A DNA stretch of 64,000 bases from Amycolatopsis marina (GTDB lineage: Bacteria; Actinomycetota; Actinomycetes; Mycobacteriales; Pseudonocardiaceae): contig NZ_FOKG01000028.1 in the NCBI RefSeq assembly GCF_900111885.1, forward strand, positions 1-64,000, given 5' to 3'. The notes under the pieces are model-generated. The model was not told the origin of the DNA. It saw only the letters and a program-made list of their open reading frames with translations, and made no database searches. Numbering within the stretch: the first letter of the stretch is position 1; every line of letters starts with the position of its first letter. Shown here in pieces: positions 1 through 64,000 of this stretch. The translations under genes and the position numbers were made by a program.

Positions 1-111
1 CCCTTTGTGGGTTAAGGCCCCCAACAGACCATTGGGTTGATAGGCCAGAAATGGACGCACAGTAATGTGTTTTGAGTTGACTGGTACTAATAGGCCGAGG
101 ACTTGCCCACA
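1..111 (+). rRNA. 23S rRNA, 3' end only (partial)
   Basis: The first ~110 bases match the conserved 3' end of actinobacterial 23S rRNA, including the stretch GACTGGTACTAATAGGCCGA just before the terminal helix. The rest lies outside the window. The exact 3' end is estimated. A 5S gene follows on the same strand, so this is the tail of an rRNA operon. The spacer 112-197 contains no tRNA. Confidence 0.95.
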
Positions 112-197
112 AACATGCTACGCATCCGCTCTACAGCTCTGAAACACCACACCACCACCGGTCCGGCCGGTGGACAGGTGGTTGGTTGTTTCACAGA

Positions 198-316
198 GTT
201 ACGGTGATCATAGCGCCAGGGAAACGCCCGGTCCCATTCCGAACCCGGAAGCTAAGCCTGGCAGCGCCGATGGTACTGCAGCCGAAGGGCTGTGGGAGAG
301 TAGGACGTCGCCGAAC
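198..316 (+). rRNA. rrf: 5S rRNA
   Basis: This is a 119-nt gene with the conserved 5S core GGTCCCATTCCGAACCCGGA near its middle and the complementary ends GTTACGGTG and CGCCGAAC. It lies about 85 nt after the 23S end, the normal position in an rRNA operon. The ends are set by comparison with typical actinobacterial 5S and may be off by 1-3 nt. Confidence 0.95.
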
Positions 317-332
317 ACCCTTTGAAGAATGC

Positions 333-376
333 CCGGAGCCCCGGTCGAGAAGCACACCTTCTCCCGGGGCTCCGCG
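333..376 (+). terminator. Terminator of the rRNA operon
   Basis: CGGAGCCCCGG at 334-344 pairs with CCGGGGCTCCG at 364-374, an 11-bp GC-rich stem with a ~19-nt loop, 17 nt after the 5S gene. The T-tract is weak, as is common in high-GC actinobacteria. Confidence 0.75.
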
Positions 377-458
377 CATTTCCACCCCGCCACCCGAATT
401 TGCGGCAACTTGCGGCCATGGCCGGGCGCCGTCCCGGCCGTGTTCCTACGCTGAGGCA

Positions 459-869
459 ATGGAAAAGTTGAGTCGGGTGGCGCTCGGTGTCCTGTCTGTG
501 ATCGCGGTGCTCGGCGGGATCACGCTCGCGGTGAGAATGATTCTGTACTTGGGCCCTGTCGGGTACGTGCCTGAACTGGCGGAGATCGGCGGCTGGGGGA
601 TCATTGCCGGCCCGCTCGCGTTGGGGGTCTACGCCGCGGGCGCCGTCGAGGCGAGGCTCGCGTCGCGTATCGGCGTCGGCGTCGGCCTGATGTTCGCTGC
701 CTTCTTCGCCACTGTGCTGATTTCGTATGTCGTTTCGCTGACCGCGCATAGAGGTGGTCCGCGGGGCAATGTGGAGGACGGCACTGCGGGAATTCTGTGG
801 CTGCTCGCCGGTGCGTTCTTCCTCTGGCGCCTCGCGGTCCGTCGCTGGCCGGTGCAGCTGCCCGGGTGA
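459..869 (+). CDS. Hypothetical membrane protein, four predicted TM segments
   Basis: This 136-aa protein is not recognised beyond being integral to the membrane. Hydrophobic stretches lie at about residues 7-28, 47-65, 72-92 and 110-125. The loop between TM3 and TM4 carries HRGGPRGNVEDG. The reading frame is open upstream to 186, but that part overlaps the 5S gene, so the ATG at 459 is taken as the start. It is convergent with the amidotransferase gene that ends at 875. No function is assigned. Confidence 0.6.
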   Translation: MEKLSRVALGVLSVIAVLGGITLAVRMILYLGPVGYVPELAEIGGWGIIAGPLALGVYAAGAVEARLASRIGVGVGLMFAAFFATVLISYVVSLTAHRGGPRGNVEDGTAGILWLLAGAFFLWRLAVRRWPVQLPG

Positions 870-874
870 GCTGC

Positions 875-1636
875 TCAGGCCAGGGGCAGCGTGCTGCGTG
901 GCTTCTGTGCGGGCGCGATCCGGCCTGCCGCCAGTTCGACGAACCTGTGCGCGAACGGCCGCCAGGTTTCCGCGATGTCTGCGTGCGCGGTCGCGAGCGT
1001 GTCGTCGTTCAACCCACCTGGCCGGGCGTACTCGGCCAGCTCCGGGGAGTCCGCGGCCCACCTGCGAACCACGTCAGGTGTCGTCTCGATGTGGAACTGG
1101 ATGCCGTAGACGCAGCGATTCAGACGGAACGCCTGGTTCGCGTAGCCAGGGGCGGAGGCCAGGAGGTCGGCTCCCGCCGGCAGTCGCTCGATCACATCCT
1201 GGTGGAACTGCAGCACATCCTGAACCAGGGGAAGGTCGGCGAAGAGCGGGTCCATCCACGCGACGTCCTTCTTCGACACCAGCGCGGGCCCGACCTCCGG
1301 TCCCTGCTTGCCCCGTCCGACCACGCCACCCGTCGCGACGGCAAGCAGTTGCGCGCCGAGGCACACCCCGAGGGTCGGGATCGCGTTGCCTGCCGCTGTG
1401 GCCAGGAGCCCGCGCACCGCGGCGAGCCAGGGATGGGCGCGGTCCTCCTCGGCGTTCATGCCACCACCGAGGCACACCACGCCCTGGTACCCCTCGATGC
1501 CGTCCGGCAGGGTGTCCATGGGCGGTAGCCGCACGTCCAGTTCGGCGCCCGCCTCGGACAGCCAGTCGCCGAGGGGGCCGATCGGGTCGGATTCGTCGGG
1601 CTGGATCACCAGCAGGCGCACGCCGTTCACGCCCAC
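875..1636 (-). CDS. Class I glutamine amidotransferase (GMP synthase-like)
   Basis: This 253-aa protein has the class I glutaminase fold. It shows the nucleophile elbow GVCLGAQLLA with the catalytic Cys at about residue 92, and the His of the triad in YGIQFHIET at about residue 180. There is no synthetase domain, so it is a stand-alone amidotransferase that would release ammonia from glutamine for an unknown acceptor or hydrolyse a gamma-glutamyl compound. The start is GTG at 1636, with a second GTG at 1630. It is divergent from glnE with only ~70 bp between them, so promoters may be shared. The physiological substrate cannot be read from the sequence. Confidence 0.8.
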   Translation of the reverse strand: MGVNGVRLLVIQPDESDPIGPLGDWLSEAGAELDVRLPPMDTLPDGIEGYQGVVCLGGGMNAEEDRAHPWLAAVRGLLATAAGNAIPTLGVCLGAQLLAVATGGVVGRGKQGPEVGPALVSKKDVAWMDPLFADLPLVQDVLQFHQDVIERLPAGADLLASAPGYANQAFRLNRCVYGIQFHIETTPDVVRRWAADSPELAEYARPGGLNDDTLATAHADIAETWRPFAHRFVELAAGRIAPAQKPRSTLPLA

Positions 1637-1708
1637 CAGGATACGTGCGGTGTATCGCCGGTGATGTCTCGCATGGTCCGCTGAGGCTGCGGACTACGGT
1701 AAGACGCG

Positions 1709-4681
1709 ATGGCAGAACGAGCTCGGGCGACCGCGTCGGCGGCGCGGTTCGGTTTCACCGACGACCGCGCCGAGCAACTCCTGCGCGATGCCGGGTGGTG
1801 GAGCGAATCGGGACCCCTGCCGGGCAGCGACGCGCTGCTCACCGCCTTCGCCCGCAGCCCTGATCCGGATCTCGCGCTGCGGGGAGTCGACCGCGTCCGG
1901 GAGGCGGACGAATCCGGCTGGCCCGAGCTGGCCGAGGAGCTTCGCACCAACGCCGTGCTGCGGGGCAGGCTGCTGTCCGTGCTCGGCTCGTCCACCGCGC
2001 TTTCGGACTTCCTCGCCGGGAACCCGGCCCAATGGCGCAGGGTCGTGGGCGCCGGCCTGACGAGACAAGAGGACTACGCGACCACCCTCGGCGCGGCCGT
2101 CCGGGACGACGAGGGTGTGCTCAGCGGCGCGGCGGCCGAGCAGGCCCTCCGTGTCGGCTATCGCGGCCTGCTGCTGGAGGTCGCGGCCGCGGACCTCGGT
2201 CACCTGGTGGAGCGGGAACTGGAGCAGCCGGACTACACCAGGATCGCCGCCCTGCTCACCACGCTCGCCGAGGCCGCCCTACGTGCCGGACTGGACGTGG
2301 CTGTGGGGGAGGTGGACAACGCCGAAGCGGCCCAGCTGGCCGTGATCGCCATGGGCAAATGCGGCGGCAGGGAACTCAACTACGTCAGCGACGTCGACGT
2401 GATCTTCGCGGCGGAGGGCGACCTCCAGGTCGCCACCAGGTTGGCCACCACGATGATGCGCACCGTCGGCAAGGCGTGTTTCGAGGTCGACGCCGCGTTG
2501 CGACCCGAGGGCAAGGCCGGCGCGCTGGTGCGGACGCTGGAGGGCCACGAGACGTACTACAAGAAGTGGGCCAGCACCTGGGAGTTCCAGGCCCTGCTCA
2601 AGGCGCGCCCCGTGGCGGGTGATCCCGACCTAGGGCAGCGCTACGCCGAGCTGGTCGCGCCGCTGGTCTGGTCGGCATCGGAACGGGACAACTTCGTCAC
2701 CGACGTGCAGCGCATGCGGCGAAGAGTCGAGCGGCACGTACCGAGCGAGCTCGTCGACCGTGAACTCAAACTGGGCAGGGGCGGCCTGCGCGATGTCGAG
2801 TTCGCCGTGCAACTGCTGCAGATGGTGCACGGCAGGGTGGACGCGGACCTGCGCTCGGCATCCACGATGGAGGCGCTGTCCGCGCTCGGGTCGGGTGGCT
2901 ATGTCGGCCGTTCCGACGCCGCCGAGCTGGAGGAGTCCTACGAGTTCCTCCGCACCGTCGAGCACCGGCTCCAGCTGCGCAGGCTGCGCCGCACCCACTT
3001 GTTTCCCGACGATTCCGAGACCGCGGAACTGCGCTGGCTGGCGCGGGCGTGCGGACTGCGCCCGGTACGCGGCAGGTCCGAGGGCGAGGCCCTGATCACC
3101 GCGTTCCGCAGACACGTACAGCGGATCCGGCGATTGCACGAGAAGCTGTTCTACCGCCCACTGCTCGACTCGGTGGCACGCGTGCCGACCGCCGCGTTGC
3201 GGCTGACGACCCAGCAGGCCGCGAGCAGGCTGGCTGCGCTCGGCTACGCCGCACCCGACGGGGCGCTGCAGCACATCCAAGCGCTGACGTCGGGGGTTTC
3301 CCGGCGTGCCGCGATCCAGCATGCGCTGCTGCCGGTACTGCTCGATCTGCTGGCGGACACCCCGGATCCCGACGGGGGGCTGCTCGCGTACCGGCGGGTG
3401 TCCGAGGCCCTCGCGGAGACGCCCTGGTATTTACGGGTGCTGCGCGACGAGTCGGCTGTCGTGGAGCGGGTCGCCCTGCTGCTCGGCACCTCGAAGCTGG
3501 TGCCCGACCTGCTGGTCCGCGCGCCCGAGGTGTTGCAGCTGCTCAGCGACCCCAACCGGCTGGCGGGCCGGTCACCGGCGGAGGTCGCGACGTCCCTGCG
3601 CGCAGCGGCGCGCAGACAGCCCGGTCTCGAAGCCGCTGTCACCATCGCCCGTTCCCTGCGCAGGCACGAGATGCTTCGGGTCGCGGCCGCGGATCTGCTG
3701 GACCTGCTCGACGTGCCCTCGGTGTGCGCGGCCCTCTCCTCGGTGTGGAGCGCCGTGCTGGAAGCCGCGCTGGCGGCGGCCGTGCGGGTGCGCAAGGCGG
3801 AACTGGGCAGCGAGCTGGCCACCATCGCCGTGATCGGGATGGGCAGGCTCGGCGGCGCCGAACTCGGCTACTCCTCGGACGCTGACGTGCTGTTCGTCTG
3901 TGAGCCAGCCGAGGGCGCCACTGATGCCGAGGCCGTCCGGTTCGCGTCCTCGGTCGCCGAGACCGTGCGCAAGGCACTCGGGGCGCCCAGTCAGGATCCG
4001 CCGCTCGAGGTGGACACCAATCTTCGGCCGGAAGGCCGCAACGGCGCGCTCGTGCGGACGCTCGCCTCCTACCGGGCGTACTACGAACGCTGGTCCGAGG
4101 TGTGGGAGGCACAGGCGCTGCTTCGCGCCCGGCCGGTAGCGGGAGATCCCGAGCTGGGGGAGCGGTTCATCGAGGCGGTGAACCCGTTCCGGTACCCGGA
4201 GGGGGGCCTCGACCCGGTGCGGATCAGGGAGGTCCGGCGGATCAAGGCCAGAGTGGACACCGAGCGGATGCCGAAGGGAGCCGACCGCACGACGCACACG
4301 AAGCTGGGCCGCGGCGGGCTGGCCGACGTCGAATGGACCGCCCAGTTGTGGCAGCTGCGGTACGCGCACGAGGTGCCGGGGTTGCGGACCACGTCGACCC
4401 CTGGCGCGCTGCGTGCCATGGCCGAGGCGGGGCTGGTCGAGTCCGAGGATGCCGAGGCACTGGTCGACGCCTGGATGCTGGCGACAAGGGCCCGCAACGC
4501 GGGCATGCTGGTCCGCGGAAAGCCGGTCGATCAGCTCCCGGGATCGGGGCGGGAACTGGCCGCCGTGGCCCGTGTCCTCGGTTACCCGGCCGATGAGGAC
4601 CCCGGCGAGTTCCTCGACCAGTACCGCCGCACGACCCGGCGGGCGCACGCCATCGTCGAACGCCTCTTCTACGAGGACTGA
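1709..4681 (+). CDS. glnE: Glutamine synthetase adenylyltransferase / adenylyl-removing enzyme
   Basis: This 990-aa bifunctional GlnE is full length for actinobacteria. It has two tandem nucleotidyltransferase domains. The N-terminal one carries GGRELNYVSDVDVIF near residue 220 (de-adenylylation half). The C-terminal one carries GGAELGYSSDADVLFV near residue 712 (adenylylation half). Each is followed by a helical GlnE/PII-uridylyltransferase-like domain (RGGLRDVEF and RGGLADVEW). It modifies a Tyr of type I glutamine synthetase; the target motif DLYELPPEE is present in the glnA product encoded at 7600-9024. The start ATG at 1709 follows the divergent amidotransferase gene. In actinobacteria, GlnE turns glutamine synthetase off under nitrogen excess. 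Confidence 0.97.
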   Translation: MAERARATASAARFGFTDDRAEQLLRDAGWWSESGPLPGSDALLTAFARSPDPDLALRGVDRVREADESGWPELAEELRTNAVLRGRLLSVLGSSTALSDFLAGNPAQWRRVVGAGLTRQEDYATTLGAAVRDDEGVLSGAAAEQALRVGYRGLLLEVAAADLGHLVERELEQPDYTRIAALLTTLAEAALRAGLDVAVGEVDNAEAAQLAVIAMGKCGGRELNYVSDVDVIFAAEGDLQVATRLATTMMRTVGKACFEVDAALRPEGKAGALVRTLEGHETYYKKWASTWEFQALLKARPVAGDPDLGQRYAELVAPLVWSASERDNFVTDVQRMRRRVERHVPSELVDRELKLGRGGLRDVEFAVQLLQMVHGRVDADLRSASTMEALSALGSGGYVGRSDAAELEESYEFLRTVEHRLQLRRLRRTHLFPDDSETAELRWLARACGLRPVRGRSEGEALITAFRRHVQRIRRLHEKLFYRPLLDSVARVPTAALRLTTQQAASRLAALGYAAPDGALQHIQALTSGVSRRAAIQHALLPVLLDLLADTPDPDGGLLAYRRVSEALAETPWYLRVLRDESAVVERVALLLGTSKLVPDLLVRAPEVLQLLSDPNRLAGRSPAEVATSLRAAARRQPGLEAAVTIARSLRRHEMLRVAAADLLDLLDVPSVCAALSSVWSAVLEAALAAAVRVRKAELGSELATIAVIGMGRLGGAELGYSSDADVLFVCEPAEGATDAEAVRFASSVAETVRKALGAPSQDPPLEVDTNLRPEGRNGALVRTLASYRAYYERWSEVWEAQALLRARPVAGDPELGERFIEAVNPFRYPEGGLDPVRIREVRRIKARVDTERMPKGADRTTHTKLGRGGLADVEWTAQLWQLRYAHEVPGLRTTSTPGALRAMAEAGLVESEDAEALVDAWMLATRARNAGMLVRGKPVDQLPGSGRELAAVARVLGYPADEDPGEFLDQYRRTTRRAHAIVERLFYED

Positions 4682-4764
4682 GTCCGGTCCTGCTCGCGCG
4701 GGAGAAACTGCCTGCTCGGTCACCATCGGCACGCGCTGTCGGTACGGAGATTTACAGTGACTGC

Positions 4765-5196
4765 GTGACCGAGCGCGAACCATTCCGGGTACAGATCAAA
4801 GTCCGCCACTACGAGCTGGACACGTTAGGGCATCTCAACCACGCCGTGTACCACTCGTACGGCGAGGTGGCGCGCCTGGAGTTGATGGAGCAGGCCGGGC
4901 TGCTCACCAGCGGCATGCGGGAGGAACGCCTGGCCGCGGTCCTGCTCGAGTCGCACATCAGCTTCCGCAGGGAGTTGCGGGCAGGTGACGTCGTCGACGT
5001 CACCTGCGAGTCGAAGTTCGGCGAGGGCAAGACGTTCCGGATGGACTCGATGATCTACAAGTCCGACGGCACCACGGCGGCGGAGATCACCTGCACGCTC
5101 GGACTGATGGACCTCGAACGCCGCAAGCTTGTCGCGGACCCCCTGGACAGGATCAAAAAGGCCGGGGTCGACGTCGCGATGCTCGGCGCGACCTGA
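4765..5196 (+). CDS. Acyl-CoA thioesterase, 4HBT hotdog fold
   Basis: This 143-aa single-hotdog-domain protein contains the 4HBT-family signature YELDTLGHLNHAVYHSYGE near the N terminus, with the catalytic-position Asp in LDTLGH, and SHISFRRELRAGD in the central strand. It should hydrolyse an acyl-CoA or acyl-ACP thioester. The substrate is unknown. The start is GTG at 4765, within 84 nt of the glnE stop; the frame has no upstream alternative before the glnE end. Its 3' end faces the SDR remnant. Confidence 0.85.
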   Translation: MTEREPFRVQIKVRHYELDTLGHLNHAVYHSYGEVARLELMEQAGLLTSGMREERLAAVLLESHISFRRELRAGDVVDVTCESKFGEGKTFRMDSMIYKSDGTTAAEITCTLGLMDLERRKLVADPLDRIKKAGVDVAMLGAT

Positions 5197-5257
5197 ACGG
5201 ACGCTCGCCGAAACGGAGCACGTCCACAGCAAGCGCGGCCACAGCCACCGAAGTAGC

Positions 5258-5603
5258 TCAGCCCATCCACATTCCGCCGTTGACGTCGACGGTGGCACCG
5301 GTGATCGACGCCGCGCCGGCTGAGCAGAGCCAGCCGACCGTCTCGGCGATCTCGGCCGGGGTCGCGATGTGGTCGAGCGGAATGGTGGCGCGCAGCGCGG
5401 TGAGCTCGTCCTCGGTCAGGCGATCGATCATCGTGGTCGCCACCGGGCCGGGTGCCACGCAGTTGACCCGGATTCGGCGGTGTGCCTGGTGCTTCGCCAG
5501 ATGCCGGGTCAGCCCGATGAGCCCGGCCTTGGCCACCGCGTAGGCCGGGCCGGACAGCTCGGTGCCGCCGTGCCGCCCATTGACGGAACTGAACAGGACG
5601 CGG
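5258..5603 (-). pseudogene. SDR-family oxidoreductase remnant, N-terminal half missing
   Basis: Only the C-terminal ~115 residues of a short-chain dehydrogenase are recognisable. They include the Ser region VLFSSVNGR, the catalytic YAVAK (Tyr and Lys of the active site), RVNCVAPGPVATTM and the C-terminal GATVDVNGG. The Rossmann nucleotide-binding half (TGxxxGxG) is absent. Upstream of about 5603 the frame continues only as antisense of the neighbouring hydantoinase remnant. The gene has therefore lost its start and cofactor site and is almost certainly inactive. See the finding on the head-to-head junction. Confidence 0.85.
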
Positions 5604-6664
5604 GAACAGAGAGCCGGGCATGTGCCCAGGGCGGCGTCACCACCGCACTGAACTACATGCGCACCGGGCAGTACTACCTGAACCGGGGCGGCGACTACGC
5701 CGATGTGTTCCCGGAGGTGCTTTCCGCCACCGAAGGAAAGTCCTACGTGGACTACGCCTACCACCTGGCCCCGATGATGCGTAGGCACATCGAGGAAATT
5801 CCGGCGCTGGTCCGCGACCACGGGGTCACCTCATTCAAGGTGTTCATGTTCTACGGCAGCCACGGACTGCACGGGCGGTCGACAGACCAGAACTCGTTCC
5901 TGATGATCCCCGAGGGCGAGCGTTATGACTACGCACACTTCGAGTTCGTCATGCGCGGCATTCAGGCCGCCCGCGAGCAGTTTCCCGATCTCGCGGACGA
6001 GATCTCGCTGTCGCTGCACTGTGAGACCGCCGAGATCATGGACGCGGCGCTGCGGATGGCCCAGGCGTTCCCGCACATCCGCTTTCGGCGTGAGGTGACG
6101 GTGGGACATCTGCTGGCCGACATCGACACCGCGTCGGGGATCGGCGGAAAGGTCAATCCGCCACTGCGTCCCCGCGAGGATGTCGAAGCGTTGTGGGAGC
6201 ACGTGCTGGCCGGCGAGGTCGACTGGGTGGTCAGCGACCACGCCTGCTGCCGTGACGAGCAGAAGTTCGGTGACCCTCGGGAGGACGTGTTCGTCGCCAA
6301 GTCCGGCTTCGGCGGTGCCGAATATCTGCTTGCCGGCCTGATCACCGAAGGCACGCGGCGCGGCCTTCCCCTTGGTGAGATCGCCAAACTGACCGCCTGG
6401 AACCCTGCCACCCGTTTCGGCCTCCGCACCAAGGGGGCGATCGAGGCCGGGTTCGATGCCGATTTCGCCCTTGTCGACGCGGATACCGAGTGGACGGTCC
6501 GGGCGGCGGATTCGGAGTCCACGCAGGAGTACACCCCGTTCGAAGGTTTCGCGATGACCGCGGCCGTCACGGACACCTTCGTTCGCGGGCACCGGGTCCT
6601 CGATACCGGCAAGGTCGTTGGCGACCCGATCGGCCGCTACCAGAAGCGACCCACCGGCGCATGA
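5604..6664 (+). pseudogene. Hydantoinase/dihydropyrimidinase-family amidohydrolase remnant, N-terminus missing
   Basis: The ~350 C-terminal residues of a cyclic amidohydrolase are intact. They include GGVTTALNYMRTGQYY, SFKVFMFYGS (the metal-bridging Lys position), SLHCE, VGHLLADI, DWVVSDHACC and the C-terminal WNPATRFGL followed by ADFALVD. The N-terminal strand with the HxH metal ligands is missing, and there is no start codon in a sensible context: the open frame upstream of ~5604 is antisense to the SDR remnant. The stop overlaps the ATG of the citE-like gene (ATGA at 6661), so the two were once translationally coupled in a catabolic operon. Confidence 0.85.
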
Positions 6665-7466
6665 CTGCCCGCAGCTACCTCTACGTCCCAGGGGACCAGC
6701 CCGAGAAGCTGGCCGGCGCCGCTCGCCGAGGCGCCGACGCCTTGATCGTCGACCTGGAGGACGCCGTCGCCCCGTCGCGCAAATCGGACGCGCGGGCGGC
6801 GGCGTGCGCCTACCTCCGTACGGGGAAGGCGTGGGTCCGGATCAACTCCGAAACGGCATCACTGGACCTGGACGCCATCCTCGGTCGCCCCGGGCTGGCC
6901 GGGGTCGTAGTGCCCAAGGCGGAACCGGAGTTGCTCGCTGAGGTGGACGCGCTCCTTGCGGCGCATCCGGACCTGCCGATTCTGGCGATCATCGAAACCG
7001 CTCGGGGTATGCGCCGATTGGACGCGGTCGCGGAGTCCGCCCGCGTGGTCCGCCTCGGCCTGGACGAGGCCGATCTGGCAGGTGAACTGGGGCTGCGTCC
7101 CGGCCCGGATCGGGTGGAATTGTGGCCTCTCCGTTCGCAGGTCGTTGTCGCTTCCGCCGACGCCGGACTTGTGCCCCCGTTGGGCCTGTCGACACCTCGG
7201 TTCGTGATCTGACCCGGCTGGCCGATTCCACCCGGCTCCTGCTCCGGCAGGGCTTCCGCGCCCGGACCGCGATCACACCGGCTCAGGTGGACACCATCAA
7301 CGCGGTGTTCACGCCCACACCTGATGAGGTGGCTGCCGCTCGTCGCGCCATCGAGCGGCTGGACCACGCGGACTCCGGCCTGGCCGTGGATACCGACGGC
7401 CGGCTGCTGGACCCTGCGGTTGTCCGTACGGCCCGTGAAGTGCTGAGCCGGGCCTCCGGCTCCTGA
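6661..7466 (+). pseudogene. CitE/HpcH-type aldolase/lyase, one frameshift
   Basis: The ATG at 6661 opens RSYLYVPGDQPEKL and continues through DALIVDLEDAV, WVRINS, VVVPKAE and ILAIIETARG to VVVASADAG. This is the HpcH/HpaI (citrate lyase beta-like) TIM-barrel family with its Mg2+ and CoA-binding motifs. Near 7171-7182, in or beside a run of five C, the frame is lost: the first frame stops at 7212, while the family C terminus (GPVDTSVRDL, QGFRARTAITPAQVDTINAVFTP) continues in another frame to 7466. One base appears to be missing. It is either a pseudogene or a sequencing error, and it is coupled to the equally broken gene before it. Confidence 0.8.
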
Positions 7467-7508
7467 ACACTCTTGCCGCTGTCGTATCGGTGGCACCTGA
7501 GAACGCGG

Positions 7509-7564
7509 AACGGCGACTGACCATGCACAGCACTGAGCAGTGTTTGTGCAGGTCAGTCGCCGTT
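7509..7564. terminator. Bidirectional terminator between the citE remnant and glnA
   Basis: AACGGCGACTGACC at 7509-7522 pairs perfectly with GGTCAGTCGCCGTT at 7551-7564 (14 bp). A second nested stem TGCAC/GTGCA lies in the loop. It lies between two convergent genes and can serve both strands. Confidence 0.8.
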
Positions 7565-7599
7565 CTGGCGATCGGGCTCTGGTCAGCCCTCGATCCCGA

Positions 7600-9024
7600 T
7601 CACACGTCGTAGTAAAGCGCGAACTCGTACGGGTGCGGGCGCAGGCGCAGCGGGTCGATCTCGTGCTCGCGCTTGAAGGCGATCCAGGTCTCGATGACGT
7701 CCGGCGTGAAGACACCGCCCTCGAGCAGGTAGTCGTGATCGCGCTCGAGGTTGTCCAGCACGGTGCCGAGGTCACCCGGCACGAGCTTGACGTCCTTGGC
7801 CTCCTCCGGCGGGAGCTCGTAGAGGTCCTTGTCGATGGGGGCGGGCGGCTCGATCTTGTTCTTGATGCCGTCGAGCCCGGCCATCATCATCGCCGCGAAC
7901 GCCAGGTACGGGTTCCCCGACGGGTCCGGGCAACGGAACTCGGCCCGCTTGGCCTTCGGGTTGTTGCCGGTGATCGGGATGCGGACGCAGGCCGAGCGGT
8001 TGCGCTGCGAGTAGACCAGGCTGACCGGGGCCTCGAAACCGGGCACCAGGCGGTGGTAGGAGTTCACCGTCGGGTTGGTGAACGCCAGCAGGCTCGGCGC
8101 GTGGTGCAGCAGGCCACCGATGTAGTGGCGAGCGGTGTCCGAAAGGCCCGCGTAACCCGACTCGTCGTGGAAGAGCGGCTGGCCGTCCTTCCAGAGCGAC
8201 TGGTGTGCGTGCATTCCGGAACCGTTGTCACCGAAGAGCGGCTTCGGCATGAAGGTGGCGGTCTTGCCCGCCTTCCACGCCGTGTTCTTCACGATGTACT
8301 TGAAGAGCTGCAGGTCGTCGGCAGCGTGCAGCAGCGTGTTGAACTTGTAGTTGATCTCCGTCTGACCTGCGGTGCCGACCTCGTGGTGGGCGCGCTCGAC
8401 CTCGAAGCCCGACGCGGACAGCTGGGTCACGATCTCGTCGCGCAGGTCGGCGAGGTGGTCGACCGGGGGCACGGGGAAGTAGCCGCCCTTGAAACGGGTC
8501 TTGTACCCCTTGTTGCCACCCTCTTCGTCGGCGCCGGTGTTCCACCAGCCCTCGACCGAGTCGATCTCGTGGAACGAGCCGTGCTCGGCGGAGTCGAACC
8601 TGATCGAGTCGAACACGTAGAACTCGGCTTCAGCGCCGAAGAACACCGCGTCGGCGACACCGGACTCGGCGATGAACTGCTCCGCCTTGCGAGCGATGTT
8701 GCGCGGGTCGCGGCTGTAGGCCTCACGGGTGAACGGATCGTGCACGAAGAAGTTGACGATCAACGTCTTGTGGTCGCGATACGGGTCGATCGTCGCCGTG
8801 GCGAGGTCCGGCAGCAGCAGCATGTCGGACTCGTGGATCGACTGGAAGCCACGCACGGAGGAGCCGTCGAACGCGAGCCCTTCTTCCATGGCCTCGCGGT
8901 CGAACGCCTTTGCGGGGACGGTGAAGTGCTGCATCACACCCGGCAGGTCACAGAACCTGATGTCGACGAACTCGATGTTCTCGTCGGCGATGAGGCGCTG
9001 GATATCGTCTGGAGTAGTGGACAC
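7600..9024 (-). CDS. glnA: Glutamine synthetase, type I
   Basis: This 474-aa enzyme makes glutamine from glutamate, NH3 and ATP as a dodecamer. Visible are the N-terminal beta-grasp, the latch DGSSVRGF, the metal-site FGAEAEFY, the ATP-site region [21 protein letters not shown], and DLYELPPEE near residue 400, whose Tyr is the adenylylation target of GlnE. The frame is open to 9108, but GTG at 9024 is chosen because GGAGCTACAGAGG lies just upstream. The upstream region carries a GlnR-type box (separate entry). The gene sits 2.9 kb from glnE, which controls it post-translationally. Confidence 0.97.
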
Positions 9025-9092
9025 CCTCTGTAGCTCCTTCGTGTTCGTTGCCCGCGGGGGGTACTCTCTTCGGCTCACGCTAAGAGCGCGGT

Positions 9093-9130
9093 GTTGCCCG
9101 ACAGTCACCCGAATGTTTCGCCAGTGTTAA
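9093..9130 (-). promoter_or_regulatory. GlnR-type box upstream of glnA
   Basis: Read on the minus strand, four pentamers are spaced by exactly six bases: TTAAC, GAAAC, GTGAC, GCAAC. This fits the actinobacterial GlnR consensus of GTnAC and GAAAC half-sites separated by six. The distal end is about 70-105 nt upstream of the glnA start. The agreement in spacing is direct; regulation by GlnR is inferred from the family. Confidence 0.75.
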
Positions 9131-9198
9131 CGGGTTGGCGAATACCGGAATCCCGACCAGGGCGAACGGCCCACGGGTGAGCGGAATACCCTGGACGG

Positions 9199-9684
9199 GT
9201 GGCGAGATGGACCGGTGAATGGCTCTCCGCACCCGCGGCTTCTCGGAGAATAGATGAATCCGAGCTCCCGCGCTGGCCCGGCGAGCGACTAGGGTTGCCC
9301 AAGGAAGGTGTCGGCTCCGCGGCAGGCGGTGGTCGCCGCTTCCTGGCCTTGGCGATAGACCTGGCCATGGCGTCCCTGCTGACCACCTTGTTCATTCGGC
9401 CCGACTTCAGCGACCCCGCAGTCATGCAGGGGTTCAACCTGTGGGCCGGTGCCGTGTGGGCCCTGATCACGATCGTGCCGGTCGCGTTCTTCGGCCTCAC
9501 CCCAGGGATGCTCGCGCTCGGCATCCGGGTGGGCAGGCTGGACGGCGCGTCCTCTGTCGGGCTGTGGCGTGCGGTGGTGCGGGGCGCACTGACGTTCCTG
9601 ATCATCCCCGCCGCAGTGCGCAATCCGGACGCCCGTGGCTGGCACGACCGGCTGACCGGCACGGTCGTGGTCCGCCTGCGCTGA
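9199..9684 (+). CDS. RDD-family membrane protein
   Basis: This 161-aa protein carries an RDD domain. The region GGGRRFLALAIDLAMASLL (residues ~38-58) contains the family Arg and Asp of the first TM. A second TM lies at ~80-105, and the ending ARGWHDRLTGTVVV is the typical RDD C terminus. The role of this family is generally poorly known. The start is GTG at 9199. It is divergent from glnA and convergent with the DUF4191 gene. Confidence 0.85.
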   Translation: MARWTGEWLSAPAASRRIDESELPRWPGERLGLPKEGVGSAAGGGRRFLALAIDLAMASLLTTLFIRPDFSDPAVMQGFNLWAGAVWALITIVPVAFFGLTPGMLALGIRVGRLDGASSVGLWRAVVRGALTFLIIPAAVRNPDARGWHDRLTGTVVVRLR

Positions 9685-9727
9685 GCACCGTCCCCGCGCA
9701 GGCGAGTCCTGACCCCGTTGTACGGAG

Positions 9728-10456
9728 TCAGCGGCGCCGGATCGTGCGCTGCACGTTGCGCATCTTGGCGCCCTGCGGCATCGGTCCCTTGGGCATCGCG
9801 GCCCCCCGAGTGCTCAGCGCGGCCAGCTTCGCCTCGAGCGCGTCGACCTGCGCGGGCTTGAGGTTGCGAGGGAGCTTCATCAGGTGTCGCTGCAGTTTGC
9901 GCAGCGGAACCTGGCCGTCCTCGTGCCCGATCACGACATCGTAGATCGGTGTCTCGCCGACCAGTCGTGCCACGCGCTTCTTCTCCTGCGCGAGCAGGCC
10001 CTTCACCCGGTGCGGCGCTCCCTCGGCCACGAGGATGACACCGGGACCACCGAGCACCCGGTGCACGGCGTCCAGTTGCGTGGTCGCGGCGACGGTCTGG
10101 GTCACCCTCCAGCGGCCCCGCAGATTGTCCAGCGCCCAGGCGGCGGCACCCGGCTGGCCGTCGGCCTTCGAGTAGACGGTTTTCTGCACGCGCCTGCCGA
10201 AGATGATCACGGCCGCGAGCACGCCGAGCATGATGCCCACAGGAAGCAGCGCCCACTCGATGCCCAGCAGCAGCCCGATGCCGAACACGGCAGCCGTGAC
10301 CACCAGCACCGCACCCAGCATCCAGGGGATGAGCGCCTTGTCTTCCTTGCGCTGCATCTTGAAGGCTTCGAAGATCTGCCCGCGCCTCGCCTTGCTGGCA
10401 GCGCGCTTCGCCTTCTTCGCTTCCTTCTTCGCAGCCTTGTCCTGCTTACCCGCCAT
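9728..10456 (-). CDS. DUF4191-family membrane protein
   Basis: This 242-aa protein has a highly basic N-terminal ~30 residues ([17 protein letters not shown]), two adjacent TM segments at about residues 52-72 and 77-95, and a cytoplasmic C-terminal domain with [11 protein letters not shown] and [16 protein letters not shown]. This matches the actinobacterial DUF4191 family, which has no established function. The ATG at 10456 is chosen because it precedes the basic segment; the frame stays open upstream only as antisense of uvrD2. It is divergent from uvrD2 with ~57 bp between them. Confidence 0.8.
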
Positions 10457-10513
10457 ACGGTCCAGGATACGGCCGGGTGGGCAAGCGGTGACCTGTCGGC
10501 CCCCTCTGCGAGG

Positions 10514-12637
10514 ATGCGGGCCGTGTCTTCCTTGGGTAGCGCTGCGTCCGAGACGTCTCTGACGTCGTCGAAAGCTCCCGCGAAGGCCGATGACCTGCTC
10601 GATGGTCTCGATCCTGAGCAGCGGGCCGCGGCCGTCGCGCCGCGGGGGCCGGTCTGCGTGCTGGCCGGCGCCGGCACGGGCAAGACCCGCACGATCACCC
10701 ACCGCATCGCGCACCTGGTTCGATCCGGGCACGTGGCGGCGGGGCAGGTGCTGGCGGTGACGTTCACCGCGCGGGCCGCGGGGGAGATGCGGTCGAGGCT
10801 GCGTGCGCTCGGCGTCGAAGGGGCACAGGCGCGGACCTTTCACGCCGCGGCGCTGCGTCAGCTGCGCTACTTCTGGCCACGCGTGGTCGGTGACCAGCAG
10901 TGGGATCTGCTCGAGGGCAAGTTGCGCATGGTCGGGCAGGCCGCCAACCGCGTCGGCGCGGGCACGGAGCCCGAGGTACTGCGCGATCTGGCCGGGGAGA
11001 TCGAGTGGGCCAAGGCCTCGCTGATCAGCCCCGAGGACTACCCGGCGGTGGCGAGCAGGTTGCAGCGGGACATCCCGGAATCCCCCGCGAGGGTCGCCGA
11101 GGTGTACCGGATGTACGAGCAGCTGAAGACCGCGGCGTCCCAGCTGGACTTCGACGACCTGCTGCTGCACACCACCGCTGCTCTGGAGGAGCACGGAACG
11201 GTGGCGAACGAGTTCCGGGACCGGTACCGCTGCTTCGTGGTCGACGAGTACCAGGACGTCACTCCGCTGCAGCAGCGACTGCTGGACGCCTGGGTCGGTG
11301 GCCGGGACGACCTGACGGTCGTGGGGGACGCGAACCAGACCATCTACTCCTTCGGCGGGGCGTCGCCGAAGCCGCTGCTCGAGTTCACCAGACGGTTTCC
11401 CGAGGCGGCCGTCGTGCGGTTGGAGCGGGACTACCGCTCGACTCCGCAGATCGTGGACCTGGCCAACCGGGTCATCGGCGCGGCGCGAGGCAGGCCGGCC
11501 GGATCCCGGCTACGGCTGATCGGTCAGCGCCCTGACGGGCCTGCGCCGCGGTTCGGCGAGTACGACGACGAGCCTGCCGAGGCCGCGGCCGCTGCCGCTC
11601 GGATCAGGGAACTCCTCGACTCCGGAGTGCCCGCCAGTGAGATCGCGATCCTCTACCGCGTCAACGCCCAGTCCGAGGCGTACGAACAGGCGCTCGCCGA
11701 GCTGGGCATCCCGTATCTCGTCCGGGGCGGGCAGCGCTTCTTCGATCGCCGCGAGGTGCGTCAGGCGGTGATCGCGTTGCGCCAGGCCGCGGCGAGTTCA
11801 CCGGAGGGTGAACTCGCCGATCTGGTCCGCAGGGTGCTCGCCGCGGTCGGCCTGACCGAGCAGCCGCCGCAGGGAGGGGCGGCCAAGGAGCGCTGGGACG
11901 CGCTGCTCGCGCTCGTCGAGTTGGCGGAGGAGCTCCAGCGCACGGTCGAGGGGGCCACCTTGCGCACCTATGTCGCCGAACTTGAACAGCGGGCGTCGGC
12001 ACAGCATCCGCCCACCGTGGAGGGCGTGACCCTGGCATCGCTGCACGCCGCGAAAGGCCTGGAGTGGGACGCGGTGTTCCTGGTGGGGCTCGCCGAGGGC
12101 ACCATGCCGATCCAGCACGCCGACGGCGACGAGCGTGCGGTCGAGGAGGAGCGCAGGCTGTTCTACGTCGGGGTGACCCGCGCACGGGAGCACCTCTCGC
12201 TCAGCTGGGCGCTGTCCCGGCATCCTGGTGGCCGGCGCAATCGCAGGCGTAGCCGGTTCCTGTATGGGCTGCTTCCCGAGGAGCATCCGGCGGCGCGGGT
12301 GGCGCGGCCGCAGCCGAAGTCCGCGGCCGGCAAGGCCAAGTGCCGGGTGTGTGGTGGCCCACTGATGGCGACGATGGAGATAAAGCTGGGCCGCTGCGGT
12401 TCATGTCCGTCCGATCTGGACGAGGAACTGCTGGCCAGGCTCAAGGACTGGCGCGTGGAGCGAGCCAGGGAGCTGAAGGTCCCCGCCTATGTTGTCTTCA
12501 CCGACGCGACACTCGTCGCGATCGCCGAGCAGCGCCCGGTGGATCACAGCGCACTCGTCGCGATCTCCGGCATCGGGGCGGGAAAACTCGACCGCTTCGG
12601 CGCCGAGGTCCTCGCCGTGGTGCGCGGAGCGAGCTGA
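10514..12637 (+). CDS. uvrD2: ATP-dependent DNA helicase of the UvrD2 type (SF1, with HRDC domain)
   Basis: This ~707-aa SF1A helicase has Walker A AGAGTGKT at residues 51-58, Walker B VDEYQDV near 245, [10 protein letters not shown] (motif III), the motif IV Arg in [17 protein letters not shown] (motif V) and VGVTRARE (motif VI). The C terminus has a four-Cys cluster (CRVCGG and CGSC, ~610-640) and an HRDC domain ending [13 protein letters not shown], the layout of mycobacterial UvrD2. GTG at 10523 is an alternative start. The next locus is whiB7, the same neighbour order as in mycobacteria. Confidence 0.93.
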
Positions 12638-12729
12638 GACGACTGTCGCGGTCGGTAGCCGGGCCGGCACGAGTTGCCAGGTATATCCCCTGTTCAGGGG
12701 TGTTTCCGGAGATCTTTGGAGATTTCTGG

Positions 12730-12767
12730 AAAATCGGTTGCCCCCGTACGCCGAAGAGCAATAGCCT
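12730..12767 (+). promoter_or_regulatory. WhiB7-type autoregulated promoter
   Basis: AAAAT at 12730-12734 lies exactly 3 bp upstream of a -35 TTGCCC (12738-12743), with a -10 TAGCCT at 12762-12767 (18-bp spacer). WhiB7 is known to activate promoters that have a short AT-rich element 3 bp before the -35, bound by its AT-hook. The arrangement here fits. Transcription would start ~12775, giving a leader of about 510 nt before whiB7. Confidence 0.7.
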
Positions 12768-12854
12768 GCATGTACTGGGTGGAAGCAACCACGCATGTTT
12801 CGCCGACGAGCACCATGGCGAGCCGTCCGGACAGCGTGAGGAGGTGGCAGCGAG

Positions 12855-13148
12855 ATGAAGATCTTCGAACTGATCGGCACTCCTGGCACCAGGCTGTCCT
12901 GCGCCGCCAACACGCGCTTGACCGCTCGCCGGGAGTCCGGCATGTCCTGGGGCACCCAGCCGTGGCATGAGATGAGCTCTCGCACCGCTCGTGTGCGTAA
13001 TGACCTCGTCCAGGCACTCGCTGGAGCCGACGCCAAGGCTGAGCGCATCTCCATCGCGCAGCGCCTCGCGTTCGTCCCGGTGACCGTCGATCTGCCGATC
13101 TACAAGCAGGTCTCTGCTCCGTCGTCTGCACATGAGCGAAGTCCCTGA
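12855..13148 (+). CDS. Upstream ORF in the whiB7 leader (97 aa)
   Basis: A 97-codon ORF starts at an ATG preceded by the strong ribosome site GAGGAGGTGG and has coding-like third-position GC. The product has no domain I recognise. It contains one Cys, two adjacent Trp regions (MSWGTQPWHEM) and a basic middle. It lies wholly inside the predicted whiB7 leader, between the WhiB7-type promoter and the attenuator hairpin. Its stop codon falls inside a 7-bp hairpin (13144-13160). whiB7 leaders in mycobacteria and Streptomyces use an upstream ORF to sense ribosome stalling; the role here is inferred from that. It could also be an independent small gene. Confidence 0.65.
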   Translation: MKIFELIGTPGTRLSCAANTRLTARRESGMSWGTQPWHEMSSRTARVRNDLVQALAGADAKAERISIAQRLAFVPVTVDLPIYKQVSAPSSAHERSP

Positions 13149-13161
13149 CGCTCCGTCAGGA

Positions 13162-13232
13162 GAACAGGCTCACAAAGGCCGCGGAACCGTAGACCGGATC
13201 CGCGGCCTTTGTGCTGTTCAGACCACCTTTTT
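13162..13232 (+). promoter_or_regulatory. Attenuator hairpin in the whiB7 leader
   Basis: CACAAAGGCCGCGG (13171-13184) pairs perfectly with CCGCGGCCTTTGTG (13200-13213). The stem extends further through GAACAG (13162-13167) with CTGTTC (13214-13219) across a 3-nt bulge. A TTTTT run follows at 13228-13232. It lies between the upstream ORF and the whiB7 ribosome site, so termination here would switch off whiB7 unless upstream translation or stalling reshapes the leader. Confidence 0.75.
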
Positions 13233-13286
13233 GTCCAGCCGGCCTCGTCAGTCAGCAGTACAAACACGACACAAAGGAGAACGAGA

Positions 13287-13661
13287 ATGTCTTCGGCAAT
13301 CGCCTTCGCGTCAGAGAAGGCGTTATCCGACGAACTCGTCGACCATGGCATTGGGGACCTGCTCGACACGGTGTCCTCGCCCGACCTGGACCTGCCCTGC
13401 CGTTCGGGTGACGCGGACCTGTGGTTCGCCGAATCTCCCGCAGAACTGGAGCGGGCCAAGGGTTTCTGCGCCGACTGCCCGGTACGGGCAGCCTGCCTGG
13501 CAGGTGCTCTCGCACGGCGTGAGCCCTGGGGCGTATGGGGTGGCGAGATTTTCGAGCGCGGCGCCGTCGTCGCGCGGAAGAGGCCGCGGGGGCGGCCTCG
13601 CAAGAACGCCGTTGTCGAGCACAAGCCGGCAGCTGATCGCAACAGGAGCGTTGCGGCATGA
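13287..13661 (+). CDS. whiB7: WhiB7 transcriptional regulator
   Basis: This 124-aa WhiB-family iron-sulfur protein has four cluster Cys in LPCRSG, GFCADC and AAC, followed by the sigma-factor-binding turn GVWGGEIFERG (the family G[VI]WGG), and a C-terminal AT-hook KRPRGRPRKN. The AT-hook distinguishes WhiB7 from other WhiB paralogues. WhiB7 binds the primary sigma factor region 4 and turns on intrinsic antibiotic-resistance genes. The start ATG at 13287 follows AAAGGAGAACGAG; the frame is open to 13209 but without a ribosome site. The stop overlaps the ATG of a 31-aa ORF. Confidence 0.95.
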   Translation: MSSAIAFASEKALSDELVDHGIGDLLDTVSSPDLDLPCRSGDADLWFAESPAELERAKGFCADCPVRAACLAGALARREPWGVWGGEIFERGAVVARKRPRGRPRKNAVVEHKPAADRNRSVAA

Positions 13662-13753
13662 GCAAACCTATGCAGCGCGCGATGAAGGTAACAAGCGGTG
13701 AGGGGCGAATGCCTTGCACGCCGAACGAAGTGAGGCAGGTCGAGACGGCATGA
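13658..13753 (+). CDS. 31-aa ORF coupled to whiB7, truncated copy of the next ORF
   Basis: The ATG overlaps the whiB7 stop (ATGA at 13658), and its own stop overlaps the ATG of the next ORF (ATGA at 13750), so translation can pass through all three. The peptide contains RMPCTPNEV, which lines up with RMPSTPNDA in the 88-aa product that follows, preceded in both by QR and M. The DNA around GAATGCCTTGCACGCCGAAC is also similar. It looks like a shortened duplicate. It may be non-functional other than as a coupling ORF. Confidence 0.5.
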   Translation: MSKPMQRAMKVTSGEGRMPCTPNEVRQVETA

Positions 13754-14016
13754 GCACGAGCATCAGCACCTCGAAACAGCGCACGTTGATGGCAGGCAGC
13801 GCTGCGGAGCGGATGCCGAGCACACCGAACGACGCTCCGAAGAACGTCAAGGAGATCCTGGAAATGTTGATGTACGAAGAACTGGCCAGAGCCCGAATAC
13901 GCGATCTCGAGGAAGCCCTGGGTGGCCATCTCAACCCTACCCAGGGTGTGCGGCGGTTCGGCCGATGGCAGGGACGAAAGCCACGGCGCAACAGGGCTTC
14001 GGCCCGATCCTCCTAG
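13750..14016 (+). CDS. Hypothetical 88-aa protein downstream of whiB7
   Basis: This small protein has a disordered N terminus (MSTSISTSKQR), a predicted helix EILEMLMYEELARARIRDLEEAL, and a basic tail (GRWQGRKPRRNRASARS). The stop codon of the preceding 31-aa ORF overlaps its ATG. Similar helix-plus-basic-tail small proteins occur in other actinobacteria as far as I recall, but no function is known to me. A hairpin terminator follows, so whiB7, the 31-aa ORF and this gene form one transcript, suggesting induction together with WhiB7. Confidence 0.6.
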   Translation: MSTSISTSKQRTLMAGSAAERMPSTPNDAPKNVKEILEMLMYEELARARIRDLEEALGGHLNPTQGVRRFGRWQGRKPRRNRASARSS

Positions 14017-14058
14017 AAAAACGCCTAAGCGGGCGGCTTTTCGCGGTCGAATAGCGGG

Positions 14059-14100
14059 AGCGGGACGGGTGCCGGTGCGACCGGCGCTCGTCCCGCTCTT
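14059..14100 (+). terminator. Terminator after the whiB7 transcript
   Basis: AGCGGGACG (14059-14067) pairs with CGTCCCGCT (14089-14097), with an inner GCCGGT/ACCGGC stem, followed by CTTCTC. It separates the whiB7 unit from the methyltransferase gene. Confidence 0.65.
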
Positions 14101-14121
14101 CTCACGTTCGTTCGTGTTTAG

Positions 14122-15045
14122 ATGGCGGTCATGTCCGCGCATACCCACGACGACTTGAACTGGGCGGCCAAGCTGCCCTCGATGCGCCGGGCGGACGCCC
14201 TGTTCGAAAAGGCCCTTCGGGATGTGGCCGAACGACTCGTCCGCGACCTCCCCGCACAGGCCACAGTGGTCGACGTCGGATGCGGTTCCGGCGGCATGAG
14301 CAGGGCGCTGGCTTCTGCCCTCGCCTGTCGAGGAGGGGGCACCCTCGTGCTCCTTGACGCTGTCGCGGAACTGCTACACGCGGCGTCCGAGGCCGCCCGC
14401 AGCGCTTCCGACGCCACCGTGGCTGACGCCGATTCGGTGGACGCACCGGTTGTCGCTCCCGTGCGGGTGCGTACGGTCCTCGCCGATGCCGGGCGCTCCG
14501 ACCTACCGGCTCTGCTGCCGGAAGCCGATCTGGTCTGGGCGTCCTCGGTGGTGCATCACCTCCCCGATCAGCAGAAAGCGGTGGGCAGTCTGGCGGCTGC
14601 GCTACGCCATGGCGGCCTGCTCGCGGTCGCCGAAGGCGGGTTGGCGGCACGGTGCCTGCCGTGGGACCTGGGAGTGGGCGAGCCGGGCCTGGAAGCCCGG
14701 CTGATATCCGTACGCGAAGCCTGGTTCGGTGAGCTGCGCGCGGGCATGAAAGACGTCGTCCGAATGCCCTACGGCTGGGGTGCGGCTCTGGGCAAGGCCG
14801 GGCTTTCCGGGATCAGCTCCTTCAGTTATCTCGTGGATCACCCGGCCCCGGCTGCGCAACTGGTCTCGGACTTCGCAGTGGAGCGAGTCACCTGGCTGGC
14901 CGAGACTGCTGGGGACAAGCTCACGGCTGGCGACCACGCGGCCGTGCAGTCGCTGGTCGATCCGAACAGCGCGGACTATCTCGGCCACCGGGCCGACGTC
15001 CACCTGCTCTCCGCCTCGACTGTCCACTGTGGGTGGCGCCGGTGA
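14122..15045 (+). CDS. SAM-dependent methyltransferase, class I
   Basis: This 307-aa protein has a Rossmann methyltransferase core: motif I VVDVGCGSGG at residues ~48-57, LVLLDAV (motif II acidic end) and LVWASSVVHHLPDQ (motif IV region). The residues after ~190 form a family-specific C-terminal part. The substrate is not evident. The start is ATG at 14122, with ATG 14131 as an alternative. The stop overlaps the start of a Cys-rich small ORF (GTGA at 15042), indicating translational coupling. Confidence 0.8.
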   Translation: MAVMSAHTHDDLNWAAKLPSMRRADALFEKALRDVAERLVRDLPAQATVVDVGCGSGGMSRALASALACRGGGTLVLLDAVAELLHAASEAARSASDATVADADSVDAPVVAPVRVRTVLADAGRSDLPALLPEADLVWASSVVHHLPDQQKAVGSLAAALRHGGLLAVAEGGLAARCLPWDLGVGEPGLEARLISVREAWFGELRAGMKDVVRMPYGWGAALGKAGLSGISSFSYLVDHPAPAAQLVSDFAVERVTWLAETAGDKLTAGDHAAVQSLVDPNSADYLGHRADVHLLSASTVHCGWRR

Positions 15046-15230
15046 CCGGAGACGGAGTGGTGAGTTGCGCCCGCTGTGGCCGACTGCGGGATCCGGACGG
15101 GGATCCGGCGCGGAATCTGGCTTGGGCAGCCGAGTGGGACCACGGCGTGCTCCGTTGGCTCTGCCCGGACTGTGCACGGGCGCACGTGCGCGATATCGAA
15201 GGGAAGCTGCCCACCGAGTACTGGGGCTGA
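15042..15230 (+). CDS. Small zinc-ribbon-like protein
   Basis: This 62-aa product from GTG 15042 overlaps the methyltransferase stop by four bases. It has two Cys pairs, CARC near the N terminus and CPDC around residue 41, spaced like a zinc ribbon, with DPAR and a Trp-rich middle. It could bind nucleic acid or act as a partner of the coupled methyltransferase; that is inference. GTG 15033 is an alternative start. I do not recognise a named family. Confidence 0.65.
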   Translation: MTGDGVVSCARCGRLRDPDGDPARNLAWAAEWDHGVLRWLCPDCARAHVRDIEGKLPTEYWG

Positions 15231-15423
15231 TCCTGATCCGGCTGGCGCCCTCACAGCAAGATTGCTCGGCGACAGCGAACAACCCGCCGGTGTCTTCACC
15301 GAGTGCCTTGAACCGCGCGAGAGCGGCCGAGATGCCATAACGCACGACCTTCACCTGCTGCGATCTGGAACGGTGAGGCGAGGACCGAACGGCGCCTTGC
15401 CCGGCGAGATCAGGGTTGGCGGC

Positions 15424-16392
15424 CTAGTGTCCCGGCACCGCTCTCGTGGTCTCGACCTTGGGGCGAGGGCACAACGCCGCATGGCGAAACGCGCGGACGA
15501 GTTCCCGAATGACCTCCTGTCTGTCGTGGTACAGCCGATCGGCGGGGGTGCGGACCAGCACGACGCCCGCGGCGGTCAGTGCGAGGCGGACCATCCGTCC
15601 CTGGCCTGAGTTCTCCTCGTAGCGCGGGCTGAACTGCCAGCCCAGACCGGCCTCGTCCCACCAGGCGTCGACGGTTCCGATCGGTTTTCCCCTGCGGTCG
15701 CGTACGGTGACGTCCCACTGCGGCGGGGGCAGGGGAGCCTCGGCGCTCACGCGCCTCGCGACACCGAGCAGGAATGTGTCCCAGCCCCCGGTCAACTTCC
15801 GTAGCTCGGCGCGAACGGCGGAACTTCCCCGCTGATTGCCCGATGCCAGTTCGGCGTGCAGCTGGCGGGGCGTGCACAACCCTTCGTAGACAGGGACGGT
15901 GAGCAGGTCGCGCAGCCGTTCCGGGTCGTGCTCCCTGCGCGCGGCGTCGATCGCGGCGCGGGTGACCGGCGCGCAGGGCAACTCTTCGACGAACACCGGA
16001 TCGGGTACTCGTGCGGTCCGTTCGACGAGGACGAACTCCGGTGGCCGTATCCGTCTGCCCGCGGGGATGAGAATGTGCACGGTTCGCGGCGGAGGCAGGC
16101 TCGCGCCCTGGGCGCGCAGGGCGTCGATACCGGTGATGGCGACATTCCTGCCCAGCCCCGCCACGGCAGCGCTCAACAACTGGTGTCGCGTCGGTTCGCC
16201 GAGGCCGAGCAGGACAACCCCAAGGGAGAGCCGGCGCCATGGCCCGCCGGGCCTGCACCGGGAGGCGATCGTCTTGATGGACATCCCGGAGGCTTTGAGC
16301 TGGGCGACCGTGGCGATGCCGTGGCGGAGGTGGAGCAGGCCGGAACCGGCACAGGTGGTGTCGCTGCAGGCCGCGAGAGCTGAACTGGTCAT
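15424..16392 (-). CDS. AbiEi-like HTH protein with C-terminal endonuclease-like domain
   Basis: This 322-aa protein has an N-terminal segment LRHGIATVAQLKASGMS, then the Arg-rich RCRPGGPWRRLSLGV that resembles the AbiEi antitoxin-type winged helix of orphan actinobacterial proteins. The C terminus (GTVDAWWDEAGLGWQFSPRYEEN ... REVIRELVRAF) resembles the DUF559/Vsr-like fold often attached to it. No toxin gene (AbiEii-like nucleotidyltransferase) is adjacent, so an active type IV toxin-antitoxin pair is unlikely. The start is ATG at 16392. It may be a DNA-binding regulator. Confidence 0.6.
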   Translation of the reverse strand: MTSSALAACSDTTCAGSGLLHLRHGIATVAQLKASGMSIKTIASRCRPGGPWRRLSLGVVLLGLGEPTRHQLLSAAVAGLGRNVAITGIDALRAQGASLPPPRTVHILIPAGRRIRPPEFVLVERTARVPDPVFVEELPCAPVTRAAIDAARREHDPERLRDLLTVPVYEGLCTPRQLHAELASGNQRGSSAVRAELRKLTGGWDTFLLGVARRVSAEAPLPPPQWDVTVRDRRGKPIGTVDAWWDEAGLGWQFSPRYEENSGQGRMVRLALTAAGVVLVRTPADRLYHDRQEVIRELVRAFRHAALCPRPKVETTRAVPGH

Positions 16393-16442
16393 GTTCCGAG
16401 CGTGCCGCAGCCGATGTGGATCCGGAACGGGAAATCACGGCC

Positions 16443-16451
16443 TGTGGACAA
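16443..16451 (-). promoter_or_regulatory. Perfect actinobacterial DnaA box
   Basis: TGTGGACAA on the plus strand is the complement of TTGTCCACA, the preferred DnaA box of Streptomyces and relatives. It lies in the 112-bp gap upstream of the AbiEi-like gene. A nine-base match can arise by chance; it gains weight from the inverted pair at 19037-19066. Confidence 0.45.
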
Positions 16452-16504
16452 ATGGCGGGTGCGAGCGGAACCCGTGCGCCACGAGAGGGCTCACCTGTGG
16501 ACTG

Positions 16505-17854
16505 TCACCCTGCGGCGAACCCTGGCTGCCAGTGCTCCACGATGGCACGCAATTCGAGTTCGGCGTCCAACTGGCACAGGATGCCGACTGCACCCGCGGT
16601 CACCCGGTGGATCAGCAGCCAGTTGGGCGGCAGATTGAGCGACCGGCCCGTGCGGAAGTCCTGCCCACGGGTGTCTCCCATCCGGAGGGCCTGCTGCTGC
16701 GCCCAACGCCGGGTGAAATGGAATCGCTCGCGGGTCAACGGGGCCACCAGCGGCGCGAGGTAGGCCTGGACATCCTCGGCGTCGAGTACCGTGCCCGGCC
16801 GGACGAAACCTTCGTCTCGCAGGGCATCCAGCAGTTCGGTCGACCTGCCCTCGAGTGCGAGGCGCATGATCGCGCCGAGCTGCGGTGGTGCACCCTCCGG
16901 CAGGCGGGCGACCGCCCCGAAGTCGATCACACACAGCCTGCCGTCCTCGAGCAGCATGAAGTTGCCGGGGTGCGGGTCGGAGTGAAGGAGCCGCGCGCGG
17001 GCGGGGGACGAGTAGTGGAACTCGGCGAGCAGGTGGCCCGCCCGGTCGCGCTGCTCGGTGGTCCCGTCGGCGATGATCTTCGCGAACGGCGTGCCGGTGA
17101 CCCACTCGGTGACGATGACCCTGGGCGCGCTGGCCACCACGGGAGGTATCAGCACCTGGTCGTCCCCGGCGAAGGCCGCCGCGAACTCGCGCTGGTTGTC
17201 CGCTTCGGCGCGGTAGTCCAGCTCTTCGTCCATACGGTCGGCCAGTTCGGCGAGCAGCGGTTTGACCTCGGTGCCCGGGGCCAGTGCCTGGAACAGGCGG
17301 GCGAAGCGCTGCAGTTGCCGCAGATCACTGCGCAGCGCCTCGTCTGCGCCGGGGTACTGCACCTTGACCGCGACCTCGCGACCGTCGTGCCAGACGGCGT
17401 GGTGCACCTGGCCGATACTGGCCGCGGCGGCGGGTACGTCGCTGAACTCGGCGAACCGCTGCCGCCATCCGCGGCCGAGTTGCTCGGCCAGCACGCGATG
17501 GGTCTGCCGGGCCGACATCGGCGGGGCCGCGGCCTGCAGCTTCGTCAGTGCCTCCCGGTACGGCTCGGCCATCTCGTCCGGTACTGCGGCCTCGAACACG
17601 CTCAGCGCCTGGCCGAACTTCATCGCGCCGCCCTTGAGGGTGCCGAGCACCTCGAACAGTTGCTCCGCGGCCTTCGCGGACAGTGCTGCGTTGACCTCCT
17701 CGGCGCTCTGGCCGGTCAAGCGCTTGCCCCAGCCGCCGACGGCACGGCCCGCGATGCCAAGCGGAAGGCTCGCGAGTTTGGCGGTGCGCACCGCCGCCCT
17801 GCGCGGCATCGCGGCGTCGGGACGGTCATCGGTCGAGTCGAGGGATTCGGTCAC
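16505..17854 (-). CDS. ABC1/AarF/UbiB-family atypical kinase
   Basis: This 449-aa protein belongs to the ABC1 (ADCK/UbiB) family of atypical protein-kinase-like ATPases. It has the N-terminal KxGQ-type helix (GGAMKFGQALSVFE), the Ala-rich loop AAASIGQVHHA, the ATP-site Lys in REVAVKVQYPG, HSDPHPGNF (catalytic loop) and VIDFGAV (metal-binding DFG). Relatives act in quinone metabolism or lipid trafficking; the actinobacterial member next to whiB7 is uncharacterised as far as I know. GTG at 17854 is used because upstream sequence is antisense to other genes. It probably forms an operon with the E1-like gene 49 bp upstream. Confidence 0.9.
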   Translation of the reverse strand: MTESLDSTDDRPDAAMPRRAAVRTAKLASLPLGIAGRAVGGWGKRLTGQSAEEVNAALSAKAAEQLFEVLGTLKGGAMKFGQALSVFEAAVPDEMAEPYREALTKLQAAAPPMSARQTHRVLAEQLGRGWRQRFAEFSDVPAAAASIGQVHHAVWHDGREVAVKVQYPGADEALRSDLRQLQRFARLFQALAPGTEVKPLLAELADRMDEELDYRAEADNQREFAAAFAGDDQVLIPPVVASAPRVIVTEWVTGTPFAKIIADGTTEQRDRAGHLLAEFHYSSPARARLLHSDPHPGNFMLLEDGRLCVIDFGAVARLPEGAPPQLGAIMRLALEGRSTELLDALRDEGFVRPGTVLDAEDVQAYLAPLVAPLTRERFHFTRRWAQQQALRMGDTRGQDFRTGRSLNLPPNWLLIHRVTAGAVGILCQLDAELELRAIVEHWQPGFAAG

Positions 17855-17903
17855 GCCCACGATTCTGCCTTGCGGAACGGATTTCGCGCAGCCGTAAGGC
17901 GGA

Positions 17904-18992
17904 TCAGCCCGGGCTCGCCATCGCTGACCGGGGCCGCGGCGCGCCCGGCGCAGGCGCTCCACACCCGCAGTCCGGGTGCGGCAACCAGGGACGGTGGTAC
18001 ACGGTGGCCTCGTAGGAATCGACTTCCAGCGTCGAGTTCCACACCGGCGGCATACCCTCGTTGTGACAGAGAACACGCAAAGCCTGCGTTGCGGCCAGCG
18101 AGGCCGTGGCCTGCACGGCCCCCAGGTCCGCCCGTCTGCTCTGCCCTGCGAGCTGGCTGGCGATCCTCGGCCAGCAGCTGTCCCGGTCGGTTCGATGCAG
18201 ATCCGCACAGCGCAGGCAACTGCTGCGTCCCGGCCACACCAGTGGGCCCACGATGCCGATCCCGTCGCGCACCTGCACCGGAAGGTGCGGCAGCCCGTCG
18301 GCGAGCAGGCCACGCACGACCTCAGGGGCGGGCACGATGGCGTCGGTGAGCAGCACGAGGTCCGGTGACCGTCGGTCGACGGACCGTCCCGCCCTGGTGT
18401 CTGGATTGGCCCTGAGTACGGCCTCGAGAATCGACCGGCGCCTCGGCCGGCCGATGTCGGTGTCCAGGTATCCGGAACCCAGCTCGTCGTTGCCCACGGT
18501 TCCCGCTGCCCTGACGTCGATGCGGCCGATGCCCGCTGTTGCCAGCAGGACGCTCACCGCGACGGCGAGCCGCCCTCCACCGTGCACGAGAACGCAGCAC
18601 TGCTCGCGCCGCACCGCGGCGTCGAAGCGGCTCAACCCGGCCCGCAGCGACCACAGTTCCGGTTCGGCCGCTGCCTTGCGGTGCCGGGCGGCCGGATATG
18701 CCTCCTCCACCAGTCCGCATTCGGTCAACCCGGTGAGGATCTCCCGCAGCCGTTCGCCGTGCACCGCTCCCGCGGCGTCCAGCAGCGTCCGAGTGCTGCG
18801 GCTGCCGTCCAAACCGCGAAGCAGGTCGATCAGGTTCGGTGGCAGTCCCTGTGCCACGACGGCGTGGCGTGGGTCCAGGCCGATCTGTATCTCGTCGGCC
18901 GCACGTTCGAGCACGTCAAGTCCTGGCAGTAGCCGAGGTCTGTGTGGAAGCTGTACGGAAATCCCTGCGGATGCGTGTTGGCCCATGTGCAC
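17904..18992 (-). CDS. E1/ThiF-like protein (ocin-ThiF / TOMM leader-binding type)
   Basis: This 362-aa protein has a leader-binding-like N-terminal part (residues ~15-100, including a winged helix LREILTGLTECGLVEEAY) and a Rossmann-like ThiF domain from ~130 on (VLVHGGGRLAVAVSVLLATAGIGRIDVRA). It also has a zinc-type Cys pair in CLRCADLHRTDRDSCW and a second, C-terminal Cys cluster (CGCG). This resembles E1-like proteins often annotated as cyclodehydratase or TOMM leader-binding domains. No YcaO enzyme or precursor peptide is nearby, so azole RiPP synthesis is not supported. Its constant location beside the ABC1 kinase suggests a different, shared role. Confidence 0.65.
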   Translation of the reverse strand: MHMGQHASAGISVQLPHRPRLLPGLDVLERAADEIQIGLDPRHAVVAQGLPPNLIDLLRGLDGSRSTRTLLDAAGAVHGERLREILTGLTECGLVEEAYPAARHRKAAAEPELWSLRAGLSRFDAAVRREQCCVLVHGGGRLAVAVSVLLATAGIGRIDVRAAGTVGNDELGSGYLDTDIGRPRRRSILEAVLRANPDTRAGRSVDRRSPDLVLLTDAIVPAPEVVRGLLADGLPHLPVQVRDGIGIVGPLVWPGRSSCLRCADLHRTDRDSCWPRIASQLAGQSRRADLGAVQATASLAATQALRVLCHNEGMPPVWNSTLEVDSYEATVYHRPWLPHPDCGCGAPAPGAPRPRSAMASPG

Positions 18993-19026
18993 ACTGTGAC
19001 CACCCCTCGCTAACCAGCGGCTAAGA

Positions 19027-19076
19027 ATCCGCTGAGTTGTCCACAGGACGCGATACTTGTGGACAACTCAGCGGAT
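19027..19076. promoter_or_regulatory. Inverted pair of perfect DnaA boxes in a 19-bp palindrome
   Basis: ATCCGCTGAGTTGTCCACA (19027-19045) is perfectly complementary to 19058-19076, separated by 12 nt. Each arm ends in a consensus TTGTCCACA DnaA box pointing inward. The element is the intergenic region between two divergent genes (E1-like and YgjP-like), so it could be a DnaA-bound operator or a titration site. Confidence 0.7.
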
Positions 19077-19126
19077 GCGCCCTGAGAGCCGATTGCGCTG
19101 TCGGTGCTTGCCCTTACGGTGGACTG

Positions 19127-19723
19127 GTGGCCGAAGCACGGGTGCCCTCACTGAGGAACCGGGATCAGCAAGTCAGTCCGGGGAGCTCCCCACAACCGAA
19201 GATCGAGGTGCGGCGCAGTGCACGAAGGCGGCGCACCGTCACCGCGTACCGCGACGGCGACACACTCGTCGTGATGATTCCAGCCAAGATGACCAGGAAG
19301 GAGGAGCAGCACTGGGTTGCGGAAATGCAGCGCAAGCTGCTGCGAAGTGAGAGCAAGCGAGCAGCGCCCCGCAGTTCCGACGCGGCGCTACTGGCGAGGT
19401 GCGCGACCCTCTCCGCGCGCTACCTCGACGACACGGTGGCACCGTCGAGTGTGCGCTGGGTGCCGCCGATGCGCACCCGGTGGGCCTCCTGCACGCCTGC
19501 CGACCGCACGATTCGGGTGAGCGAGCGGCTGCGCGAGGTGCCGGCCTGGGTGCTCGACTACGTGCTCGTGCACGAACTCGCGCACCTGCGCGAAGCAGGG
19601 CACAACGCACGGTTTTGGCGATTGGTCGGCAACTACCCGAAGACGGAGCGCGCGATCGGCTACCTCGAGGGGCTGTCCGCCGCGGCGGGCTTGGGTATCA
19701 CCGACGCCGACGACCTCGACTGA
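19127..19723 (+). CDS. YgjP-like (DUF45) metal-dependent hydrolase
   Basis: This ~198-aa protein ends in a zincin-type active site: VLVHELAHLREAGHNARFW contains HELAH plus a third His, followed by VGNYPKTERAIGYLEGL. Before it is the family region RWASCTPADRTIRVSERLREVP. This is the YgjP/SprT-like M48-type family, whose substrates are generally unknown. GTG at 19127 is preferred: the frame is open upstream, but that would put the inverted DnaA-box palindrome inside the gene. It is convergent with the DUF2342 metalloprotease gene. Confidence 0.82.
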   Translation: MAEARVPSLRNRDQQVSPGSSPQPKIEVRRSARRRRTVTAYRDGDTLVVMIPAKMTRKEEQHWVAEMQRKLLRSESKRAAPRSSDAALLARCATLSARYLDDTVAPSSVRWVPPMRTRWASCTPADRTIRVSERLREVPAWVLDYVLVHELAHLREAGHNARFWRLVGNYPKTERAIGYLEGLSAAAGLGITDADDLD

Positions 19724-19789
19724 GAAAAGCACGCCCGGCGCGCCTCGGCGGGCACTTGCCCGCCGAGGCCAGCCGAACAGCGGGGCCGC

Positions 19790-21211
19790 TCAGCCCTTGG
19801 CGTCGCCCTTGTCGTCCTCATCGCTGTTGCTGTCTTCGCTGCTGCCGCCGCTCTCCTGCGGGCCGGACTCACCGGACTGCTGCTCGGCGCGCTCGGTCCG
19901 CTCCAGTTCGGCCATCGGGTCGAACGTCTCCACGCTCTCGGGGCCGTCGCCGAGACGGTCGGCGAACTCCATCGGGTCGTCGAGGTCCTCGGCGGTCGGC
20001 AGAAGGTCGGGATGTGTCCAGATGCCGTCCCGGACCTCGGCGCCGTGCCGATCGCCCACGAGCTTCCACAGTGCCGAGGCCGCACGCATGCGCCTGGGCC
20101 GCAGCTCCAGGCCGACGAGAGTGGCGAACGTCTGCTCGGCGGGCCCGCCGGTGGCGCGGCGCCTGCGCAGGGTTTCCCGCAGCGCGTCGGCTCCCGGCAG
20201 CCGGTCGCCGACGGCCTCGGCCACGACCACGTCCACCCAGCCCTCGACCAGTGCGAGCAGGGTCTCCAGTCGAGTGAGCGCGACCTGCTGCTCCGGAGTC
20301 GTCTTTGGCTCCAGCAGGCCGGAGGACATCGCTTCCTCGATGCTGGCCGGGTTGGTGGGATCCACCTGGCCCGCGAGTTGCTCGAGTGCTGAGGTGTCGA
20401 CACTGATGCCGCTGGCGAACTCCTCGACCGTGGCCAGCAGTCGCTGTCGCAACCACGGCACATGGGCGAACAGCCGCTGGTGGGCTGCCTCGCGCGCGGC
20501 GATGAAGACGAGGACCTCGCTGCTGGGGCGCTCCAGCCCCTCGGTGAACTTCTCGATGTTCGCCGGCAGCAGGGCAGAGGTGTTGTCCGGTCCCAGCGGA
20601 AGCCCGACCTCGGAGGAGGTGAGCACCTCGGAAGCGAGTTCGGCGAGTGCGTTGCCCAGTTGCGAGCCGAACGCCATGCCGCCCATCTGGCCCACCATCG
20701 ACAGCAGTGGGCCCGCGGCCTGCTTCGCCTCTTCGGGGAGGGCCTGCACCCAGGCGCCGGACACCTGCTTGGCGACCGGATCGCAGAGACGCTGCCAGGT
20801 CGGCAGGGTCTTGGACACCCAGTCCCGTGCGGTCCACGCGACGGTGTTGTTCGCCCCCGCGGGCAGGATGGTGGCCGCGTCCAGCCACAGTTCGGCGAGG
20901 TGAGCGGCGTCGCGGACCGCGCTCTCCCCGGACTTCTCCTGCGACGAGAACCCCAGTGAGCTGCCGCGCGTGCCGGCCAGCCGCTGCTCCGCGATCTGCT
21001 TGGCCAGGTCGTAGTTCACCGGGCCGGTCGAGCTACCCGCCTGGCTGAGCATCTGCCCGAGTTGGCTGAGCATCTGCCCAAGCTGGTTGAAGGCCTCGGG
21101 ACCACCAGGGGGCTGCTGACCGCCGGACCCCGAGGACTTGTCGGAGTCGCGGTCGTTACCGCCACTGTCGCCGGGATCGGGGGGTCCGAAGCCGAACGGG
21201 GGATTGCTCAT
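19790..21211 (-). CDS. Zinc-dependent metalloprotease-like protein, DUF2342 family
   Basis: This 473-aa protein has a Pro/Gly/Ser-rich disordered N terminus (FGFGPPDPGDSGGND...), a glutamine-rich repeat QLGQMLSQLGQMLSQ, then the DUF2342 body with NIEKFTEGLERPSSEVLVF and REAAHQRLFAHVPWL, where a zincin-like helix would be. The C terminus is acidic (SNSDEDDKGD). The family is annotated as metalloprotease or F420-associated, with no biochemical proof known to me. The start ATG at 21211 follows AAGAAGT. The 5' region is built of repeated copies of this start (separate entry). Adjacency to the Lon/PDZ protease is conserved in actinobacteria. Confidence 0.8.
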   Translation of the reverse strand: MSNPPFGFGPPDPGDSGGNDRDSDKSSGSGGQQPPGGPEAFNQLGQMLSQLGQMLSQAGSSTGPVNYDLAKQIAEQRLAGTRGSSLGFSSQEKSGESAVRDAAHLAELWLDAATILPAGANNTVAWTARDWVSKTLPTWQRLCDPVAKQVSGAWVQALPEEAKQAAGPLLSMVGQMGGMAFGSQLGNALAELASEVLTSSEVGLPLGPDNTSALLPANIEKFTEGLERPSSEVLVFIAAREAAHQRLFAHVPWLRQRLLATVEEFASGISVDTSALEQLAGQVDPTNPASIEEAMSSGLLEPKTTPEQQVALTRLETLLALVEGWVDVVVAEAVGDRLPGADALRETLRRRRATGGPAEQTFATLVGLELRPRRMRAASALWKLVGDRHGAEVRDGIWTHPDLLPTAEDLDDPMEFADRLGDGPESVETFDPMAELERTERAEQQSGESGPQESGGSSEDSNSDEDDKGDAKG

Positions 21212-21392
21212 ACTTCTTGCCTCACTCGCCGGCGGGCTGCACATCGCTCAGTGCCGTACCCGACTCGCTCACGGTGCCGGTCGCTCATACTTCTTGCCTC
21301 ACTCGCCGGTCGCTCATATCTCTGCCTCACTCGCCGGCGGGCTGCACGTCGCTCGGTGCCATACCCATTCGTTCACGGTGCCGGTCGCTCAT
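21206..21392 (-). repeat. Tandemly repeated start region with upstream mini-ORFs
   Basis: Copies of one segment begin (plus strand) at 21206 (77 bp), 21283 (29 bp), 21312 (75 bp) and 21387 (partial), each opening with GCTCAT. On the minus strand each gives ATGAGC preceded by GTGAGGCAAGAAGT or a variant. This creates mini-ORFs of 21 aa (21392-21327), 10 aa (21317-21285) and 26 aa (21288-21208). The last two each end in a TGA that overlaps the next ATG, finally the metalloprotease start at 21211. The repeats are imperfect, so the duplication is not recent. Confidence 0.8.
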
Positions 21393-21551
21393 AGCACCAC
21401 CGTACGCGGTACGCCAGATGGAGGTCGCCGTCGCAGCCCGGGGTTCGCCCTGAGCCGAACCCTGATTGTTACCGCGGGCGCGACTCGCGGCCGCGCCGTA
21501 CGGCGTGGGCTGCCCGGCCCGGCCTGCGCTGTCACCGTACGCTGTTGCGCT

Positions 21552-22715
21552 GTGAGCGAGTCCCGTGACAAGGCCGACGGAAACACGCAGGCAAGCACGC
21601 CCTCGATCGGGTTCCCGGCGCCGCCGGTGAGTGTGCGGCCGAGCAGTACCGGCGAAACCGCCGACGACGATTCCGGTGGCACACGGCTGACGAGGCGCGG
21701 CTGGACCCTCGTGGTCAGCGGCGTGCTCGTAGTCGCCTTCGCCCTGCTGGGAACCTTCGTCCAAGTGCCGTACGTGGCGCTCGGGCCCGGTCCCACCTAC
21801 GACACGATCGGGCTGGACGACGGAAAGCCCGTGGTCAACGTCGCTGGGGAGGAGACCTATCCGACCGAGGGCGAGCTCCGCATGACGACCGTGTCGTTGA
21901 ACGACGAGGTCACCCTGTTCGGAGCACTCGGTCTGTGGGCCAGCGGCCGGTACGCGCTCGCCCCGCGGGAGGACTACTTCAAGCCGGGGGAGACCGACGA
22001 AGAGGTCAAGCGGGAGAACGTCAAACAGTTCCAGGACTCGCAGAGCAACGCCGAGGTCGCCGCACTGCGCAGGCTCGGCCACCCGGTGAAGGTGCTCGCC
22101 AAGGAAGTGGTGTCGGGCAGCCCGGCGGACCACGTGCTCGCGGCGGGTGACGAGCTGCTGATGGTCAACGGGAAGAAGATCACCAAGGAGGAGGACGTCC
22201 GCGCGGCTCTCGAGGGCACCCGCCCTGGCGAGACCATCTCGCTGACGTTCCAGCACGATGGACAGCCCGAGCGCACCGAGTCGGTGACGCTGGCCCAGCA
22301 CGAGGACCCCGATCAGGAACAGGGGTTCATCGGCCTGGTCCCGATCGACCGTGCCGACGTCCCGTTCAACATAGACATCTCCCTCGAGGACGTCGGCGGA
22401 CCGTCCGCGGGCCTCATCTTCGCCCTCGCGATCACCGATCGGCTGACGCCCGGTTCACTGGTCGGTGGCGAGCACATCGCGGGCACCGGCGAGATCACCG
22501 AGAAGGGCGCGGTGGGCCCGATCGGCGGCATCTCGTTCAAGGTGGTGGCGGCGAAGGAAGCGGGCGCGACGACCTTCCTGGTCCCGGAAGCCAACTGCGC
22601 CGAAGCGGCCGCGGCCGCACCGGACGGTCTCAACCTCGTCAAGGTGGGCGACCTCGACGGTGCGCTCAGCGCACTCGAGGACCTCAGGGAGGGCAGGCAG
22701 GCGCCGTCCTGCTGA
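21552..22715 (+). CDS. Membrane-anchored Lon-like protease with PDZ domain
   Basis: This 387-aa protein has a ~50-residue disordered cytoplasmic start, one TM (VVSGVLVVAFALLGTFV), and an extracytoplasmic part with a PDZ domain (VVSGSPADHVLAAGDELLMVNGKKI). It ends in a Lon-type Ser/Lys catalytic domain (Ser in VGGPSAGLIFAL, Lys in ISFKVVAAKEAG). This is the YlbL family (mycobacterial homologue beside the DUF2342 gene). GTG at 21552 is the start that keeps the disordered tail short. It is divergent from the metalloprotease gene. It would process or degrade membrane or envelope proteins. Confidence 0.9.
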   Translation: MSESRDKADGNTQASTPSIGFPAPPVSVRPSSTGETADDDSGGTRLTRRGWTLVVSGVLVVAFALLGTFVQVPYVALGPGPTYDTIGLDDGKPVVNVAGEETYPTEGELRMTTVSLNDEVTLFGALGLWASGRYALAPREDYFKPGETDEEVKRENVKQFQDSQSNAEVAALRRLGHPVKVLAKEVVSGSPADHVLAAGDELLMVNGKKITKEEDVRAALEGTRPGETISLTFQHDGQPERTESVTLAQHEDPDQEQGFIGLVPIDRADVPFNIDISLEDVGGPSAGLIFALAITDRLTPGSLVGGEHIAGTGEITEKGAVGPIGGISFKVVAAKEAGATTFLVPEANCAEAAAAAPDGLNLVKVGDLDGALSALEDLREGRQAPSC

Positions 22716-22723
22716 GCGCCCGG

Positions 22724-23290
22724 CTACGGCGCGAAGGTCGCCTTCAATGCGTCCACGAGATTGGGCGCCAGTTCGGGATGCTCGATGATCTCATCGACAC
22801 TGTCCCCTTCGCCCAGACCACGCAGCCGCATCACGCAGGCGGCACTGCCGTCGCGCAGCACGGCGGCCACGAGCCTGGCCTCGGTGCGCCTCGGATGGTC
22901 GGCAGCGGCCTGCCGCAGCCGCTGAGCGTCGTCATCACCGTGGCCGCCTCCGGGCAGTTCCTCTTCCGCGTCCGGGGGGAGCACGATGATCTCCTGCGCC
23001 AGCGCGCATCCGTGCACCGCCTCGGGCCACGCGATCCGCCCGAGTGCCTCGGCGAGGTCGCCCTCCGGAAGCTCGTCCTGTGCGACGGGTGTCAGCGGTG
23101 ACGCCGCATCCAGTTGCGCGGCGAGTTCGGGCTGTTGGCTGAGCAGCTCGGCCGTGGGAACCAGGGCGAACAACTGGGGCGCCTGATCCCAACCCGCCGA
23201 GCCCACGAAGTCCTCGACTTCGCGGGCCAGCGCGGCCACACTCGGTTGCATCGACTGGTTCACTTCTGCCTGCTGTTCGCTGTCTGGCAT
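22724..23290 (-). CDS. PPA1309-family protein
   Basis: This 188-aa soluble acidic protein matches the actinobacterial PPA1309 family by its VEDFVGSAGWDQAPQLFALVPT start, WPEAVHGCALAQEIIVLPP in the centre and RLVAAVLRDGSAACVMRLRG near the end. No function is established. It lies between the Lon/PDZ and UPF0182 genes, the same order seen in other actinobacteria, and is transcribed opposite to both. The start ATG at 23290 precedes PDSEQQAEVNQ. Confidence 0.8.
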   Translation of the reverse strand: MPDSEQQAEVNQSMQPSVAALAREVEDFVGSAGWDQAPQLFALVPTAELLSQQPELAAQLDAASPLTPVAQDELPEGDLAEALGRIAWPEAVHGCALAQEIIVLPPDAEEELPGGGHGDDDAQRLRQAAADHPRRTEARLVAAVLRDGSAACVMRLRGLGEGDSVDEIIEHPELAPNLVDALKATFAP

Positions 23291-23452
23291 GGCGACATCG
23301 TGGCAGGAACGACCCGGCCATGCCGCACCCGAGTCCGATTTGAGAGGCTTTACTCGGAACTCTGGTACGAATCCGTAGAGTTAAGTAATCAGGGGACGCT
23401 CGCTGAGGCCCGCGCCCCCACGAAGTAGATCACGACATCTGGAGCGTGTGCA

Positions 23453-26407
23453 GTGGCCACTCGGCCCCCCGTGAGCTTACCGAAGCTGTCCCGGCGCAGC
23501 CGACTCCTGCTGATCCTTGGCGGAGTGGTCGTACTGGCGTTGTTGCTCGGCGCCCGGCTGCTCGACACCTACGTGGACTGGCTGTGGTTCGGTGAAGTAG
23601 GAGCACGTGGCGTGTTCACCACAGTGGTGATCACCCGAGTCGTGCTGTTCTTCGCCGTCGCGGCGTTGGTCGGCGGTTTGGTGGCGCTGAGCCTGTGGAT
23701 CGCCTACCGAACCCGCCCGGTCTTCGTCCCGGTCTCCGGCGCGGACGATCCGGTCGCCCGATATCGGACGACAGTGGTGAGCCGGATCCGGTTGTTCGGC
23801 ATCGGTATTCCGGTGCTGGTGGGACTGATCGCCGGCGCGAGTGCCCAGAACGACTGGGAGCGGGTGCGGTTGTTCTTCAACGGCACCAGCTTCGGGCAGA
23901 CGGACCCCGAGTTCGGTTTGGACATCGGCTTCTACGCGTTCAGCCTTCCGTTCTACAACTGGATCATCGGCTGGCTGTTCGTCGCGGTCGTCGTGTCCTT
24001 CCTCGCCGCGCTCGGCGCGCACTATCTCTTCGGTGGCATCCGGCTCGCGGGCAAGGGCGGAACGATTGCCGGCCCAGCCCGGGTGCAGCTGGCGATTCTC
24101 GTCGGTGTGTTCGTACTGCTGAAGGCGGTCGAGTACTTCTTCGACCGCTACAACCTGCTGATGTCGGACGGCAACGAGCTGTTCACCGGCGCCACCTACA
24201 CCGACCTCGCCGCAAGGCTGCCTGCCAAGTGGATCCTGCTCTGCATCTCGCTGTTCGTCGCGATCGCCTTCTTCGTCGGCGCGTTCCTGCGTAACGTCCA
24301 GCTGCCCGCGATCGCGCTCGTGCTGCTGCTGCTGTCCGGCATTCTGGTCGGGGTCGCCTGGCCCGCCGTGCTCGAGCAGTTCGAGGTCAAGCCGAACGCC
24401 ATCGAGAAGGAGTCCGAATCCATCCAGCGGAACATGGACGCCACGCGAGCGGCGTTCGGTCTGCAGGACGTCAAATACGAGGACTATTCGGGGACAACCG
24501 AGGCCTCGCCCGAGGAGGTGCGGTCGGAGACCGGCACCATCTCCAACATCCGGCTGCTCGACCCCGGCGTGCTCGAACCGACCTTCACCCAGCGTGTCGG
24601 CCGGGAGAACTTCTACGGCTTCTCGGAGAAGCTGGACATCGACCGGTACGAGGTCGACGGCGAGTTGCAGGACTACATCGTGGCCGCGAAGGAGATCAAG
24701 ACCAGCGGTCTCGCGGAGAACCAGCGCAGCTGGATCAACCGGCATCTTCGCTACACCCACGGAAACGGCTTCGTCGCCGCACCGGCCAACACCATCGACC
24801 GGGCCGTCGAGGGTGCGGACAGCGAGGGTGGCTACCCCGTCGCCGGAACCAGTGACACGCAGAACCCCACTGGCGCACAGGGCATCGAGGTCACCGAGCC
24901 GCGGATCTACTACGGCGAGCTGACGACGGACTACGCCATCGTCGGTGGTCAGGAAGGCCAGGCGCCCGGCGAGTACGACACCGCCAGTGACAGCAGCTAC
25001 CTCTACACCGGCGAGGGCGGTGTGCCGATCGACAACTGGTTCAACCGCCTGGTGTTCGCCGCCAAGGAGGGCGAGCGCAACATCCTCTTCTCCGACGCCA
25101 TCAGCGAAGGCTCGAAGATGATGTACAACCGCGACCCTCGCGATCGGGTCGAAAAGGTGGCTCCGTGGCTGACCGTCGACGGTGACCCCTACCCCGCGGT
25201 GATCGACGGGAAGATCAAGTGGATTGTGGACGGTTACACCACGATCAACAACTACCCGTACGCCCAGCAGACGGCGCTGGACGACGCGACGCAGGACTCC
25301 CTGTCCGGAGTCGCCCGGCAGCAGCCGGAGACGATCAACTACATCCGGAACTCGGTGAAGGCCACCGTTGACGCGTTCGACGGCACGGTCAGCCTGTACT
25401 CCCTCGACGACGAGGAGCCGGTGCTGAAGGCGTGGCGGAACGTCTTCCCCGGCGTCGTGAAGCCGACCTCGGAGATCACGCCGGAGCTGCGGGCGCACTT
25501 CCGCTACCCGGAGGACATGTTCAAGGTTCAGCGGGAACTGCTCACCAAGTACCACGTGCAGAACCCGAGGGAGTTCTACAGCACCGAGACGTTCTGGGAC
25601 GTTCCGGTCGACCCGACCCAGGATGGCGCGGCCGACCCGAACGCCGCCGCATCGGGGCCGAACCAGCCCGCCTACTACCTGCTTGCCGAAGCACCGGGGC
25701 AGGACAGCCCGACCTTCCAGATCACCAGTTCGCTCACGCCACTGCGACGGCAGTATCTGGCAGCGTGGGTCTCGGTGTCCTCCGACCCCGAGGACTACGG
25801 CACGATGCGGGTGCTGCGGCTGCCCACAGGCGGCGATGCGGGCAGTCAGGTAGAGGGCCCCGTGCAGGTACAGAACCGGTTCCAGAGTGACCCGCGGGTC
25901 GCGCAGGAGCGGACCCTGTTCAACAACCCGCAGATCAACGTGATCTACGGAAACCTGTTGACACTGCCCGTCGCGGGCGGGTTCCTCTACGTGGAACCGG
26001 TCTACATCCGCCAGAAGAACGAGAACAGCTACCCGCAGCTGGCCCGCGTACTCGTGTCCTACGGGGGCAAGATCGGTTTCTCCTCGACCTTGAGCGGAGC
26101 GCTGGACCAGGTCTTCGGCGAGGGCACAGGGGACGTTGCCACCGGCCCGGAACAGGGTGGTGTTCCTGACACCACACCGGACGAGAACGAGGACACGCCA
26201 CCTCCGGAGACCGATAACCAGGGCACTCCGCCCGCCGACGGGGAGCCGGGCGGCACCGAGCTGGACCAAGCCACGGCCGACATCCAGGCGGCGCTGACGA
26301 AGCTGAAGAACGCTCAGCAGTCCGGTGACTTCGACGCACAGGGTGCCGCACTGGCCGAGTTGGACGCGGCAGCCCGGCGCTGGGAAGAAGCGCAGGGCGG
26401 CGGATGA
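23453..26407 (+). CDS. UPF0182-family large membrane protein
   Basis: This 984-aa protein has seven hydrophobic segments in the first ~315 residues, then a large extracytoplasmic domain (residues ~330-900; conserved pieces include QRSWINRHLRYTHGNG and RIYYGELTTDYAIVG). The C terminus is acidic and Pro-rich with a final helix (AALTKLKNAQQSGDFDAQ). The length and order fit UPF0182, conserved in actinobacteria and cyanobacteria, with unknown function. GTG at 23453 follows the motif-poor gap after the PPA1309 gene. It is the last gene of the block shared with mycobacteria. Confidence 0.93.
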   Translation: MATRPPVSLPKLSRRSRLLLILGGVVVLALLLGARLLDTYVDWLWFGEVGARGVFTTVVITRVVLFFAVAALVGGLVALSLWIAYRTRPVFVPVSGADDPVARYRTTVVSRIRLFGIGIPVLVGLIAGASAQNDWERVRLFFNGTSFGQTDPEFGLDIGFYAFSLPFYNWIIGWLFVAVVVSFLAALGAHYLFGGIRLAGKGGTIAGPARVQLAILVGVFVLLKAVEYFFDRYNLLMSDGNELFTGATYTDLAARLPAKWILLCISLFVAIAFFVGAFLRNVQLPAIALVLLLLSGILVGVAWPAVLEQFEVKPNAIEKESESIQRNMDATRAAFGLQDVKYEDYSGTTEASPEEVRSETGTISNIRLLDPGVLEPTFTQRVGRENFYGFSEKLDIDRYEVDGELQDYIVAAKEIKTSGLAENQRSWINRHLRYTHGNGFVAAPANTIDRAVEGADSEGGYPVAGTSDTQNPTGAQGIEVTEPRIYYGELTTDYAIVGGQEGQAPGEYDTASDSSYLYTGEGGVPIDNWFNRLVFAAKEGERNILFSDAISEGSKMMYNRDPRDRVEKVAPWLTVDGDPYPAVIDGKIKWIVDGYTTINNYPYAQQTALDDATQDSLSGVARQQPETINYIRNSVKATVDAFDGTVSLYSLDDEEPVLKAWRNVFPGVVKPTSEITPELRAHFRYPEDMFKVQRELLTKYHVQNPREFYSTETFWDVPVDPTQDGAADPNAAASGPNQPAYYLLAEAPGQDSPTFQITSSLTPLRRQYLAAWVSVSSDPEDYGTMRVLRLPTGGDAGSQVEGPVQVQNRFQSDPRVAQERTLFNNPQINVIYGNLLTLPVAGGFLYVEPVYIRQKNENSYPQLARVLVSYGGKIGFSSTLSGALDQVFGEGTGDVATGPEQGGVPDTTPDENEDTPPPETDNQGTPPADGEPGGTELDQATADIQAALTKLKNAQQSGDFDAQGAALAELDAAARRWEEAQGGG

Positions 26408-26475
26408 GCCGCGTCACGTGAGTGACACCCACTTTGCGTCCCCGGTAAACGGGGGCGTAAGGTGGGTTTCACCAA

Positions 26476-26549
26476 CGCGGGGTGGAGCAGTTCGGTAGCT
26501 CGCTGGGCTCATAACCCAGAGGTCGCAGGTTCAAATCCTGTCCCCGCTA
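26476..26549 (+). tRNA. Initiator tRNA-Met (CAU), copy 1
   Basis: This 74-nt cloverleaf has acceptor CGCGGGG / CCCCGC with an unpaired first base (C1 against U72), an initiator hallmark. The anticodon arm has three consecutive G-C pairs (TGGG CTCATAA CCCA), and the T arm is GCAGGTTCAAATCCTGT. The anticodon is CAT. The full CCA is not encoded. It is followed by a terminator at 26559. Confidence 0.95.
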
Positions 26550-26558
26550 CAGAGGTAG

Positions 26559-26600
26559 GAGGCCCGTGCCTGCGGAAAACGCAGGGCGGGCCTCTTTCGT
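26559..26600 (+). terminator. Terminator after initiator tRNA copy 1
   Basis: GAGGCCCGTGCCTGC pairs with GCAGGGCGGGCCTC around a 7-nt loop, followed by TTTCGT. It begins about 10 nt after the tRNA. Confidence 0.8.
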
Positions 26601-26603
26601 ATT

Positions 26604-26690
26604 GCCCTGGGGGCGCAGCCCCCAGACCCCGTCCTGAGGGGCTCCGTCCCCCGGATCCCCTTGTTGGGGGCTTCGCCCCCTTGCCCCCCC
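26604..26690. repeat. GC-rich hairpin repeats between the two initiator tRNAs
   Basis: CTGGGGGCGCAGCCCCCAG (26607-26625) and GGGGGCTTCGCCCCC (26666-26680) are self-complementary hairpins of a type scattered through actinobacterial intergenic DNA. No gene is seen here. Confidence 0.5.
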
Positions 26691-26743
26691 GGTGGCTGGG
26701 CGCGATTGCCGGTGATGGTTCCGGGGGTTAGTGGGGGGCGGTG

Positions 26744-26771
26744 TTGGGCGTCTGGAGGGGCGGGGTATGGT
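26744..26771 (+). promoter_or_regulatory. Predicted promoter of initiator tRNA copy 2
   Basis: TTGGGC at 26744-26749 and TATGGT at 26766-26771 are 16 bp apart, ending 15 nt before the tRNA. This is a reasonable sigma-70-like promoter by spacing. Confidence 0.5.
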
Positions 26772-26786
26772 GTGTACACACAACGA

Positions 26787-26860
26787 CGCGGGGTGGAGCA
26801 GTTCGGTAGCTCGCTGGGCTCATAACCCAGAGGTCGCAGGTTCAAATCCTGTCCCCGCTA
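26787..26860 (+). tRNA. Initiator tRNA-Met (CAU), copy 2
   Basis: It is identical over all 74 nt to the copy at 26476-26549 (same C1/U72 mismatch, three G-C anticodon-stem pairs, CAT anticodon). It has its own promoter-like sequence and terminator, so the two copies are separate transcription units. Confidence 0.95.
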
Positions 26861-26870
26861 CAAAGATTGA

Positions 26871-26909
26871 GGGCCTGGCCTGCGGAAACGCAGGCCAGGC
26901 CCTTTTTTG
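26871..26909 (+). terminator. Terminator after initiator tRNA copy 2
   Basis: GGGCCTGGCCTGCG pairs with CGCAGGCCAGGCCC with a short AAA loop, followed by TTTTTTG. This is a strong intrinsic terminator. The rest of the gap to 27127 shows no gene. Confidence 0.9.
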
Positions 26910-27127
26910 TGGTGTTCTGGGGCCTTGTCGGCTGGCCTGGTGGCTCGAGTGGGGTTGAGCGGCCACCCGCACTTTTTTGGGAAAGTGCGGTGGATCGTTC
27001 GTTGTGGGGCAGATGATCGGGCGGGTTGGGCCGTTTGGTGTCCGATTTGCATGCCGCGTGCATTGAGACTCGGCGAACGGGGCCATCGCATGCTCCGTTC
27101 GGGTGTCCCTACCGACGTTCGGAGGGT

Positions 27128-27160
27128 TCCACAGTGGACTTCGAGGTAGACCACTGTGGA
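27128..27160. promoter_or_regulatory. Inverted repeat, probable PadR operator
   Basis: TCCACAGTGG (27128-27137) and CCACTGTGGA (27151-27160) form a perfect 10-bp inverted repeat with 13 nt between, ending 31 nt before the padR GTG. PadR proteins commonly bind such repeats in their own promoters. Confidence 0.6.
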
Positions 27161-27191
27161 CAGATATGGAAAAACATGGCACGGTAGACAC

Positions 27192-27692
27192 GTGTCCGAT
27201 TTGAATGCAACTGCCGCAGCACTGCTTGGCCTGCTCCACGACGGTCCCGCCACGGGTGGTGAGCTCGTCGCGGCCGCCGATGAACGCTTCGGTGCGTTCT
27301 TCAGCGTGACCCGGAGCCAGGTCTACCGGGAGCTTCCAGCTCTGGCCAAGGAAGGCCTTGTCCGCCTTGGTAAGCAGGGGCCGCGCTCAAGCCAGCAATA
27401 TGTCATCGCCGCAGCCGGGAAGAAGGCCTTCAAGGCCTGGCTCGTTTCCGATGCCGGCCCCGACCACCTGCGCAGCCCGCTCATTCTGCGCCTGGTCCAC
27501 GCCGGATCGTTGACAGCCAAGCAGCGGGCCGCCTTGTTCGACTCGGCCCGCGCCGTGTACAGCGAGGAGCTCGACGCGGCGAAGGCAGCGGTCAAGGCCG
27601 CGGGCGACCCCGTCACCAAGGCGGTGGCCGACTTCGGTCAGGCGCACGCGAAGGCGGCGCTCAAACTGCTGGACACGATCGCAGCCCAGTAA
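27192..27692 (+). CDS. PadR-family transcriptional regulator
   Basis: This 166-aa protein has an N-terminal PadR winged helix (ALLGLLHDGPATGGELVAAADERFG, then SVTRSQVYRELPALAKEGLVR with the recognition helix, and a wing with GKQGPRSSQQYVI). A helical C-terminal dimerisation domain follows (PadR C-terminal type, residues ~75-160). The frame is open to 27156, but that would include the operator repeat, so GTG 27192 is chosen. The regulated target is unclear: no transporter or efflux gene lies next to it, so autoregulation is likely. Confidence 0.8.
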   Translation: MSDLNATAAALLGLLHDGPATGGELVAAADERFGAFFSVTRSQVYRELPALAKEGLVRLGKQGPRSSQQYVIAAAGKKAFKAWLVSDAGPDHLRSPLILRLVHAGSLTAKQRAALFDSARAVYSEELDAAKAAVKAAGDPVTKAVADFGQAHAKAALKLLDTIAAQ

Positions 27693-27833
27693 GGGTTGTT
27701 CACAAGTCATTCGGCGGGGCTGCCCCGGAGAGGGCTCCGCTGCGGCATGCTGTTTCGCCGCAGTAGGGGTAGCTCGCGACGAATGACTGCAGGTGAGTCG
27801 CATGATCGCGGTGACTGTCTGCGGTGAATTACC
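27693..27833. repeat. Intergenic repeat element, copy 1
   Basis: It starts GGGTTGTTCACAAGTC and ends GGTGAATTACC. A second copy of both ends lies at 36855-36952. It contains an inner inverted repeat AGTCATTCG/CGAATGACT (27705-27714 with 27779-27788) and a CTGCGGC/GCCGCAG hairpin that may terminate padR. No ORF is seen. Confidence 0.5.
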
Positions 27834-27880
27834 CGAACCACGACCAAGACGCACGACCAAGACGCAGTGATCCGACGGCG

Positions 27881-27928
27881 TCCCCCGGCCGCTTCAGGGC
27901 GGTGTGCCGAAGGCGGCCGGGGGATTTG
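27881..27928 (+). terminator. Hairpin terminator upstream of prfB
   Basis: TCCCCCGGCCGC (27881-27892) pairs perfectly with GCGGCCGGGGGA (27913-27924), followed by TTT. It ends 18 nt before the prfB start, so it either terminates upstream transcription or acts in the prfB leader. Confidence 0.6.
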
Positions 27929-27945
27929 CCGTAACCTTGTCCGGC

Positions 27946-29055
27946 GTGAGTGCTGACTTCGAAACAGGCCTGAAGGACGTCACCGGCAAACTGACCCAGG
28001 TTGAGTCGGTGATGGATCTCGAGACGCTGCGCGCGCAGGTCGCCGACCTCGAGCAGCAGGCGTCCGACCCGTCCCTGTGGGACGACCCGGAGTCCGGGCA
28101 GAAGGTCACCAGCCAGCTCTCCTACCGGCAGGCCGAGCTGCGCAAGGTCACCGAACTGCGCCAGCGGCTCGACGACCTGGCCGTGCTGCACGAGCTGGCC
28201 AAGGACGAGGGTGACGCGGCGAGCGTGACCGAGGCGGAGCAGGACCTGGCGCAGCTGGCCAAAGAGGTCGATCTGCTCGAGGTCCGCACCCTGCTGTCCG
28301 GTGAGTACGACGACCGCAACGCGGTGGTCACCATCCGGTCCGAAGCAGGCGGTGTCGACGCCGCCGACTGGGCCGAGATGCTGCTGCGCATGTACCTGCG
28401 CTGGGCCGAGCGTCACGACTATCCGACAGATGTCTACGACATCTCCTACGCGGAGGAGGCCGGCATCAAGTCGGCCACGTTCAAGGTCACGGCGCCGTAC
28501 GTGTACGGCACGCTCTCCGTCGAGCAGGGCACCCATCGGCTGGTGCGGATCTCGCCGTTCGACAACCAGAGCCGCAGGCAGACCTCGTTCGCGCACGTCG
28601 AGGTGATGCCGGAGGTCGAGGAGGTCGACCACATCGACATCCCGGAGAAGGACATCCGGGTCGATGTGTACCGCTCGTCCGGCCCGGGCGGCCAGAGCGT
28701 GAACACCACGGACTCCGCGGTCCGGCTCACCCATATCCCGACCGGTGTGGTCGTCTCCTGTCAGAACGAGAAGTCGCAGCTGCAGAACAAGGTGGCCGCG
28801 ATGAAGGTGCTGCAGGCCAAGCTGCTGCAGCGACAGAAGGAGCAGGACCGCGCCGAGTTGGACGCGCTCAAGGACGGCGGCTCCAGCTGGGGTAACCAGA
28901 TGCGCTCCTACGTGCTGCACCCGTACCAGATGGTCAAGGACCTGCGGACGGAGTTCGAGGTCGGCAACCCGTCCGCGGTGCTCGACGGCGACATCGACGG
29001 CTTCCTCGAGTCCGGCATCCGCTGGCGCAAGCAGTCCATGGACGCCAACTCCTGA
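27946..29055 (+). CDS. prfB: Peptide chain release factor 2
   Basis: This 369-aa release factor 2 has a helical domain 1, the stop-recognition tripeptide SPF in [11 protein letters not shown] (residues ~200), and the catalytic GGQ in [16 protein letters not shown] (~245). It releases peptides at UGA and UAA. The frame is continuous with no in-frame UGA near codon 25, so the programmed +1 frameshift of the enterobacterial gene is absent. GTG 27946 is preferred over upstream codons because it avoids the hairpin. ftsE follows 90 bp downstream. Confidence 0.96.
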
Positions 29056-29145
29056 CCGTAATTCGGGGTCCGGTAGGGCTGGCTCGGGAGCGTCCGAACG
29101 GAGGCAACCAGGGCTTAACGGGTGACATGAGTAGGATGACCCACC

Positions 29146-29835
29146 GTGATCCGGCTCGAAAGTGTTTCCAAGGCCTACAAGACGTCGACGCGTCCAGCGC
29201 TCGACGGTGTGTCCGTCGAGGTGGACAAGGGCGAGTTCGTCTTCCTGATCGGCCCATCGGGTTCGGGTAAGTCGACGTTCCTCCGGCTGCTGCTACGCGA
29301 GGAAGTGCCGAGCAAGGGCCGTGTCTTCGTGTCCAACTTCGACGTGGCGAAGATGGCCCGGCGCAGGATCCCCCGACTGCGCCAGACGATCGGCTGCGTG
29401 TTCCAGGACTTCCGGCTGCTGGCCAACAAGACCGTGTCGGAGAACGTCGCGTTCGCACTCGAGGTCATCGGGAAGCCGAAACACACCATCACGAAGGTCG
29501 TGCCGGAGGTGCTCGAGCTGGTCGGCCTGGACGGCAAGGCCGACCGCATGCCCAACGAACTCTCCGGTGGTGAGCAGCAGCGGGTGGCGATCGCACGGGC
29601 GTTCGTCAACCGGCCGCTGGTCCTGCTGGCCGACGAGCCGACCGGAAACCTGGACCCGGACACCAGCCAGGACATCATGCTGCTGCTCGAGCGCATCAAC
29701 CGCACAGGTACGACCGTGCTGATGGCGACCCACGACCACTCGATCGTGGACTCCATGCGCCGTCGCGTCGTCGAGTTGCAGCTCGGCAAGGTCATCCGCG
29801 ATGACAAGCGAGGTGTGTACGGCGTGGGCCGCTGA
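29146..29835 (+). CDS. ftsE: Cell division ATP-binding protein FtsE
   Basis: This 229-aa ABC ATPase has Walker [10 protein letters not shown] (~35-43), the Q-loop in CVFQDFRLL, signature LSGGEQQR, Walker [13 protein letters not shown] and switch His in MATHDHSIV. With FtsX it forms the membrane complex that activates peptidoglycan hydrolases at division (an RipC-type hydrolase in actinobacteria). The start is GTG at 29146. ftsX follows after 67 bp and smpB after that, a standard actinobacterial gene order (prfB-ftsE-ftsX-smpB). Confidence 0.97.
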
Positions 29836-29902
29836 CCGCCCGTCGTACGCTCAGCGCGACCCGCCCCACCCCGTTACCCCCGACCCAAGGATATCCGCCC
29901 CG

Positions 29903-30802
29903 ATGCGTGCCAGTTTCGTGTTCAGCGAGGTCATCACCGGCTTGCGCCGGAACGTCACCATGACCATCGCGATGATCCTCACCACGGCGATCTCGCTCGC
30001 GATGCTGGGCGGTGGCCTGTTGGTCGTCAAGACCATCGACAAGATGAAGGTGAGCTACCTCGACGACGTCGAGGTGTCGGTGAACCTCACCTCCGACGTC
30101 AGCGCCAATGACCCGACCTGTTCCCAGGAGCCGTGCGCGTCGCTGCGCCAGCAGCTGGAGAGCAACCCGGCCGTCGAGTCCGTGGTGTTCGAGAACCGGG
30201 AAGAGGCCTTCGAGCGGTTCAAGCAGATCTTCGAGGGCCAGCCCGAACTCGTGGAACTCGCCAGGCCCGAGTCGCTGCCCGCGTCCTTGCAGGTGAAGCT
30301 GTTCGATCCGGAACGCAGCGAAGTGATCGTGCAGGAGTACTCCGGTCAGCCCGGGGTGAACGACATCAACGATCAGAACAAGTTCCTGGACAGCTTCTTC
30401 GGTGTGCTGAACAGCGTGCGCGACATGACCTTCATCGTCGCCCTCATTCAGGCGGCGGCCGCACTGCTGCTCATTTCCAACACGATCCAGCTGTCCGCGT
30501 TCACCCGCCGCACCGAGGTCGGCATCATGCGACTGGTCGGCGCGACCCGCTGGTACACCCAGCTGCCGTTCCTGCTCGAAGCGGTCGTCGCCGGTCTCAT
30601 CGGCGCGGTCCTGTCGATCGGTCTGCTGATCGCGGGCAAGTTCACGTTCTTCGAACCGGTACTCGCCGCGACCGGCGGGATCATTCCGCAGATATCCCTG
30701 CTGGACGTGCTGTTCCCCGTGGCGCCCATCCTGCTCGGGGTCTCGGTGCTGATCTCCGCCGTCACCGGGTACGTCACGCTCCGCCTTTACGTCCGCCACT
30801 AG
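29903..30802 (+). CDS. ftsX: Cell division permease-like protein FtsX
   Basis: This 299-aa protein has a TM near the N terminus (TMTIAMILTTAISLAMLGGGLLVV), then an extracytoplasmic loop of ~140 residues holding two Cys (PTCSQEPC) that may form a disulfide, and three C-terminal TM segments (around 180-200, 225-250, 270-295). This is the FtsX topology. ATG 29903 is chosen over the open upstream frame because the family starts MRASFVFSEVITGLRRN. It partners FtsE encoded just upstream. Confidence 0.96.
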   Translation: MRASFVFSEVITGLRRNVTMTIAMILTTAISLAMLGGGLLVVKTIDKMKVSYLDDVEVSVNLTSDVSANDPTCSQEPCASLRQQLESNPAVESVVFENREEAFERFKQIFEGQPELVELARPESLPASLQVKLFDPERSEVIVQEYSGQPGVNDINDQNKFLDSFFGVLNSVRDMTFIVALIQAAAALLLISNTIQLSAFTRRTEVGIMRLVGATRWYTQLPFLLEAVVAGLIGAVLSIGLLIAGKFTFFEPVLAATGGIIPQISLLDVLFPVAPILLGVSVLISAVTGYVTLRLYVRH

Positions 30803-30889
30803 GCGCTTCGCGCCACTGGGCCCGCCCGTCACCCGGCCACCGAGATCAACCCAGCTGCGACCTGGAAATCGAACACGTAGAGTTGCGCT

Positions 30890-31372
30890 ATGCCCAAGGA
30901 AATCGGCCGCAAGGTGATCGTGTCGAACCGCAAAGCTCGGCACGACTACTCGATCCTGGACACCTACGAGGCCGGACTGGTTCTGGTGGGTACCGAGGTG
31001 AAGAGCCTGCGCGCCGGTAAGGCGTCGCTGGTCGACGCCTTCGCCACCGTCGACGACGGCGAGGTGTGGCTGCGTAACGTGCACATCCCGGAGTACACCC
31101 ACGGCACCTGGACCAACCACGAGGCACGGCGGCATCGCAAGCTGCTGCTGCATCGCGGCGAGATCGAGCGGCTGATCGGCAAGACCAAGGAGAGCGGTCT
31201 GAGCCTGGTCCCGCTGTCGATGTACTTCAAGGACGGCAAGGTCAAGGTCGAGATCGCGCTGGCCAGGGGCAAGAAGGCCTACGACAAACGCCAGGACATC
31301 GCCAAGCGTGACGCCAGGAAGGAAGTCGAGCGGGCGATGGGCCGCGCGGTGAAGGGCAAGTACGGCAGGTGA
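30890..31372 (+). CDS. smpB: SsrA-binding protein SmpB
   Basis: This 160-aa SmpB has the family start [19 protein letters not shown], the beta-barrel core [16 protein letters not shown] and the basic C-terminal tail [14 protein letters not shown] that enters the ribosomal mRNA channel. It delivers tmRNA to stalled ribosomes. The tmRNA gene is in the same window, at 36980, separated by 5.6 kb of unrelated genes. The stop overlaps the GTG start of the amidohydrolase gene (GTGA at 31369). Confidence 0.97.
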
Positions 31373-32316
31373 CCCTGTCGGAGTCCGCCGCAGGCACAGC
31401 GCGGCCACGGTCCGATGAGGACGTCCGCCCCTGGCTGCGTTCCGTCGGCCTGGACGGCATCGTGGACATGCACGTCCACTTCCTGCCCGAGTCCGTGCTG
31501 CGGAAGGTGTGGGCCTACTTCGACCGGGCCGAACAGAACTACGGAATGGCCTGGCCGATTCACTACCGGCAGTCGGAGCAGGACCGCCTGGAGACGTTGC
31601 GCCGGATTGGCGTCACCCGCTTCGCGCCGCTGGTCTACCCGCACAAGCCGGGGATGGCGGAGTGGCTGACGACATGGGCGATGGAGTTCGCCGAACGGGA
31701 ACCGGACGCGGTGCCCACCGCGACGTTCTTCCCCGAACCGGGCGCCGCCTCCTACCTGGACTCGGCACTGCGGGCAGGAGCCCGTTGCGTGAAGGCCCAC
31801 GTCCAGGTGGGCGGCTACGACCCGCGAGACCCGCTGCTCGACGCCGTCTGGGGCGCGCTCGAGGACAGCGGGGTTCCCGTGGTGATCCACTGTGGCCACG
31901 GACCGCTGCGTGGCGTGCACACCGGCCTCGACGTCTTCGAGCAGGTTCTCGCGCGCCACCCCAGACTGACCGCGGTGCTGGCGCACGCCGCGATGCCGGA
32001 GTACGAGGCCGCGTTCGACCTGGTCGAGCGGTACCCCCGCGTGTACCTGGACACCACGATGGTCGGCGTGCCCTTCACCGAAAGCACGACACCCCTGCCA
32101 CCGGACTGGACGAACCGCCTGGCGCGATGGCCCGAGCGGATCGTGCTCGGTAGCGACTTCCCGAACATCCCGTACTCCTACTCGGCACAGTTGCAGGTGA
32201 TCGCGGGCTGGGCCGAGGACGACCGTCTCGGCGAGCCGTTTCTGCGTGCGGTTCTGCACGACACCCCCAGGCGCTTGCTCAGACTCTCGCCCCGCGTACC
32301 GAGTTCCACGTCGTGA
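31369..32316 (+). CDS. Amidohydrolase-family (amidohydrolase 2) metal-dependent hydrolase
   Basis: This 315-aa TIM-barrel protein has metal and active-site motifs in order: DMHVHFLP (HxH), [17 protein letters not shown] and VLGSDFPN. This is the amidohydrolase 2 group, which includes decarboxylases and lactonases. The substrate is unknown. It is translationally coupled to smpB by a GTGA overlap, and its 3' end overlaps the convergent acyltransferase gene by 38 bp. The coupling to smpB is probably positional rather than functional. Confidence 0.83.
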
Positions 32317-33625
32317 CGCACCGGTCCAGTAGTCGTAGGCCGGCCTGGCGGGCCGGCACCGGCGCGGTGGTGAGCAGGTAGGCGCTCAGCACGAGCGCTA
32401 TCCACGGCAGCGGGCCGCCGAGTAACCCCGCTCCGACCGGGGTGGTGAACCCCTTGGCGGCAAGGCCGAGCAACCCGGTGGAGCCCAGCAGCGCAGCCGC
32501 CGCCAGCTGTGCCACGGGCACGGTGGCGGGCACCGCGACCTGCCGGACCTCGAACCGGCCGAAGACCTGGAGCAGACCGAGCAGTATCGCGCCGGCCAGC
32601 AGCACCCACACCGGAGTCGCCGCGAACCAGCCCAGGGAACCGGGGTCCGGTGTGGTGTAGCCGAGTCCGAGCACGGTCACCCCCGCGACCACGATCAGCG
32701 CGGGCATGTGCCAGAGGTAGATGGTCATGAACCGGGGCCCGAGCCACGACAGCGCGGCACGGGGGCCTGGCCGGGCCGTCAGCGCGTGTAGTGCGGGTCG
32801 GGCGGCCAGCAGCAGGCCGATCTGGCCGACGGCGAGGGAGGTCAGCAGCACGGTAGGTGGGCTCATGTTGGACATCGGTGCTCCCGGCATGCCGATCATG
32901 CTGGCCGGGTACGGTCCCGCGAGCACCAGCAACGCGGTGACCGTGAAGCCGCCGGCCGCGAGAGCGAGCGCCCCGCGGCCGTGCAACGTGCCCAGCCGCC
33001 CCTGCGCGTAGTGGAAGCCGAGCTGGTGCACCGCGAGCCAGACGAAGACCGCGTTGGCGTAGCCGACCAGCGGGACATCCGCGAACCGGGCGATGTCGAC
33101 CAGCGCGGCGGCTCCGGCGAGCGCGAAGGGCACGGCCAGGCCCCAGCGGCGGTGTGCCGCGGCCAGCAGCGGAGTCGCCAGCACCGTGAGCAGGTAGACG
33201 GCGAGGAACCAGAGCAGTTGGCCTGCGATGGCGCCGGCCACCCGTAGGGGTTGTTCGGCGACACCGAGTTCACGCAACAGCTCGGGCACCGCCAGCCAGA
33301 CGGCCAGCAGCGGCAGCACGGGCAGCAGTAGCCGCCGCACCCTGGCACCGAGCCAGACCCGTGCCCCCGGACTGCGTCCCAGTGAGATCAGGTTGGCCGC
33401 GCCACCGGCGAAGAACACCAGCGGCATTACCTGCGAGAGCCAGGTGAAAACCCACCAGCCGGGCGTGGTGAGAGCGTTGCCGGTGGTGATCGTCGCATCC
33501 TCGTAGCCGAGCACCGGCATGATCCAGTGCTGTCCGACGACGGCGAGAATCGCCACTGTCCGAACGAGATCGAGGAACGGATCCCTTGCGCGGGACGGGC
33601 TGGTGCTGGACGTGTGCATGCCCAA
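32279..33625 (-). CDS. Acyltransferase 3 family membrane protein
   Basis: This 448-aa integral membrane protein has about ten TM segments. The first TM region holds LVRTVAILAVVGQHW, with the His expected for the catalytic site of the acyltransferase 3 family, and FAGGAANLISL and RRLLLPVLPLLAVW follow. These enzymes move acyl groups onto sugars or antibiotics at the membrane. The start is ATG 33625 or the nearby ATG 33619. It overlaps the amidohydrolase gene tail to tail by 38 bp. Confidence 0.82.
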   Translation of the reverse strand: MGMHTSSTSPSRARDPFLDLVRTVAILAVVGQHWIMPVLGYEDATITTGNALTTPGWWVFTWLSQVMPLVFFAGGAANLISLGRSPGARVWLGARVRRLLLPVLPLLAVWLAVPELLRELGVAEQPLRVAGAIAGQLLWFLAVYLLTVLATPLLAAAHRRWGLAVPFALAGAAALVDIARFADVPLVGYANAVFVWLAVHQLGFHYAQGRLGTLHGRGALALAAGGFTVTALLVLAGPYPASMIGMPGAPMSNMSPPTVLLTSLAVGQIGLLLAARPALHALTARPGPRAALSWLGPRFMTIYLWHMPALIVVAGVTVLGLGYTTPDPGSLGWFAATPVWVLLAGAILLGLLQVFGRFEVRQVAVPATVPVAQLAAAALLGSTGLLGLAAKGFTTPVGAGLLGGPLPWIALVLSAYLLTTAPVPARQAGLRLLDRCVTTWNSVRGARV

Positions 33626-33713
33626 GAGCCTGCTCGGCGCGGGGTCTCCGCACAGCCGTGCCAGCTGGAGTCTTGGCAGTCAGCTTTTCCGTAGTTCCCG
33701 GGTAGGGTCTTCC

Positions 33714-33932
33714 CTACCGCTCGCCGACCTCGTCGGGCGCGGGCAGCCCGCACAGCCGGTACTCCCAGCCCGTGCGGTCGGTGTAGCCGAGTTGGTAGTG
33801 CGTCTCGATCTTGGGGCCGTCGTGCAGATGGACGTGGCGCATCACGCTGCCACAGACGGGTTCGGCCTCGCCGAGGTCCTGGACCCTCCCGTCGAGCGGT
33901 CCTCCGAAGAACCGCACGCTCATCGCGGTCAT
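33714..33932 (-). CDS. Hypothetical 72-aa protein
   Basis: This small soluble protein starts MTAMSVRFFGGPLDGRVQDL, with RHVHLHDG and HYQLGYTDRTGWEYRL further on. The FFGGPLDGR start recurs in small actinobacterial and phage-related proteins that I recall only as hypothetical. Codon use is typical for the genome. It sits alone between an acyltransferase gene and a response regulator gene. No function is assigned. Confidence 0.6.
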   Translation of the reverse strand: MTAMSVRFFGGPLDGRVQDLGEAEPVCGSVMRHVHLHDGPKIETHYQLGYTDRTGWEYRLCGLPAPDEVGER

Positions 33933-34134
33933 CGTCAGCCCTCCTCACCCGTCTCCCCGTTGCTTCGCGTCCGACAATCGTAGGTGAGCTGCCAGCGGCT
34001 GAGCCGCCCTCAGATGGGTGATCCCCGATGGGCCGAATGGTTGCGCACGGTGTCTGTCAGTGCCCCGTTCGAGAACCCGGGACGCGGTCGCGCCGCCAGC
34101 ATCTACCCTGCTCAGCTCAGCTCCCGACGCGTTG

Positions 34135-34779
34135 TCAGGTCCGTCCGAGGTACGTCAGCACCGCGCGAACCCGCCGGTGTTCTTCGGTGCTGGCCTCCAG
34201 CCCGAGCTTGGCGAAGATGTTGCCGATGTGCTTTTCCACGGCACCGTGGGAGACCACGAGGGTGTTGGCGATGGCGGTGTTGGACAGTCCCTGCGCCATC
34301 AGTCCGAGCACTTCGGACTCACGCGCGGTGAGCGCGTCGAGCGGGTTCTTCCGGCCGCGTGCCATCAGTTGCGCGATCACATCGGGGTCGATGGCGGTGC
34401 CACCACCCGCGACCCGGCGCACCGCATCCAGGAAATCGGCGACATCCGCGACACGCTCCTTCAGCAGGTAACCAATTCCGCCCGCTCCCGCGGACAGCAG
34501 TTCGACGGCGTAGCTCTCTTCCACGTACTGCGACAGCACGAGCACGGGCAGGTCGGGGACCACCTCTCTGGCCCGGAAGGCGGCGCGCAGGCCTTCGTCG
34601 GTGAATGTGGGCGGCATGCGCACATCCACGATGGCCAGGTCCGGCCGGTGCTGGTCGATCGCGGCGACCAGGTCGTCACCGTTGTCCACCGCCGCGACCG
34701 TGTCGATCCCCTCGTCCGCGAGCAGACGCTGGACCCCCGCGCGTAGCAGGACGGCATCCTCGGCGATGACCACACGCAT
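34135..34779 (-). CDS. NarL/LuxR-family response regulator
   Basis: This 214-aa regulator has a receiver domain with acidic pocket (VIAEDAVLL), the phospho-acceptor Asp in AIVDVRMPP (~54), and the Lys in LLKERV. A LuxR-type HTH follows (LTARESEVLGLMAQGLSNTAIANTLVVSHGAVEKHIGNI region, ~150-210). The sensor kinase encoded just upstream (34807-35937) is its probable partner. The ATG start at 34779 is 27 bp after the kinase stop, consistent with one operon. Confidence 0.9.
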   Translation of the reverse strand: MRVVIAEDAVLLRAGVQRLLADEGIDTVAAVDNGDDLVAAIDQHRPDLAIVDVRMPPTFTDEGLRAAFRAREVVPDLPVLVLSQYVEESYAVELLSAGAGGIGYLLKERVADVADFLDAVRRVAGGGTAIDPDVIAQLMARGRKNPLDALTARESEVLGLMAQGLSNTAIANTLVVSHGAVEKHIGNIFAKLGLEASTEEHRRVRAVLTYLGRT

Positions 34780-34806
34780 CAGGTGACTCCCCAGTGATGG
34801 GTCAGC

Positions 34807-35937
34807 TCACCAGGTGCAGGGCAGATCGGCACGGACCACCGTGGGACCTGCTGGCGGGCTGACGACAGTGATGACGCCGTCAATCGTTGCAGCCCGATCG
34901 GCGAGGCCGGCGAGCCCACCCCCCGGGCGCATCTCGGCGCCCCCGTGGCCGTTGTCACTGACCTCGACGGTCACGGTGTCCTCGGTTCGCCAGACCTGCA
35001 CCCTGGCCTCGGTGGCTCCGGAATGCTTTGCGATGTTCGTGAGTGTCTCGCCGACGATGAAGTAGGCCGTGGTCTCCACGGCCGCCGGCGGGCGCGGATC
35101 GACCTCGACGGAGACGTCGACCCGGATCGGGGACTTCGCGGCCTGCGCGGACAGCGCGGCGTCGAGGCCGCGATCGGCCAGCACGGCCGGGTAGATACCC
35201 CTGGCGAGGTCGCGTAGTTCGGAGACCGCCAGCTTGGCGTCGGAGTGTGCCTCCTCGATGAGTGCGCGCACCGCTTCCGGATCCTTGTCGAGCTTGGACT
35301 TGGCCCGCCCGAGGCTCATCGCCACCGCGACGAGGCGTTGTTGCGCGCCGTCGTGCAGATCGCGTTCGATGCGCCTGCGCTCGGCCTCGGCGGCGTCGAC
35401 GCCGCGTGCGCGGGACGCCTGCAGCCGCTCGGCCTTGTGCTCGAGACGCTGACTGCGGTCCGGTCCGAGCAGGGCCATGGCCAGCCTGCCGTGCGCCCAG
35501 CCGATCCAGGGCACCACCCAGATGGCCATCGGCAGCAGGATGATCGAGGTCAGCCCGACGGCGAACTCCAGTACCCCCACCGGAAAGCAGATCATCAGGT
35601 AGGCGAGGTCGCGCCAGGTGGAGGAGTCGACCAGGTGGATGCGCCAGCGCCGGAGGAGGTTTCCTTCGGCGGGCAGGCGTTCGGCGTCGGGCAACGGAAC
35701 GCCGAGCATGGTCCGGGCCCAGCGTCGCTCGAGATCACCGAGCCAGCGCACGAGCGCCGTGGTGCCGAGCAGGATCGGCAGGCCGACCCAGATGACGACC
35801 GTGGCGAGACCGACGAGGCCGCCGACGACGATGAGGACGAACTGAAGCAGCCGTAACGGGAAGCTGGCGATCATGAAGGCGATGGCGTTCACCGCGAAGG
35901 GCCGGCGCTGGTCGATGTCCATACCGCTCTCGGCCAT
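34807..35937 (-). CDS. Sensor histidine kinase, HisKA_3 (NarX/DesK type)
   Basis: This 376-aa kinase has an N-terminal membrane sensor domain with four TM segments (about 15-60 and 105-150), a coiled region, then the HisKA_3 dimerisation helix with the phospho-His in RRIERDLHDGAQQRL, and a HATPase domain with NIAKHSGAT (N box) and DNGHGG. The ATG at 35937 has GGGAGG upstream; ATG 35985 is possible but overlaps the preceding gene. The sensor domain resembles the stand-alone protein of the gene before it. Confidence 0.9.
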   Translation of the reverse strand: MAESGMDIDQRRPFAVNAIAFMIASFPLRLLQFVLIVVGGLVGLATVVIWVGLPILLGTTALVRWLGDLERRWARTMLGVPLPDAERLPAEGNLLRRWRIHLVDSSTWRDLAYLMICFPVGVLEFAVGLTSIILLPMAIWVVPWIGWAHGRLAMALLGPDRSQRLEHKAERLQASRARGVDAAEAERRRIERDLHDGAQQRLVAVAMSLGRAKSKLDKDPEAVRALIEEAHSDAKLAVSELRDLARGIYPAVLADRGLDAALSAQAAKSPIRVDVSVEVDPRPPAAVETTAYFIVGETLTNIAKHSGATEARVQVWRTEDTVTVEVSDNGHGGAEMRPGGGLAGLADRAATIDGVITVVSPPAGPTVVRADLPCTW

Positions 35938-35978
35938 CGAATGGCCTCCCGCTGGATGAGCAGTGTCGATGGTGCTGT

Positions 35979-36707
35979 TCACCATCCTGCCACCGCGCTG
36001 GTGGACCGCGTGGCGGAGAGGTCGTCGGTCTCGATCTCCTGCGCGCGACCAACGGTCGGGCCGAGGAGGGTGCGGGCGAGTCCGGCGTGCATACCGGCCA
36101 GCGCACGGGTGAGGACGACCGTGACGGCAACGAACAGGACGCCGAGAGCCGCCCACGGCAGTGCGGCCACGGTCGAGTCGACAGTGATCCAGCGAACGTC
36201 CCAGGCAGGGAAGTAGTAGGCGCCCTCGGGCAGGTAGCGGTAGTAGATCGGCAGCGTGAGCAGGGCCAGCGAGACCGACCATGAGGTGATCAGCAGAACG
36301 AACTCGATGATGCCGAGGGGGAACAGCAGGACGAGGTAGACCAGGTCACGCCAGGTCGCGGCATCGCGGAGCCGGGTCGTCCAGCGTGCCTTCTGCCCGC
36401 CCTCCGGCAGGGGCCGGTAGGGCATCGGGACGACCGTGCCGAGGAACGTCGCCACCCGTGCCCGCTCCATTTGCGCGCCACCGCGCCAGAGCAGCACCGC
36501 GAACGCGGCGATCGGCACACCGATCCAGATGATGGCGGTGGAGACGCCTACCGCGATCAGGGTGACCAGTGCCACGAACCAGAAGATGCCCAGCGGGAAG
36601 TTCAGCAGCAGATAGGCCGCGGATCCGCGGAGTGGGGGACGGGTGCGGGCGGGCGCCGAGGCGGGTGCCGAGGCCATGACCTGGCTCCTTCCTGTCGTGA
36701 GGGACAT
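35979..36707 (-). CDS. Stand-alone membrane sensor domain protein
   Basis: This 242-aa protein has the same domain as the N terminus of the kinase that follows: paired TM regions around residues 30-65 and 120-150, with LRDAATWRDLVYLVLLFPLGIIEF closely paralleling VDSSTWRDLAYLMICFPVGVLEF of the kinase. It lacks kinase motifs. It probably forms a sensor complex with, or modulates, the kinase. ATG 36677 is an alternative start. The three genes lie in one direction within 2.6 kb. Confidence 0.8.
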   Translation of the reverse strand: MSLTTGRSQVMASAPASAPARTRPPLRGSAAYLLLNFPLGIFWFVALVTLIAVGVSTAIIWIGVPIAAFAVLLWRGGAQMERARVATFLGTVVPMPYRPLPEGGQKARWTTRLRDAATWRDLVYLVLLFPLGIIEFVLLITSWSVSLALLTLPIYYRYLPEGAYYFPAWDVRWITVDSTVAALPWAALGVLFVAVTVVLTRALAGMHAGLARTLLGPTVGRAQEIETDDLSATRSTSAVAGW

Positions 36708-36854
36708 GAACCAAGAATGGCCTGGTGGGCGCGGTGGGACGATGGTGTGGACGGGCGTTCGTGTGGTGGGGACAACCCCACCTGGGCCGGTTGGGGGCCG
36801 CGGGAATTATCCGGCTTGCCCCGGGCGTTATCCTGGTGTGGATGTAGTGAAGGA

Positions 36855-36952
36855 GGGTTATTCACAAGTCGGCAGACGGGGCAGCCCCGAGGGTGTCGTG
36901 GCGGTCGACTACGGGTGAGGTTCACGTGACCGCATGTCGTCGGTGAATGACC
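36855..36952. repeat. Intergenic repeat element, copy 2
   Basis: It begins GGGTTATTCACAAGTC and ends CGGTGAATGACC, matching both ends of the element at 27693-27833. Its two termini are also roughly inverted relative to each other (GGTTATTCAC against the complement GGTCATTCAC). It lies just upstream of tmRNA. No ORF is seen between 36708 and 36979. Confidence 0.5.
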
Positions 36953-36979
36953 TGACTTTGCATGAGACACAAGGCCCTA

Positions 36980-37376
36980 GGGGGTGAACGGTTTCGACTT
37001 TGGACGTTGATTCAGGGGAAGCGTGCCGGTGCAGGCGAGAGACCACCGTTAAGCGTCATCGCAAATCAATATGCGCCAACTCTAATGAGCGCGTCCAGGT
37101 CGCCAACGCTACGCGTGGCGACTTCGCTCTCGCCGCCTGAGCGAGAGTGAGGACTGTCGGCCCGGGGTCGCCTCCGACCCGGTTGCCGGCATCAGCTAGG
37201 AGGCTTACCGCCGGTTCCGGCCACGGGGACCGGTTGGGAAACCAACAGTGGCTGGGCCCGTCACATCGGCTTGTTCGCGTGACCGATGGGGCCAAGTAGA
37301 GGCACAGCGAACTGCGCACGGAGAAGCCCTGGAGAGGCGCCAGAGGACCCGGGTTCGATTCCCGGCACCTCCACCA
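36980..37376 (+). ncRNA. ssrA: Transfer-messenger RNA (tmRNA)
   Basis: The 5' end GGGGGTGAACGGTTTCGACT and the 3' end GGGTTCGATTCCCGG followed by CACCTCC and encoded ACCA form the tRNA-like domain. Acceptor pairing is GGGGGTG with CACCTCC (one G-U). The length of 397 nt is typical. The tag frame is most likely the one starting GCC AAC TCT near 37075, at the position where the mycobacterial tag begins, and ending ...DFALAA then TGA: 21 codons. The C-terminal ALAA degradation signal is normal. It works with SmpB (30890). Confidence 0.95.
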
Positions 37377-37380
37377 GTGG

Positions 37381-37415
37381 AAGGCTCGCGCTCACGGAGA
37401 GCGCGAGCCTTTCTT
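37381..37415 (+). terminator. Terminator of ssrA
   Basis: AAGGCTCGCGCTC (37381-37393) pairs with GAGCGCGAGCCTT (37399-37411), followed by TCTTGTT. It starts 5 nt after the tmRNA CCA. Confidence 0.9.
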
Positions 37416-37762
37416 GTTCACGGGTCCTGTGGGGGACAGCCCCGCACCCCAGCCGGGGCCGCGCCGGACCACCGGTGTGGTGGACGACCTGCCGCGTGAG
37501 GGGGACCGGCGAAGTTGCTTCGCAAAAACATGTGTCTTCCCTGGCGTGGGACCGGAAGCCCGGGGCGTCACTTCGGAAACTAATTTGCATTCGGGGGTTG
37601 TGGCGGGGCGAGGGGGTGTCATGATGGGAATGTCCGCATTAGTGAATACCCCTGCGGATGGTTTGTGTCCCGCTGCCCCGCCCCGGTGAGAACGCGTTGC
37701 ATGAATCCCGTTCGTGGTGCCGGTGTCGACATATGACACCGCACCGGAAGAGAAGGTGACAG
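37416..37762. other. Intergenic region with an inverted repeat at 37716-37745
   Basis: No gene is recognised. GGTGCCGGTGTC (37716-37727) is nearly self-complementary to GACACCGCACC (37735-37745) around GACATAT, 18 nt before the next ORF, and may be an operator or a 5' hairpin. Short reading frames here lack ribosome sites. Confidence 0.4.
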
Positions 37763-37993
37763 ATGGCCTGGTCACGGCACATCGGACGACCCGATCCCGC
37801 CGAGGACAAGGGATGGCTGGCAGGGGTGAAAGCCGAGGAGAAGGTCCGGCTCGGCGTCCAGGCGGGACAGGCCGCACGTACGGTCGCCAGCCATTGTGAG
37901 GACGCGGAGGAGTGCGCCGAGATGCTGGCGATGCTCGGACTCCTGCCTGGTCAGGGTATTTCTGCCACTGACCAGGCGGTCGGGCGACTCTGA
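37763..37993 (+). CDS. Hypothetical 76-aa protein
   Basis: This small acidic protein starts MAWSRHIGRPDPAEDKGWLAG, contains one Cys pair (CEDAEECAEML) and ends LPGQGISATDQAVGRL. The ribosome site GAGAAGGTGACAG precedes the ATG, and codon use is normal. A terminator-like hairpin follows at 38102. I do not recognise the family. Its place directly behind ssrA, with a palindrome upstream, suggests a separately regulated single-gene unit. Confidence 0.6.
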   Translation: MAWSRHIGRPDPAEDKGWLAGVKAEEKVRLGVQAGQAARTVASHCEDAEECAEMLAMLGLLPGQGISATDQAVGRL

Positions 37994-38101
37994 GTGAGCT
38001 GTGACGCGACCGTGTCCGAGTCTGAGGACGCCCGGGCTGTCGCGTTCGGCCGGTGTGTGGTTGACTAGGGAGCGGTCGTAGTTTTTGTGTTCGTGTCCTC
38101 A

Positions 38102-38135
38102 CGCTCGCAAGACAGAGTTGCGAGCGGTTCTTTTT
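38102..38135 (+). terminator. Hairpin with T-tract before the cold-shock gene
   Basis: CGCTCGCAA (38102-38110) pairs with TTGCGAGCG (38118-38126), followed by GTTCTTTTT. It may end the 76-aa gene transcript or be an attenuator in the cold-shock gene leader, which is over 100 nt long. Confidence 0.75.
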
Positions 38136-38254
38136 CACCGGCATCAACCGGTAGAAGTCACCGTTCTGCACGTCGGCCGAGATGTCGTCTCGGCGGCATC
38201 GGAGATGTCAGAAGGTATGCAGGTTAAGAAGTTGTTGAAAGCAGGAGAAAAAGA

Positions 38255-38458
38255 ATGACACAGGGCACCGTGAAGTGGTTCAACTCGGAAAAGGGCTTCG
38301 GCTTCATCGCTCCGGAGGACGGCAGCGCTGACGTCTTCGTGCACTACTCGGAGATCCAGGGCAACGGATTCCGTACCCTCGAGGAGAACCAGCGCGTGCA
38401 GTTCGAGATCACGCAGGGACAGAAGGGGCCGCAGGCCTCCGGCGTCACCCCGCTGTGA
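38255..38458 (+). CDS. Cold-shock protein, CspA family
   Basis: This 67-aa single cold-shock domain has both RNA-binding motifs: [11 protein letters not shown] (RNP1) and DVFVHYSEI (RNP2), with the KWFNSEKG start. It binds single-stranded RNA and DNA and melts mRNA structure. Length and sequence are typical of actinobacterial CspA-like proteins. The ribosome site AGGAGAAAAAG precedes ATG 38255. A long structured leader lies upstream, as is usual for csp genes, and a strong terminator follows. Confidence 0.95.
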
Positions 38459-38473
38459 TTTAAGGCTTCAGGG

Positions 38474-38511
38474 AACCGGGACCGCACCCCACGGGGTGCG
38501 GTCCCGGTTTC
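38474..38511 (+). terminator. Terminator of the cold-shock gene
   Basis: AACCGGGACCGCACC pairs with GGTGCGGTCCCGGTT around a short loop, followed by TCG. It begins 16 nt after the stop. Confidence 0.9.
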
Positions 38512-38574
38512 GTATCTGCTGGTCGTGCTGCCGATTGAAACGCCAGCAGCCCCGCCCCTGCGCGCATTGTCGCC

Positions 38575-38917
38575 TTGTCGGTTTGTGTCTTCGGCTCGCC
38601 GGAGACGCTCGGCGAGCGGAATCCGGAGCAGGTCGCCACGCACGTCGCGGCTCAGCTCCCGCAGGAGATCGGTGAGCATCTGCGGCGCACGGTGACCATG
38701 GGAGGCGCGGGTTTCGGCGAGCGGTTCGACCGCGACGATCGCCGACCGGGTCGCGGACCGGGGCCAGCTGCAGGTGCCGGACGCGGTGTACGGATCGCGA
38801 GTGGTGCTCGACGTGCTCGGCGAGGCGACTGATGGCGTACTCGACAAGGTCCGTGACTCGCTGCCCGATGATCTACGCACACTGGTCGACGCGGGCAGTT
38901 CCGGCGACGTGCGCTAG
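38575..38917 (+). pseudogene. DUF2267-family remnant, truncated and frameshifted
   Basis: One frame gives ETLGERNPEQVATHVAAQLPQ (the end of a DUF2267 repeat) followed by IGEHLRRT. Around 38731-38737 the family pattern passes to the next frame, giving IADRVADRGQL, VVLDVLGEATDG and VRDSLPDDLRTLVDAG, ending at TAG 38915-38917. The N-terminal helices and a proper start codon are missing. DUF2267 proteins are normally ~130 aa helical proteins of unknown function. Two lesions make this a decayed gene. It overlaps the iclR stop region by 4 bp. Confidence 0.6.
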
Positions 38918-39696
38918 GGAGCCCGCCCACCGAGACGGACGGTCAGTTCCGTTGCCGTGCGTGCGACCTCCGCCGCCAGTTCCGGCCACGTACGCCCGCA
39001 CGGCTCGGCCTCGCACACGTGGCGGAACGTCACGCTGATCGCGGCGAGTGGTCGGCCGCCATGATCGAACACGGGCCGGGCGACCGAGGCGAAGCCCGCC
39101 GTCACGTTCCCGTCCTCTACCGCCCAGCCCAGCCTGCGGTGTGCGGCGAGAGTCCGCCGCAGTTCGGCCAGGCCGCGGGGCCCCCGGCCGGTACGGTCGA
39201 CGAACGCCGAGGCCGCCGGAAACAGCGCCCGGATGTGCGCCGCCGGCAGATACGCCAGGATTGCCCGCCCCGAGGCCGTGAGCTGCCCCGGCAGCCGGAC
39301 CCCGACGTCGGTGACCAGGGTCTCCGGCCGGACCGGGCGCTCCTTGATCAGGTACAGCGACTCGTTGCCGTGCAGCACACCGAGGTGCGCGTTGTGGCCG
39401 ATCCGGTCCACCAGCACCCGCAGCAGCGGCGCGGCCAGCCGTTCCAATGGCTCATGGCGCAGGTATGCCGAACCGAGTTCGAATGCGGCGATACCCAGCC
39501 CGTAGCGGCGTTCCTCGGGCAGATGCGTGACGAATCCGGCCGCCTCGAGCTCGGCCAGCAGGTGGTAGGTGGTCGACCTGGGCAGGCCGAGTTCGCGGGA
39601 CACCGCCGCGGCCGAGACCGGGCCCGCCTTTCTCGAGAGCATGCTCAGCACGGCAAGGCCCCTGCGCAGAGCGGGTACGTCACTGCTCGCCGCCAT
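38914..39696 (-). CDS. IclR-family regulator of the hut operon
   Basis: This 260-aa IclR protein has an N-terminal winged helix (VPALRRGLAVLSML, then AAAVSRELGLPRSTTYHLLAELEAAGFV) and a C-terminal effector domain (residues ~80-255, GQLTASGRAILAYL and SVARPVFDHGG). It is divergent from hutH with an operator palindrome between the genes. IclR-type HutR regulators of hut genes are known from corynebacteria. The effector is probably histidine, urocanate or a later intermediate. ATG 39696 is chosen for the family-length product; the frame is open further upstream as antisense of hutH. Confidence 0.88.
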   Translation of the reverse strand: MAASSDVPALRRGLAVLSMLSRKAGPVSAAAVSRELGLPRSTTYHLLAELEAAGFVTHLPEERRYGLGIAAFELGSAYLRHEPLERLAAPLLRVLVDRIGHNAHLGVLHGNESLYLIKERPVRPETLVTDVGVRLPGQLTASGRAILAYLPAAHIRALFPAASAFVDRTGRGPRGLAELRRTLAAHRRLGWAVEDGNVTAGFASVARPVFDHGGRPLAAISVTFRHVCEAEPCGRTWPELAAEVARTATELTVRLGGRAP

Positions 39697-39713
39697 GATC
39701 ACCTCGCGAAGAG

Positions 39714-39727
39714 TCTGGTATTCCAGA
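39714..39727. promoter_or_regulatory. Palindromic operator between iclR and hutH
   Basis: TCTGGTATTCCAGA is a 14-bp palindrome (five-base arms TCTGG/CCAGA) located 18 bp before the iclR start and 57 bp before hutH. As I recall, the corynebacterial HutR motif is TCTGwwATwCCAGA, which this matches at all but one position. Confidence 0.7.
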
Positions 39728-39783
39728 CAGTCTCCCCGATCGAGGGCTCGTGCACAGCCCCCGGCGCGGGTTGGGATGGGTAC

Positions 39784-41322
39784 ATGGACCACACCGTCGT
39801 TCTCGGTTCCGTGCCGGTGACCCCGGCCGATGTCGTCGCGGTCGCCCGCGCCGGCGCCGAGGTGCACCTGGCCGAGCAGACCGATCACGCGCTCAGCGAG
39901 GCGCGCAAGCACATCGACGCGCTGGCAGGCGCGGCCGAACCCACCTACGGCGTCTCGACCGGCTTCGGCGCGCTCGCCGTCCGCCACATCCCGGAGGACA
40001 GCCGCGCCCAGCTGCAGCGTTCCCTGATCCGCTCACACGCCGCGGGCGCCGGGGCCGTAGTCGAGCCGGAGGTCGTGCGCGCCATGATGCTGCTGCGGCT
40101 GCGGACCCTCGCTTCCGGGCATACCGGTGTCCGGCCGGTCACCGCCAGGACGCTGGCCGCGCTCCTCAACGCCGGCATCACCCCGGTCGTGCACGAGCAC
40201 GGTTCGCTTGGTTGTTCCGGTGATCTCGCCCCGCTCGCCGCCGTCGCGCTCGCGCTGATGGGCGAGGGGGAGGTGTTCGACGCGGAGGGCGCCCGGATCC
40301 CGGCGGGGGACGCCCTGCGAGCCGCGGGGATCGAACCCGTGGTGCTGGCGGAGAAGGAAGGGCTGGCGCTCACCAACGGGACCGACGGGATGCTCGGCAT
40401 GCTGGTCCTGGCCGCCGCAGACCTGCACCGGTTGTTCGACGTGGCGGACCTGACCGCGGCGATGAGCGTCGAGGCACTGCTCGGCACCGACCGCGCTTTC
40501 GCGGCCGACCTGCAGGCGCTTCGCCCGCATCCGGGGCAGGCCCGTTCCGCCGAGCGGATGCGGGCGGCACTCGCCGGATCGGAGATCGTCGCGAGCCACC
40601 GGGGCCCGGACTGTCCTCGGGTGCAGGACGCCTACTCGTTGCGGTGCGCGCCGCAGGTGCACGGCGCGGGCCGGGACACCCTGGACCACGCCGGGCTGGT
40701 CGCCGAACGGGAACTGGCCGCCGCGGTCGACAACCCCGTGGTGCTCGACGACGGGCGGGTGGAGTCCAACGGCAACTTCCATGGTGCCCCGGTGGCCTAC
40801 GCGCTGGACTTCCTCGCGATCCCGGTCGCCGACCTGGCCGGTATCGCCGAGCGACGCACCGACCGGATGCTGGACGTGTCCCGCTCCCACGGGTTGCCCG
40901 CCTTCCTCGCCGCCGATCCCGGCGTCGACTCGGGGCACATGATCGCCCAGTACACGCAGGCCGCGATCGTCAGCGAACTCAAGCGCCTCGCGGTACCGGC
41001 CTCCGTGGACTCGATCCCCAGCAGCGCCATGCAGGAGGACCACGTCTCGATGGGCTGGGCCGCCGCCCGCAAACTGCGCCGTGCCGTGGACGGGCTCACC
41101 AGCGTGCTCGCGATCGAGTACCTGACCGCGGCGCGCGCACTGGACTTCCGCGCGCCCCTGAGCCCGGCCCCGGCCACCGCCGCCGCCCGTGATCTGTTGC
41201 GCGCGACCGTGCCCGGCCCCGGTCCCGACCGCCATCTCGCCCCCGAGATCGCCGCAGCCGAGGAGCTCGTCCGCTCCGGCGCGCTGCTCGACGCCGTATC
41301 CCAGTATGTGGAGGAACGATGA
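39784..41322 (+). CDS. hutH: Histidine ammonia-lyase
   Basis: This 512-aa enzyme removes ammonia from histidine to give urocanate. The MIO cofactor forms from the tripeptide in [12 protein letters not shown]: here Cys-Ser-Gly rather than Ala-Ser-Gly, which I believe also occurs in other actinobacteria. Other conserved parts are [10 protein letters not shown] near the start, [13 protein letters not shown] and [11 protein letters not shown] 39784 follows the operator region; the open frame upstream is antisense of iclR. It is the first gene of a five-gene operon in which every junction overlaps by four bases. Confidence 0.96.
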
Positions 41323-42971
41323 CCCGAGAGGTTCGCGCGGCTCGCGGCACCAACCGCACCGCGAAGAACTGGCAGACCGAGGCCGCACTGCGGATGTTCC
41401 ACAACAACCTCGATCCCGAGGTCGCGGAGCGTCCGGAGGACCTGGTGGTCTACGGCGGCACCGGCAAGGCCGCCCGGAACTGGGCCAGCTTCGACGCCAT
41501 CACCCGGTGCCTGACCACTCTGGACGACGACGAGACCCTGCTGGTCCAGTCGGGCAAGCCGGTCGGCGTCTTCCGGACCCACGAGTGGGCGCCGAGGGTG
41601 CTGCTCGCCAACTCCAACCTGGTCGGTGACTGGGCCACCTGGCCGGAGTTCCGCAGGCTCGAATCACTCGGGCTCACCATGTACGGGCAGATGACCGCGG
41701 GATCCTGGATCTACATCGGCACCCAGGGCATCCTGCAGGGCACCTACGAGACCTTCGCCGCCGTGGCCGAGAAGAAGTTCGGCGGTTCGCTGGCAGGCAC
41801 CCTCACCGTCACGGCCGGGCTCGGTGGGATGGGCGGCGCCCAGCCGCTCGCGGTGACGATGAACGACGGTGTCGCGCTCGTCGTCGAGTGTGATCCGGCG
41901 CGGGCGCAGCGGCGGGTGCAGCATCGCTACCTCGACGAGCTGGCGACCGATCTGGACGATGCGATCACTCGCGTGGCCGCCGCGAAGAAGGAGCGAAGGG
42001 CGCTGTCCGTCGGCGTGATCGGCAACGCCGCCGAGGTACTGCCGGAGCTGTTGCGCCGAGGCGTCGAGGTCGACATCGTCACCGACCAGACCTCGGCACA
42101 CGACCCGCTCGCCTATCTGCCGAAGGGCGTGGACCTCGACGACTGGCAGGACTACGCCGCGAAGAAGCCGGACGAGTTCACCGACCGTTCCCGGGAGTCG
42201 ATGGCCGAGCATGTGGACGCGATGCTGGGGTTCCTCGACGCGGGCGCGGAGGTGTTCGACTACGGCAACTCCCTGCGTGGGGAGGCCAAGCTCGGCGGCT
42301 GTGCGCGGGCCTTCGACTTCCCCGGGTTCGTACCCGCATACATCCGTCCGCTGTTCTGCGAGGGCAAGGGCCCGTTCAGGTGGGCAGCGCTCTCCGGCGA
42401 TCCGGCCGACATCGCGGCGACCGACCGCGCGATTCTGGAACTGTTCGGCGAGAACGAGTCCCTCGTCCGCTGGATCAAGATGGCAGGCGAGCGGATCGAG
42501 TTCCAGGGCCTGCCCTCGCGGATCTGCTGGCTGGGCTACGGCGAGCGTGCGCGTGCGGGACTGAAGTTCAACGAGATGGTGGCCAGCGGTGAGCTGAGCG
42601 CGCCGGTGGTCATCGGTCGTGACCACCTCGACTCGGGCAGTGTCGCCTCGCCCTACCGGGAGACCGAGAGCATGGCCGACGGCTCGGACGCCATAGCCGA
42701 CTGGCCGCTGCTCAACGCGCTGCTCAACACCGCGTCGGGGGCGAGCTGGGTGTCCATCCATCACGGCGGCGGCGTGGGGATGGGCCGCTCCATCCACGCG
42801 GGCCAGGTGTGCGTCGCCGACGGCACCGAGCTCGCGGCACGCAAGCTGGAGCGGGTGCTGACCAACGACCCCGGCACCGGGGTGATCCGGCATGTCGACG
42901 CGGGATACGACCACGCCGTCGAGGTGGCCGAGGAGCGTGGCGTGCGGATCCCGATGCGGGAGCAGGCGTGA
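41319..42971 (+). CDS. hutU: Urocanate hydratase
   Basis: This 550-aa enzyme converts urocanate to imidazolone propionate with tightly bound NAD+. Conserved parts are [11 protein letters not shown] near the N terminus, the NAD-binding [19 protein letters not shown] (~175), DQTSAHDPL, and ISWLGYGER-like [12 protein letters not shown] and HHGGGVGMG near the C terminus. Length is standard. Its ATG overlaps the hutH stop (ATGA at 41319), and its stop overlaps the next GTG. Confidence 0.97.
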
Positions 42972-44179
42972 GCACCGGAGCAGGCGCGGTGTCGCTGCTC
43001 GGCGACATCGACGGCGTCGGCCGGGACGGCGTGCGCGGCGGCTACTCGCGGCACGTGTTCGAGCCCGCCGAGCTGGACCTGCGCGAGTGGTTCACCGAAC
43101 AGGCCGCCCGTCGTGGCCTCGAAGTCGAAACCGACGCCAACGGCAACCTGTGGGCCTGGTGGGGGCAGCCTGGTCCGGACGCGCTGGTCACCGGAAGCCA
43201 CCTCGATTCGGTACCCGGCGGCGGCGCGTTCGACGGACCGCTGGGCGTGGTCAGTGCGCTGGCCGCCGTGGATCTGCTGCGGGCCAGGGGAGTCGCCCCG
43301 AGCAAACCGATCGCGGTCGTGGTGTTCGCCGAGGAGGAAGGCGGGCGTTTCGGGGTGCCGTGCCTCGGCTCGCGGCTGCTGACAGGGGCGATCGACGCCG
43401 ACAGGGCCCGCGCGCTCACCGACGCCGACGGCACGACCCTCGCCGAGGCCGCGGCGTCCGCGGGGCTCGATCCGGCCCGGCTCGGGGCGGATCCCGCTGT
43501 GCTGGGCCGCATCGGCCAGTTCGTCGAACTGCACGTCGAACAGGGCAGGGGGTTGATCCACCAGGACGCACCGGTCGCGCTGGGCAGCACCGTGATCGCG
43601 CACGGCCGGTGGCGGTTCTCCTTCTCCGGGCAGGGAAACCACGCGGGCGCGACGCTGCTCGCCGATCGCAGGGACCCGATGCTGCCGGCCGCAGCCGTCG
43701 TGGGCGCGGCCCGCAGGGTGGCCGCGGCGTGGCCGGACGCCAGAGCCACGGTGGGCAGGCTGGTGCCGAAACCGGGTGGCACCAACGTGATCGCCTCGAG
43801 CGTCGACCTGTGGCTGGACGCCAGGGTGCCCGGCTCAGGAAAGACGCCGGCGATGGTGACCGAGATAGCGGAGGCCGCCCGGCACGCGGCCGAGCAGGAG
43901 GGCTGTTCCGTCACGGTCACCGAGGAGTCGTGTTCGGACGACGTCGTCTTCGACGCGGGCCTGCGTGCCGAGTTCGACAACGTACTCGGTGGCGTGCCCG
44001 CGCTGCCGACAGGAGCCGGGCACGACGCCGCGATCCTCGCCGCGCACGTGCCGACCGCGATGTTGTACGTGCGCAACCCGACCGGGATCAGCCATGCCCC
44101 CGAAGAGTTCGCCGAGCCCGCCGACGTCGAACGCGGAGCTGCGGCCCTTGCGGACGTACTGGAGAATTCGGCGATATGA
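42968..44179 (+). CDS. M20-family Zn-dependent amidohydrolase (allantoate amidohydrolase/N-carbamoylase type), probable HutG replacement
   Basis: This 403-aa protein has the M20 bimetallic site: [19 protein letters not shown] (His and bridging Asp), [12 protein letters not shown] (Glu pair), ELHVEQG (His), and the C-terminal GAGHDAA. The lid domain includes GNHAGAT. Relatives cleave N-carbamoyl amino acids, ureidoglycolate or allantoate. Placement between hutU and hutF, with overlapping starts and stops, argues that it hydrolyses N-formylglutamate (the HutF product) to glutamate and formate; no HutG is present here. The substrate is inferred from context. The start is GTG 42968. Confidence 0.85.
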
Positions 44180-45510
44180 CACAACCCGCATCGCGTTCGC
44201 CCGCCGACCACAGCACGCTCTGGTGTGAGTACGCCTGGCTGCCGGACGGGGTGGCCGAGAGCGTGCGCATCGAGATCGACGGCGACCGCATCACGTCGGT
44301 GGAAGCCGACCTGCCTAGGGCCGGAACCATCCTCAATGGACTGACCATGCCCGGCGCGGCCAACGGGCACTCCCATGCCTTTCACCGCGCGCTGCGCGGC
44401 CGGACGCACGGTGAGCAGGGCACCTTCTGGACGTGGCGCGAGCGGATGTACGACATCGCCGAACGGCTCGATCCCGACTCCTACTACCGCCTTGCCCGCG
44501 CGGTTTACGCCGAGATGGTGCTGGCCGGGTACACCGGCGTCGGCGAGTTCCACTACTTGCACCACGCGCCGGGCGGACACCGGTACGACGACCCGAACGC
44601 GATGAGCACCGCGCTGGTGCGGGCCGCGGCCGACGCGGGCCTCCGGCTCACCCTGCTCGACACCTGCTACCTCACCGGCGGATTCGGTACCGAACTGGAC
44701 GAGCGCCAGTTGCGGTTCGGTGACGGGGACGCCCACGCCTGGGCGGAGCGGGTGGAGGCGTTCGTGCCGGAGACCGGGCACGTGCGGGTCGGCGCCGCCG
44801 TGCACTCGGTGCGCGCGGTCCCCGCCGATCAGCTGCCGATGGTCGCCGAGTGGGCCGATGGGCGGCCACTGCATGTGCACCTTTCCGAGCAACGCGCCGA
44901 GAACGCGCAGTGCCTCGCCCGCCACGGCCGCACCCCGACCACCCTGCTCGCCGAAGCGGGAGTGCTCGGTGAGCACACCGTCGCGGTGCACGCCACGCAC
45001 CTGACCGGCGACGACATCGGTCAGCTCGGGCGCTCTGGCACCCGTTCCTGCCTGTGCCCCACCACCGAGCGGGATCTGGGCGACGGCATCGGCCCGGCAC
45101 GCGGGCTGTCCGACGCGGGGTCCCGGCTGTGCCTCGGCAGCGACAGCCACGCCGTGATCGATCCGTTCGAGGAGGCCAGAGCGCTGGAACTGGACGAACG
45201 GCTCGCCGGGGAGCGCCGGGGGCGGTTCGGAGTGGACGAGCTGATGGCAGCGGCGACCGATCACGGAGCGATCGGCTGGCCGGAGGCGGGCCGGATCGTG
45301 GAGGGAGCGGCTGCCGACCTCGTCAGCGTCGACCTCGGCTCGGTGCGGACCGCGGGCACCGCGCCGGACGGCGCCCTGTTCGCGGCGACCTCGGCCGATG
45401 TGCGTGACGTTCTCGTCGCGGGCCGCTGGGTGGTCCGCGACCGGGCCCATCAACTCATCCGGCATCCGGAGTCGGCGCTGGCCAGGGAGATCGGGGAGCT
45501 GTGGCAGTGA
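44176..45510 (+). CDS. hutF: Formimidoylglutamate deiminase
   Basis: This 444-aa amidohydrolase-superfamily enzyme is recognised by [17 protein letters not shown] (the metal His pair), [25 protein letters not shown] and [11 protein letters not shown]. It converts N-formimino-glutamate to N-formylglutamate and ammonia, which fits the presence of a downstream-acting amidohydrolase in the operon. The ATG overlaps the preceding stop (ATGA at 44176). Confidence 0.93.
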
Positions 45511-46676
45511 ACTCGACGAACTCCACACTCGTCACCGGGATCGCCGAGCTGACCACGAATGATCCGGAACTCGGTGTCCTGCGTGATGCCGCTCTGGTGC
45601 TGGAAGGTGACCGCGTGGCGTGGATCGGGGCCGCTGCCCACGCTCCCGTGGCCGACGATCGGGTGGACGTCGCCGGAAGGGCCGCGCTGCCCGGCTGGGT
45701 CGACAGCCACACCCACCTGGTGTTCGCGGGCGACCGGACCGCCGAGTTCGAGGCACGGATGTCCGGCAAGCCCTACACCGCGGGCGGGATCGCGGTGACC
45801 GTGGCCGCGACCAGGGAGGCGAGCGACGAGGAGTTGCTGGCTAACCTGCGCAGGCACACCGAGGAGGCGCTGCGGCAGGGCACCACGTGCCTCGAGACGA
45901 AGACCGGGTACGGGCTCAGCGTTGCCGACGAGGCGCGCTCGGCCGGAATCGCCGCCCAGCTGGCCGACGAGGTCACTTTCCTTGGCGCGCATCTCGTGCC
46001 CCCGGGAGCCGACGCGGAGTCCTATGTAGACCTGGTCTGTGGCGAGATGCTCGACGCCGTCGCCGGTAGTGTCGGCTGGGCGGACGTGTTCTGCGAGACC
46101 GGCGCGTTCGACGAGGCACAGTCCGCGCGCGTGCTGGAAGCCGCCGCACGGCGGGGGCTCGGCCTGCGGGTGCACGGCAACCAGTTGGGGGAGGGGCCAG
46201 GTGTGCGCCTCGCGGTGGAGCTCGGGGCGGCCAGCGTCGACCACTGCACGTACCTCTCCGAGTCCGATGTGGAGGCGCTGGCCGGTTCCGACACCGTGGC
46301 GACGCTGTTGCCTGCCTGCGATCTCTCCACCCGGCAGCCACTCGCCCCCGCGCGCAGGCTGCTCGACGCGGGGGCGACGGTCGCGCTGGCCAGCAACGCC
46401 AACCCGGGAAGTTCGTACACGACGTCGATGGCGTTCTGTGTCACCACAGCCGTGCTGCAGATGGGGTTGTCCGTCGCGGAGGCGGTGTGGTCGGCGACCG
46501 CGGGCGGAGCCCGCGCGCTGCGCAGGGACAGCGGCGACGGCGCTGTCGGCGTACTGCGCCAGGGTGCACGGGCCGACCTGCAGGTGCTGGACGCTCCCTC
46601 GGTGACCCACCTGGCCTACCGGCCAGGAGTGCCGCTGACCTGGGCGGTCTGGCGCGAGGGCGGCCGCAGGCGCTGA
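45507..46676 (+). CDS. hutI: Imidazolonepropionase
   Basis: This ~389-aa enzyme opens imidazolone propionate to formiminoglutamate. It shows the zinc-site [12 protein letters not shown], the family signatures [13 protein letters not shown] and [17 protein letters not shown], the zinc His in RVHGNQLG, and [11 protein letters not shown] in place of the usual SDxNPGS. GTG 45507 is preferred to GTG 45501 because it keeps the four-base overlap seen at all other operon junctions and the GGGGAG site lies about 8 bases upstream. It is the last gene of the hut operon. Confidence 0.93.
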
Positions 46677-46766
46677 CCGGGTCTCTTACCGTTCGCTTAC
46701 CGGCCGGGCTTCAAGCCTGCGTCGGAGCGGCGCAGACCGCCCGGGCACGGCAGGTCCGGCCGCTGT

Positions 46767-46919
46767 CGTAGCCCGTTGCGCGGACCGTGGCCGACATCGG
46801 GGTCCGGCCTGGTACTGCTGATTGGGCTGCCGTTTGTGACGCTGACCGGCCTGCTGGCTGATATCGCGTACGGTCCGCAGTTGCTGGGGTGCCGACCGGC
46901 CGACAATGGGTCACCGTAA
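46767..46919 (+). pseudogene. Fragment resembling the membrane N-terminus of a molybdopterin-dependent oxidoreductase
   Basis: One plus frame reads RSPLRGPWPTSGSGLVLLIG then LPFVTLTGLLADIAYGPQLL and stops at 46917-46919. From memory this resembles the RSPLRGPW...LPIVILTGLLSYIAYGP start of actinobacterial sulfite-oxidase-type membrane oxidoreductases. Nothing else of the gene remains, and no start codon is present. The rest of the 361-bp gap between hutI and the LysR gene shows nothing. Confidence 0.4.
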
Positions 46920-47037
46920 CGCGCCGAAGGCCGAGTTGCATCGGTAAAGCGTGTGTCGCCACCAGGGGATACACCCGGGACCAACCTTCGTAGGTCGAAA
47001 CTTCTAATCAATATCGAGAATCATTAGCATCGAGCTC

Positions 47038-48024
47038 ATGGAGCTCGAGGTTCGACACCTGAGAGTGATTTGCACGATCGCCGAGGCAGGCAGCCTGACC
47101 AAGGCCGCTGCCCAGCTCGGACTGTCGCAGCCCGCGCTGAGCAACCAACTCCGCCGCATCGAGCAGGTGCTGGGTGGCCCGCTGTTCGTTCGCACTCGTC
47201 AGGGTGCGACAGCCACCAATCTCGGTGAGTTCGTCGTGGCCAGGGCCAGGCCAGCGCTCGGAGTGATCGACCAGCTCCGCGAGGACACGATCGACCACTG
47301 TGGACTCGCCGAGGACCAGAGGCCGTTGCGTTACGTAGCCACGCAGGGGCCACTGATGGTCGGGCTCCTCGGCGACCTGGAACGGTTACGGCCGGGTGGG
47401 GTCACACTGCGTACCGAGGCCGACGTCGTCACCGCGGCCGAGCTGATCGCCGACGGCCAGCGGGACCTCGCCGCCGTGGTCACCTACGTGCAGCCGGGCC
47501 CGGCGGTACCGGGAAAGGTGGAAAATCTAACCATCGCCGAGGAGCCGGCGTTTGCCATCGTCAGCGCCCAGCACCCGGCCGCGAGCAGGGCCGAGGAAGG
47601 CGTTGCGCTGTCGGAGTTGAGCGATTCGTCGTGGGCTTTGCCTCCTCCGCAGGGGAGCGGCTTGATGGCGGCTTTCGCCGAGGCGTGCTCGTTGGCGGGT
47701 TTCACCGCCCGTGTCCGGCACGAGGTCGAGGCTAACGCGGCTCGCGAACTCGTTGCCGCCGGCGAAGCCATCGGTCTCGGACAGGCGACGTTTCGCGCCA
47801 CGGACAACATCATCGCGGTCCCGTTGCGCGACGAACCACTGCGAATCCGACATCTACTGCTGTGGCGCGCAGGAAACACGATCGCTCCTGAGGTGCCCGT
47901 GATCGCCCGCCATGCCCGCGAGGTCTACCGCCGCGCGGTCGATCGCAGCCCGCACTACCTCGCCTGGCTGGCCCGGCGCGGACCCAAAGGTCATCACCAT
48001 GACGTAGAACCCGTTGGAAACTAG
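47038..48024 (+). CDS. LysR-family transcriptional regulator
   Basis: This 328-aa protein has the LysR HTH (EAGSLTKAAAQLGLSQPALS, residues ~17-36, then LRRIEQVLGGPLFVRTRQG) and a periplasmic-binding-protein-like effector domain to the C terminus. The start is ATG 47038. It lies between hutI (same strand, 361 bp away) and the convergent isonitrile genes. It is not divergent from either possible target, so its target is uncertain: an isonitrile operon regulator is possible, and the hut operon already has its own IclR protein. Confidence 0.88.
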   Translation: MELEVRHLRVICTIAEAGSLTKAAAQLGLSQPALSNQLRRIEQVLGGPLFVRTRQGATATNLGEFVVARARPALGVIDQLREDTIDHCGLAEDQRPLRYVATQGPLMVGLLGDLERLRPGGVTLRTEADVVTAAELIADGQRDLAAVVTYVQPGPAVPGKVENLTIAEEPAFAIVSAQHPAASRAEEGVALSELSDSSWALPPPQGSGLMAAFAEACSLAGFTARVRHEVEANAARELVAAGEAIGLGQATFRATDNIIAVPLRDEPLRIRHLLLWRAGNTIAPEVPVIARHAREVYRRAVDRSPHYLAWLARRGPKGHHHDVEPVGN

Positions 48025-48328
48025 TGTGGGGTCTGCTCGTCTTACGTCTGCTGGGGCTCAGGCGGCATCACGCGACACTAGGCGTGCGCTGGAGACAACA
48101 TGAACTATCCGCGAGTACTCGGGCGTGTCCACATCGATCTTCGCATCGCCAAGGACGAGTAGCGTAAATTTCGACAGTCAAGCGGCGAACAGATGGGCGT
48201 GCTTCTGGTGACTTGTCGGCCATCAGGACGCGCAGGTCTAAAGGTCGCCAAGAAAGGCGCACAGCAGACCAACCGGGCCTGCTCCAACGATGTCGGGCAC
48301 AACTGGCACCTTTGACTACGTTCGTGGC
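48025..48328. other. Intergenic region between the LysR gene and the isonitrile operon
   Basis: No gene or clear terminator is seen in the 304 bp between these convergent genes. A 64-codon minus-strand frame at 48068-48262 has no ribosome site and no recognised family; base composition is less GC-rich than in neighbouring genes. Confidence 0.4.
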
Positions 48329-49168
48329 TCAGTCGACCAGTGCGGAATTGTGCAACGGTGGGTCACCGAGCACGTGTACTCGGCGTAGATGCCGCGAGGC
48401 GCGGCTGGTGAATGCTTCGCGCCCATGCAGCAGCGTGTAGTTGTCGGCCACGACAACGTCGCCATCCCGCCAGATATGCCTGTAGAAGTGCTCAGGCGCG
48501 TACAGAGCTTCGCGGATGCTGTCATGGAAACGGCCCAACTCGGCTGGGTCGACACCGGTGAACTCGAGATCGGGATGGTTGATGAAGTTCGGGTCGCCGT
48601 CCGGTACAGGCTCGCCGTAGCGCAGCACTGGAAAGCCGCCAACGGGGTGTGTGGCCACCACTGGCGAGACGGCCGTGCTGTCGTAGTACTCCATCTTGCG
48701 ACGGTAGGTGCCGGTCACCTGTTCCCAGCGGCGCCGCGTTTCCGGGGCTGCCTCGTCAAGTACAGCCGATGTGTTCGAGAAAGTGGTTCGGCCGCCCTGA
48801 CTCTCCCCCGGCGCACTGACACAGTGGAAGACCTGAAACTCGGGTATCTGCTTCCGGTACATGCCGTCCCAGTGCAGTGGGACGTAGCTGTTGTCGAATA
48901 TGTGGTCACTGGGGTCTTCGTGCTCGACCAGTTCGAGCACGGCGCCGAACGGCCACATGCTGATCTCACCCCAGCCACCGCACCATTCCGTGAGGTCCAC
49001 AGGCGAGGTGAACGATGCGAATCCCCGCAACAGCAACAGGTGATGGGTCCTGACCAACTCCCGCAGGCGCTCGACCGGCAACTCGGTCACCGCCTTGGCA
49101 GACTGCGAAGGGCGCACCGCCACTCCGAACGGATGAAGTTTTTCGACGGTAACGTTGGTGACGGTCAT
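48329..49168 (-). CDS. Fe(II)/2-oxoglutarate-dependent oxygenase, TauD/PvcB type
   Basis: This 279-aa protein has the iron facial triad: HWD in VPLHWDGMYR (~116-118) and the distal His in YTLLHGREAF (~250), followed by the 2-oxoglutarate Arg in SRHLRRVHV. It belongs to the TauD/TfdA superfamily. Directly following an isocyanide synthase gene (26 bp, same strand) it is very probably the PvcB/IsnB-type partner that oxidises or decarboxylates the amino-acid isonitrile to a vinyl isonitrile. The start ATG at 49168 (MTVTNV) has AAGGAG upstream; ATG 49171 is an alternative. Confidence 0.85.
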   Translation of the reverse strand: MTVTNVTVEKLHPFGVAVRPSQSAKAVTELPVERLRELVRTHHLLLLRGFASFTSPVDLTEWCGGWGEISMWPFGAVLELVEHEDPSDHIFDNSYVPLHWDGMYRKQIPEFQVFHCVSAPGESQGGRTTFSNTSAVLDEAAPETRRRWEQVTGTYRRKMEYYDSTAVSPVVATHPVGGFPVLRYGEPVPDGDPNFINHPDLEFTGVDPAELGRFHDSIREALYAPEHFYRHIWRDGDVVVADNYTLLHGREAFTSRASRHLRRVHVLGDPPLHNSALVD

Positions 49169-49193
49169 CATTCTCCTTATCCGACAACATGTT

Positions 49194-50153
49194 CTACGCG
49201 ATTTGCGAGCGTGACTGCCGCATGGTGAAGTGGCTTGGCCGCTCACCCAGACTGACCAACTCGGCACCGGCGGCTTCGGCTTCGGCACGTTTCATCAGTA
49301 CGAACCGGTCACCGAGGTCGACCGCGACGCTGTGCCACGGAGTGAGCCAGTTGTCCCTGGTCTCGGTGAGATGAATGCCCAGTTTCGGCGCGCCGCAGGG
49401 CTGCGGGTGGATGGACAGACGCACGGCCCCGGGATAACGCTCCACCAGGAGATCGCCCCAGGCCTTGCTGCGCTGCAGCATCTGGTAGGCCCGTGCCCGC
49501 GCCGTCCGCTGGAGGGCGGAGCGGCTGCCTTGATAGGTCGCTGTGTTTCTGTCCTCGAACAGGAATCGGGTGATCGCGCGGTACAGCGCGACATCGATGC
49601 CCGCCCGGACCCGCTCTCGGAGTGTGTCGAGGTCTTCGGCATAGGCTTCGGCCAGCCGTGCTCTTGCCTGATCATGGCTACGTCGGGCGAATCCAGGGAA
49701 ATCGTCGAGGGCGATCAGCCGGATCCGCCTTTGCGGCAGGCTGTCGATCATCACCTGCAGTTCCCGCCGGTAGATGGTGATGTCCTCGTCCGGAATGCCC
49801 AGAATATCGCCGAAGACCCGGCCATCGGAGGCGATCACGAGCTCCGCTCCTGGCGGGTGGACCGCGCCGATCTGGCCGATCAAGGTGTCAAGCGACTCAA
49901 GCGCGAGCTGTTCGGCCAGATCCGGCACGTTGCCGAGTACCTTGGCCTCGTTGGGCGACTTGCAGGGAAACGCGGGCAGCACGAACAACACCGGCCTGCC
50001 CGCTTCGACACTGCGTTTCACCTGGTCGAGATGAGCGGACAAACATCGGTCGCAGCGCGGCTCGCGGCACTTTTCCGGCCCGGGCAGCTTCCGCTGGCGA
50101 GCGAGTACCAGCTTCATCACTAGCCCCGCGACCCGCCGTGCTTTCTCGGACAT
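49194..50153 (-). CDS. Isonitrile (isocyanide) synthase, PvcA/IsnA family
   Basis: This 319-aa protein belongs to the PvcA/DIT1 family: LPAFPCKSPNEAKVLG near residue 60 is the family signature, followed by ASDGRVFGDILGIPD and YRRELQVM, and near the C terminus RLSIHPQ and TPWHSVAVDL. These enzymes make an isonitrile from the amino group of Tyr or Trp using ribulose 5-phosphate as the carbon source. An N-terminal Cys cluster (CREPRCDRC) is visible. No NRPS or further tailoring gene is adjacent. Its promoter is well defined at 50207-50240. Confidence 0.9.
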   Translation of the reverse strand: MSEKARRVAGLVMKLVLARQRKLPGPEKCREPRCDRCLSAHLDQVKRSVEAGRPVLFVLPAFPCKSPNEAKVLGNVPDLAEQLALESLDTLIGQIGAVHPPGAELVIASDGRVFGDILGIPDEDITIYRRELQVMIDSLPQRRIRLIALDDFPGFARRSHDQARARLAEAYAEDLDTLRERVRAGIDVALYRAITRFLFEDRNTATYQGSRSALQRTARARAYQMLQRSKAWGDLLVERYPGAVRLSIHPQPCGAPKLGIHLTETRDNWLTPWHSVAVDLGDRFVLMKRAEAEAAGAELVSLGERPSHFTMRQSRSQIA

Positions 50154-50206
50154 TCTCGGCCTTTCTCGATCTACGCAAACCTCAGCGTGACCAGATCGGA
50201 AGGGCG

Positions 50207-50240
50207 TTCATACTGGCATTTAGGTATAACACCAAGTTAT
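50207..50240 (-). promoter_or_regulatory. Promoter and palindrome of the isonitrile operon
   Basis: On the minus strand, TTGGTG (plus 50230-50235) and TATGAA (plus 50207-50212) are 17 bp apart, a good sigma-70-type promoter ~50 bp before the synthase ATG. ATAAC (50226-50230) and GTTAT (50236-50240) form an inverted repeat around the -35, a likely regulator site. The DNA here is markedly AT-richer than the surroundings. Confidence 0.65.
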
Positions 50241-50298
50241 GTGACTGATCAGCCTTCTGGCTGCCTGTAGATCGGGTTGACTACCTGGCCGTTTCGCA

Positions 50299-50523
50299 AT
50301 GGCGAGGTTGCCCGGTGCGGTGATTGTGCACGTCTTGGTGCTGTTCCCGTTGTGCGCGACTGTCGAAAGGGGACTGCTGCTGTCCTCGCCCCGGTTGGCT
50401 GTGACCGTGCTGAATCACCTGCGTGTACCGGCACTGGCGAGCGGGCTGCTGTTCGTGCTCTTCTTCCCCGAAATCATCGAGCACGGTTCGCGGACCTATC
50501 AGGCCGCGACCGGGCAGAAGTAG
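50299..50523 (+). CDS. Possible small membrane protein, perhaps a fragment
   Basis: This 74-aa frame has two hydrophobic stretches (AVIVHVLVLFPLCATV and ASGLLFVLFFPEI) and ends SRTYQAATGQ. After the stop, another frame continues with the hydrophobic DADFFAVSLLAYASGCSAG, suggesting a longer membrane protein broken by frameshift. No family is recognised. It could be a decayed gene between the isonitrile operon and the gene pair that follows. Confidence 0.3.
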   Translation: MARLPGAVIVHVLVLFPLCATVERGLLLSSPRLAVTVLNHLRVPALASGLLFVLFFPEIIEHGSRTYQAATGQK

Positions 50524-50622
50524 GAGCCGTTCCTGGTCAGTGACTGCTGCTGGATGCGGACTTCTTCGCGGTCAGCCTGCTCGCCTACGCTTCGGGGTGC
50601 TCCGCGGGTACAGCTGACCGCC

Positions 50623-51432
50623 TCAGGCCAGGGCCGTGCGGACCGGCCCCGCCTCGTCCAGCAGACCCAGTGCGGCGGCCTGTTTCCTGGCGTCCGCGCG
50701 CACGCCGGACTCGAGGCCGGCCACGGCGCTGATCAGCCGTTCCTGGTTCGCCGGGCGCAGGTGTGTCAGCAGGTCGAAAGCCAGCGGCCACAGGTCGTGC
50801 TCCGCGGCCGCCGCGGCGAGACCTGGAAAGCGCGTGCTCGGCAGCAGGTCGACGACGTGGTCGATCCGCTCCTTCTCGTCGAGCACGAACGCGACCCGCA
50901 GCAGGGCCTCGTCGTGCACGGCGTCGAGGGTGGCCGAGACCGTCCGGTCGGGCAGGTGGCCGACGAACCGGCCGATGGTGATCCAGTCCTGCCTGCCGAC
51001 GAGTTCGTGCGCCACCTCGCGCACGGTGTCCGCCGGGATTCCGGCGATGATCCGCCTGGCCCTGCGGGGATCGAGTTCGGCGGCGACGTCGGAGAGGAAG
51101 GCGGGGGAGAGGCGCCGGGCGACGTCCACACCCCTGGAGACGTCGATGAGTCCGGCGAGCCGGGCGCACAGCAGTGGCCCGAAGACCTTCTCCGCGATCC
51201 GGCCCAGCACGGAGACCGGCAGCAGCTTGCTTGCCGCCGCCATGCGTTGCAGCACGCCGAGGTTGGCGTCGAACAGCACGTCCGTGGCCTGTTCCCGCAG
51301 GCGGCGGATGTCCACCGCGTCGACCTGCTCCAGGAAGTCGAGCCGTTCGGCGGGGGTCTTCAACAGCCTGGCGAGTTTGAGCACCTCGGCGCGGGACTCC
51401 AGTTCGGCCAGTGTCGCCGTCTGCGCGCTCAC
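50623..51432 (-). CDS. Hypothetical helical-repeat protein
   Basis: This 269-aa soluble protein is not recognised. It is rich in short amphipathic helices with a repeated rhythm (AELDPRRARRIIAGIPADTV, ELVGRQDWITIGRFVGHLP, LDAVHDEALLRVAFVLD), reminiscent of MgtE-N or HEAT-like superhelices, suggesting a protein-protein interaction role. Its GTG start overlaps the stop of the 71-aa gene upstream (GTGA), so the two are translationally coupled. No catalytic motif is visible. Confidence 0.6.
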   Translation of the reverse strand: MSAQTATLAELESRAEVLKLARLLKTPAERLDFLEQVDAVDIRRLREQATDVLFDANLGVLQRMAAASKLLPVSVLGRIAEKVFGPLLCARLAGLIDVSRGVDVARRLSPAFLSDVAAELDPRRARRIIAGIPADTVREVAHELVGRQDWITIGRFVGHLPDRTVSATLDAVHDEALLRVAFVLDEKERIDHVVDLLPSTRFPGLAAAAAEHDLWPLAFDLLTHLRPANQERLISAVAGLESGVRADARKQAAALGLLDEAGPVRTALA

Positions 51433-51644
51433 AGGCCCACCGCCTTGCGGACCGCCCCGCGCAGCAGCGCGGGCACGTACTTCAGCGAATCCTCGGCGGA
51501 CGCACTCAGCGCGGCCGCCTGCTGCCGTCGCGCCTGGCGCAGCGAATCGGCCAGCACCTGCTTGTGCGCCTCGTCCAGGGCCTCGATGCCGTCGGGAAGT
51601 GCGCCCCCGAGCTGCTCGGCGAGACCGCGGGTGGGGCCCGGCAT
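51429..51644 (-). CDS. Hypothetical 71-aa protein
   Basis: This small protein starts MPGPTRGLAEQLGGALPDG and has a central helical region EAHKQVLADSLRQARRQQAAALSASAEDSL. The good ribosome site AAAGGAGCGACT is upstream of ATG 51644. It is the first gene of a two-gene unit with the helical-repeat protein (four-base overlap at 51429). No family is recognised. The pair probably acts together. Confidence 0.6.
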   Translation of the reverse strand: MPGPTRGLAEQLGGALPDGIEALDEAHKQVLADSLRQARRQQAAALSASAEDSLKYVPALLRGAVRKAVGL

Positions 51645-51786
51645 AGTCGCTCCTTTCGCCACGCTTCCGGTGACCGGTTCGGCGTCATCATGCCTCATCC
51701 GGTGGACCCCGGCAGCGACACGAGCTGGTCAGGCGGGGTGACCATTGACTTTCGACAGTGTCCGGCCGCCTGGTTCGCTGGGTAGC

Positions 51787-53370
51787 GTGAGCGGCGTGAG
51801 CGCAAGGTGGCGGCGGCGGGCGGTGCTGCTGTTCGACGTCGTCGTCTGGGCACTCATCTGTCTGCTAGTCATCTACGAGACGCGGCGCAACCCCAACCAG
51901 TGGGAGCTGGTCGGCGGACTCCTCGTCACCACCGTCGCGCTGGCATCGTCACGCCGACTTCCGCTGCTGTCAGTGGTCGCCGCTGCCGCGTCCAGCCTGG
52001 CCGTCCTGCCGAACTATTTGGGCCGTTTCCCGGTGTGGCCGCTCCTGCTGATGCTCGTCACCGGTTACCTCGCGGGCCGCCGAATGGAGCACGCGAAGGC
52101 CGCGGTGCTCTCCTTCGCCGGTGTCGCTCTCGCCGGGCTGCCCTTCGCCTACTTCATCGGCGAGGACGTCGTCGGCAGCTGGTTGTCGCTGGTGGCGACC
52201 CTGCTGTTCGCGATCTTCGTGCCCTGGCACCTCGGCCGCTACCTCCGGCTCAGGGAGAACCTCGCCAGGACCGGATGGGAGCGCGCGGAGCGGCTGGAAC
52301 ACGAACAGCGAGTGGCCGCTGAGCAGGCAAGGCTGCGGGAGCGCGCCAGGATCGCGACCGACATGCACGACTCGCTCGGCCACGAACTCAGCCTCATCGC
52401 GTTGCGAGCGGGCGCGCTGGAGGTCTCCGCCCACCTCGACGAGCGCGACCGGACCGCCGCGGGCGAGCTACGGGAGAGCGCGGCAGCGGCAACCGATCGG
52501 CTGCACGAGATCATCGGGGTCCTGCGTGCGGACGACGAGGGCGCGCCGGTCCGGCCCGCTGATGAGGCGATCTCCGAGTTGGTCGAGCGTGTCGCGGCCT
52601 CGGGGATGGCCGTCGCACACCGGATCGAGCCGTTCGGCTGCGCTCCCCCGATGGTCGAGTTGGCCGCTCGCAGGGTGGTCCAGGAAGGGCTCACCAATGC
52701 CGCGAAGCACGCCCCCGGTGCGGCGGTGCGGGTCGGTGTGCGACAGAGCGGCCGCGAAACCGAGGTGTCGGTAGTCAACGACCCACCCCCGGCAGGCCCG
52801 CTTCCCGGGGTCCCTTCGGGCGGCTGGGGGCTCACCGGCCTGCGCGAACGGGTCCGCCTGCTCGGCGGCAGCCTGCGTGCCGGTCCGGATACCGGCGGTG
52901 GCTTCGAGGTGGTTGCCGTGTTGCCGCACGACGCGCCCGCCCAGGACCCGGCCGACGGTGTCACCGACTCCGAGTCGGCCCGCCAGTTGGCCGGGCAGCG
53001 CAGGCAGCTCAGATTGACCCTGATCAACGCCGTCGTGCTACCGCTCGGGGTGCTGATCGCGATGTTCGCCATCTCGGCGGCGTACTACTTGATCAACATG
53101 TTCGGTTCCGTGCTCGCGGCCGGTGACTACGAGCGGATGCGGATCGGGCAGTCGCGAGCCGAGTTGGCGCCCGTGCTCCCGGCCCAGCAGCGCCTGGATC
53201 GCCCGGATCTGGCGGAACCGCCGACGCGGGAGGGCGCGGTGTGCGAGTACTACGGCACCGATGCGGGTGTTCTCGGTACCAGCGGCGACGTCTACCGCCT
53301 GTGCTTCGAGCGAGGCGAACTGGTGTCGAAGGACGTACTCCTGAACCTGACCGGGGAGGTCAACAAGTGA
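51787..53370 (+). CDS. Sensor histidine kinase (HisKA_3) with a C-terminal membrane-anchored domain
   Basis: This ~527-aa kinase has several N-terminal TM segments (about residues 10-160), the phospho-His in ARIATDMHDSLGHELS, N box EGLTNAAKHAP and G box GGWGLTGLRERV. Unusually, after the ATPase domain comes another TM (LTLINAVVLPLGVLIAMFAI, ~430) and a ~90-residue tail with MRIGQSRAELAPVLP and CEYYGTDAGV that should lie outside the membrane. GTG 51787 and GTG 51796 are both possible starts. The stop overlaps the response regulator start. Confidence 0.87.
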   Translation: MSGVSARWRRRAVLLFDVVVWALICLLVIYETRRNPNQWELVGGLLVTTVALASSRRLPLLSVVAAAASSLAVLPNYLGRFPVWPLLLMLVTGYLAGRRMEHAKAAVLSFAGVALAGLPFAYFIGEDVVGSWLSLVATLLFAIFVPWHLGRYLRLRENLARTGWERAERLEHEQRVAAEQARLRERARIATDMHDSLGHELSLIALRAGALEVSAHLDERDRTAAGELRESAAAATDRLHEIIGVLRADDEGAPVRPADEAISELVERVAASGMAVAHRIEPFGCAPPMVELAARRVVQEGLTNAAKHAPGAAVRVGVRQSGRETEVSVVNDPPPAGPLPGVPSGGWGLTGLRERVRLLGGSLRAGPDTGGGFEVVAVLPHDAPAQDPADGVTDSESARQLAGQRRQLRLTLINAVVLPLGVLIAMFAISAAYYLINMFGSVLAAGDYERMRIGQSRAELAPVLPAQQRLDRPDLAEPPTREGAVCEYYGTDAGVLGTSGDVYRLCFERGELVSKDVLLNLTGEVNK

Positions 53371-54026
53371 TCCGGGTACTGCTGGCTGACGACGAGGCGA
53401 TGGTGCGTGCCGGGGTGTCGGCGATTCTGGCCGCGGACGAGGGGATCGAGGTGGTCGCCGAGGCGGGGGATGGCCGCGCGGCCGTCGAACAGGTCTTGCT
53501 GACCCGGCCGGACGTCGCGTTGCTGGACATCCGGATGCCGAGGATGGACGGGCTCGCCGCGGCGAGTGAGATCCGCAGGGTGCGGCCGGAGACCGCAATG
53601 ATCATGTTGACCACCTTCGGGGAGGATGACTACATCGCGCGTGCACTCGGTGACGGTGCGGGCGGGTTCCTGCTGAAGTCCGGGGACCCTCGGGAGCTGC
53701 TGGCGGCGGTGCGAGCGGTGGCCGACGGCGCCGCCTACCTCTCCCCAAAGGTGGCCCACCGGGTGATCGCGCACATGTCGGGTGGGCAGTTGTCCCGGCA
53801 GGCCGCGGCGCGAACGCGTATCGAGGGGCTGACCGAGCGGGAGCGTGAGGTACTCGCGCTACTCGGATCGGGACTGTCCAACGCGGCCATCGCCGGAACA
53901 CTGCACGTGGTGGAGGGCACGGTGAAGGCCTACGTCAGTTCGATCCTGGCCCACCTCGGCGCCCGGAACCGGGTGCAGGCCGCCATCCTCGCCTACGAGG
54001 CCGGGCTGGTGAACCGGGACGGCTGA
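53367..54026 (+). CDS. NarL/LuxR-family response regulator
   Basis: This 219-aa regulator has a receiver domain with the acidic pair in LLADDEAMV, phospho-Asp in VALLDIRMPR (~54), Thr in MLTTFGEDD and Lys in LLKSGDP. A LuxR HTH follows (LTEREREVLALLGSGLSNAA region, ~150-215). GTG 53367 overlaps the kinase stop (GTGA), showing it is the cognate partner. It is convergent with an ABC exporter operon that it may control. Confidence 0.92.
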   Translation: MIRVLLADDEAMVRAGVSAILAADEGIEVVAEAGDGRAAVEQVLLTRPDVALLDIRMPRMDGLAAASEIRRVRPETAMIMLTTFGEDDYIARALGDGAGGFLLKSGDPRELLAAVRAVADGAAYLSPKVAHRVIAHMSGGQLSRQAAARTRIEGLTEREREVLALLGSGLSNAAIAGTLHVVEGTVKAYVSSILAHLGARNRVQAAILAYEAGLVNRDG

Positions 54027-54053
54027 GGCTGGATCCTTGCCGTCCCGGTCCGC

Positions 54054-54872
54054 TCACGCGTCGCGCCTGCGCAGCAGCGTGGCGCCGACACCCAGCGCCA
54101 GCAGCGCCCAGGCAGCCAGGACCACAAGGGCGACCGCCTGCGGGTAGGGGGACGGCATTCCGGTGATCGGATTGATCCCGTCCTGGCCGAACATGAGGTT
54201 CAGGCCTGCCAGCCCGGGCAGATAGTCACCCGCCGCGCGCAGCCCGATGGCTGCCAGCAGCATCGGTACCACGAGCAACAGCATGAAGGTCATCGTGATC
54301 GTGCCCGCGACGCTGCGCAGCGCGGTGCCGATGCCCAGGGTGAGCGCGCCGAGCAGGGCGCAGTAGACGGCGATCGCGAGCGACATCTCGACCGCGTCGC
54401 CGAAATCGGACGGCGTGCCGGCGCCGCCCATGGTCAGGGCCGCGAGGCCGGTGCTGGTAGCGCCAAGGACAACTCCCAGCACGCACAGGATCGGGGCGAG
54501 CACGGTCAACTTCGCCAGCAACATGCGTGTGCGGACCGGGACCCACTGCAGCGTCGAGCGGATGCTGCCCGTGCCGTACTCACCGGCGATGGTCATCGTG
54601 GCCCACGCGAGCACGGTGAACTGCGCCAGGTAGAAGACCGCGCTCGCCGCGATCTCCGGCGCACCCATCTGCAGGGCTTCACTGCCGTCGTCCGCCTGCA
54701 CCCGTACGGATATGGCGGTCAGCACGGTGTAGCCGAGTGTCAGGACGACCGAGGCGGTGAGGCTCCACCAGGTGGAGCGCACCGACCAGAGTTTCGTCCA
54801 CTCGGCGGCGATCGCTCCGTGCAGTCCGCCGCCAGTGGTGTGCCCGGTGTCGGGAACGGTGAGCGTGGTCAT
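54054..54872 (-). CDS. ABC-2-type transporter permease
   Basis: This 272-aa membrane protein has six predicted TM segments, an N-terminal cytoplasmic stretch AIAAEWTKLWSVRSTWWSL (typical of ABC-2 permeases) and GEYGTGSIRSTLQWVPVRT in the first cytoplasmic loop, also conserved in this family. It should form a homodimeric exporter with the ATPase encoded 3 bp upstream. The substrate is unknown; such pairs often export peptides or antibiotics or remodel lipids. It is transcribed toward the kinase/regulator pair. Confidence 0.85.
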   Translation of the reverse strand: MTTLTVPDTGHTTGGGLHGAIAAEWTKLWSVRSTWWSLTASVVLTLGYTVLTAISVRVQADDGSEALQMGAPEIAASAVFYLAQFTVLAWATMTIAGEYGTGSIRSTLQWVPVRTRMLLAKLTVLAPILCVLGVVLGATSTGLAALTMGGAGTPSDFGDAVEMSLAIAVYCALLGALTLGIGTALRSVAGTITMTFMLLLVVPMLLAAIGLRAAGDYLPGLAGLNLMFGQDGINPITGMPSPYPQAVALVVLAAWALLALGVGATLLRRRDA

Positions 54873-54875
54873 GGA

Positions 54876-55808
54876 TCAAACTCCTACTTTCTGCCCGGAA
54901 GGGGCGCCGTACTCGACCGAACCGGCGGTCAGTTCCACATAGGCCTGTTCCAGAGAGGCGGTGTGCGTCGTCAGGCCGTGCAAGCGGACCCCCAGCTGGT
55001 GCGCCAGATCACCGACGTAATCGACGTCGACCCCGCGCACGTGCAGTTCATTCCCGCTCACTTGCTCCATGGTTACCTCGTTCGCCCGCAGCCGGTCGGC
55101 GAGTGCTCGTCGGTCGCCGTCGTCCGGCAGCCGGACCCGCACGGACTGGGTGGAGTTGCGGGCGATGAACTCGTCGATCGAGGCGTCAGCGAGCAGCCGG
55201 CCCTTCCCAATCACGACGAGCCGGTCCGCGGTCAGCTGCATCTCGCTCATCAGATGGCTGGAGACGAACACGGTTCTGCCCTCCGCCGCCAGTGAGCGCA
55301 TCAGTTCGCGCACCCAGCGGACGCCGTCGGGGTCGAGGCCGTTGACCGGCTCGTCGAACATCAGCACGGCAGGATCGCCGAGCAGCGCGCCCGCGATGCC
55401 GAGACGTTGTCCCATCCCGAGGGAGAACGAGCCCGCCCGCTTGCCCGCGACGTCGGTGAGGCCGACCGCTGCGAGCACGTCCTCCACCCTGCGCTCGGCG
55501 ATACCGTTGCTGCGGGCCATCGCCAGCAGGTGCTTGCCCGCGCTACGACCCGGGTGTAGCGCCTTGGCCTCCAGCAGGGCTCCGACCTCGCGCAACGGGT
55601 GACGCAACTCCGAGTAGGGCTTGCCGCGCACGAGTGCCGCGCCGGAAGTCGGATGGTCCAGCCCGAGCACCATCCGCATGGTCGTCGACTTGCCCGCACC
55701 GTTGGGGCCGAGGAAGCCGGTGACCGCGCCCGGCGCGATCTCGGTGCTGAGTCCATCGACAACGGTCTTCTCGCCGTATTGCTTCGTCAATGCCCGAAGC
55801 GTGATCAT
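54876..55808 (-). CDS. ABC transporter ATP-binding protein
   Basis: This 310-aa DrrA/CcmA-type ATPase has Walker A GPNGAGKST (~39-47), the Q-loop in GALLEAKALHPG, signature FSLGMGQRLGIA, Walker B VLMFDEPVNGLDPDG and switch His in VSSHLMSEM. A C-terminal ~90-residue domain is typical of exporters of this group. ATG 55808 is chosen; the frame upstream is antisense of the ion-channel gene. It is in an operon with the permease. Confidence 0.93.
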   Translation of the reverse strand: MITLRALTKQYGEKTVVDGLSTEIAPGAVTGFLGPNGAGKSTTMRMVLGLDHPTSGAALVRGKPYSELRHPLREVGALLEAKALHPGRSAGKHLLAMARSNGIAERRVEDVLAAVGLTDVAGKRAGSFSLGMGQRLGIAGALLGDPAVLMFDEPVNGLDPDGVRWVRELMRSLAAEGRTVFVSSHLMSEMQLTADRLVVIGKGRLLADASIDEFIARNSTQSVRVRLPDDGDRRALADRLRANEVTMEQVSGNELHVRGVDVDYVGDLAHQLGVRLHGLTTHTASLEQAYVELTAGSVEYGAPSGQKVGV

Positions 55809-55947
55809 GAGTCTCCTTCGGTAGATCGGTGAACTCACGGTAGAAACCGTCCACACGGCCGTGCAGCGCACGATCGCCACCGGTCCGACCCGACTTTCGT
55901 CAGGGGCTGGCCAGGCGAGCACCGAGGTCCACCGGCAGAATGCGGCC

Positions 55948-56757
55948 ATGACTGCCAGCCGGAACGCACCCCGCCAGCGCCGTCTCGTCGCCTTGGACGT
56001 CGCGATGCTCCTGCTGGCTGTCTTCTCCGTCGGACTGCTCGCGTACGTGACGTTCGCCGACGTCAGTGTCGAAACCGAGTACACCGTGTTCGTCATCGAC
56101 ACCTCGATCTGCGGCGTGTTCCTGATCGAGTTCCTCTTCCGCTGGCGCGCTACCCGGTGGGAGCGCGGGTTTCCGCTGCGCAACTGGTACGAGATCCTGG
56201 GGATGATCCCGATCGCCCATCCCGCGCTGCGGGGGTTCCGGTTGCTGCGAATCATCGTTGTGCTGACACGACTCGCGCGCACCGCCGACCGGACCTTCGG
56301 GGAGAAGGTCACCCAGCGACTCGTCGAGAAGCTGTCGCGGCCGATCGTCCTGGCGATCAAGAAGCCCATCACGATCGCCGTGATGGACGAGGTCGTAAAA
56401 GTGCTCGAAACCGGAAACTACCCGGAGAATCTCGCCCGTTCTCTTGGGGAGAACCGCGAGATGCTGCGCTCGATCGTCACCGAGAAGCTGCGCGAGGATC
56501 CACAGGCTGGCCGGTTCTCCCGCCTCCCCTTCCACGACGAGATCGTCCAGTCCGTCGTGGACACAGTTATGCGGGTTACTCTCGAGGTGCTTACCGACCC
56601 GCGCATCGACGACTTCTTCGCGCACGTCGTCCGTGAGAACCGTGAGCAGATTCGCAAAGCCGTGCAACTCGGCCTGCACGAGGAGGACGACGAGGCGGAC
56701 GAGGATCGCCTCGCCCGCGAACTCCCAACCCCACCCCAACGCCACTACCTCCACTAG
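55948..56757 (+). CDS. Ion transporter / voltage-sensor-domain protein
   Basis: This 269-aa protein has an N-terminal domain with about four TM segments (residues 15-105): S2-like with FVIDTSICGVFLIEFLFRW and an Arg-rich S4-like RGFRLLRIIVVLTRLAR. It lacks a pore helix with a selectivity filter. The soluble C-terminal half is long and helical (QRLVEKLSRPIVLAIKKPI ... IVTEKLREDP). It resembles bacterial ion-transporter-family proteins made of a voltage sensor without a pore. The actual transport function is unknown. ATG 55948 fits the basic start TASRNAPRQRR. Confidence 0.7.
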   Translation: MTASRNAPRQRRLVALDVAMLLLAVFSVGLLAYVTFADVSVETEYTVFVIDTSICGVFLIEFLFRWRATRWERGFPLRNWYEILGMIPIAHPALRGFRLLRIIVVLTRLARTADRTFGEKVTQRLVEKLSRPIVLAIKKPITIAVMDEVVKVLETGNYPENLARSLGENREMLRSIVTEKLREDPQAGRFSRLPFHDEIVQSVVDTVMRVTLEVLTDPRIDDFFAHVVRENREQIRKAVQLGLHEEDDEADEDRLARELPTPPQRHYLH

Positions 56758-56875
56758 CCCGACTTGGCAGTTTCCGGGCCCGAGTTTGCGGTTTGTGCGC
56801 GGGTGTTTGCGGTTTGTGCGCGTTTTCGGGGGTGGGGTGGTGGGGTTTCGGGCTCGCCTTCGGCGCGCCCTGCAC

Positions 56876-56924
56876 AATTGTCGCTCCACGCATCACCCTT
56901 TCGGGGTGGCTGGCAGCGACAATT
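56876..56924. promoter_or_regulatory. Inverted repeat upstream of the DUF222/HNH gene
   Basis: AATTGTCGCT (56876-56885) and AGCGACAATT (56915-56924) are a perfect 10-bp inverted repeat with 29 nt between, about 60 bp upstream of the HNH gene. ACAATTGT occurs again near 56975. They may be regulatory or part of the mobile-like unit. The remainder of the 226-bp gap holds nothing recognised. Confidence 0.45.
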
Positions 56925-56983
56925 ACCCAGGGAACGGGACCGCCGCGCCAGTTTTTGTCGGACCCCCTCCATACAATTGTGGG

Positions 56984-58178
56984 GTGACTAGTTCAGGGGG
57001 AAACGTGGTGGTGCCGGGGTTGTCCCGGCGAAGATCGACACTTGTTGCGCGGTTGCAGTCTGTGGAGCGGACTCGGTCCAGAATGGAGGCACGGCAACTG
57101 TGTGATATCGCCGAGCTGGTGTCCACGTCACCGGGGACCTCCCGGGATGTGGCGCAGGAAGTCGCGCTGGCGTTATCGGTTACGCCGCGTGCGGCGGAGC
57201 GGATGGTGTCGTTGGCAGTGGCGTTGACAACCCGGCTGCCGCACACCCTGGCGGCGATGCGGGCGGGGGTGGTGGACGGCTATAAGGCGTCGAAGATCGC
57301 CGATGTCACCGGGTGTCTGTCGGATGATCTCGCGCGGCTTGCCGATGAGCGGTTGTCGCAGCGGTTGGCGGGGAAGGATCCGACGCAGTTGCGGCGGGCG
57401 GCACACCATGTCGTCGCCCAGGTCGACCCGGACGGGTATGCGAAGCGGGTGGCTCGGCGGCGGGCGGAACGATCCGTGCAGTTGGTGCAGCAGGGCGAGG
57501 GCATGGCCACCCTGATCGCCGACCTCCCGACCGAAACAGCCACCTCGATCTACGCCCGCATCGACCGCGAAGCCCGACGGTTACGGCACGCGGGCGCCAC
57601 CGCCACCCTCGACCAACTCCGCGCCGACCTCTTCGGCAAGCTGTGCCTGCGTGACGGCACCGGGTCCGGGGCTGCGCGGGCGGAGGTGTTCGTGTACGTC
57701 GCCGCCACCACCCTCCTCGAACTGGACCACGAGCCTGCCGAGATGACCGGGCACGGGTACATCCCGGCGTGGTTGGCCCGCCAGATCGCGACCGGACCCA
57801 ACACGACCTGGCGGCGCATCCTCACCGACCCGATCACCGGGCACCCGATCGACCTCGGCCGCACCCGCTATCGCCCCACCGCACCGCTGGACGAATTCGT
57901 CCGCATCCGTGACCGAGAATGCCGCGCACCCGGGGTGTTACCGGCCCTCGCAATCGTGCGAGCTCGACCACAGCCTCGACTGGCACAAGCATGGCACCAC
58001 CACCGAGAAGCGCCTCATCAGCCTCTGCAAAACCCACCACCGCCTCAAAGACCAACCCGGCTGGAACTACACCGTCAACCCAGGCGACAACACCCTCACC
58101 ATCACCACACCCACCAGCCACCAACACACCACCCGACCACCCCGCCTCCACAAACCCCTCCGGCCACCACCGCTCTGA
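56984..58178 (+). pseudogene. DUF222/13E12-family HNH endonuclease, one frameshift
   Basis: GTG 56984 opens a typical DUF222 protein (LSRRRSTLVARLQSVERTRS, LALSVTPRAAERMVSLAVAL, AGVVDGYKASKIADVTG). Within a GGGG run at 57932-57935 an extra base moves the frame. The real HNH nuclease end (ECRAPGC, then CELDHSLDWHKHG and LISLCKTHHRLKD) is read in another frame to 58178. The repaired protein would be ~397 aa. The family is multicopy and mobile-like in actinobacteria. The indel could be natural or a sequencing error. Confidence 0.75.
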
Positions 58179-58181
58179 TCA

Positions 58182-58565
58182 TCAGCAGAAAAGGTGTGCC
58201 GGGTTGGACCATCGATAGGTCGGGCCGTTGTCCAGGTTGGGGAAGGCCACTGCCATCCCGCTGCTGGGAACCATTGACCACAACTGGCAGTCGGCGGACG
58301 CCGCGTGTGATTCCCAATAGTCCGTCCAGTCCGGTATGTAGCGTTCGTAGATACGCCGGACCTTGGCTAGGTCCCGCTTCTCGACCCGGGCCGGGCCGAC
58401 CGCTCGAAACTGCCGGACATCGGTCGGCGGGTCGAACGTCGACACCAGCACTGCTACTTCGCTGGTCGCCAGGGCTGGTCTGCCGGACTTCGCGGTGGTC
58501 GCCACGCTGGCCGTATGCGATGACTCGCGGAGAAACCCTCGCACGTCGAACGATGGTCCAGTCAT
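58182..58565 (-). CDS. Shortened pyridoxamine 5'-phosphate oxidase-like protein
   Basis: This 127-aa protein begins like the FMN-binding split-barrel family (VRGFLRESSHTASVATTAKSGRPALAT) but then lacks the usual next two strands (the W-F-x-DG segment) and goes to SEVAVLVSTFDPPTDVRQFRAVGPARVEKR, with RRIYERYIPDW and YRWSNPAHLF at the end. It may be an internally deleted or divergent member, so flavin or F420 binding is doubtful. ATG 58565; it is tail to tail with the HNH gene. Confidence 0.5.
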   Translation of the reverse strand: MTGPSFDVRGFLRESSHTASVATTAKSGRPALATSEVAVLVSTFDPPTDVRQFRAVGPARVEKRDLAKVRRIYERYIPDWTDYWESHAASADCQLWSMVPSSGMAVAFPNLDNGPTYRWSNPAHLFC

Positions 58566-58624
58566 ATGGACAACTGCGAAACCTCGATCACGCTCGATGT
58601 CAAGATGCTCATTCCGTGCCGACG

Positions 58625-61057
58625 CTACGGGCGTCGCCTCGGTTTCACCTCCGGTGCCAGTGGGTCCTCCGGCCAGCTGTGCTTCGGGTACCGGCCGCGT
58701 AGGTCGGCACGCACCTGCTGATAGCCATTGCGCCAGAACGAGTCGAGGTCGGCGGTAACGGCTGCCGGTCGGCCCGCCGGCGACAGCAGATGCAGGACCA
58801 CCGCGACCCGGCCGTCCGCGATACGCGGCGTGGTCAGCCAGCCGAACGTCTCCTGCAGCTTCACTGCCAGCACCGGTTCGTCACTGGAGTAGTCGACGCG
58901 AATGCGCGAGCCGGTGGGGACAGTGATCCGCTCCGGTGCCAGCTCCTCCAGCCGGGACGCCTCGGGCCAGGGCAGCAGTCTGCGCAGCACGTTGCCCGCA
59001 TCGATCCGGCCGAGATCGGCACGCCGGGTGGCGCGGGACAGTTCCGGCTCCAGCCAGGCATCGGCCGCGGCCAACAACGCGGCGTCATCCATCGGCGGCC
59101 ATGGCGCACCCAGCTTGGCGTGCAGGAACGCCAACCGGGACCGTAGGCTCGTCGCGGCCTCCGTCCACCGCAGCAGGCCAAGGCCTTCGACTCGGAGGCC
59201 TTCGACCAACGCCGAGCGCACCAGCGCCGGATCCGGTTTCCGTAGCGGGCGTTCGGTGAGGGTGATCGCCCCGATCCTGCGGACCGCCCTGGCCACCACG
59301 TCGCCACCCGACCAACTGACTTCCTCCACATCGGACACCAGTTCCTGCGCCGCCCGTACGGCCAGCTGTTCGTCCGCACGCGCCGCCAGCCGGATCACGC
59401 CATGCGCCCGCCCCGGATCGCGGGTGGCCTCGGCGACGGCCAGCCACTCCGAGTCGCCCAGCCCGCTGCCCGCGGGCAACTCCGCCGCGGTGCCGCCTGC
59501 GAGCAGGTACACGGAGGAATCAGGGGATCGTCTCCGCGCGAGTCGTTCGGGATGCGCGAGCGCGACGACCAGTGCCGCATCAGGATCGCCATCACGAGAG
59601 TCCGTGCTCACCAGGCCGGCCAGCTTTTGGACGTCCGCGCGCCAGCGCCGTGCGGCCGGGTCGGCGGCGTCGCGCAGCCTGCGCAGTTCGGCATCGATAT
59701 CCGTGAGCGTCGCCCCCGCGTCCAGCAGAGCCACGACCTCGGCCGCGTGTCGTGCGCCCGTGGACGCCGCGCCGTCGAGCAATGCCCTGGCCAGCCTCGG
59801 GTGCAGACCGAGTGCCGCCATCCGGCGTCCTCGTTCGGTGACTTCACCGCGCGTGTCCGTAGCGCCCAGCAGCCGCAGGAGTTCCTGCCCTGCCGCCAGC
59901 GGCCCCGCGGGCGGCGAGTCCCACCAGGACAGCCCGCTTCCGTCCGGTGTGGACCAGCAGGCCAGTTCCAGAGCCAGCCGGGACAGTTCGGCGGTGCGGA
60001 TCTCGGGCTCGCCGAAAGCGGGTAGCGCGGCGTGCTCATTCCGGGGCCAGCAGCGGTAGGCCTTGCCGGGACCCTCCCGCCCGGCCCGGCCGGCCCGCTG
60101 GTCCGCCACCGCGGCCGAGACGCGGACCGTCGCCAGGCCGGGAAGTCCCCTGCGATGGTCGACTCTCGGCACCCTGGCCTTGCCCGAGTCGACCACAATG
60201 CGGACTCCAGGGACAGTCAGGCTGGACTCGGCAACCGCCGTCGCGAGCACGACCCGCCTGCGCGGTCCCTTACGCAGGGCCGCGTCCTGTTTGGCGGTGG
60301 ATAGCCGCCCATGCAGCGGTAGTACGTCCACTTCGGACCAGCCGGAAAGCAGTCCCCGCACCCGGGAGATCTCCCCGACGCCCGGCAGGAACGCGAGTAT
60401 GTCACCCTCGGCTTCGGATAGTGCTGCCCGAATGGTCCTGGCAACATGCTGCTCGACCCGCTCACCTCTGGCGGGAGCGGTATGGACGATGTCGATGGGA
60501 TACGTCCGGGCGTGGGCGGTCACCACGGGAGCCGAGCCGAGCAGGGCCCCGAGTCGCTCCGCCGCCACCGTCGCCGACGCGGCCAGCAGCCGCAGGTCGT
60601 CGCGCAGCCCCGCACGTACGTCCAACAGCAGCGCGAGCAGCAGGTCGGCGTCCAGGTGCCGCTCGTGGCACTCGTCGAGCAGTACGGTGGAAACACCCGG
60701 CAACTCCGGATCCACCTGCACCCTGCGCACGAGTAATCCCGAGGTCACCACCTCGATCCGGGTCGCGGCCGACACCTTGCGCTCGCCCCGGATCGAGTAG
60801 CCGACAGTGCGGCCCACCGGCTCACCCAGCAGGTCGGCCATTCTTGCCGCGGCGGCACGCGCGGCAAGCCGCCGGGGTTCGGCGACCACGACGCGACCCG
60901 ACTCGGGGAGAGTGGTCAATGCGAGGTGCAGCGGGACCACGGTTGTCTTGCCGGTTCCAGGCGGGGCCACGAGTACCGCGCTGCCGTGCCCTGTGAGTGC
61001 CGTGTCGAGGTCGCCGAGCACGGACCGTACCGGGAGATCCGGGAGTTCGACCTTCAC
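58625..61057 (-). CDS. hrpB: ATP-dependent helicase HrpB
   Basis: This 810-aa DEAH-type SF2 helicase has Walker A APPGTGKTT (~34-42), the DECH box VLLDECHERHLDADLL, SAT motif LLAASATVAAE, motif V ATAVAESSLTVPGV and motif VI QRAGRAGREGPG. HA2 and HrpB C-terminal domains follow (PRLARALLDGA ... SWPEDPLAP). GTG 61057 overlaps the stop of the solute-binding protein gene upstream (four bases). HrpB roles are unclear in bacteria, and the C-terminal domain is the HrpB-specific one. Confidence 0.94.
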   Translation of the reverse strand: MKVELPDLPVRSVLGDLDTALTGHGSAVLVAPPGTGKTTVVPLHLALTTLPESGRVVVAEPRRLAARAAAARMADLLGEPVGRTVGYSIRGERKVSAATRIEVVTSGLLVRRVQVDPELPGVSTVLLDECHERHLDADLLLALLLDVRAGLRDDLRLLAASATVAAERLGALLGSAPVVTAHARTYPIDIVHTAPARGERVEQHVARTIRAALSEAEGDILAFLPGVGEISRVRGLLSGWSEVDVLPLHGRLSTAKQDAALRKGPRRRVVLATAVAESSLTVPGVRIVVDSGKARVPRVDHRRGLPGLATVRVSAAVADQRAGRAGREGPGKAYRCWPRNEHAALPAFGEPEIRTAELSRLALELACWSTPDGSGLSWWDSPPAGPLAAGQELLRLLGATDTRGEVTERGRRMAALGLHPRLARALLDGAASTGARHAAEVVALLDAGATLTDIDAELRRLRDAADPAARRWRADVQKLAGLVSTDSRDGDPDAALVVALAHPERLARRRSPDSSVYLLAGGTAAELPAGSGLGDSEWLAVAEATRDPGRAHGVIRLAARADEQLAVRAAQELVSDVEEVSWSGGDVVARAVRRIGAITLTERPLRKPDPALVRSALVEGLRVEGLGLLRWTEAATSLRSRLAFLHAKLGAPWPPMDDAALLAAADAWLEPELSRATRRADLGRIDAGNVLRRLLPWPEASRLEELAPERITVPTGSRIRVDYSSDEPVLAVKLQETFGWLTTPRIADGRVAVVLHLLSPAGRPAAVTADLDSFWRNGYQQVRADLRGRYPKHSWPEDPLAPEVKPRRRP

Positions 61058-61890
61058 CGCTGGGTGACCTCCGGAGGCGGCGGAAGGGCATAACCAGATG
61101 GCCCGATGTTGCGGACGAGGGACTCGTCCCAGGTACCGGTGTCGATCATCTTCTGGATGGCCTCGTTGATCCTCGCTACGCCGTCCGTGTCGCCCTTGCG
61201 CAGGCCGACGCCGTACCGCTCGGTCGAGAACGGCTCGCCGACGACCTTCAACAGCTCCGGGTTCTGCGCGGCGTAGCCCGCGAGGATCACGGCGTCGGTG
61301 GTGACCGCGTCGACCTGACCCGCGAGCAACGCTGTGACGCAGTCGGGGTAACGCGGGTACTCGATCAGTTCGACAGCCCTGGAGAAGCGCTCCTTCACCT
61401 GCTGCGCGGATGTCGACTTGGTGACAGCGCACAGCTTCCGGCCGTCCAGAGTGTCCGGTCCGGTGATTTCGGATGAGGTCAGCCGGACCAGCAGGTCCTG
61501 CCCGGTGTGGAAGTACGGGCCGGCGAAGGCAACCTGCTGCTCACGCGCGTCGGTGATGGAGTAGGTGGCGACGACGAGGTCGACCGCACCCGACGTGATG
61601 TCGGTCTCGCGACGTGACGCCGTGGTCTCCTTCCAGGTGATGTCCTCGGCGTCCACGCCGAGCTCCCCCGCGATGTATTTCGCGACGTCGACGTCGAAGC
61701 CGACGAACCGGCCGTCAAGGGTTCGCTCGGACAGGCCCGGCTGGTCGAATCGGATGCCGACGGTCAGTGCGCCCCGCTCGTCGGCACGGGTGACCAACGA
61801 GTCCGGCGCGGCGTCGGATCCCGTGCAGGCGGACGGCACCGAGGCCGCGCAGAGCAGTGCCAGCGCTCCTGCCAGGCGGGACAGCCGCAT
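61054..61890 (-). CDS. Extracellular solute-binding lipoprotein, family 3 (glutamate/glutamine-type)
   Basis: This 278-aa protein has a lipoprotein signal (ALALLCAASVPSAC, acylated Cys ~22) and a family 3 binding domain with GFDVDVAKYIAGELGV, DLVVATYSITDAREQQVAFAGPYF, and CAVTKSTSAQQVKER. Such proteins feed GluBCD-type ABC importers, but no permease or ATPase gene is nearby. The stop overlaps the hrpB start, so the two are cotranscribed. The importer partner is presumably encoded elsewhere, or the protein acts as a sensor. Confidence 0.9.
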   Translation of the reverse strand: MRLSRLAGALALLCAASVPSACTGSDAAPDSLVTRADERGALTVGIRFDQPGLSERTLDGRFVGFDVDVAKYIAGELGVDAEDITWKETTASRRETDITSGAVDLVVATYSITDAREQQVAFAGPYFHTGQDLLVRLTSSEITGPDTLDGRKLCAVTKSTSAQQVKERFSRAVELIEYPRYPDCVTALLAGQVDAVTTDAVILAGYAAQNPELLKVVGEPFSTERYGVGLRKGDTDGVARINEAIQKMIDTGTWDESLVRNIGPSGYALPPPPEVTQR

Positions 61891-61943
61891 GTCACTCCAG
61901 GTCGCTCACAGTTCTCTCAGGGTCCGTGACTAGCCTAGGGCGC

Positions 61944-62486
61944 GTGCGACGACCGTCCCAGCGCCTGCTCGATGTCGCCGGTCTGCTCGTCCGGCTCGGC
62001 CTCGCGGCCGTGTGGCTGGTGTCCGGCTGGCTGAAGCTCGCCGACCCCGGACAGACCTACCTTGCCGTGCAGGCGTACGACGTCCTGCCCGAGAGCCTGA
62101 TCGGCGTGGTCGCGACGTCGATGCCGCTGCTCGAGCTCGTGCTGGGCGTGCTGCTGCTGGCCGGGATTCTCACCAGGGCGACGGCCGTTCTCTCGGCGAT
62201 CGTGCTCCTGGTGTTCATCGCCGCAGTGGTCCAGTCGTGGGCGCGCGGACTGACGATCGACTGTGGTTGCTTCGGCGGCGGTGGTCAGGTCGAGGCCGGT
62301 GAGACGCGCTACCCACAGGAGATCGCGCGGGACACGGGCTTCCTCCTGCTCGCGGTGTGGCTGATGATCCGCCCTCGGACGCTGTTCTCTGCCGACGGCT
62401 GGCTCGGCCGGGGCCGCGGTCGGACCCGCGATGAGGACGTGGAGCTGTCGCTCAAGGACAGTGTGGACGAAGCGAAAGGGACCTGA
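61944..62486 (+). CDS. MauE/DoxX-family redox-associated membrane protein
   Basis: This ~180-aa protein has four TM segments (about 10-30, 50-75, 80-105, 125-145) of the MauE/DoxX type: RLGLAAVWLVSGWLKLADP at the start and a conserved Cys pair in DCGCFGGGG after TM3. MauE-like proteins help form disulfides. The start is GTG 61944 (VRRPSQRLL); GTG 61926 is possible. It precedes a DsbA-like gene by 3 bp, suggesting a membrane redox pair: quinone-linked oxidant and thiol oxidase. Confidence 0.85.
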   Translation: MRRPSQRLLDVAGLLVRLGLAAVWLVSGWLKLADPGQTYLAVQAYDVLPESLIGVVATSMPLLELVLGVLLLAGILTRATAVLSAIVLLVFIAAVVQSWARGLTIDCGCFGGGGQVEAGETRYPQEIARDTGFLLLAVWLMIRPRTLFSADGWLGRGRGRTRDEDVELSLKDSVDEAKGT

Positions 62487-62489
62487 ACA

Positions 62490-63296
62490 GTGGGTGGAGC
62501 GGAACGCAACGCGCGCAAGCGGCGGCAGCAGCAGTCGTCGGGCGGTAAGGCCGTCGCGCAGGCCAGGGGTGGCGGTGACATGAAGAAGGTCGTCGCGGTG
62601 GTGGTCGGTGTGGTGCTGCTGGCCGGTGCCGTGATCGGCGGCGTGCTGTGGACCAACGCGTCGAAGAACGCGACGGAAGGGGAGGCGATTCCGACCGCGG
62701 TGGAGCCGGGTGCCGAGTACCCGGTGGAGCGCGATGGCGTCACCGTCGTGTCCGGTGAGCAGGACGCGCCCACCACGATCGACGTCTACGCCGATTTCCT
62801 GTGCCCTGTTTGCGCACAGTTCGAGCAGACCTACGGCGACCAGATCGAGCAGAAGGTGGCTGCGGGCGAACTGAAGGTCCGCACGCACATGCTGCCGATG
62901 CTCGTCGAGCGGTCGGACCCCGCTGGCTACTCTCTCGACTCGGCCAACGCCGCGTTGTGCGCCGCGGATGAAGGACAGTTCCGGGCATATCACGACAGCC
63001 TGTTCGCGAGTCAGCCCGAGGAGGGGAAGCGCGGCTACGACAAGCAGCAGCTGATCCAGCTCGGGCGGGACCTCGGAATAACCGCTGACACCTTCGCCGA
63101 CTGTGTCAACAACGGCACGTACGACCAGCAGTTGACCGCGAAGATGGAGCAGGTCAAGAACGACCCGGCTCTCGAGCAGGACTTCGGCGGCGGCAACAAG
63201 GGGTTCGGCACGCCGACAGTGGTTTCCGGCGGCGAGATCGTGGACTTCTCCGACCCGCAGTGGCTGGACCGGTTGACTGCCTCCGCGCAGCGCTGA
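62490..63296 (+). CDS. DsbA-like thiol-disulfide oxidoreductase, membrane-anchored
   Basis: This 268-aa protein has a basic N-terminal cytoplasmic segment, one TM (VVAVVVGVVLLAGAVIGGVLW, ~34-54) and an extracytoplasmic thioredoxin-fold DsbA domain with active site CPVC in YADFLCPVCAQFEQTY, and the cis-Pro loop GFGTPTVV. It should oxidise thiols of secreted proteins. The start is GTG 62490, 3 bp after the MauE-like stop. Actinobacteria lacking classical DsbB use such partners. Confidence 0.92.
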   Translation: MGGAERNARKRRQQQSSGGKAVAQARGGGDMKKVVAVVVGVVLLAGAVIGGVLWTNASKNATEGEAIPTAVEPGAEYPVERDGVTVVSGEQDAPTTIDVYADFLCPVCAQFEQTYGDQIEQKVAAGELKVRTHMLPMLVERSDPAGYSLDSANAALCAADEGQFRAYHDSLFASQPEEGKRGYDKQQLIQLGRDLGITADTFADCVNNGTYDQQLTAKMEQVKNDPALEQDFGGGNKGFGTPTVVSGGEIVDFSDPQWLDRLTASAQR

Positions 63297-63480
63297 CCCA
63301 CACACCCAGCTCTGTTGGGACGGGTTCGTCCGCGGTATGCCGGGCGTATGCGCAGCTCGGCCCCGGCGTCCTCAGTGCTCCCGGGGCTTCCGCGACTACC
63401 TCCGGCGGCGACGATTACGACCCGGGCTCCCCAGCTCCGGCCTCGCTGCGCTCCGAGCGCTGGACCTCGGACCCCCCTTC

Positions 63481-63508
63481 CTGACACCGTGTCGAGGTGC
63501 TGTACGGT
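63481..63508 (+). promoter_or_regulatory. Predicted promoter of tRNA-Ala
   Basis: CTGACA at 63481-63486 and TACGGT at 63503-63508 are 16 bp apart, 34 bp before the tRNA start. The 63297-63480 gap has no recognised gene. Confidence 0.55.
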
Positions 63509-63542
63509 AGGTACCTACGAGATGCGGGGTTACCCCGCGTTC

Positions 63543-63615
63543 GGGGCTATGGCGCAGCTGGTAGCGCACCTCACTGGCAGTGAGGGGGTCAGGGGTTCGA
63601 GTCCCCTTAGCTCCA
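63543..63615 (+). tRNA. tRNA-Ala (GGC)
   Basis: This 73-nt cloverleaf has acceptor GGGGCTA/TAGCTCC with the G3-U70 pair that specifies alanine, D arm GGCGCAGCTGGTAGCGC, anticodon arm CCTCA CTGGCAG TGAGG with anticodon GGC (reads GCC), T arm AGGGGTTCGAGTCCCCT and discriminator A. CCA is not encoded. A terminator follows. Confidence 0.95.
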
Positions 63616-63628
63616 CAACTTTCATGAT

Positions 63629-63668
63629 CGCCTGGCCTGCGTATTTTCGCAGGCCAGGCGTTGTTTTT
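63629..63668 (+). terminator. Terminator of tRNA-Ala
   Basis: CGCCTGGCCTGCG (63629-63641) pairs with CGCAGGCCAGGCG (63648-63660), followed by TTGTTTTT. This is a strong intrinsic terminator 14 nt after the tRNA. Confidence 0.9.
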
Positions 63669-64000
63669 AGGAGCCCCGAAATTTCATCCATTGTGGACCG
63701 CCCTTCAGTTACTGTTCAGTAGGTGGAGCAAAACTGGAGCACTGTGGGGTTCCGTGTGAAATGGGGTCACCAGAACTGCTCCACCTCGGTCGTCCGAACG
63801 GGTGGTCATGCCGAGTTTTTTCGGCGGATGGCGCGGCGGTTGAAGTTGCTATGCGTAGGATTCCTCGGCTTTGGGTGGTTCGAGGTAGAACTAGCCCAGT
63901 TGGAGTGGCTGGAAGCGCTGAATGTGCACCCCCGGCGCAGCACCGCCGCGCCGTTGGGACCGGCGGCAGGACGTCGTCCGCCATTCCCTGGTCGAGATGG
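63669..64000. other. Unassigned end region with TGGAGCA repeats
   Basis: No gene is recognised in the last 332 bp. TGGAGCA occurs directly at 63724-63730 and 63735-63741, and inverted (TGCTCCA) at 63777-63783; the outer pair extends to GGTGGAGCA/TGCTCCACC. Integrase arm-type sites can look like this and a tRNA 3' end is nearby, but no integrase is visible. Confidence 0.4.

Follow-up and report, generated by a model that had tools for sequence, protein, structure and literature searches.

We analysed a window of 64,000 nucleotides from Amycolatopsis marina (the whole stretch of DNA considered here), which carries two adjacent genes of isonitrile biosynthesis on its reverse strand. The first, pvcA (49194–50153), encodes an intact isonitrile (isocyanide) synthase of the PvcA/IsnA type, 319 amino acids long and containing the signature LPAFPCKSPNEAKVLG. 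It matches PF05141 over profile positions 1–272 of 273 (E = 1.5e-73; 248 bits against a curated cut-off of 26.4) and is the sole match to that family in the source genome (7.02 Mb). Its nearest solved structure is PvcA (3e59, E = 7.3e-84). With NF045653, the equivalog model for the tyrosine isonitrile synthase PvcA, the score of 276.2 bits falls below the cut-off of 600; this is a strict model, and its cut-off does not bear on the wider PF05141 family.

The second gene, pvcB (48329–49171, same strand), encodes an intact Fe(II)/2-oxoglutarate oxygenase of the PvcB/IsnB type, with 280 amino acids counted from the ATG at 49171 and a PF02668 match at E = 7.3e-47. The nearest structures are PvcB (3eat, E = 1.2e-91) and then 7tcl (E = 3.2e-85). 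We identify the latter as the PIsnB structure described in PMC9467999 because the ligand and the K107 numbering agree; the identification is ours and not taken from a database entry. The iron ligands H100, D102 and H249 align with H101, D103 and H250 of PIsnB, and the carboxylate residues R264, W73 and G103 with R265, W74 and G104. Wherever all other rows agree on a residue, the window protein has it too, both in the synthase (49-row alignment, forty-eight other rows) and in the oxygenase (36-row alignment).

An earlier note on this DNA had described an isocyanide synthase followed by an Fe/2OG oxygenase with the HWD and distal histidine ligands, assigned the pair to the PvcA/PvcB (IsnA/IsnB) kind and proposed a check of conserved residues. 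The profile matches and alignments bear out each of these points, and no NRPS, P450, or prenyltransferase was recognised beside the pair, as the note had also said. The intergenic gap was given as 26 bp; it is 22 bp if the ATG at 49171 is the start and 25 bp if the following ATG is. The note had made no mention of a LysR gene (47038–48024), of a decayed third gene at about 48291–48097 or of an operator-like dyad (50225–50241), all three of which are described below.

A probable insertion and its flanks

Both genes lie within 3969 bp (46669–50637) that are absent from the genome G441 (blastn against L088). Among sixty genomes of the genus, and setting the window itself aside, G441 matches both of the tested flanking genes best. 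There the flanks are 15 bp apart, with DNA identity of 89 per cent on the left and 84 per cent on the right (blastn), and no synthase match was found in that genome. Across the genus, eight of eighty genomes have a synthase match, the source genome included. At 63.9 per cent, the stretch has a lower GC content than any of 1042 same-size stretches elsewhere in the window (64.8–72.3 per cent). Because the stretch is missing from G441 and has the lowest GC in the window, the pvcAB cassette was probably acquired by transfer, a suggestion that the earlier note had based on the promoter and that now has this wider backing. No repeats pairing the two ends of the stretch were present among twenty direct families and 25 of the 32 inverted pairs listed. 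A search for related plasmid DNA returned nineteen records, all 60–80 per cent identical, of which the best covers 31 per cent of the query.

The edges of the stretch hold scraps of other genes. At the left edge (46662–46910, forward strand) is the N-terminal part of a molybdopterin-oxidoreductase gene, interrupted by a stop and found by tblastn with a protein from G439 (locus L101; 47 per cent identity over 83 aa, E = 1.6e-15). That protein, in its intact form, matches PF00174. The right edge (50314–50651, forward strand) holds a scrap, also with a stop, of the gene beside that oxidoreductase (59 per cent over 81 aa, E = 2.1e-21, with a weaker piece at 50544–50651, E = 0.001). The intact L101 neighbor protein used in this second tblastn search has no Pfam match. 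In G439 the two genes are intact and adjoin each other. Given these scraps of two neighboring genes, the cassette seems to be nested in the wreck of a molybdopterin operon. Although a small ORF at 50299–50523 resembles a gene, Pfam gives no match for it, and we set it aside as a fragment of some longer protein.

Besides the window, the molybdopterin operon has seven same-genus matches. Positions of a hutI-like gene were available for five of these seven genomes (G458 and G459 fall outside that set). The hutI-like gene is on a different contig from the molybdopterin match in G439, G443, and G425; in G435 and G027 the two share a contig but are separated by 2.7 Mb or more. In the window, the left flank consists of an amidohydrolase gene (PF01979), which we take to be hutI, and a urocanase gene; the right flank has a histidine kinase and a protein whose match to MgtE_N is weak and falls short of the cut-off.

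The pvcB–lysR spacer and related operons

Downstream of pvcB, a 304-bp spacer separates it from a regulatory gene, lysR. This spacer contains the remnant of a PvcD-type FAD_binding_3 monooxygenase gene (48097–48291, reverse strand), made up of an N-terminal piece in two frames (48291–48206) and a weaker C-terminal piece (48168–48097). An intact FAD_binding_3 monooxygenase gene stands directly after pvcB in the same-genus genome G458 (locus L096) and in Burkholderia stagnalis (L107). The two proteins are 68 per cent identical to each other and both score above the NF005531 cut-off. With strand and order preserved, the spacer scraps correspond to residues 13–29 and 31–41 of the L096 protein, which fall in different frames, and to about twenty-four residues close to the C-terminal end of the L107 protein. 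With either protein as tblastn query, the N-terminal piece reaches 35.0 bits; for the C-terminal piece the score is 29.3 bits with L107 and 21.9 with L096, and for the 31–41 piece it is 20.8 bits. Among 500 shuffled spacers the highest score was 26.6 bits; taken singly, the first piece and the C-terminal match to L107 are the only ones above it. At the DNA level the remnant is 78 per cent identical to L096 over 83 bp (E = 1e-14), and some 370 residues between the two pieces are missing. The label PvcD-type reflects where the remnant lies and which family it belongs to.

With a remnant in the spacer and an intact D gene after pvcB elsewhere, the pvcAB pair looks like a reduced A-B-D operon in which a third enzyme gene was once present and then decayed. 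Calling it a minimal two-gene operon, as the earlier note had done, is thus misleading, both for this reason and because lysR is part of the unit (see below). The same pair was found in related genomes, as that note had proposed to check, and its lysR, C, or D neighbors vary. Of thirteen related loci, five have an HpaB-type C gene (L002, L003, L010, L095, L117), two have D (L096, L107), and five have neither (L004, its counterpart L116, L006, L007, L060); L005 ends before pvcB. No C gene is present in the 3969-bp island. We consider it well supported that the window operon belongs to the known PvcA/PvcB kind and has a history of reduction. The locus catches a natural-product operon in the course of reduction, since related loci with the gene intact, its remains here and an unoccupied site in a close relative can all be compared.

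The loss of D could also be the first step in the decay of the whole operon, with A and B still open yet no longer under selection and nothing being made. We regard this as improbable. It would fit the broken D, the gene scraps at the edges and the end branch of the window synthase, which is 0.61 against 0.17 for the window oxygenase. However, pvcA and pvcB are free of stops and frameshifts and retain every invariant residue, whereas D and both edge genes are broken. In addition, the Streptomyces locus L004 consists of LysR-A-B with no C or D within 16.9 kb, so the A-B state persists elsewhere. Estimates of dN/dS, which also span the time before the third gene was lost, are below 1 in all thirteen pairs: 0.21–0.33 for B (five pairs), 0.28–0.42 for A (five pairs) and 0.38–0.56 for LysR (three pairs).

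Five Streptomyces loci (L002–L006, from S. coacervatus, S. cinnamoneus, S. abikoensis, and others) resemble the reduced operon in the window closely, with identities of 55–58 per cent for LysR, 61–64 per cent for A and 61–68 per cent for B, where L005 ends before B and the L006 B is in two frames. They differ in that lysR is divergent from pvcA, whereas in the window it is convergent with pvcB, and L002 and L003 keep the HpaB-type C. In G458, B is 74.5 per cent identical to that of the window and an intact D occupies the position of the remnant, but the gene order is B-D-lysR-A and A is only 51 per cent identical.

Two of the related loci have features of their own. In Streptomyces lilacinus (L006, 9043–10114), the two pieces of pvcB in different frames reflect either a broken gene or a sequencing error. 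In G462 (L095, 9484–11053), two tandem oxygenase copies follow the synthase. The first is shortened and 43 per cent identical, with no residue aligned at the carboxylate tryptophan; the second is full and is followed by an HpaB-type C, with a flavin reductase and a LigB dioxygenase nearby.

The regulator and an operator-like box

The lysR gene (47038–48024, forward strand; PF00126/PF03466) encodes a LysR-family regulator. Because relatives at 55–58 per cent identity adjoin pvcA divergently in the five Streptomyces loci, and one at 42 per cent adjoins pvcA in G458 (L096), we take lysR to belong to the pvcAB unit. At E = 1e-10, no relative of lysR was found in the stretches of L007, L010, L060, L095, L107, and L117, the first and last of these being short. 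G141, to which L060 belongs, lacks a LysR of this kind in the 19 kb surrounding pvcA, and a LysR of 50 per cent identity lies about 715 kb away.

Between pvcA and the right edge is an operator-like dyad of the T-N11-A form, CATAAC-N5-GTTATA (50225–50241, reverse strand), which ends 71 bp upstream of the pvcA ATG. Its core, ATAAC-N5-GTTAT, occurs once in the 64-kb window and in none of 100 shuffles. A relaxed box, CATA[AG]C-N4-6-[GC][CT]TAT[AGC], was drawn from inspected promoters (window, L002–L006, L095, L096, L107) and used to scan ninety-six sequences totaling 1.04 Mb, from which twenty-five copies or short duplicates were excluded by hand. The scan gave twelve rows, which reduce to nine sites when palindromes are counted once and L115, a copy of the window, is excluded. 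These are in the window, L096 (before pvcB, a perfect ATAAC-N5-GTTAT), L002, L004, L005, and L006 (at the lysR start), L116, L060 (before pvcA), and L063, where the box is about 8 kb from the synthase gene. Four of the five Streptomyces loci thus have a related box between lysR and pvcA. Only L060, L116, and L063 are outside the promoters used to build the pattern, and the L116 box is not independent, its identities being the same as those of L004. The relaxed box is missing from L003, which is LysR-linked, and from the relatives L007, L010, L095, L107, and L117. In favor of the link between LysR and the box, G141 has the box at its pvcA and carries the more distant LysR noted above. Across the source genome the relaxed box is not enriched, with three distinct sites against 5 + 5 for the reversed pattern.

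The link between LysR and the box is suggestive, not proven. A scan for promoter and terminator consensus sequences found one of each, against shuffle means of 0.4 and 2.0. No description of an actinomycete LysR-pvcAB operon or of its operator was found in the literature searched, which consisted mostly of papers available without subscription. The box is nevertheless a candidate operator for LysR regulators of actinomycete isonitrile operons, and expression of the regulator could perhaps switch the genes on.

Elsewhere in the source genome (C18, 230663–230680), a relaxed box lies across the start of a gene for a LysR paralogue of 39 per cent identity; from this, such boxes may be a general feature of the LysR subfamily concerned.

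Phylogeny, selectivity residues, and the proposed product

In the synthase tree (forty-eight rows, excluding L061, a duplicate of L017), the window sequence groups with the five Streptomyces sequences (support 100/99). In the oxygenase tree (thirty-four rows, excluding L061 and the broken L006 match), it pairs with G458 (99/96), inside a nine-row group that includes the acrylate-forming PvcB of P. aeruginosa and the Paraburkholderia B (95/94); PIsnB falls outside. The placement of G458 differs between the two trees, which suggests that A or B was replaced in one lineage.

Two positions of the oxygenase bear on what it makes: R106, at PIsnB K107, and G186, at PIsnB N188. According to section 12 of PMC9467999, vinyl-forming enzymes have Lys/Arg and Asn/His at these positions and acrylate-forming enzymes Leu and Cys. 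The same source describes single changes at the selectivity positions of PIsnB-Ah that left the product unswitched. In the window oxygenase, R106 fits the Lys/Arg of the vinyl type, whereas G186 is neither Asn nor His, and the Leu and Cys of the acrylate type are both absent. Among the thirty-six oxygenase rows, only that of G458 shares G186, and the R/G pair is common to both. The pair is R/N in L002, L003, L004, and L107, K/N in L060 and L016, and L/C only in PvcB and L010. The R/G oxygenases are a test of the published rule separating vinyl isonitriles from isocyanoacrylates, which is incomplete by its authors' own data.

The earlier note had left the substrate as tyrosine or tryptophan. 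Tyrosine is favored, and tryptophan seems less likely because the oxygenase has the Met-Tyr pocket residues of PvcB and PIsnB, in a comparison that included no tryptophan-type enzyme. With moderate confidence, we propose that the product is 4-(2-isocyanovinyl)phenol, a tyrosine-derived vinyl isonitrile, because R106 matches the Lys/Arg of vinyl-forming enzymes. Against this, G186 belongs to neither published class, B groups with the acrylate-forming PvcB, and the NF045653 score is below the cut-off.

It is conceivable, though we doubt it, that B instead makes an isocyanoacrylate without loss of CO2. The product would then be 4-hydroxyphenyl isocyanoacrylate and the lost D a coumarin-type tailoring enzyme. 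The grouping of B with PvcB and the Paraburkholderia enzyme points in this direction, as do the lack of Asn/His at G186 and the nature of the decayed gene, since PvcD of the paerucumarin operon is also an FAD monooxygenase. R106 is not Leu and G186 is not Cys, however, and that combination is confined to PvcB and L010. In pvcABCD-ptxR of P. aeruginosa (paerucumarin), as in the window, a synthase precedes an Fe/2OG oxygenase in one operon with a LysR gene beside it, but the window has no C, only a remnant of D, and R106/G186 in place of Leu/Cys. The LysR activator gene ptxR adjoins pvcABCD, next to pvcD by the plasmid description in PMC3639982. The likeness to ptxR is one of family and position. 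The isnA-isnB genes of Xenorhabdus and Photorhabdus, for the rhabduscin aglycone, share the two-enzyme logic and the fit of R106 to Lys/Arg; the window differs in having a lysR and no recognised adjacent glycosyltransferase, and PIsnB is apart in the B tree.

Taking these lines together, we think it fairly probable, if well short of certain, that the locus is a LysR-controlled, probably transferred pvcAB operon derived from a larger A-B-D operon and making a tyrosine-derived vinyl isonitrile. The LysR protein would bind the dyad at 50225–50241 and activate leftward transcription through pvcA and pvcB. From L-tyrosine and ribulose-5-phosphate, PvcA would form tyrosine isonitrile by condensing the tyrosine amino group with a carbon of the sugar phosphate. 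From this isonitrile the Fe(IV)-oxo of PvcB would take the benzylic hydrogen, with loss of CO2, to give 4-(2-isocyanovinyl)phenol. With the FAD monooxygenase decayed, the product would be without its addition unless another enzyme supplies it. In Xenorhabdus nematophila, inhibition of phenoloxidase requires isnAB, and partial inhibition is seen with a mutant in which the aglycone builds up, as described in PMC6386379. By analogy, a copper-enzyme (tyrosinase-type) inhibitor would be a reasonable role, and the product is probably a small inhibitor of this kind or a metal ligand.

Enzymes encoded elsewhere in the genome might finish the isonitrile, by glycosyl transfer or ring hydroxylation in trans, but we consider this rather unlikely. 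There is precedent in Photorhabdus luminescens, whose rhabduscin glycosyltransferase is encoded elsewhere in the genome (PMC6386379), and the A. marina genome has one HpaB-family protein. That protein, however, is 34 per cent identical to the pvc-linked C and sits among genes for ring-cleaving and ring-hydroxylating dioxygenases. Of the D-like proteins encoded in the genome, the one with the highest score is 29 per cent identical, and a weaker one is 41 per cent identical over 111 residues. On present evidence we set these HpaB and D-like proteins aside as pvc tailoring partners, given the low identities and the HpaB context.

A broader and more speculative extension of the vinyl isonitrile proposal, to which we would give only limited credence, is that an actinomycete pvcAB regulon controlled by LysR and its operator repeatedly sheds C or D while retaining A and B, that the unhydroxylated vinyl isonitrile is the selected end product, and that the R/G oxygenases of this genus form a third selectivity class next to the PIsnB and PvcB types.

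Three synthase loci have other neighbors. On a plasmid of Streptomyces sp. NBC_00648 (L108, NZ_CP109039.1), no pvcB-like match was found, and the annotation places the synthase next to genes for a P450 and for an asparagine synthase; upstream are an MFS transporter and an ABC transporter for iron. This is a different tailoring logic. In Paraburkholderia (L010, 11499–13364), an asparagine-synthase gene follows A-B-C. Finally, G458 has a second synthase gene (L097, 8728–9666), which follows a 2912-aa open frame, has a P450 gene (PF00067) downstream and groups with G004 in the tree.
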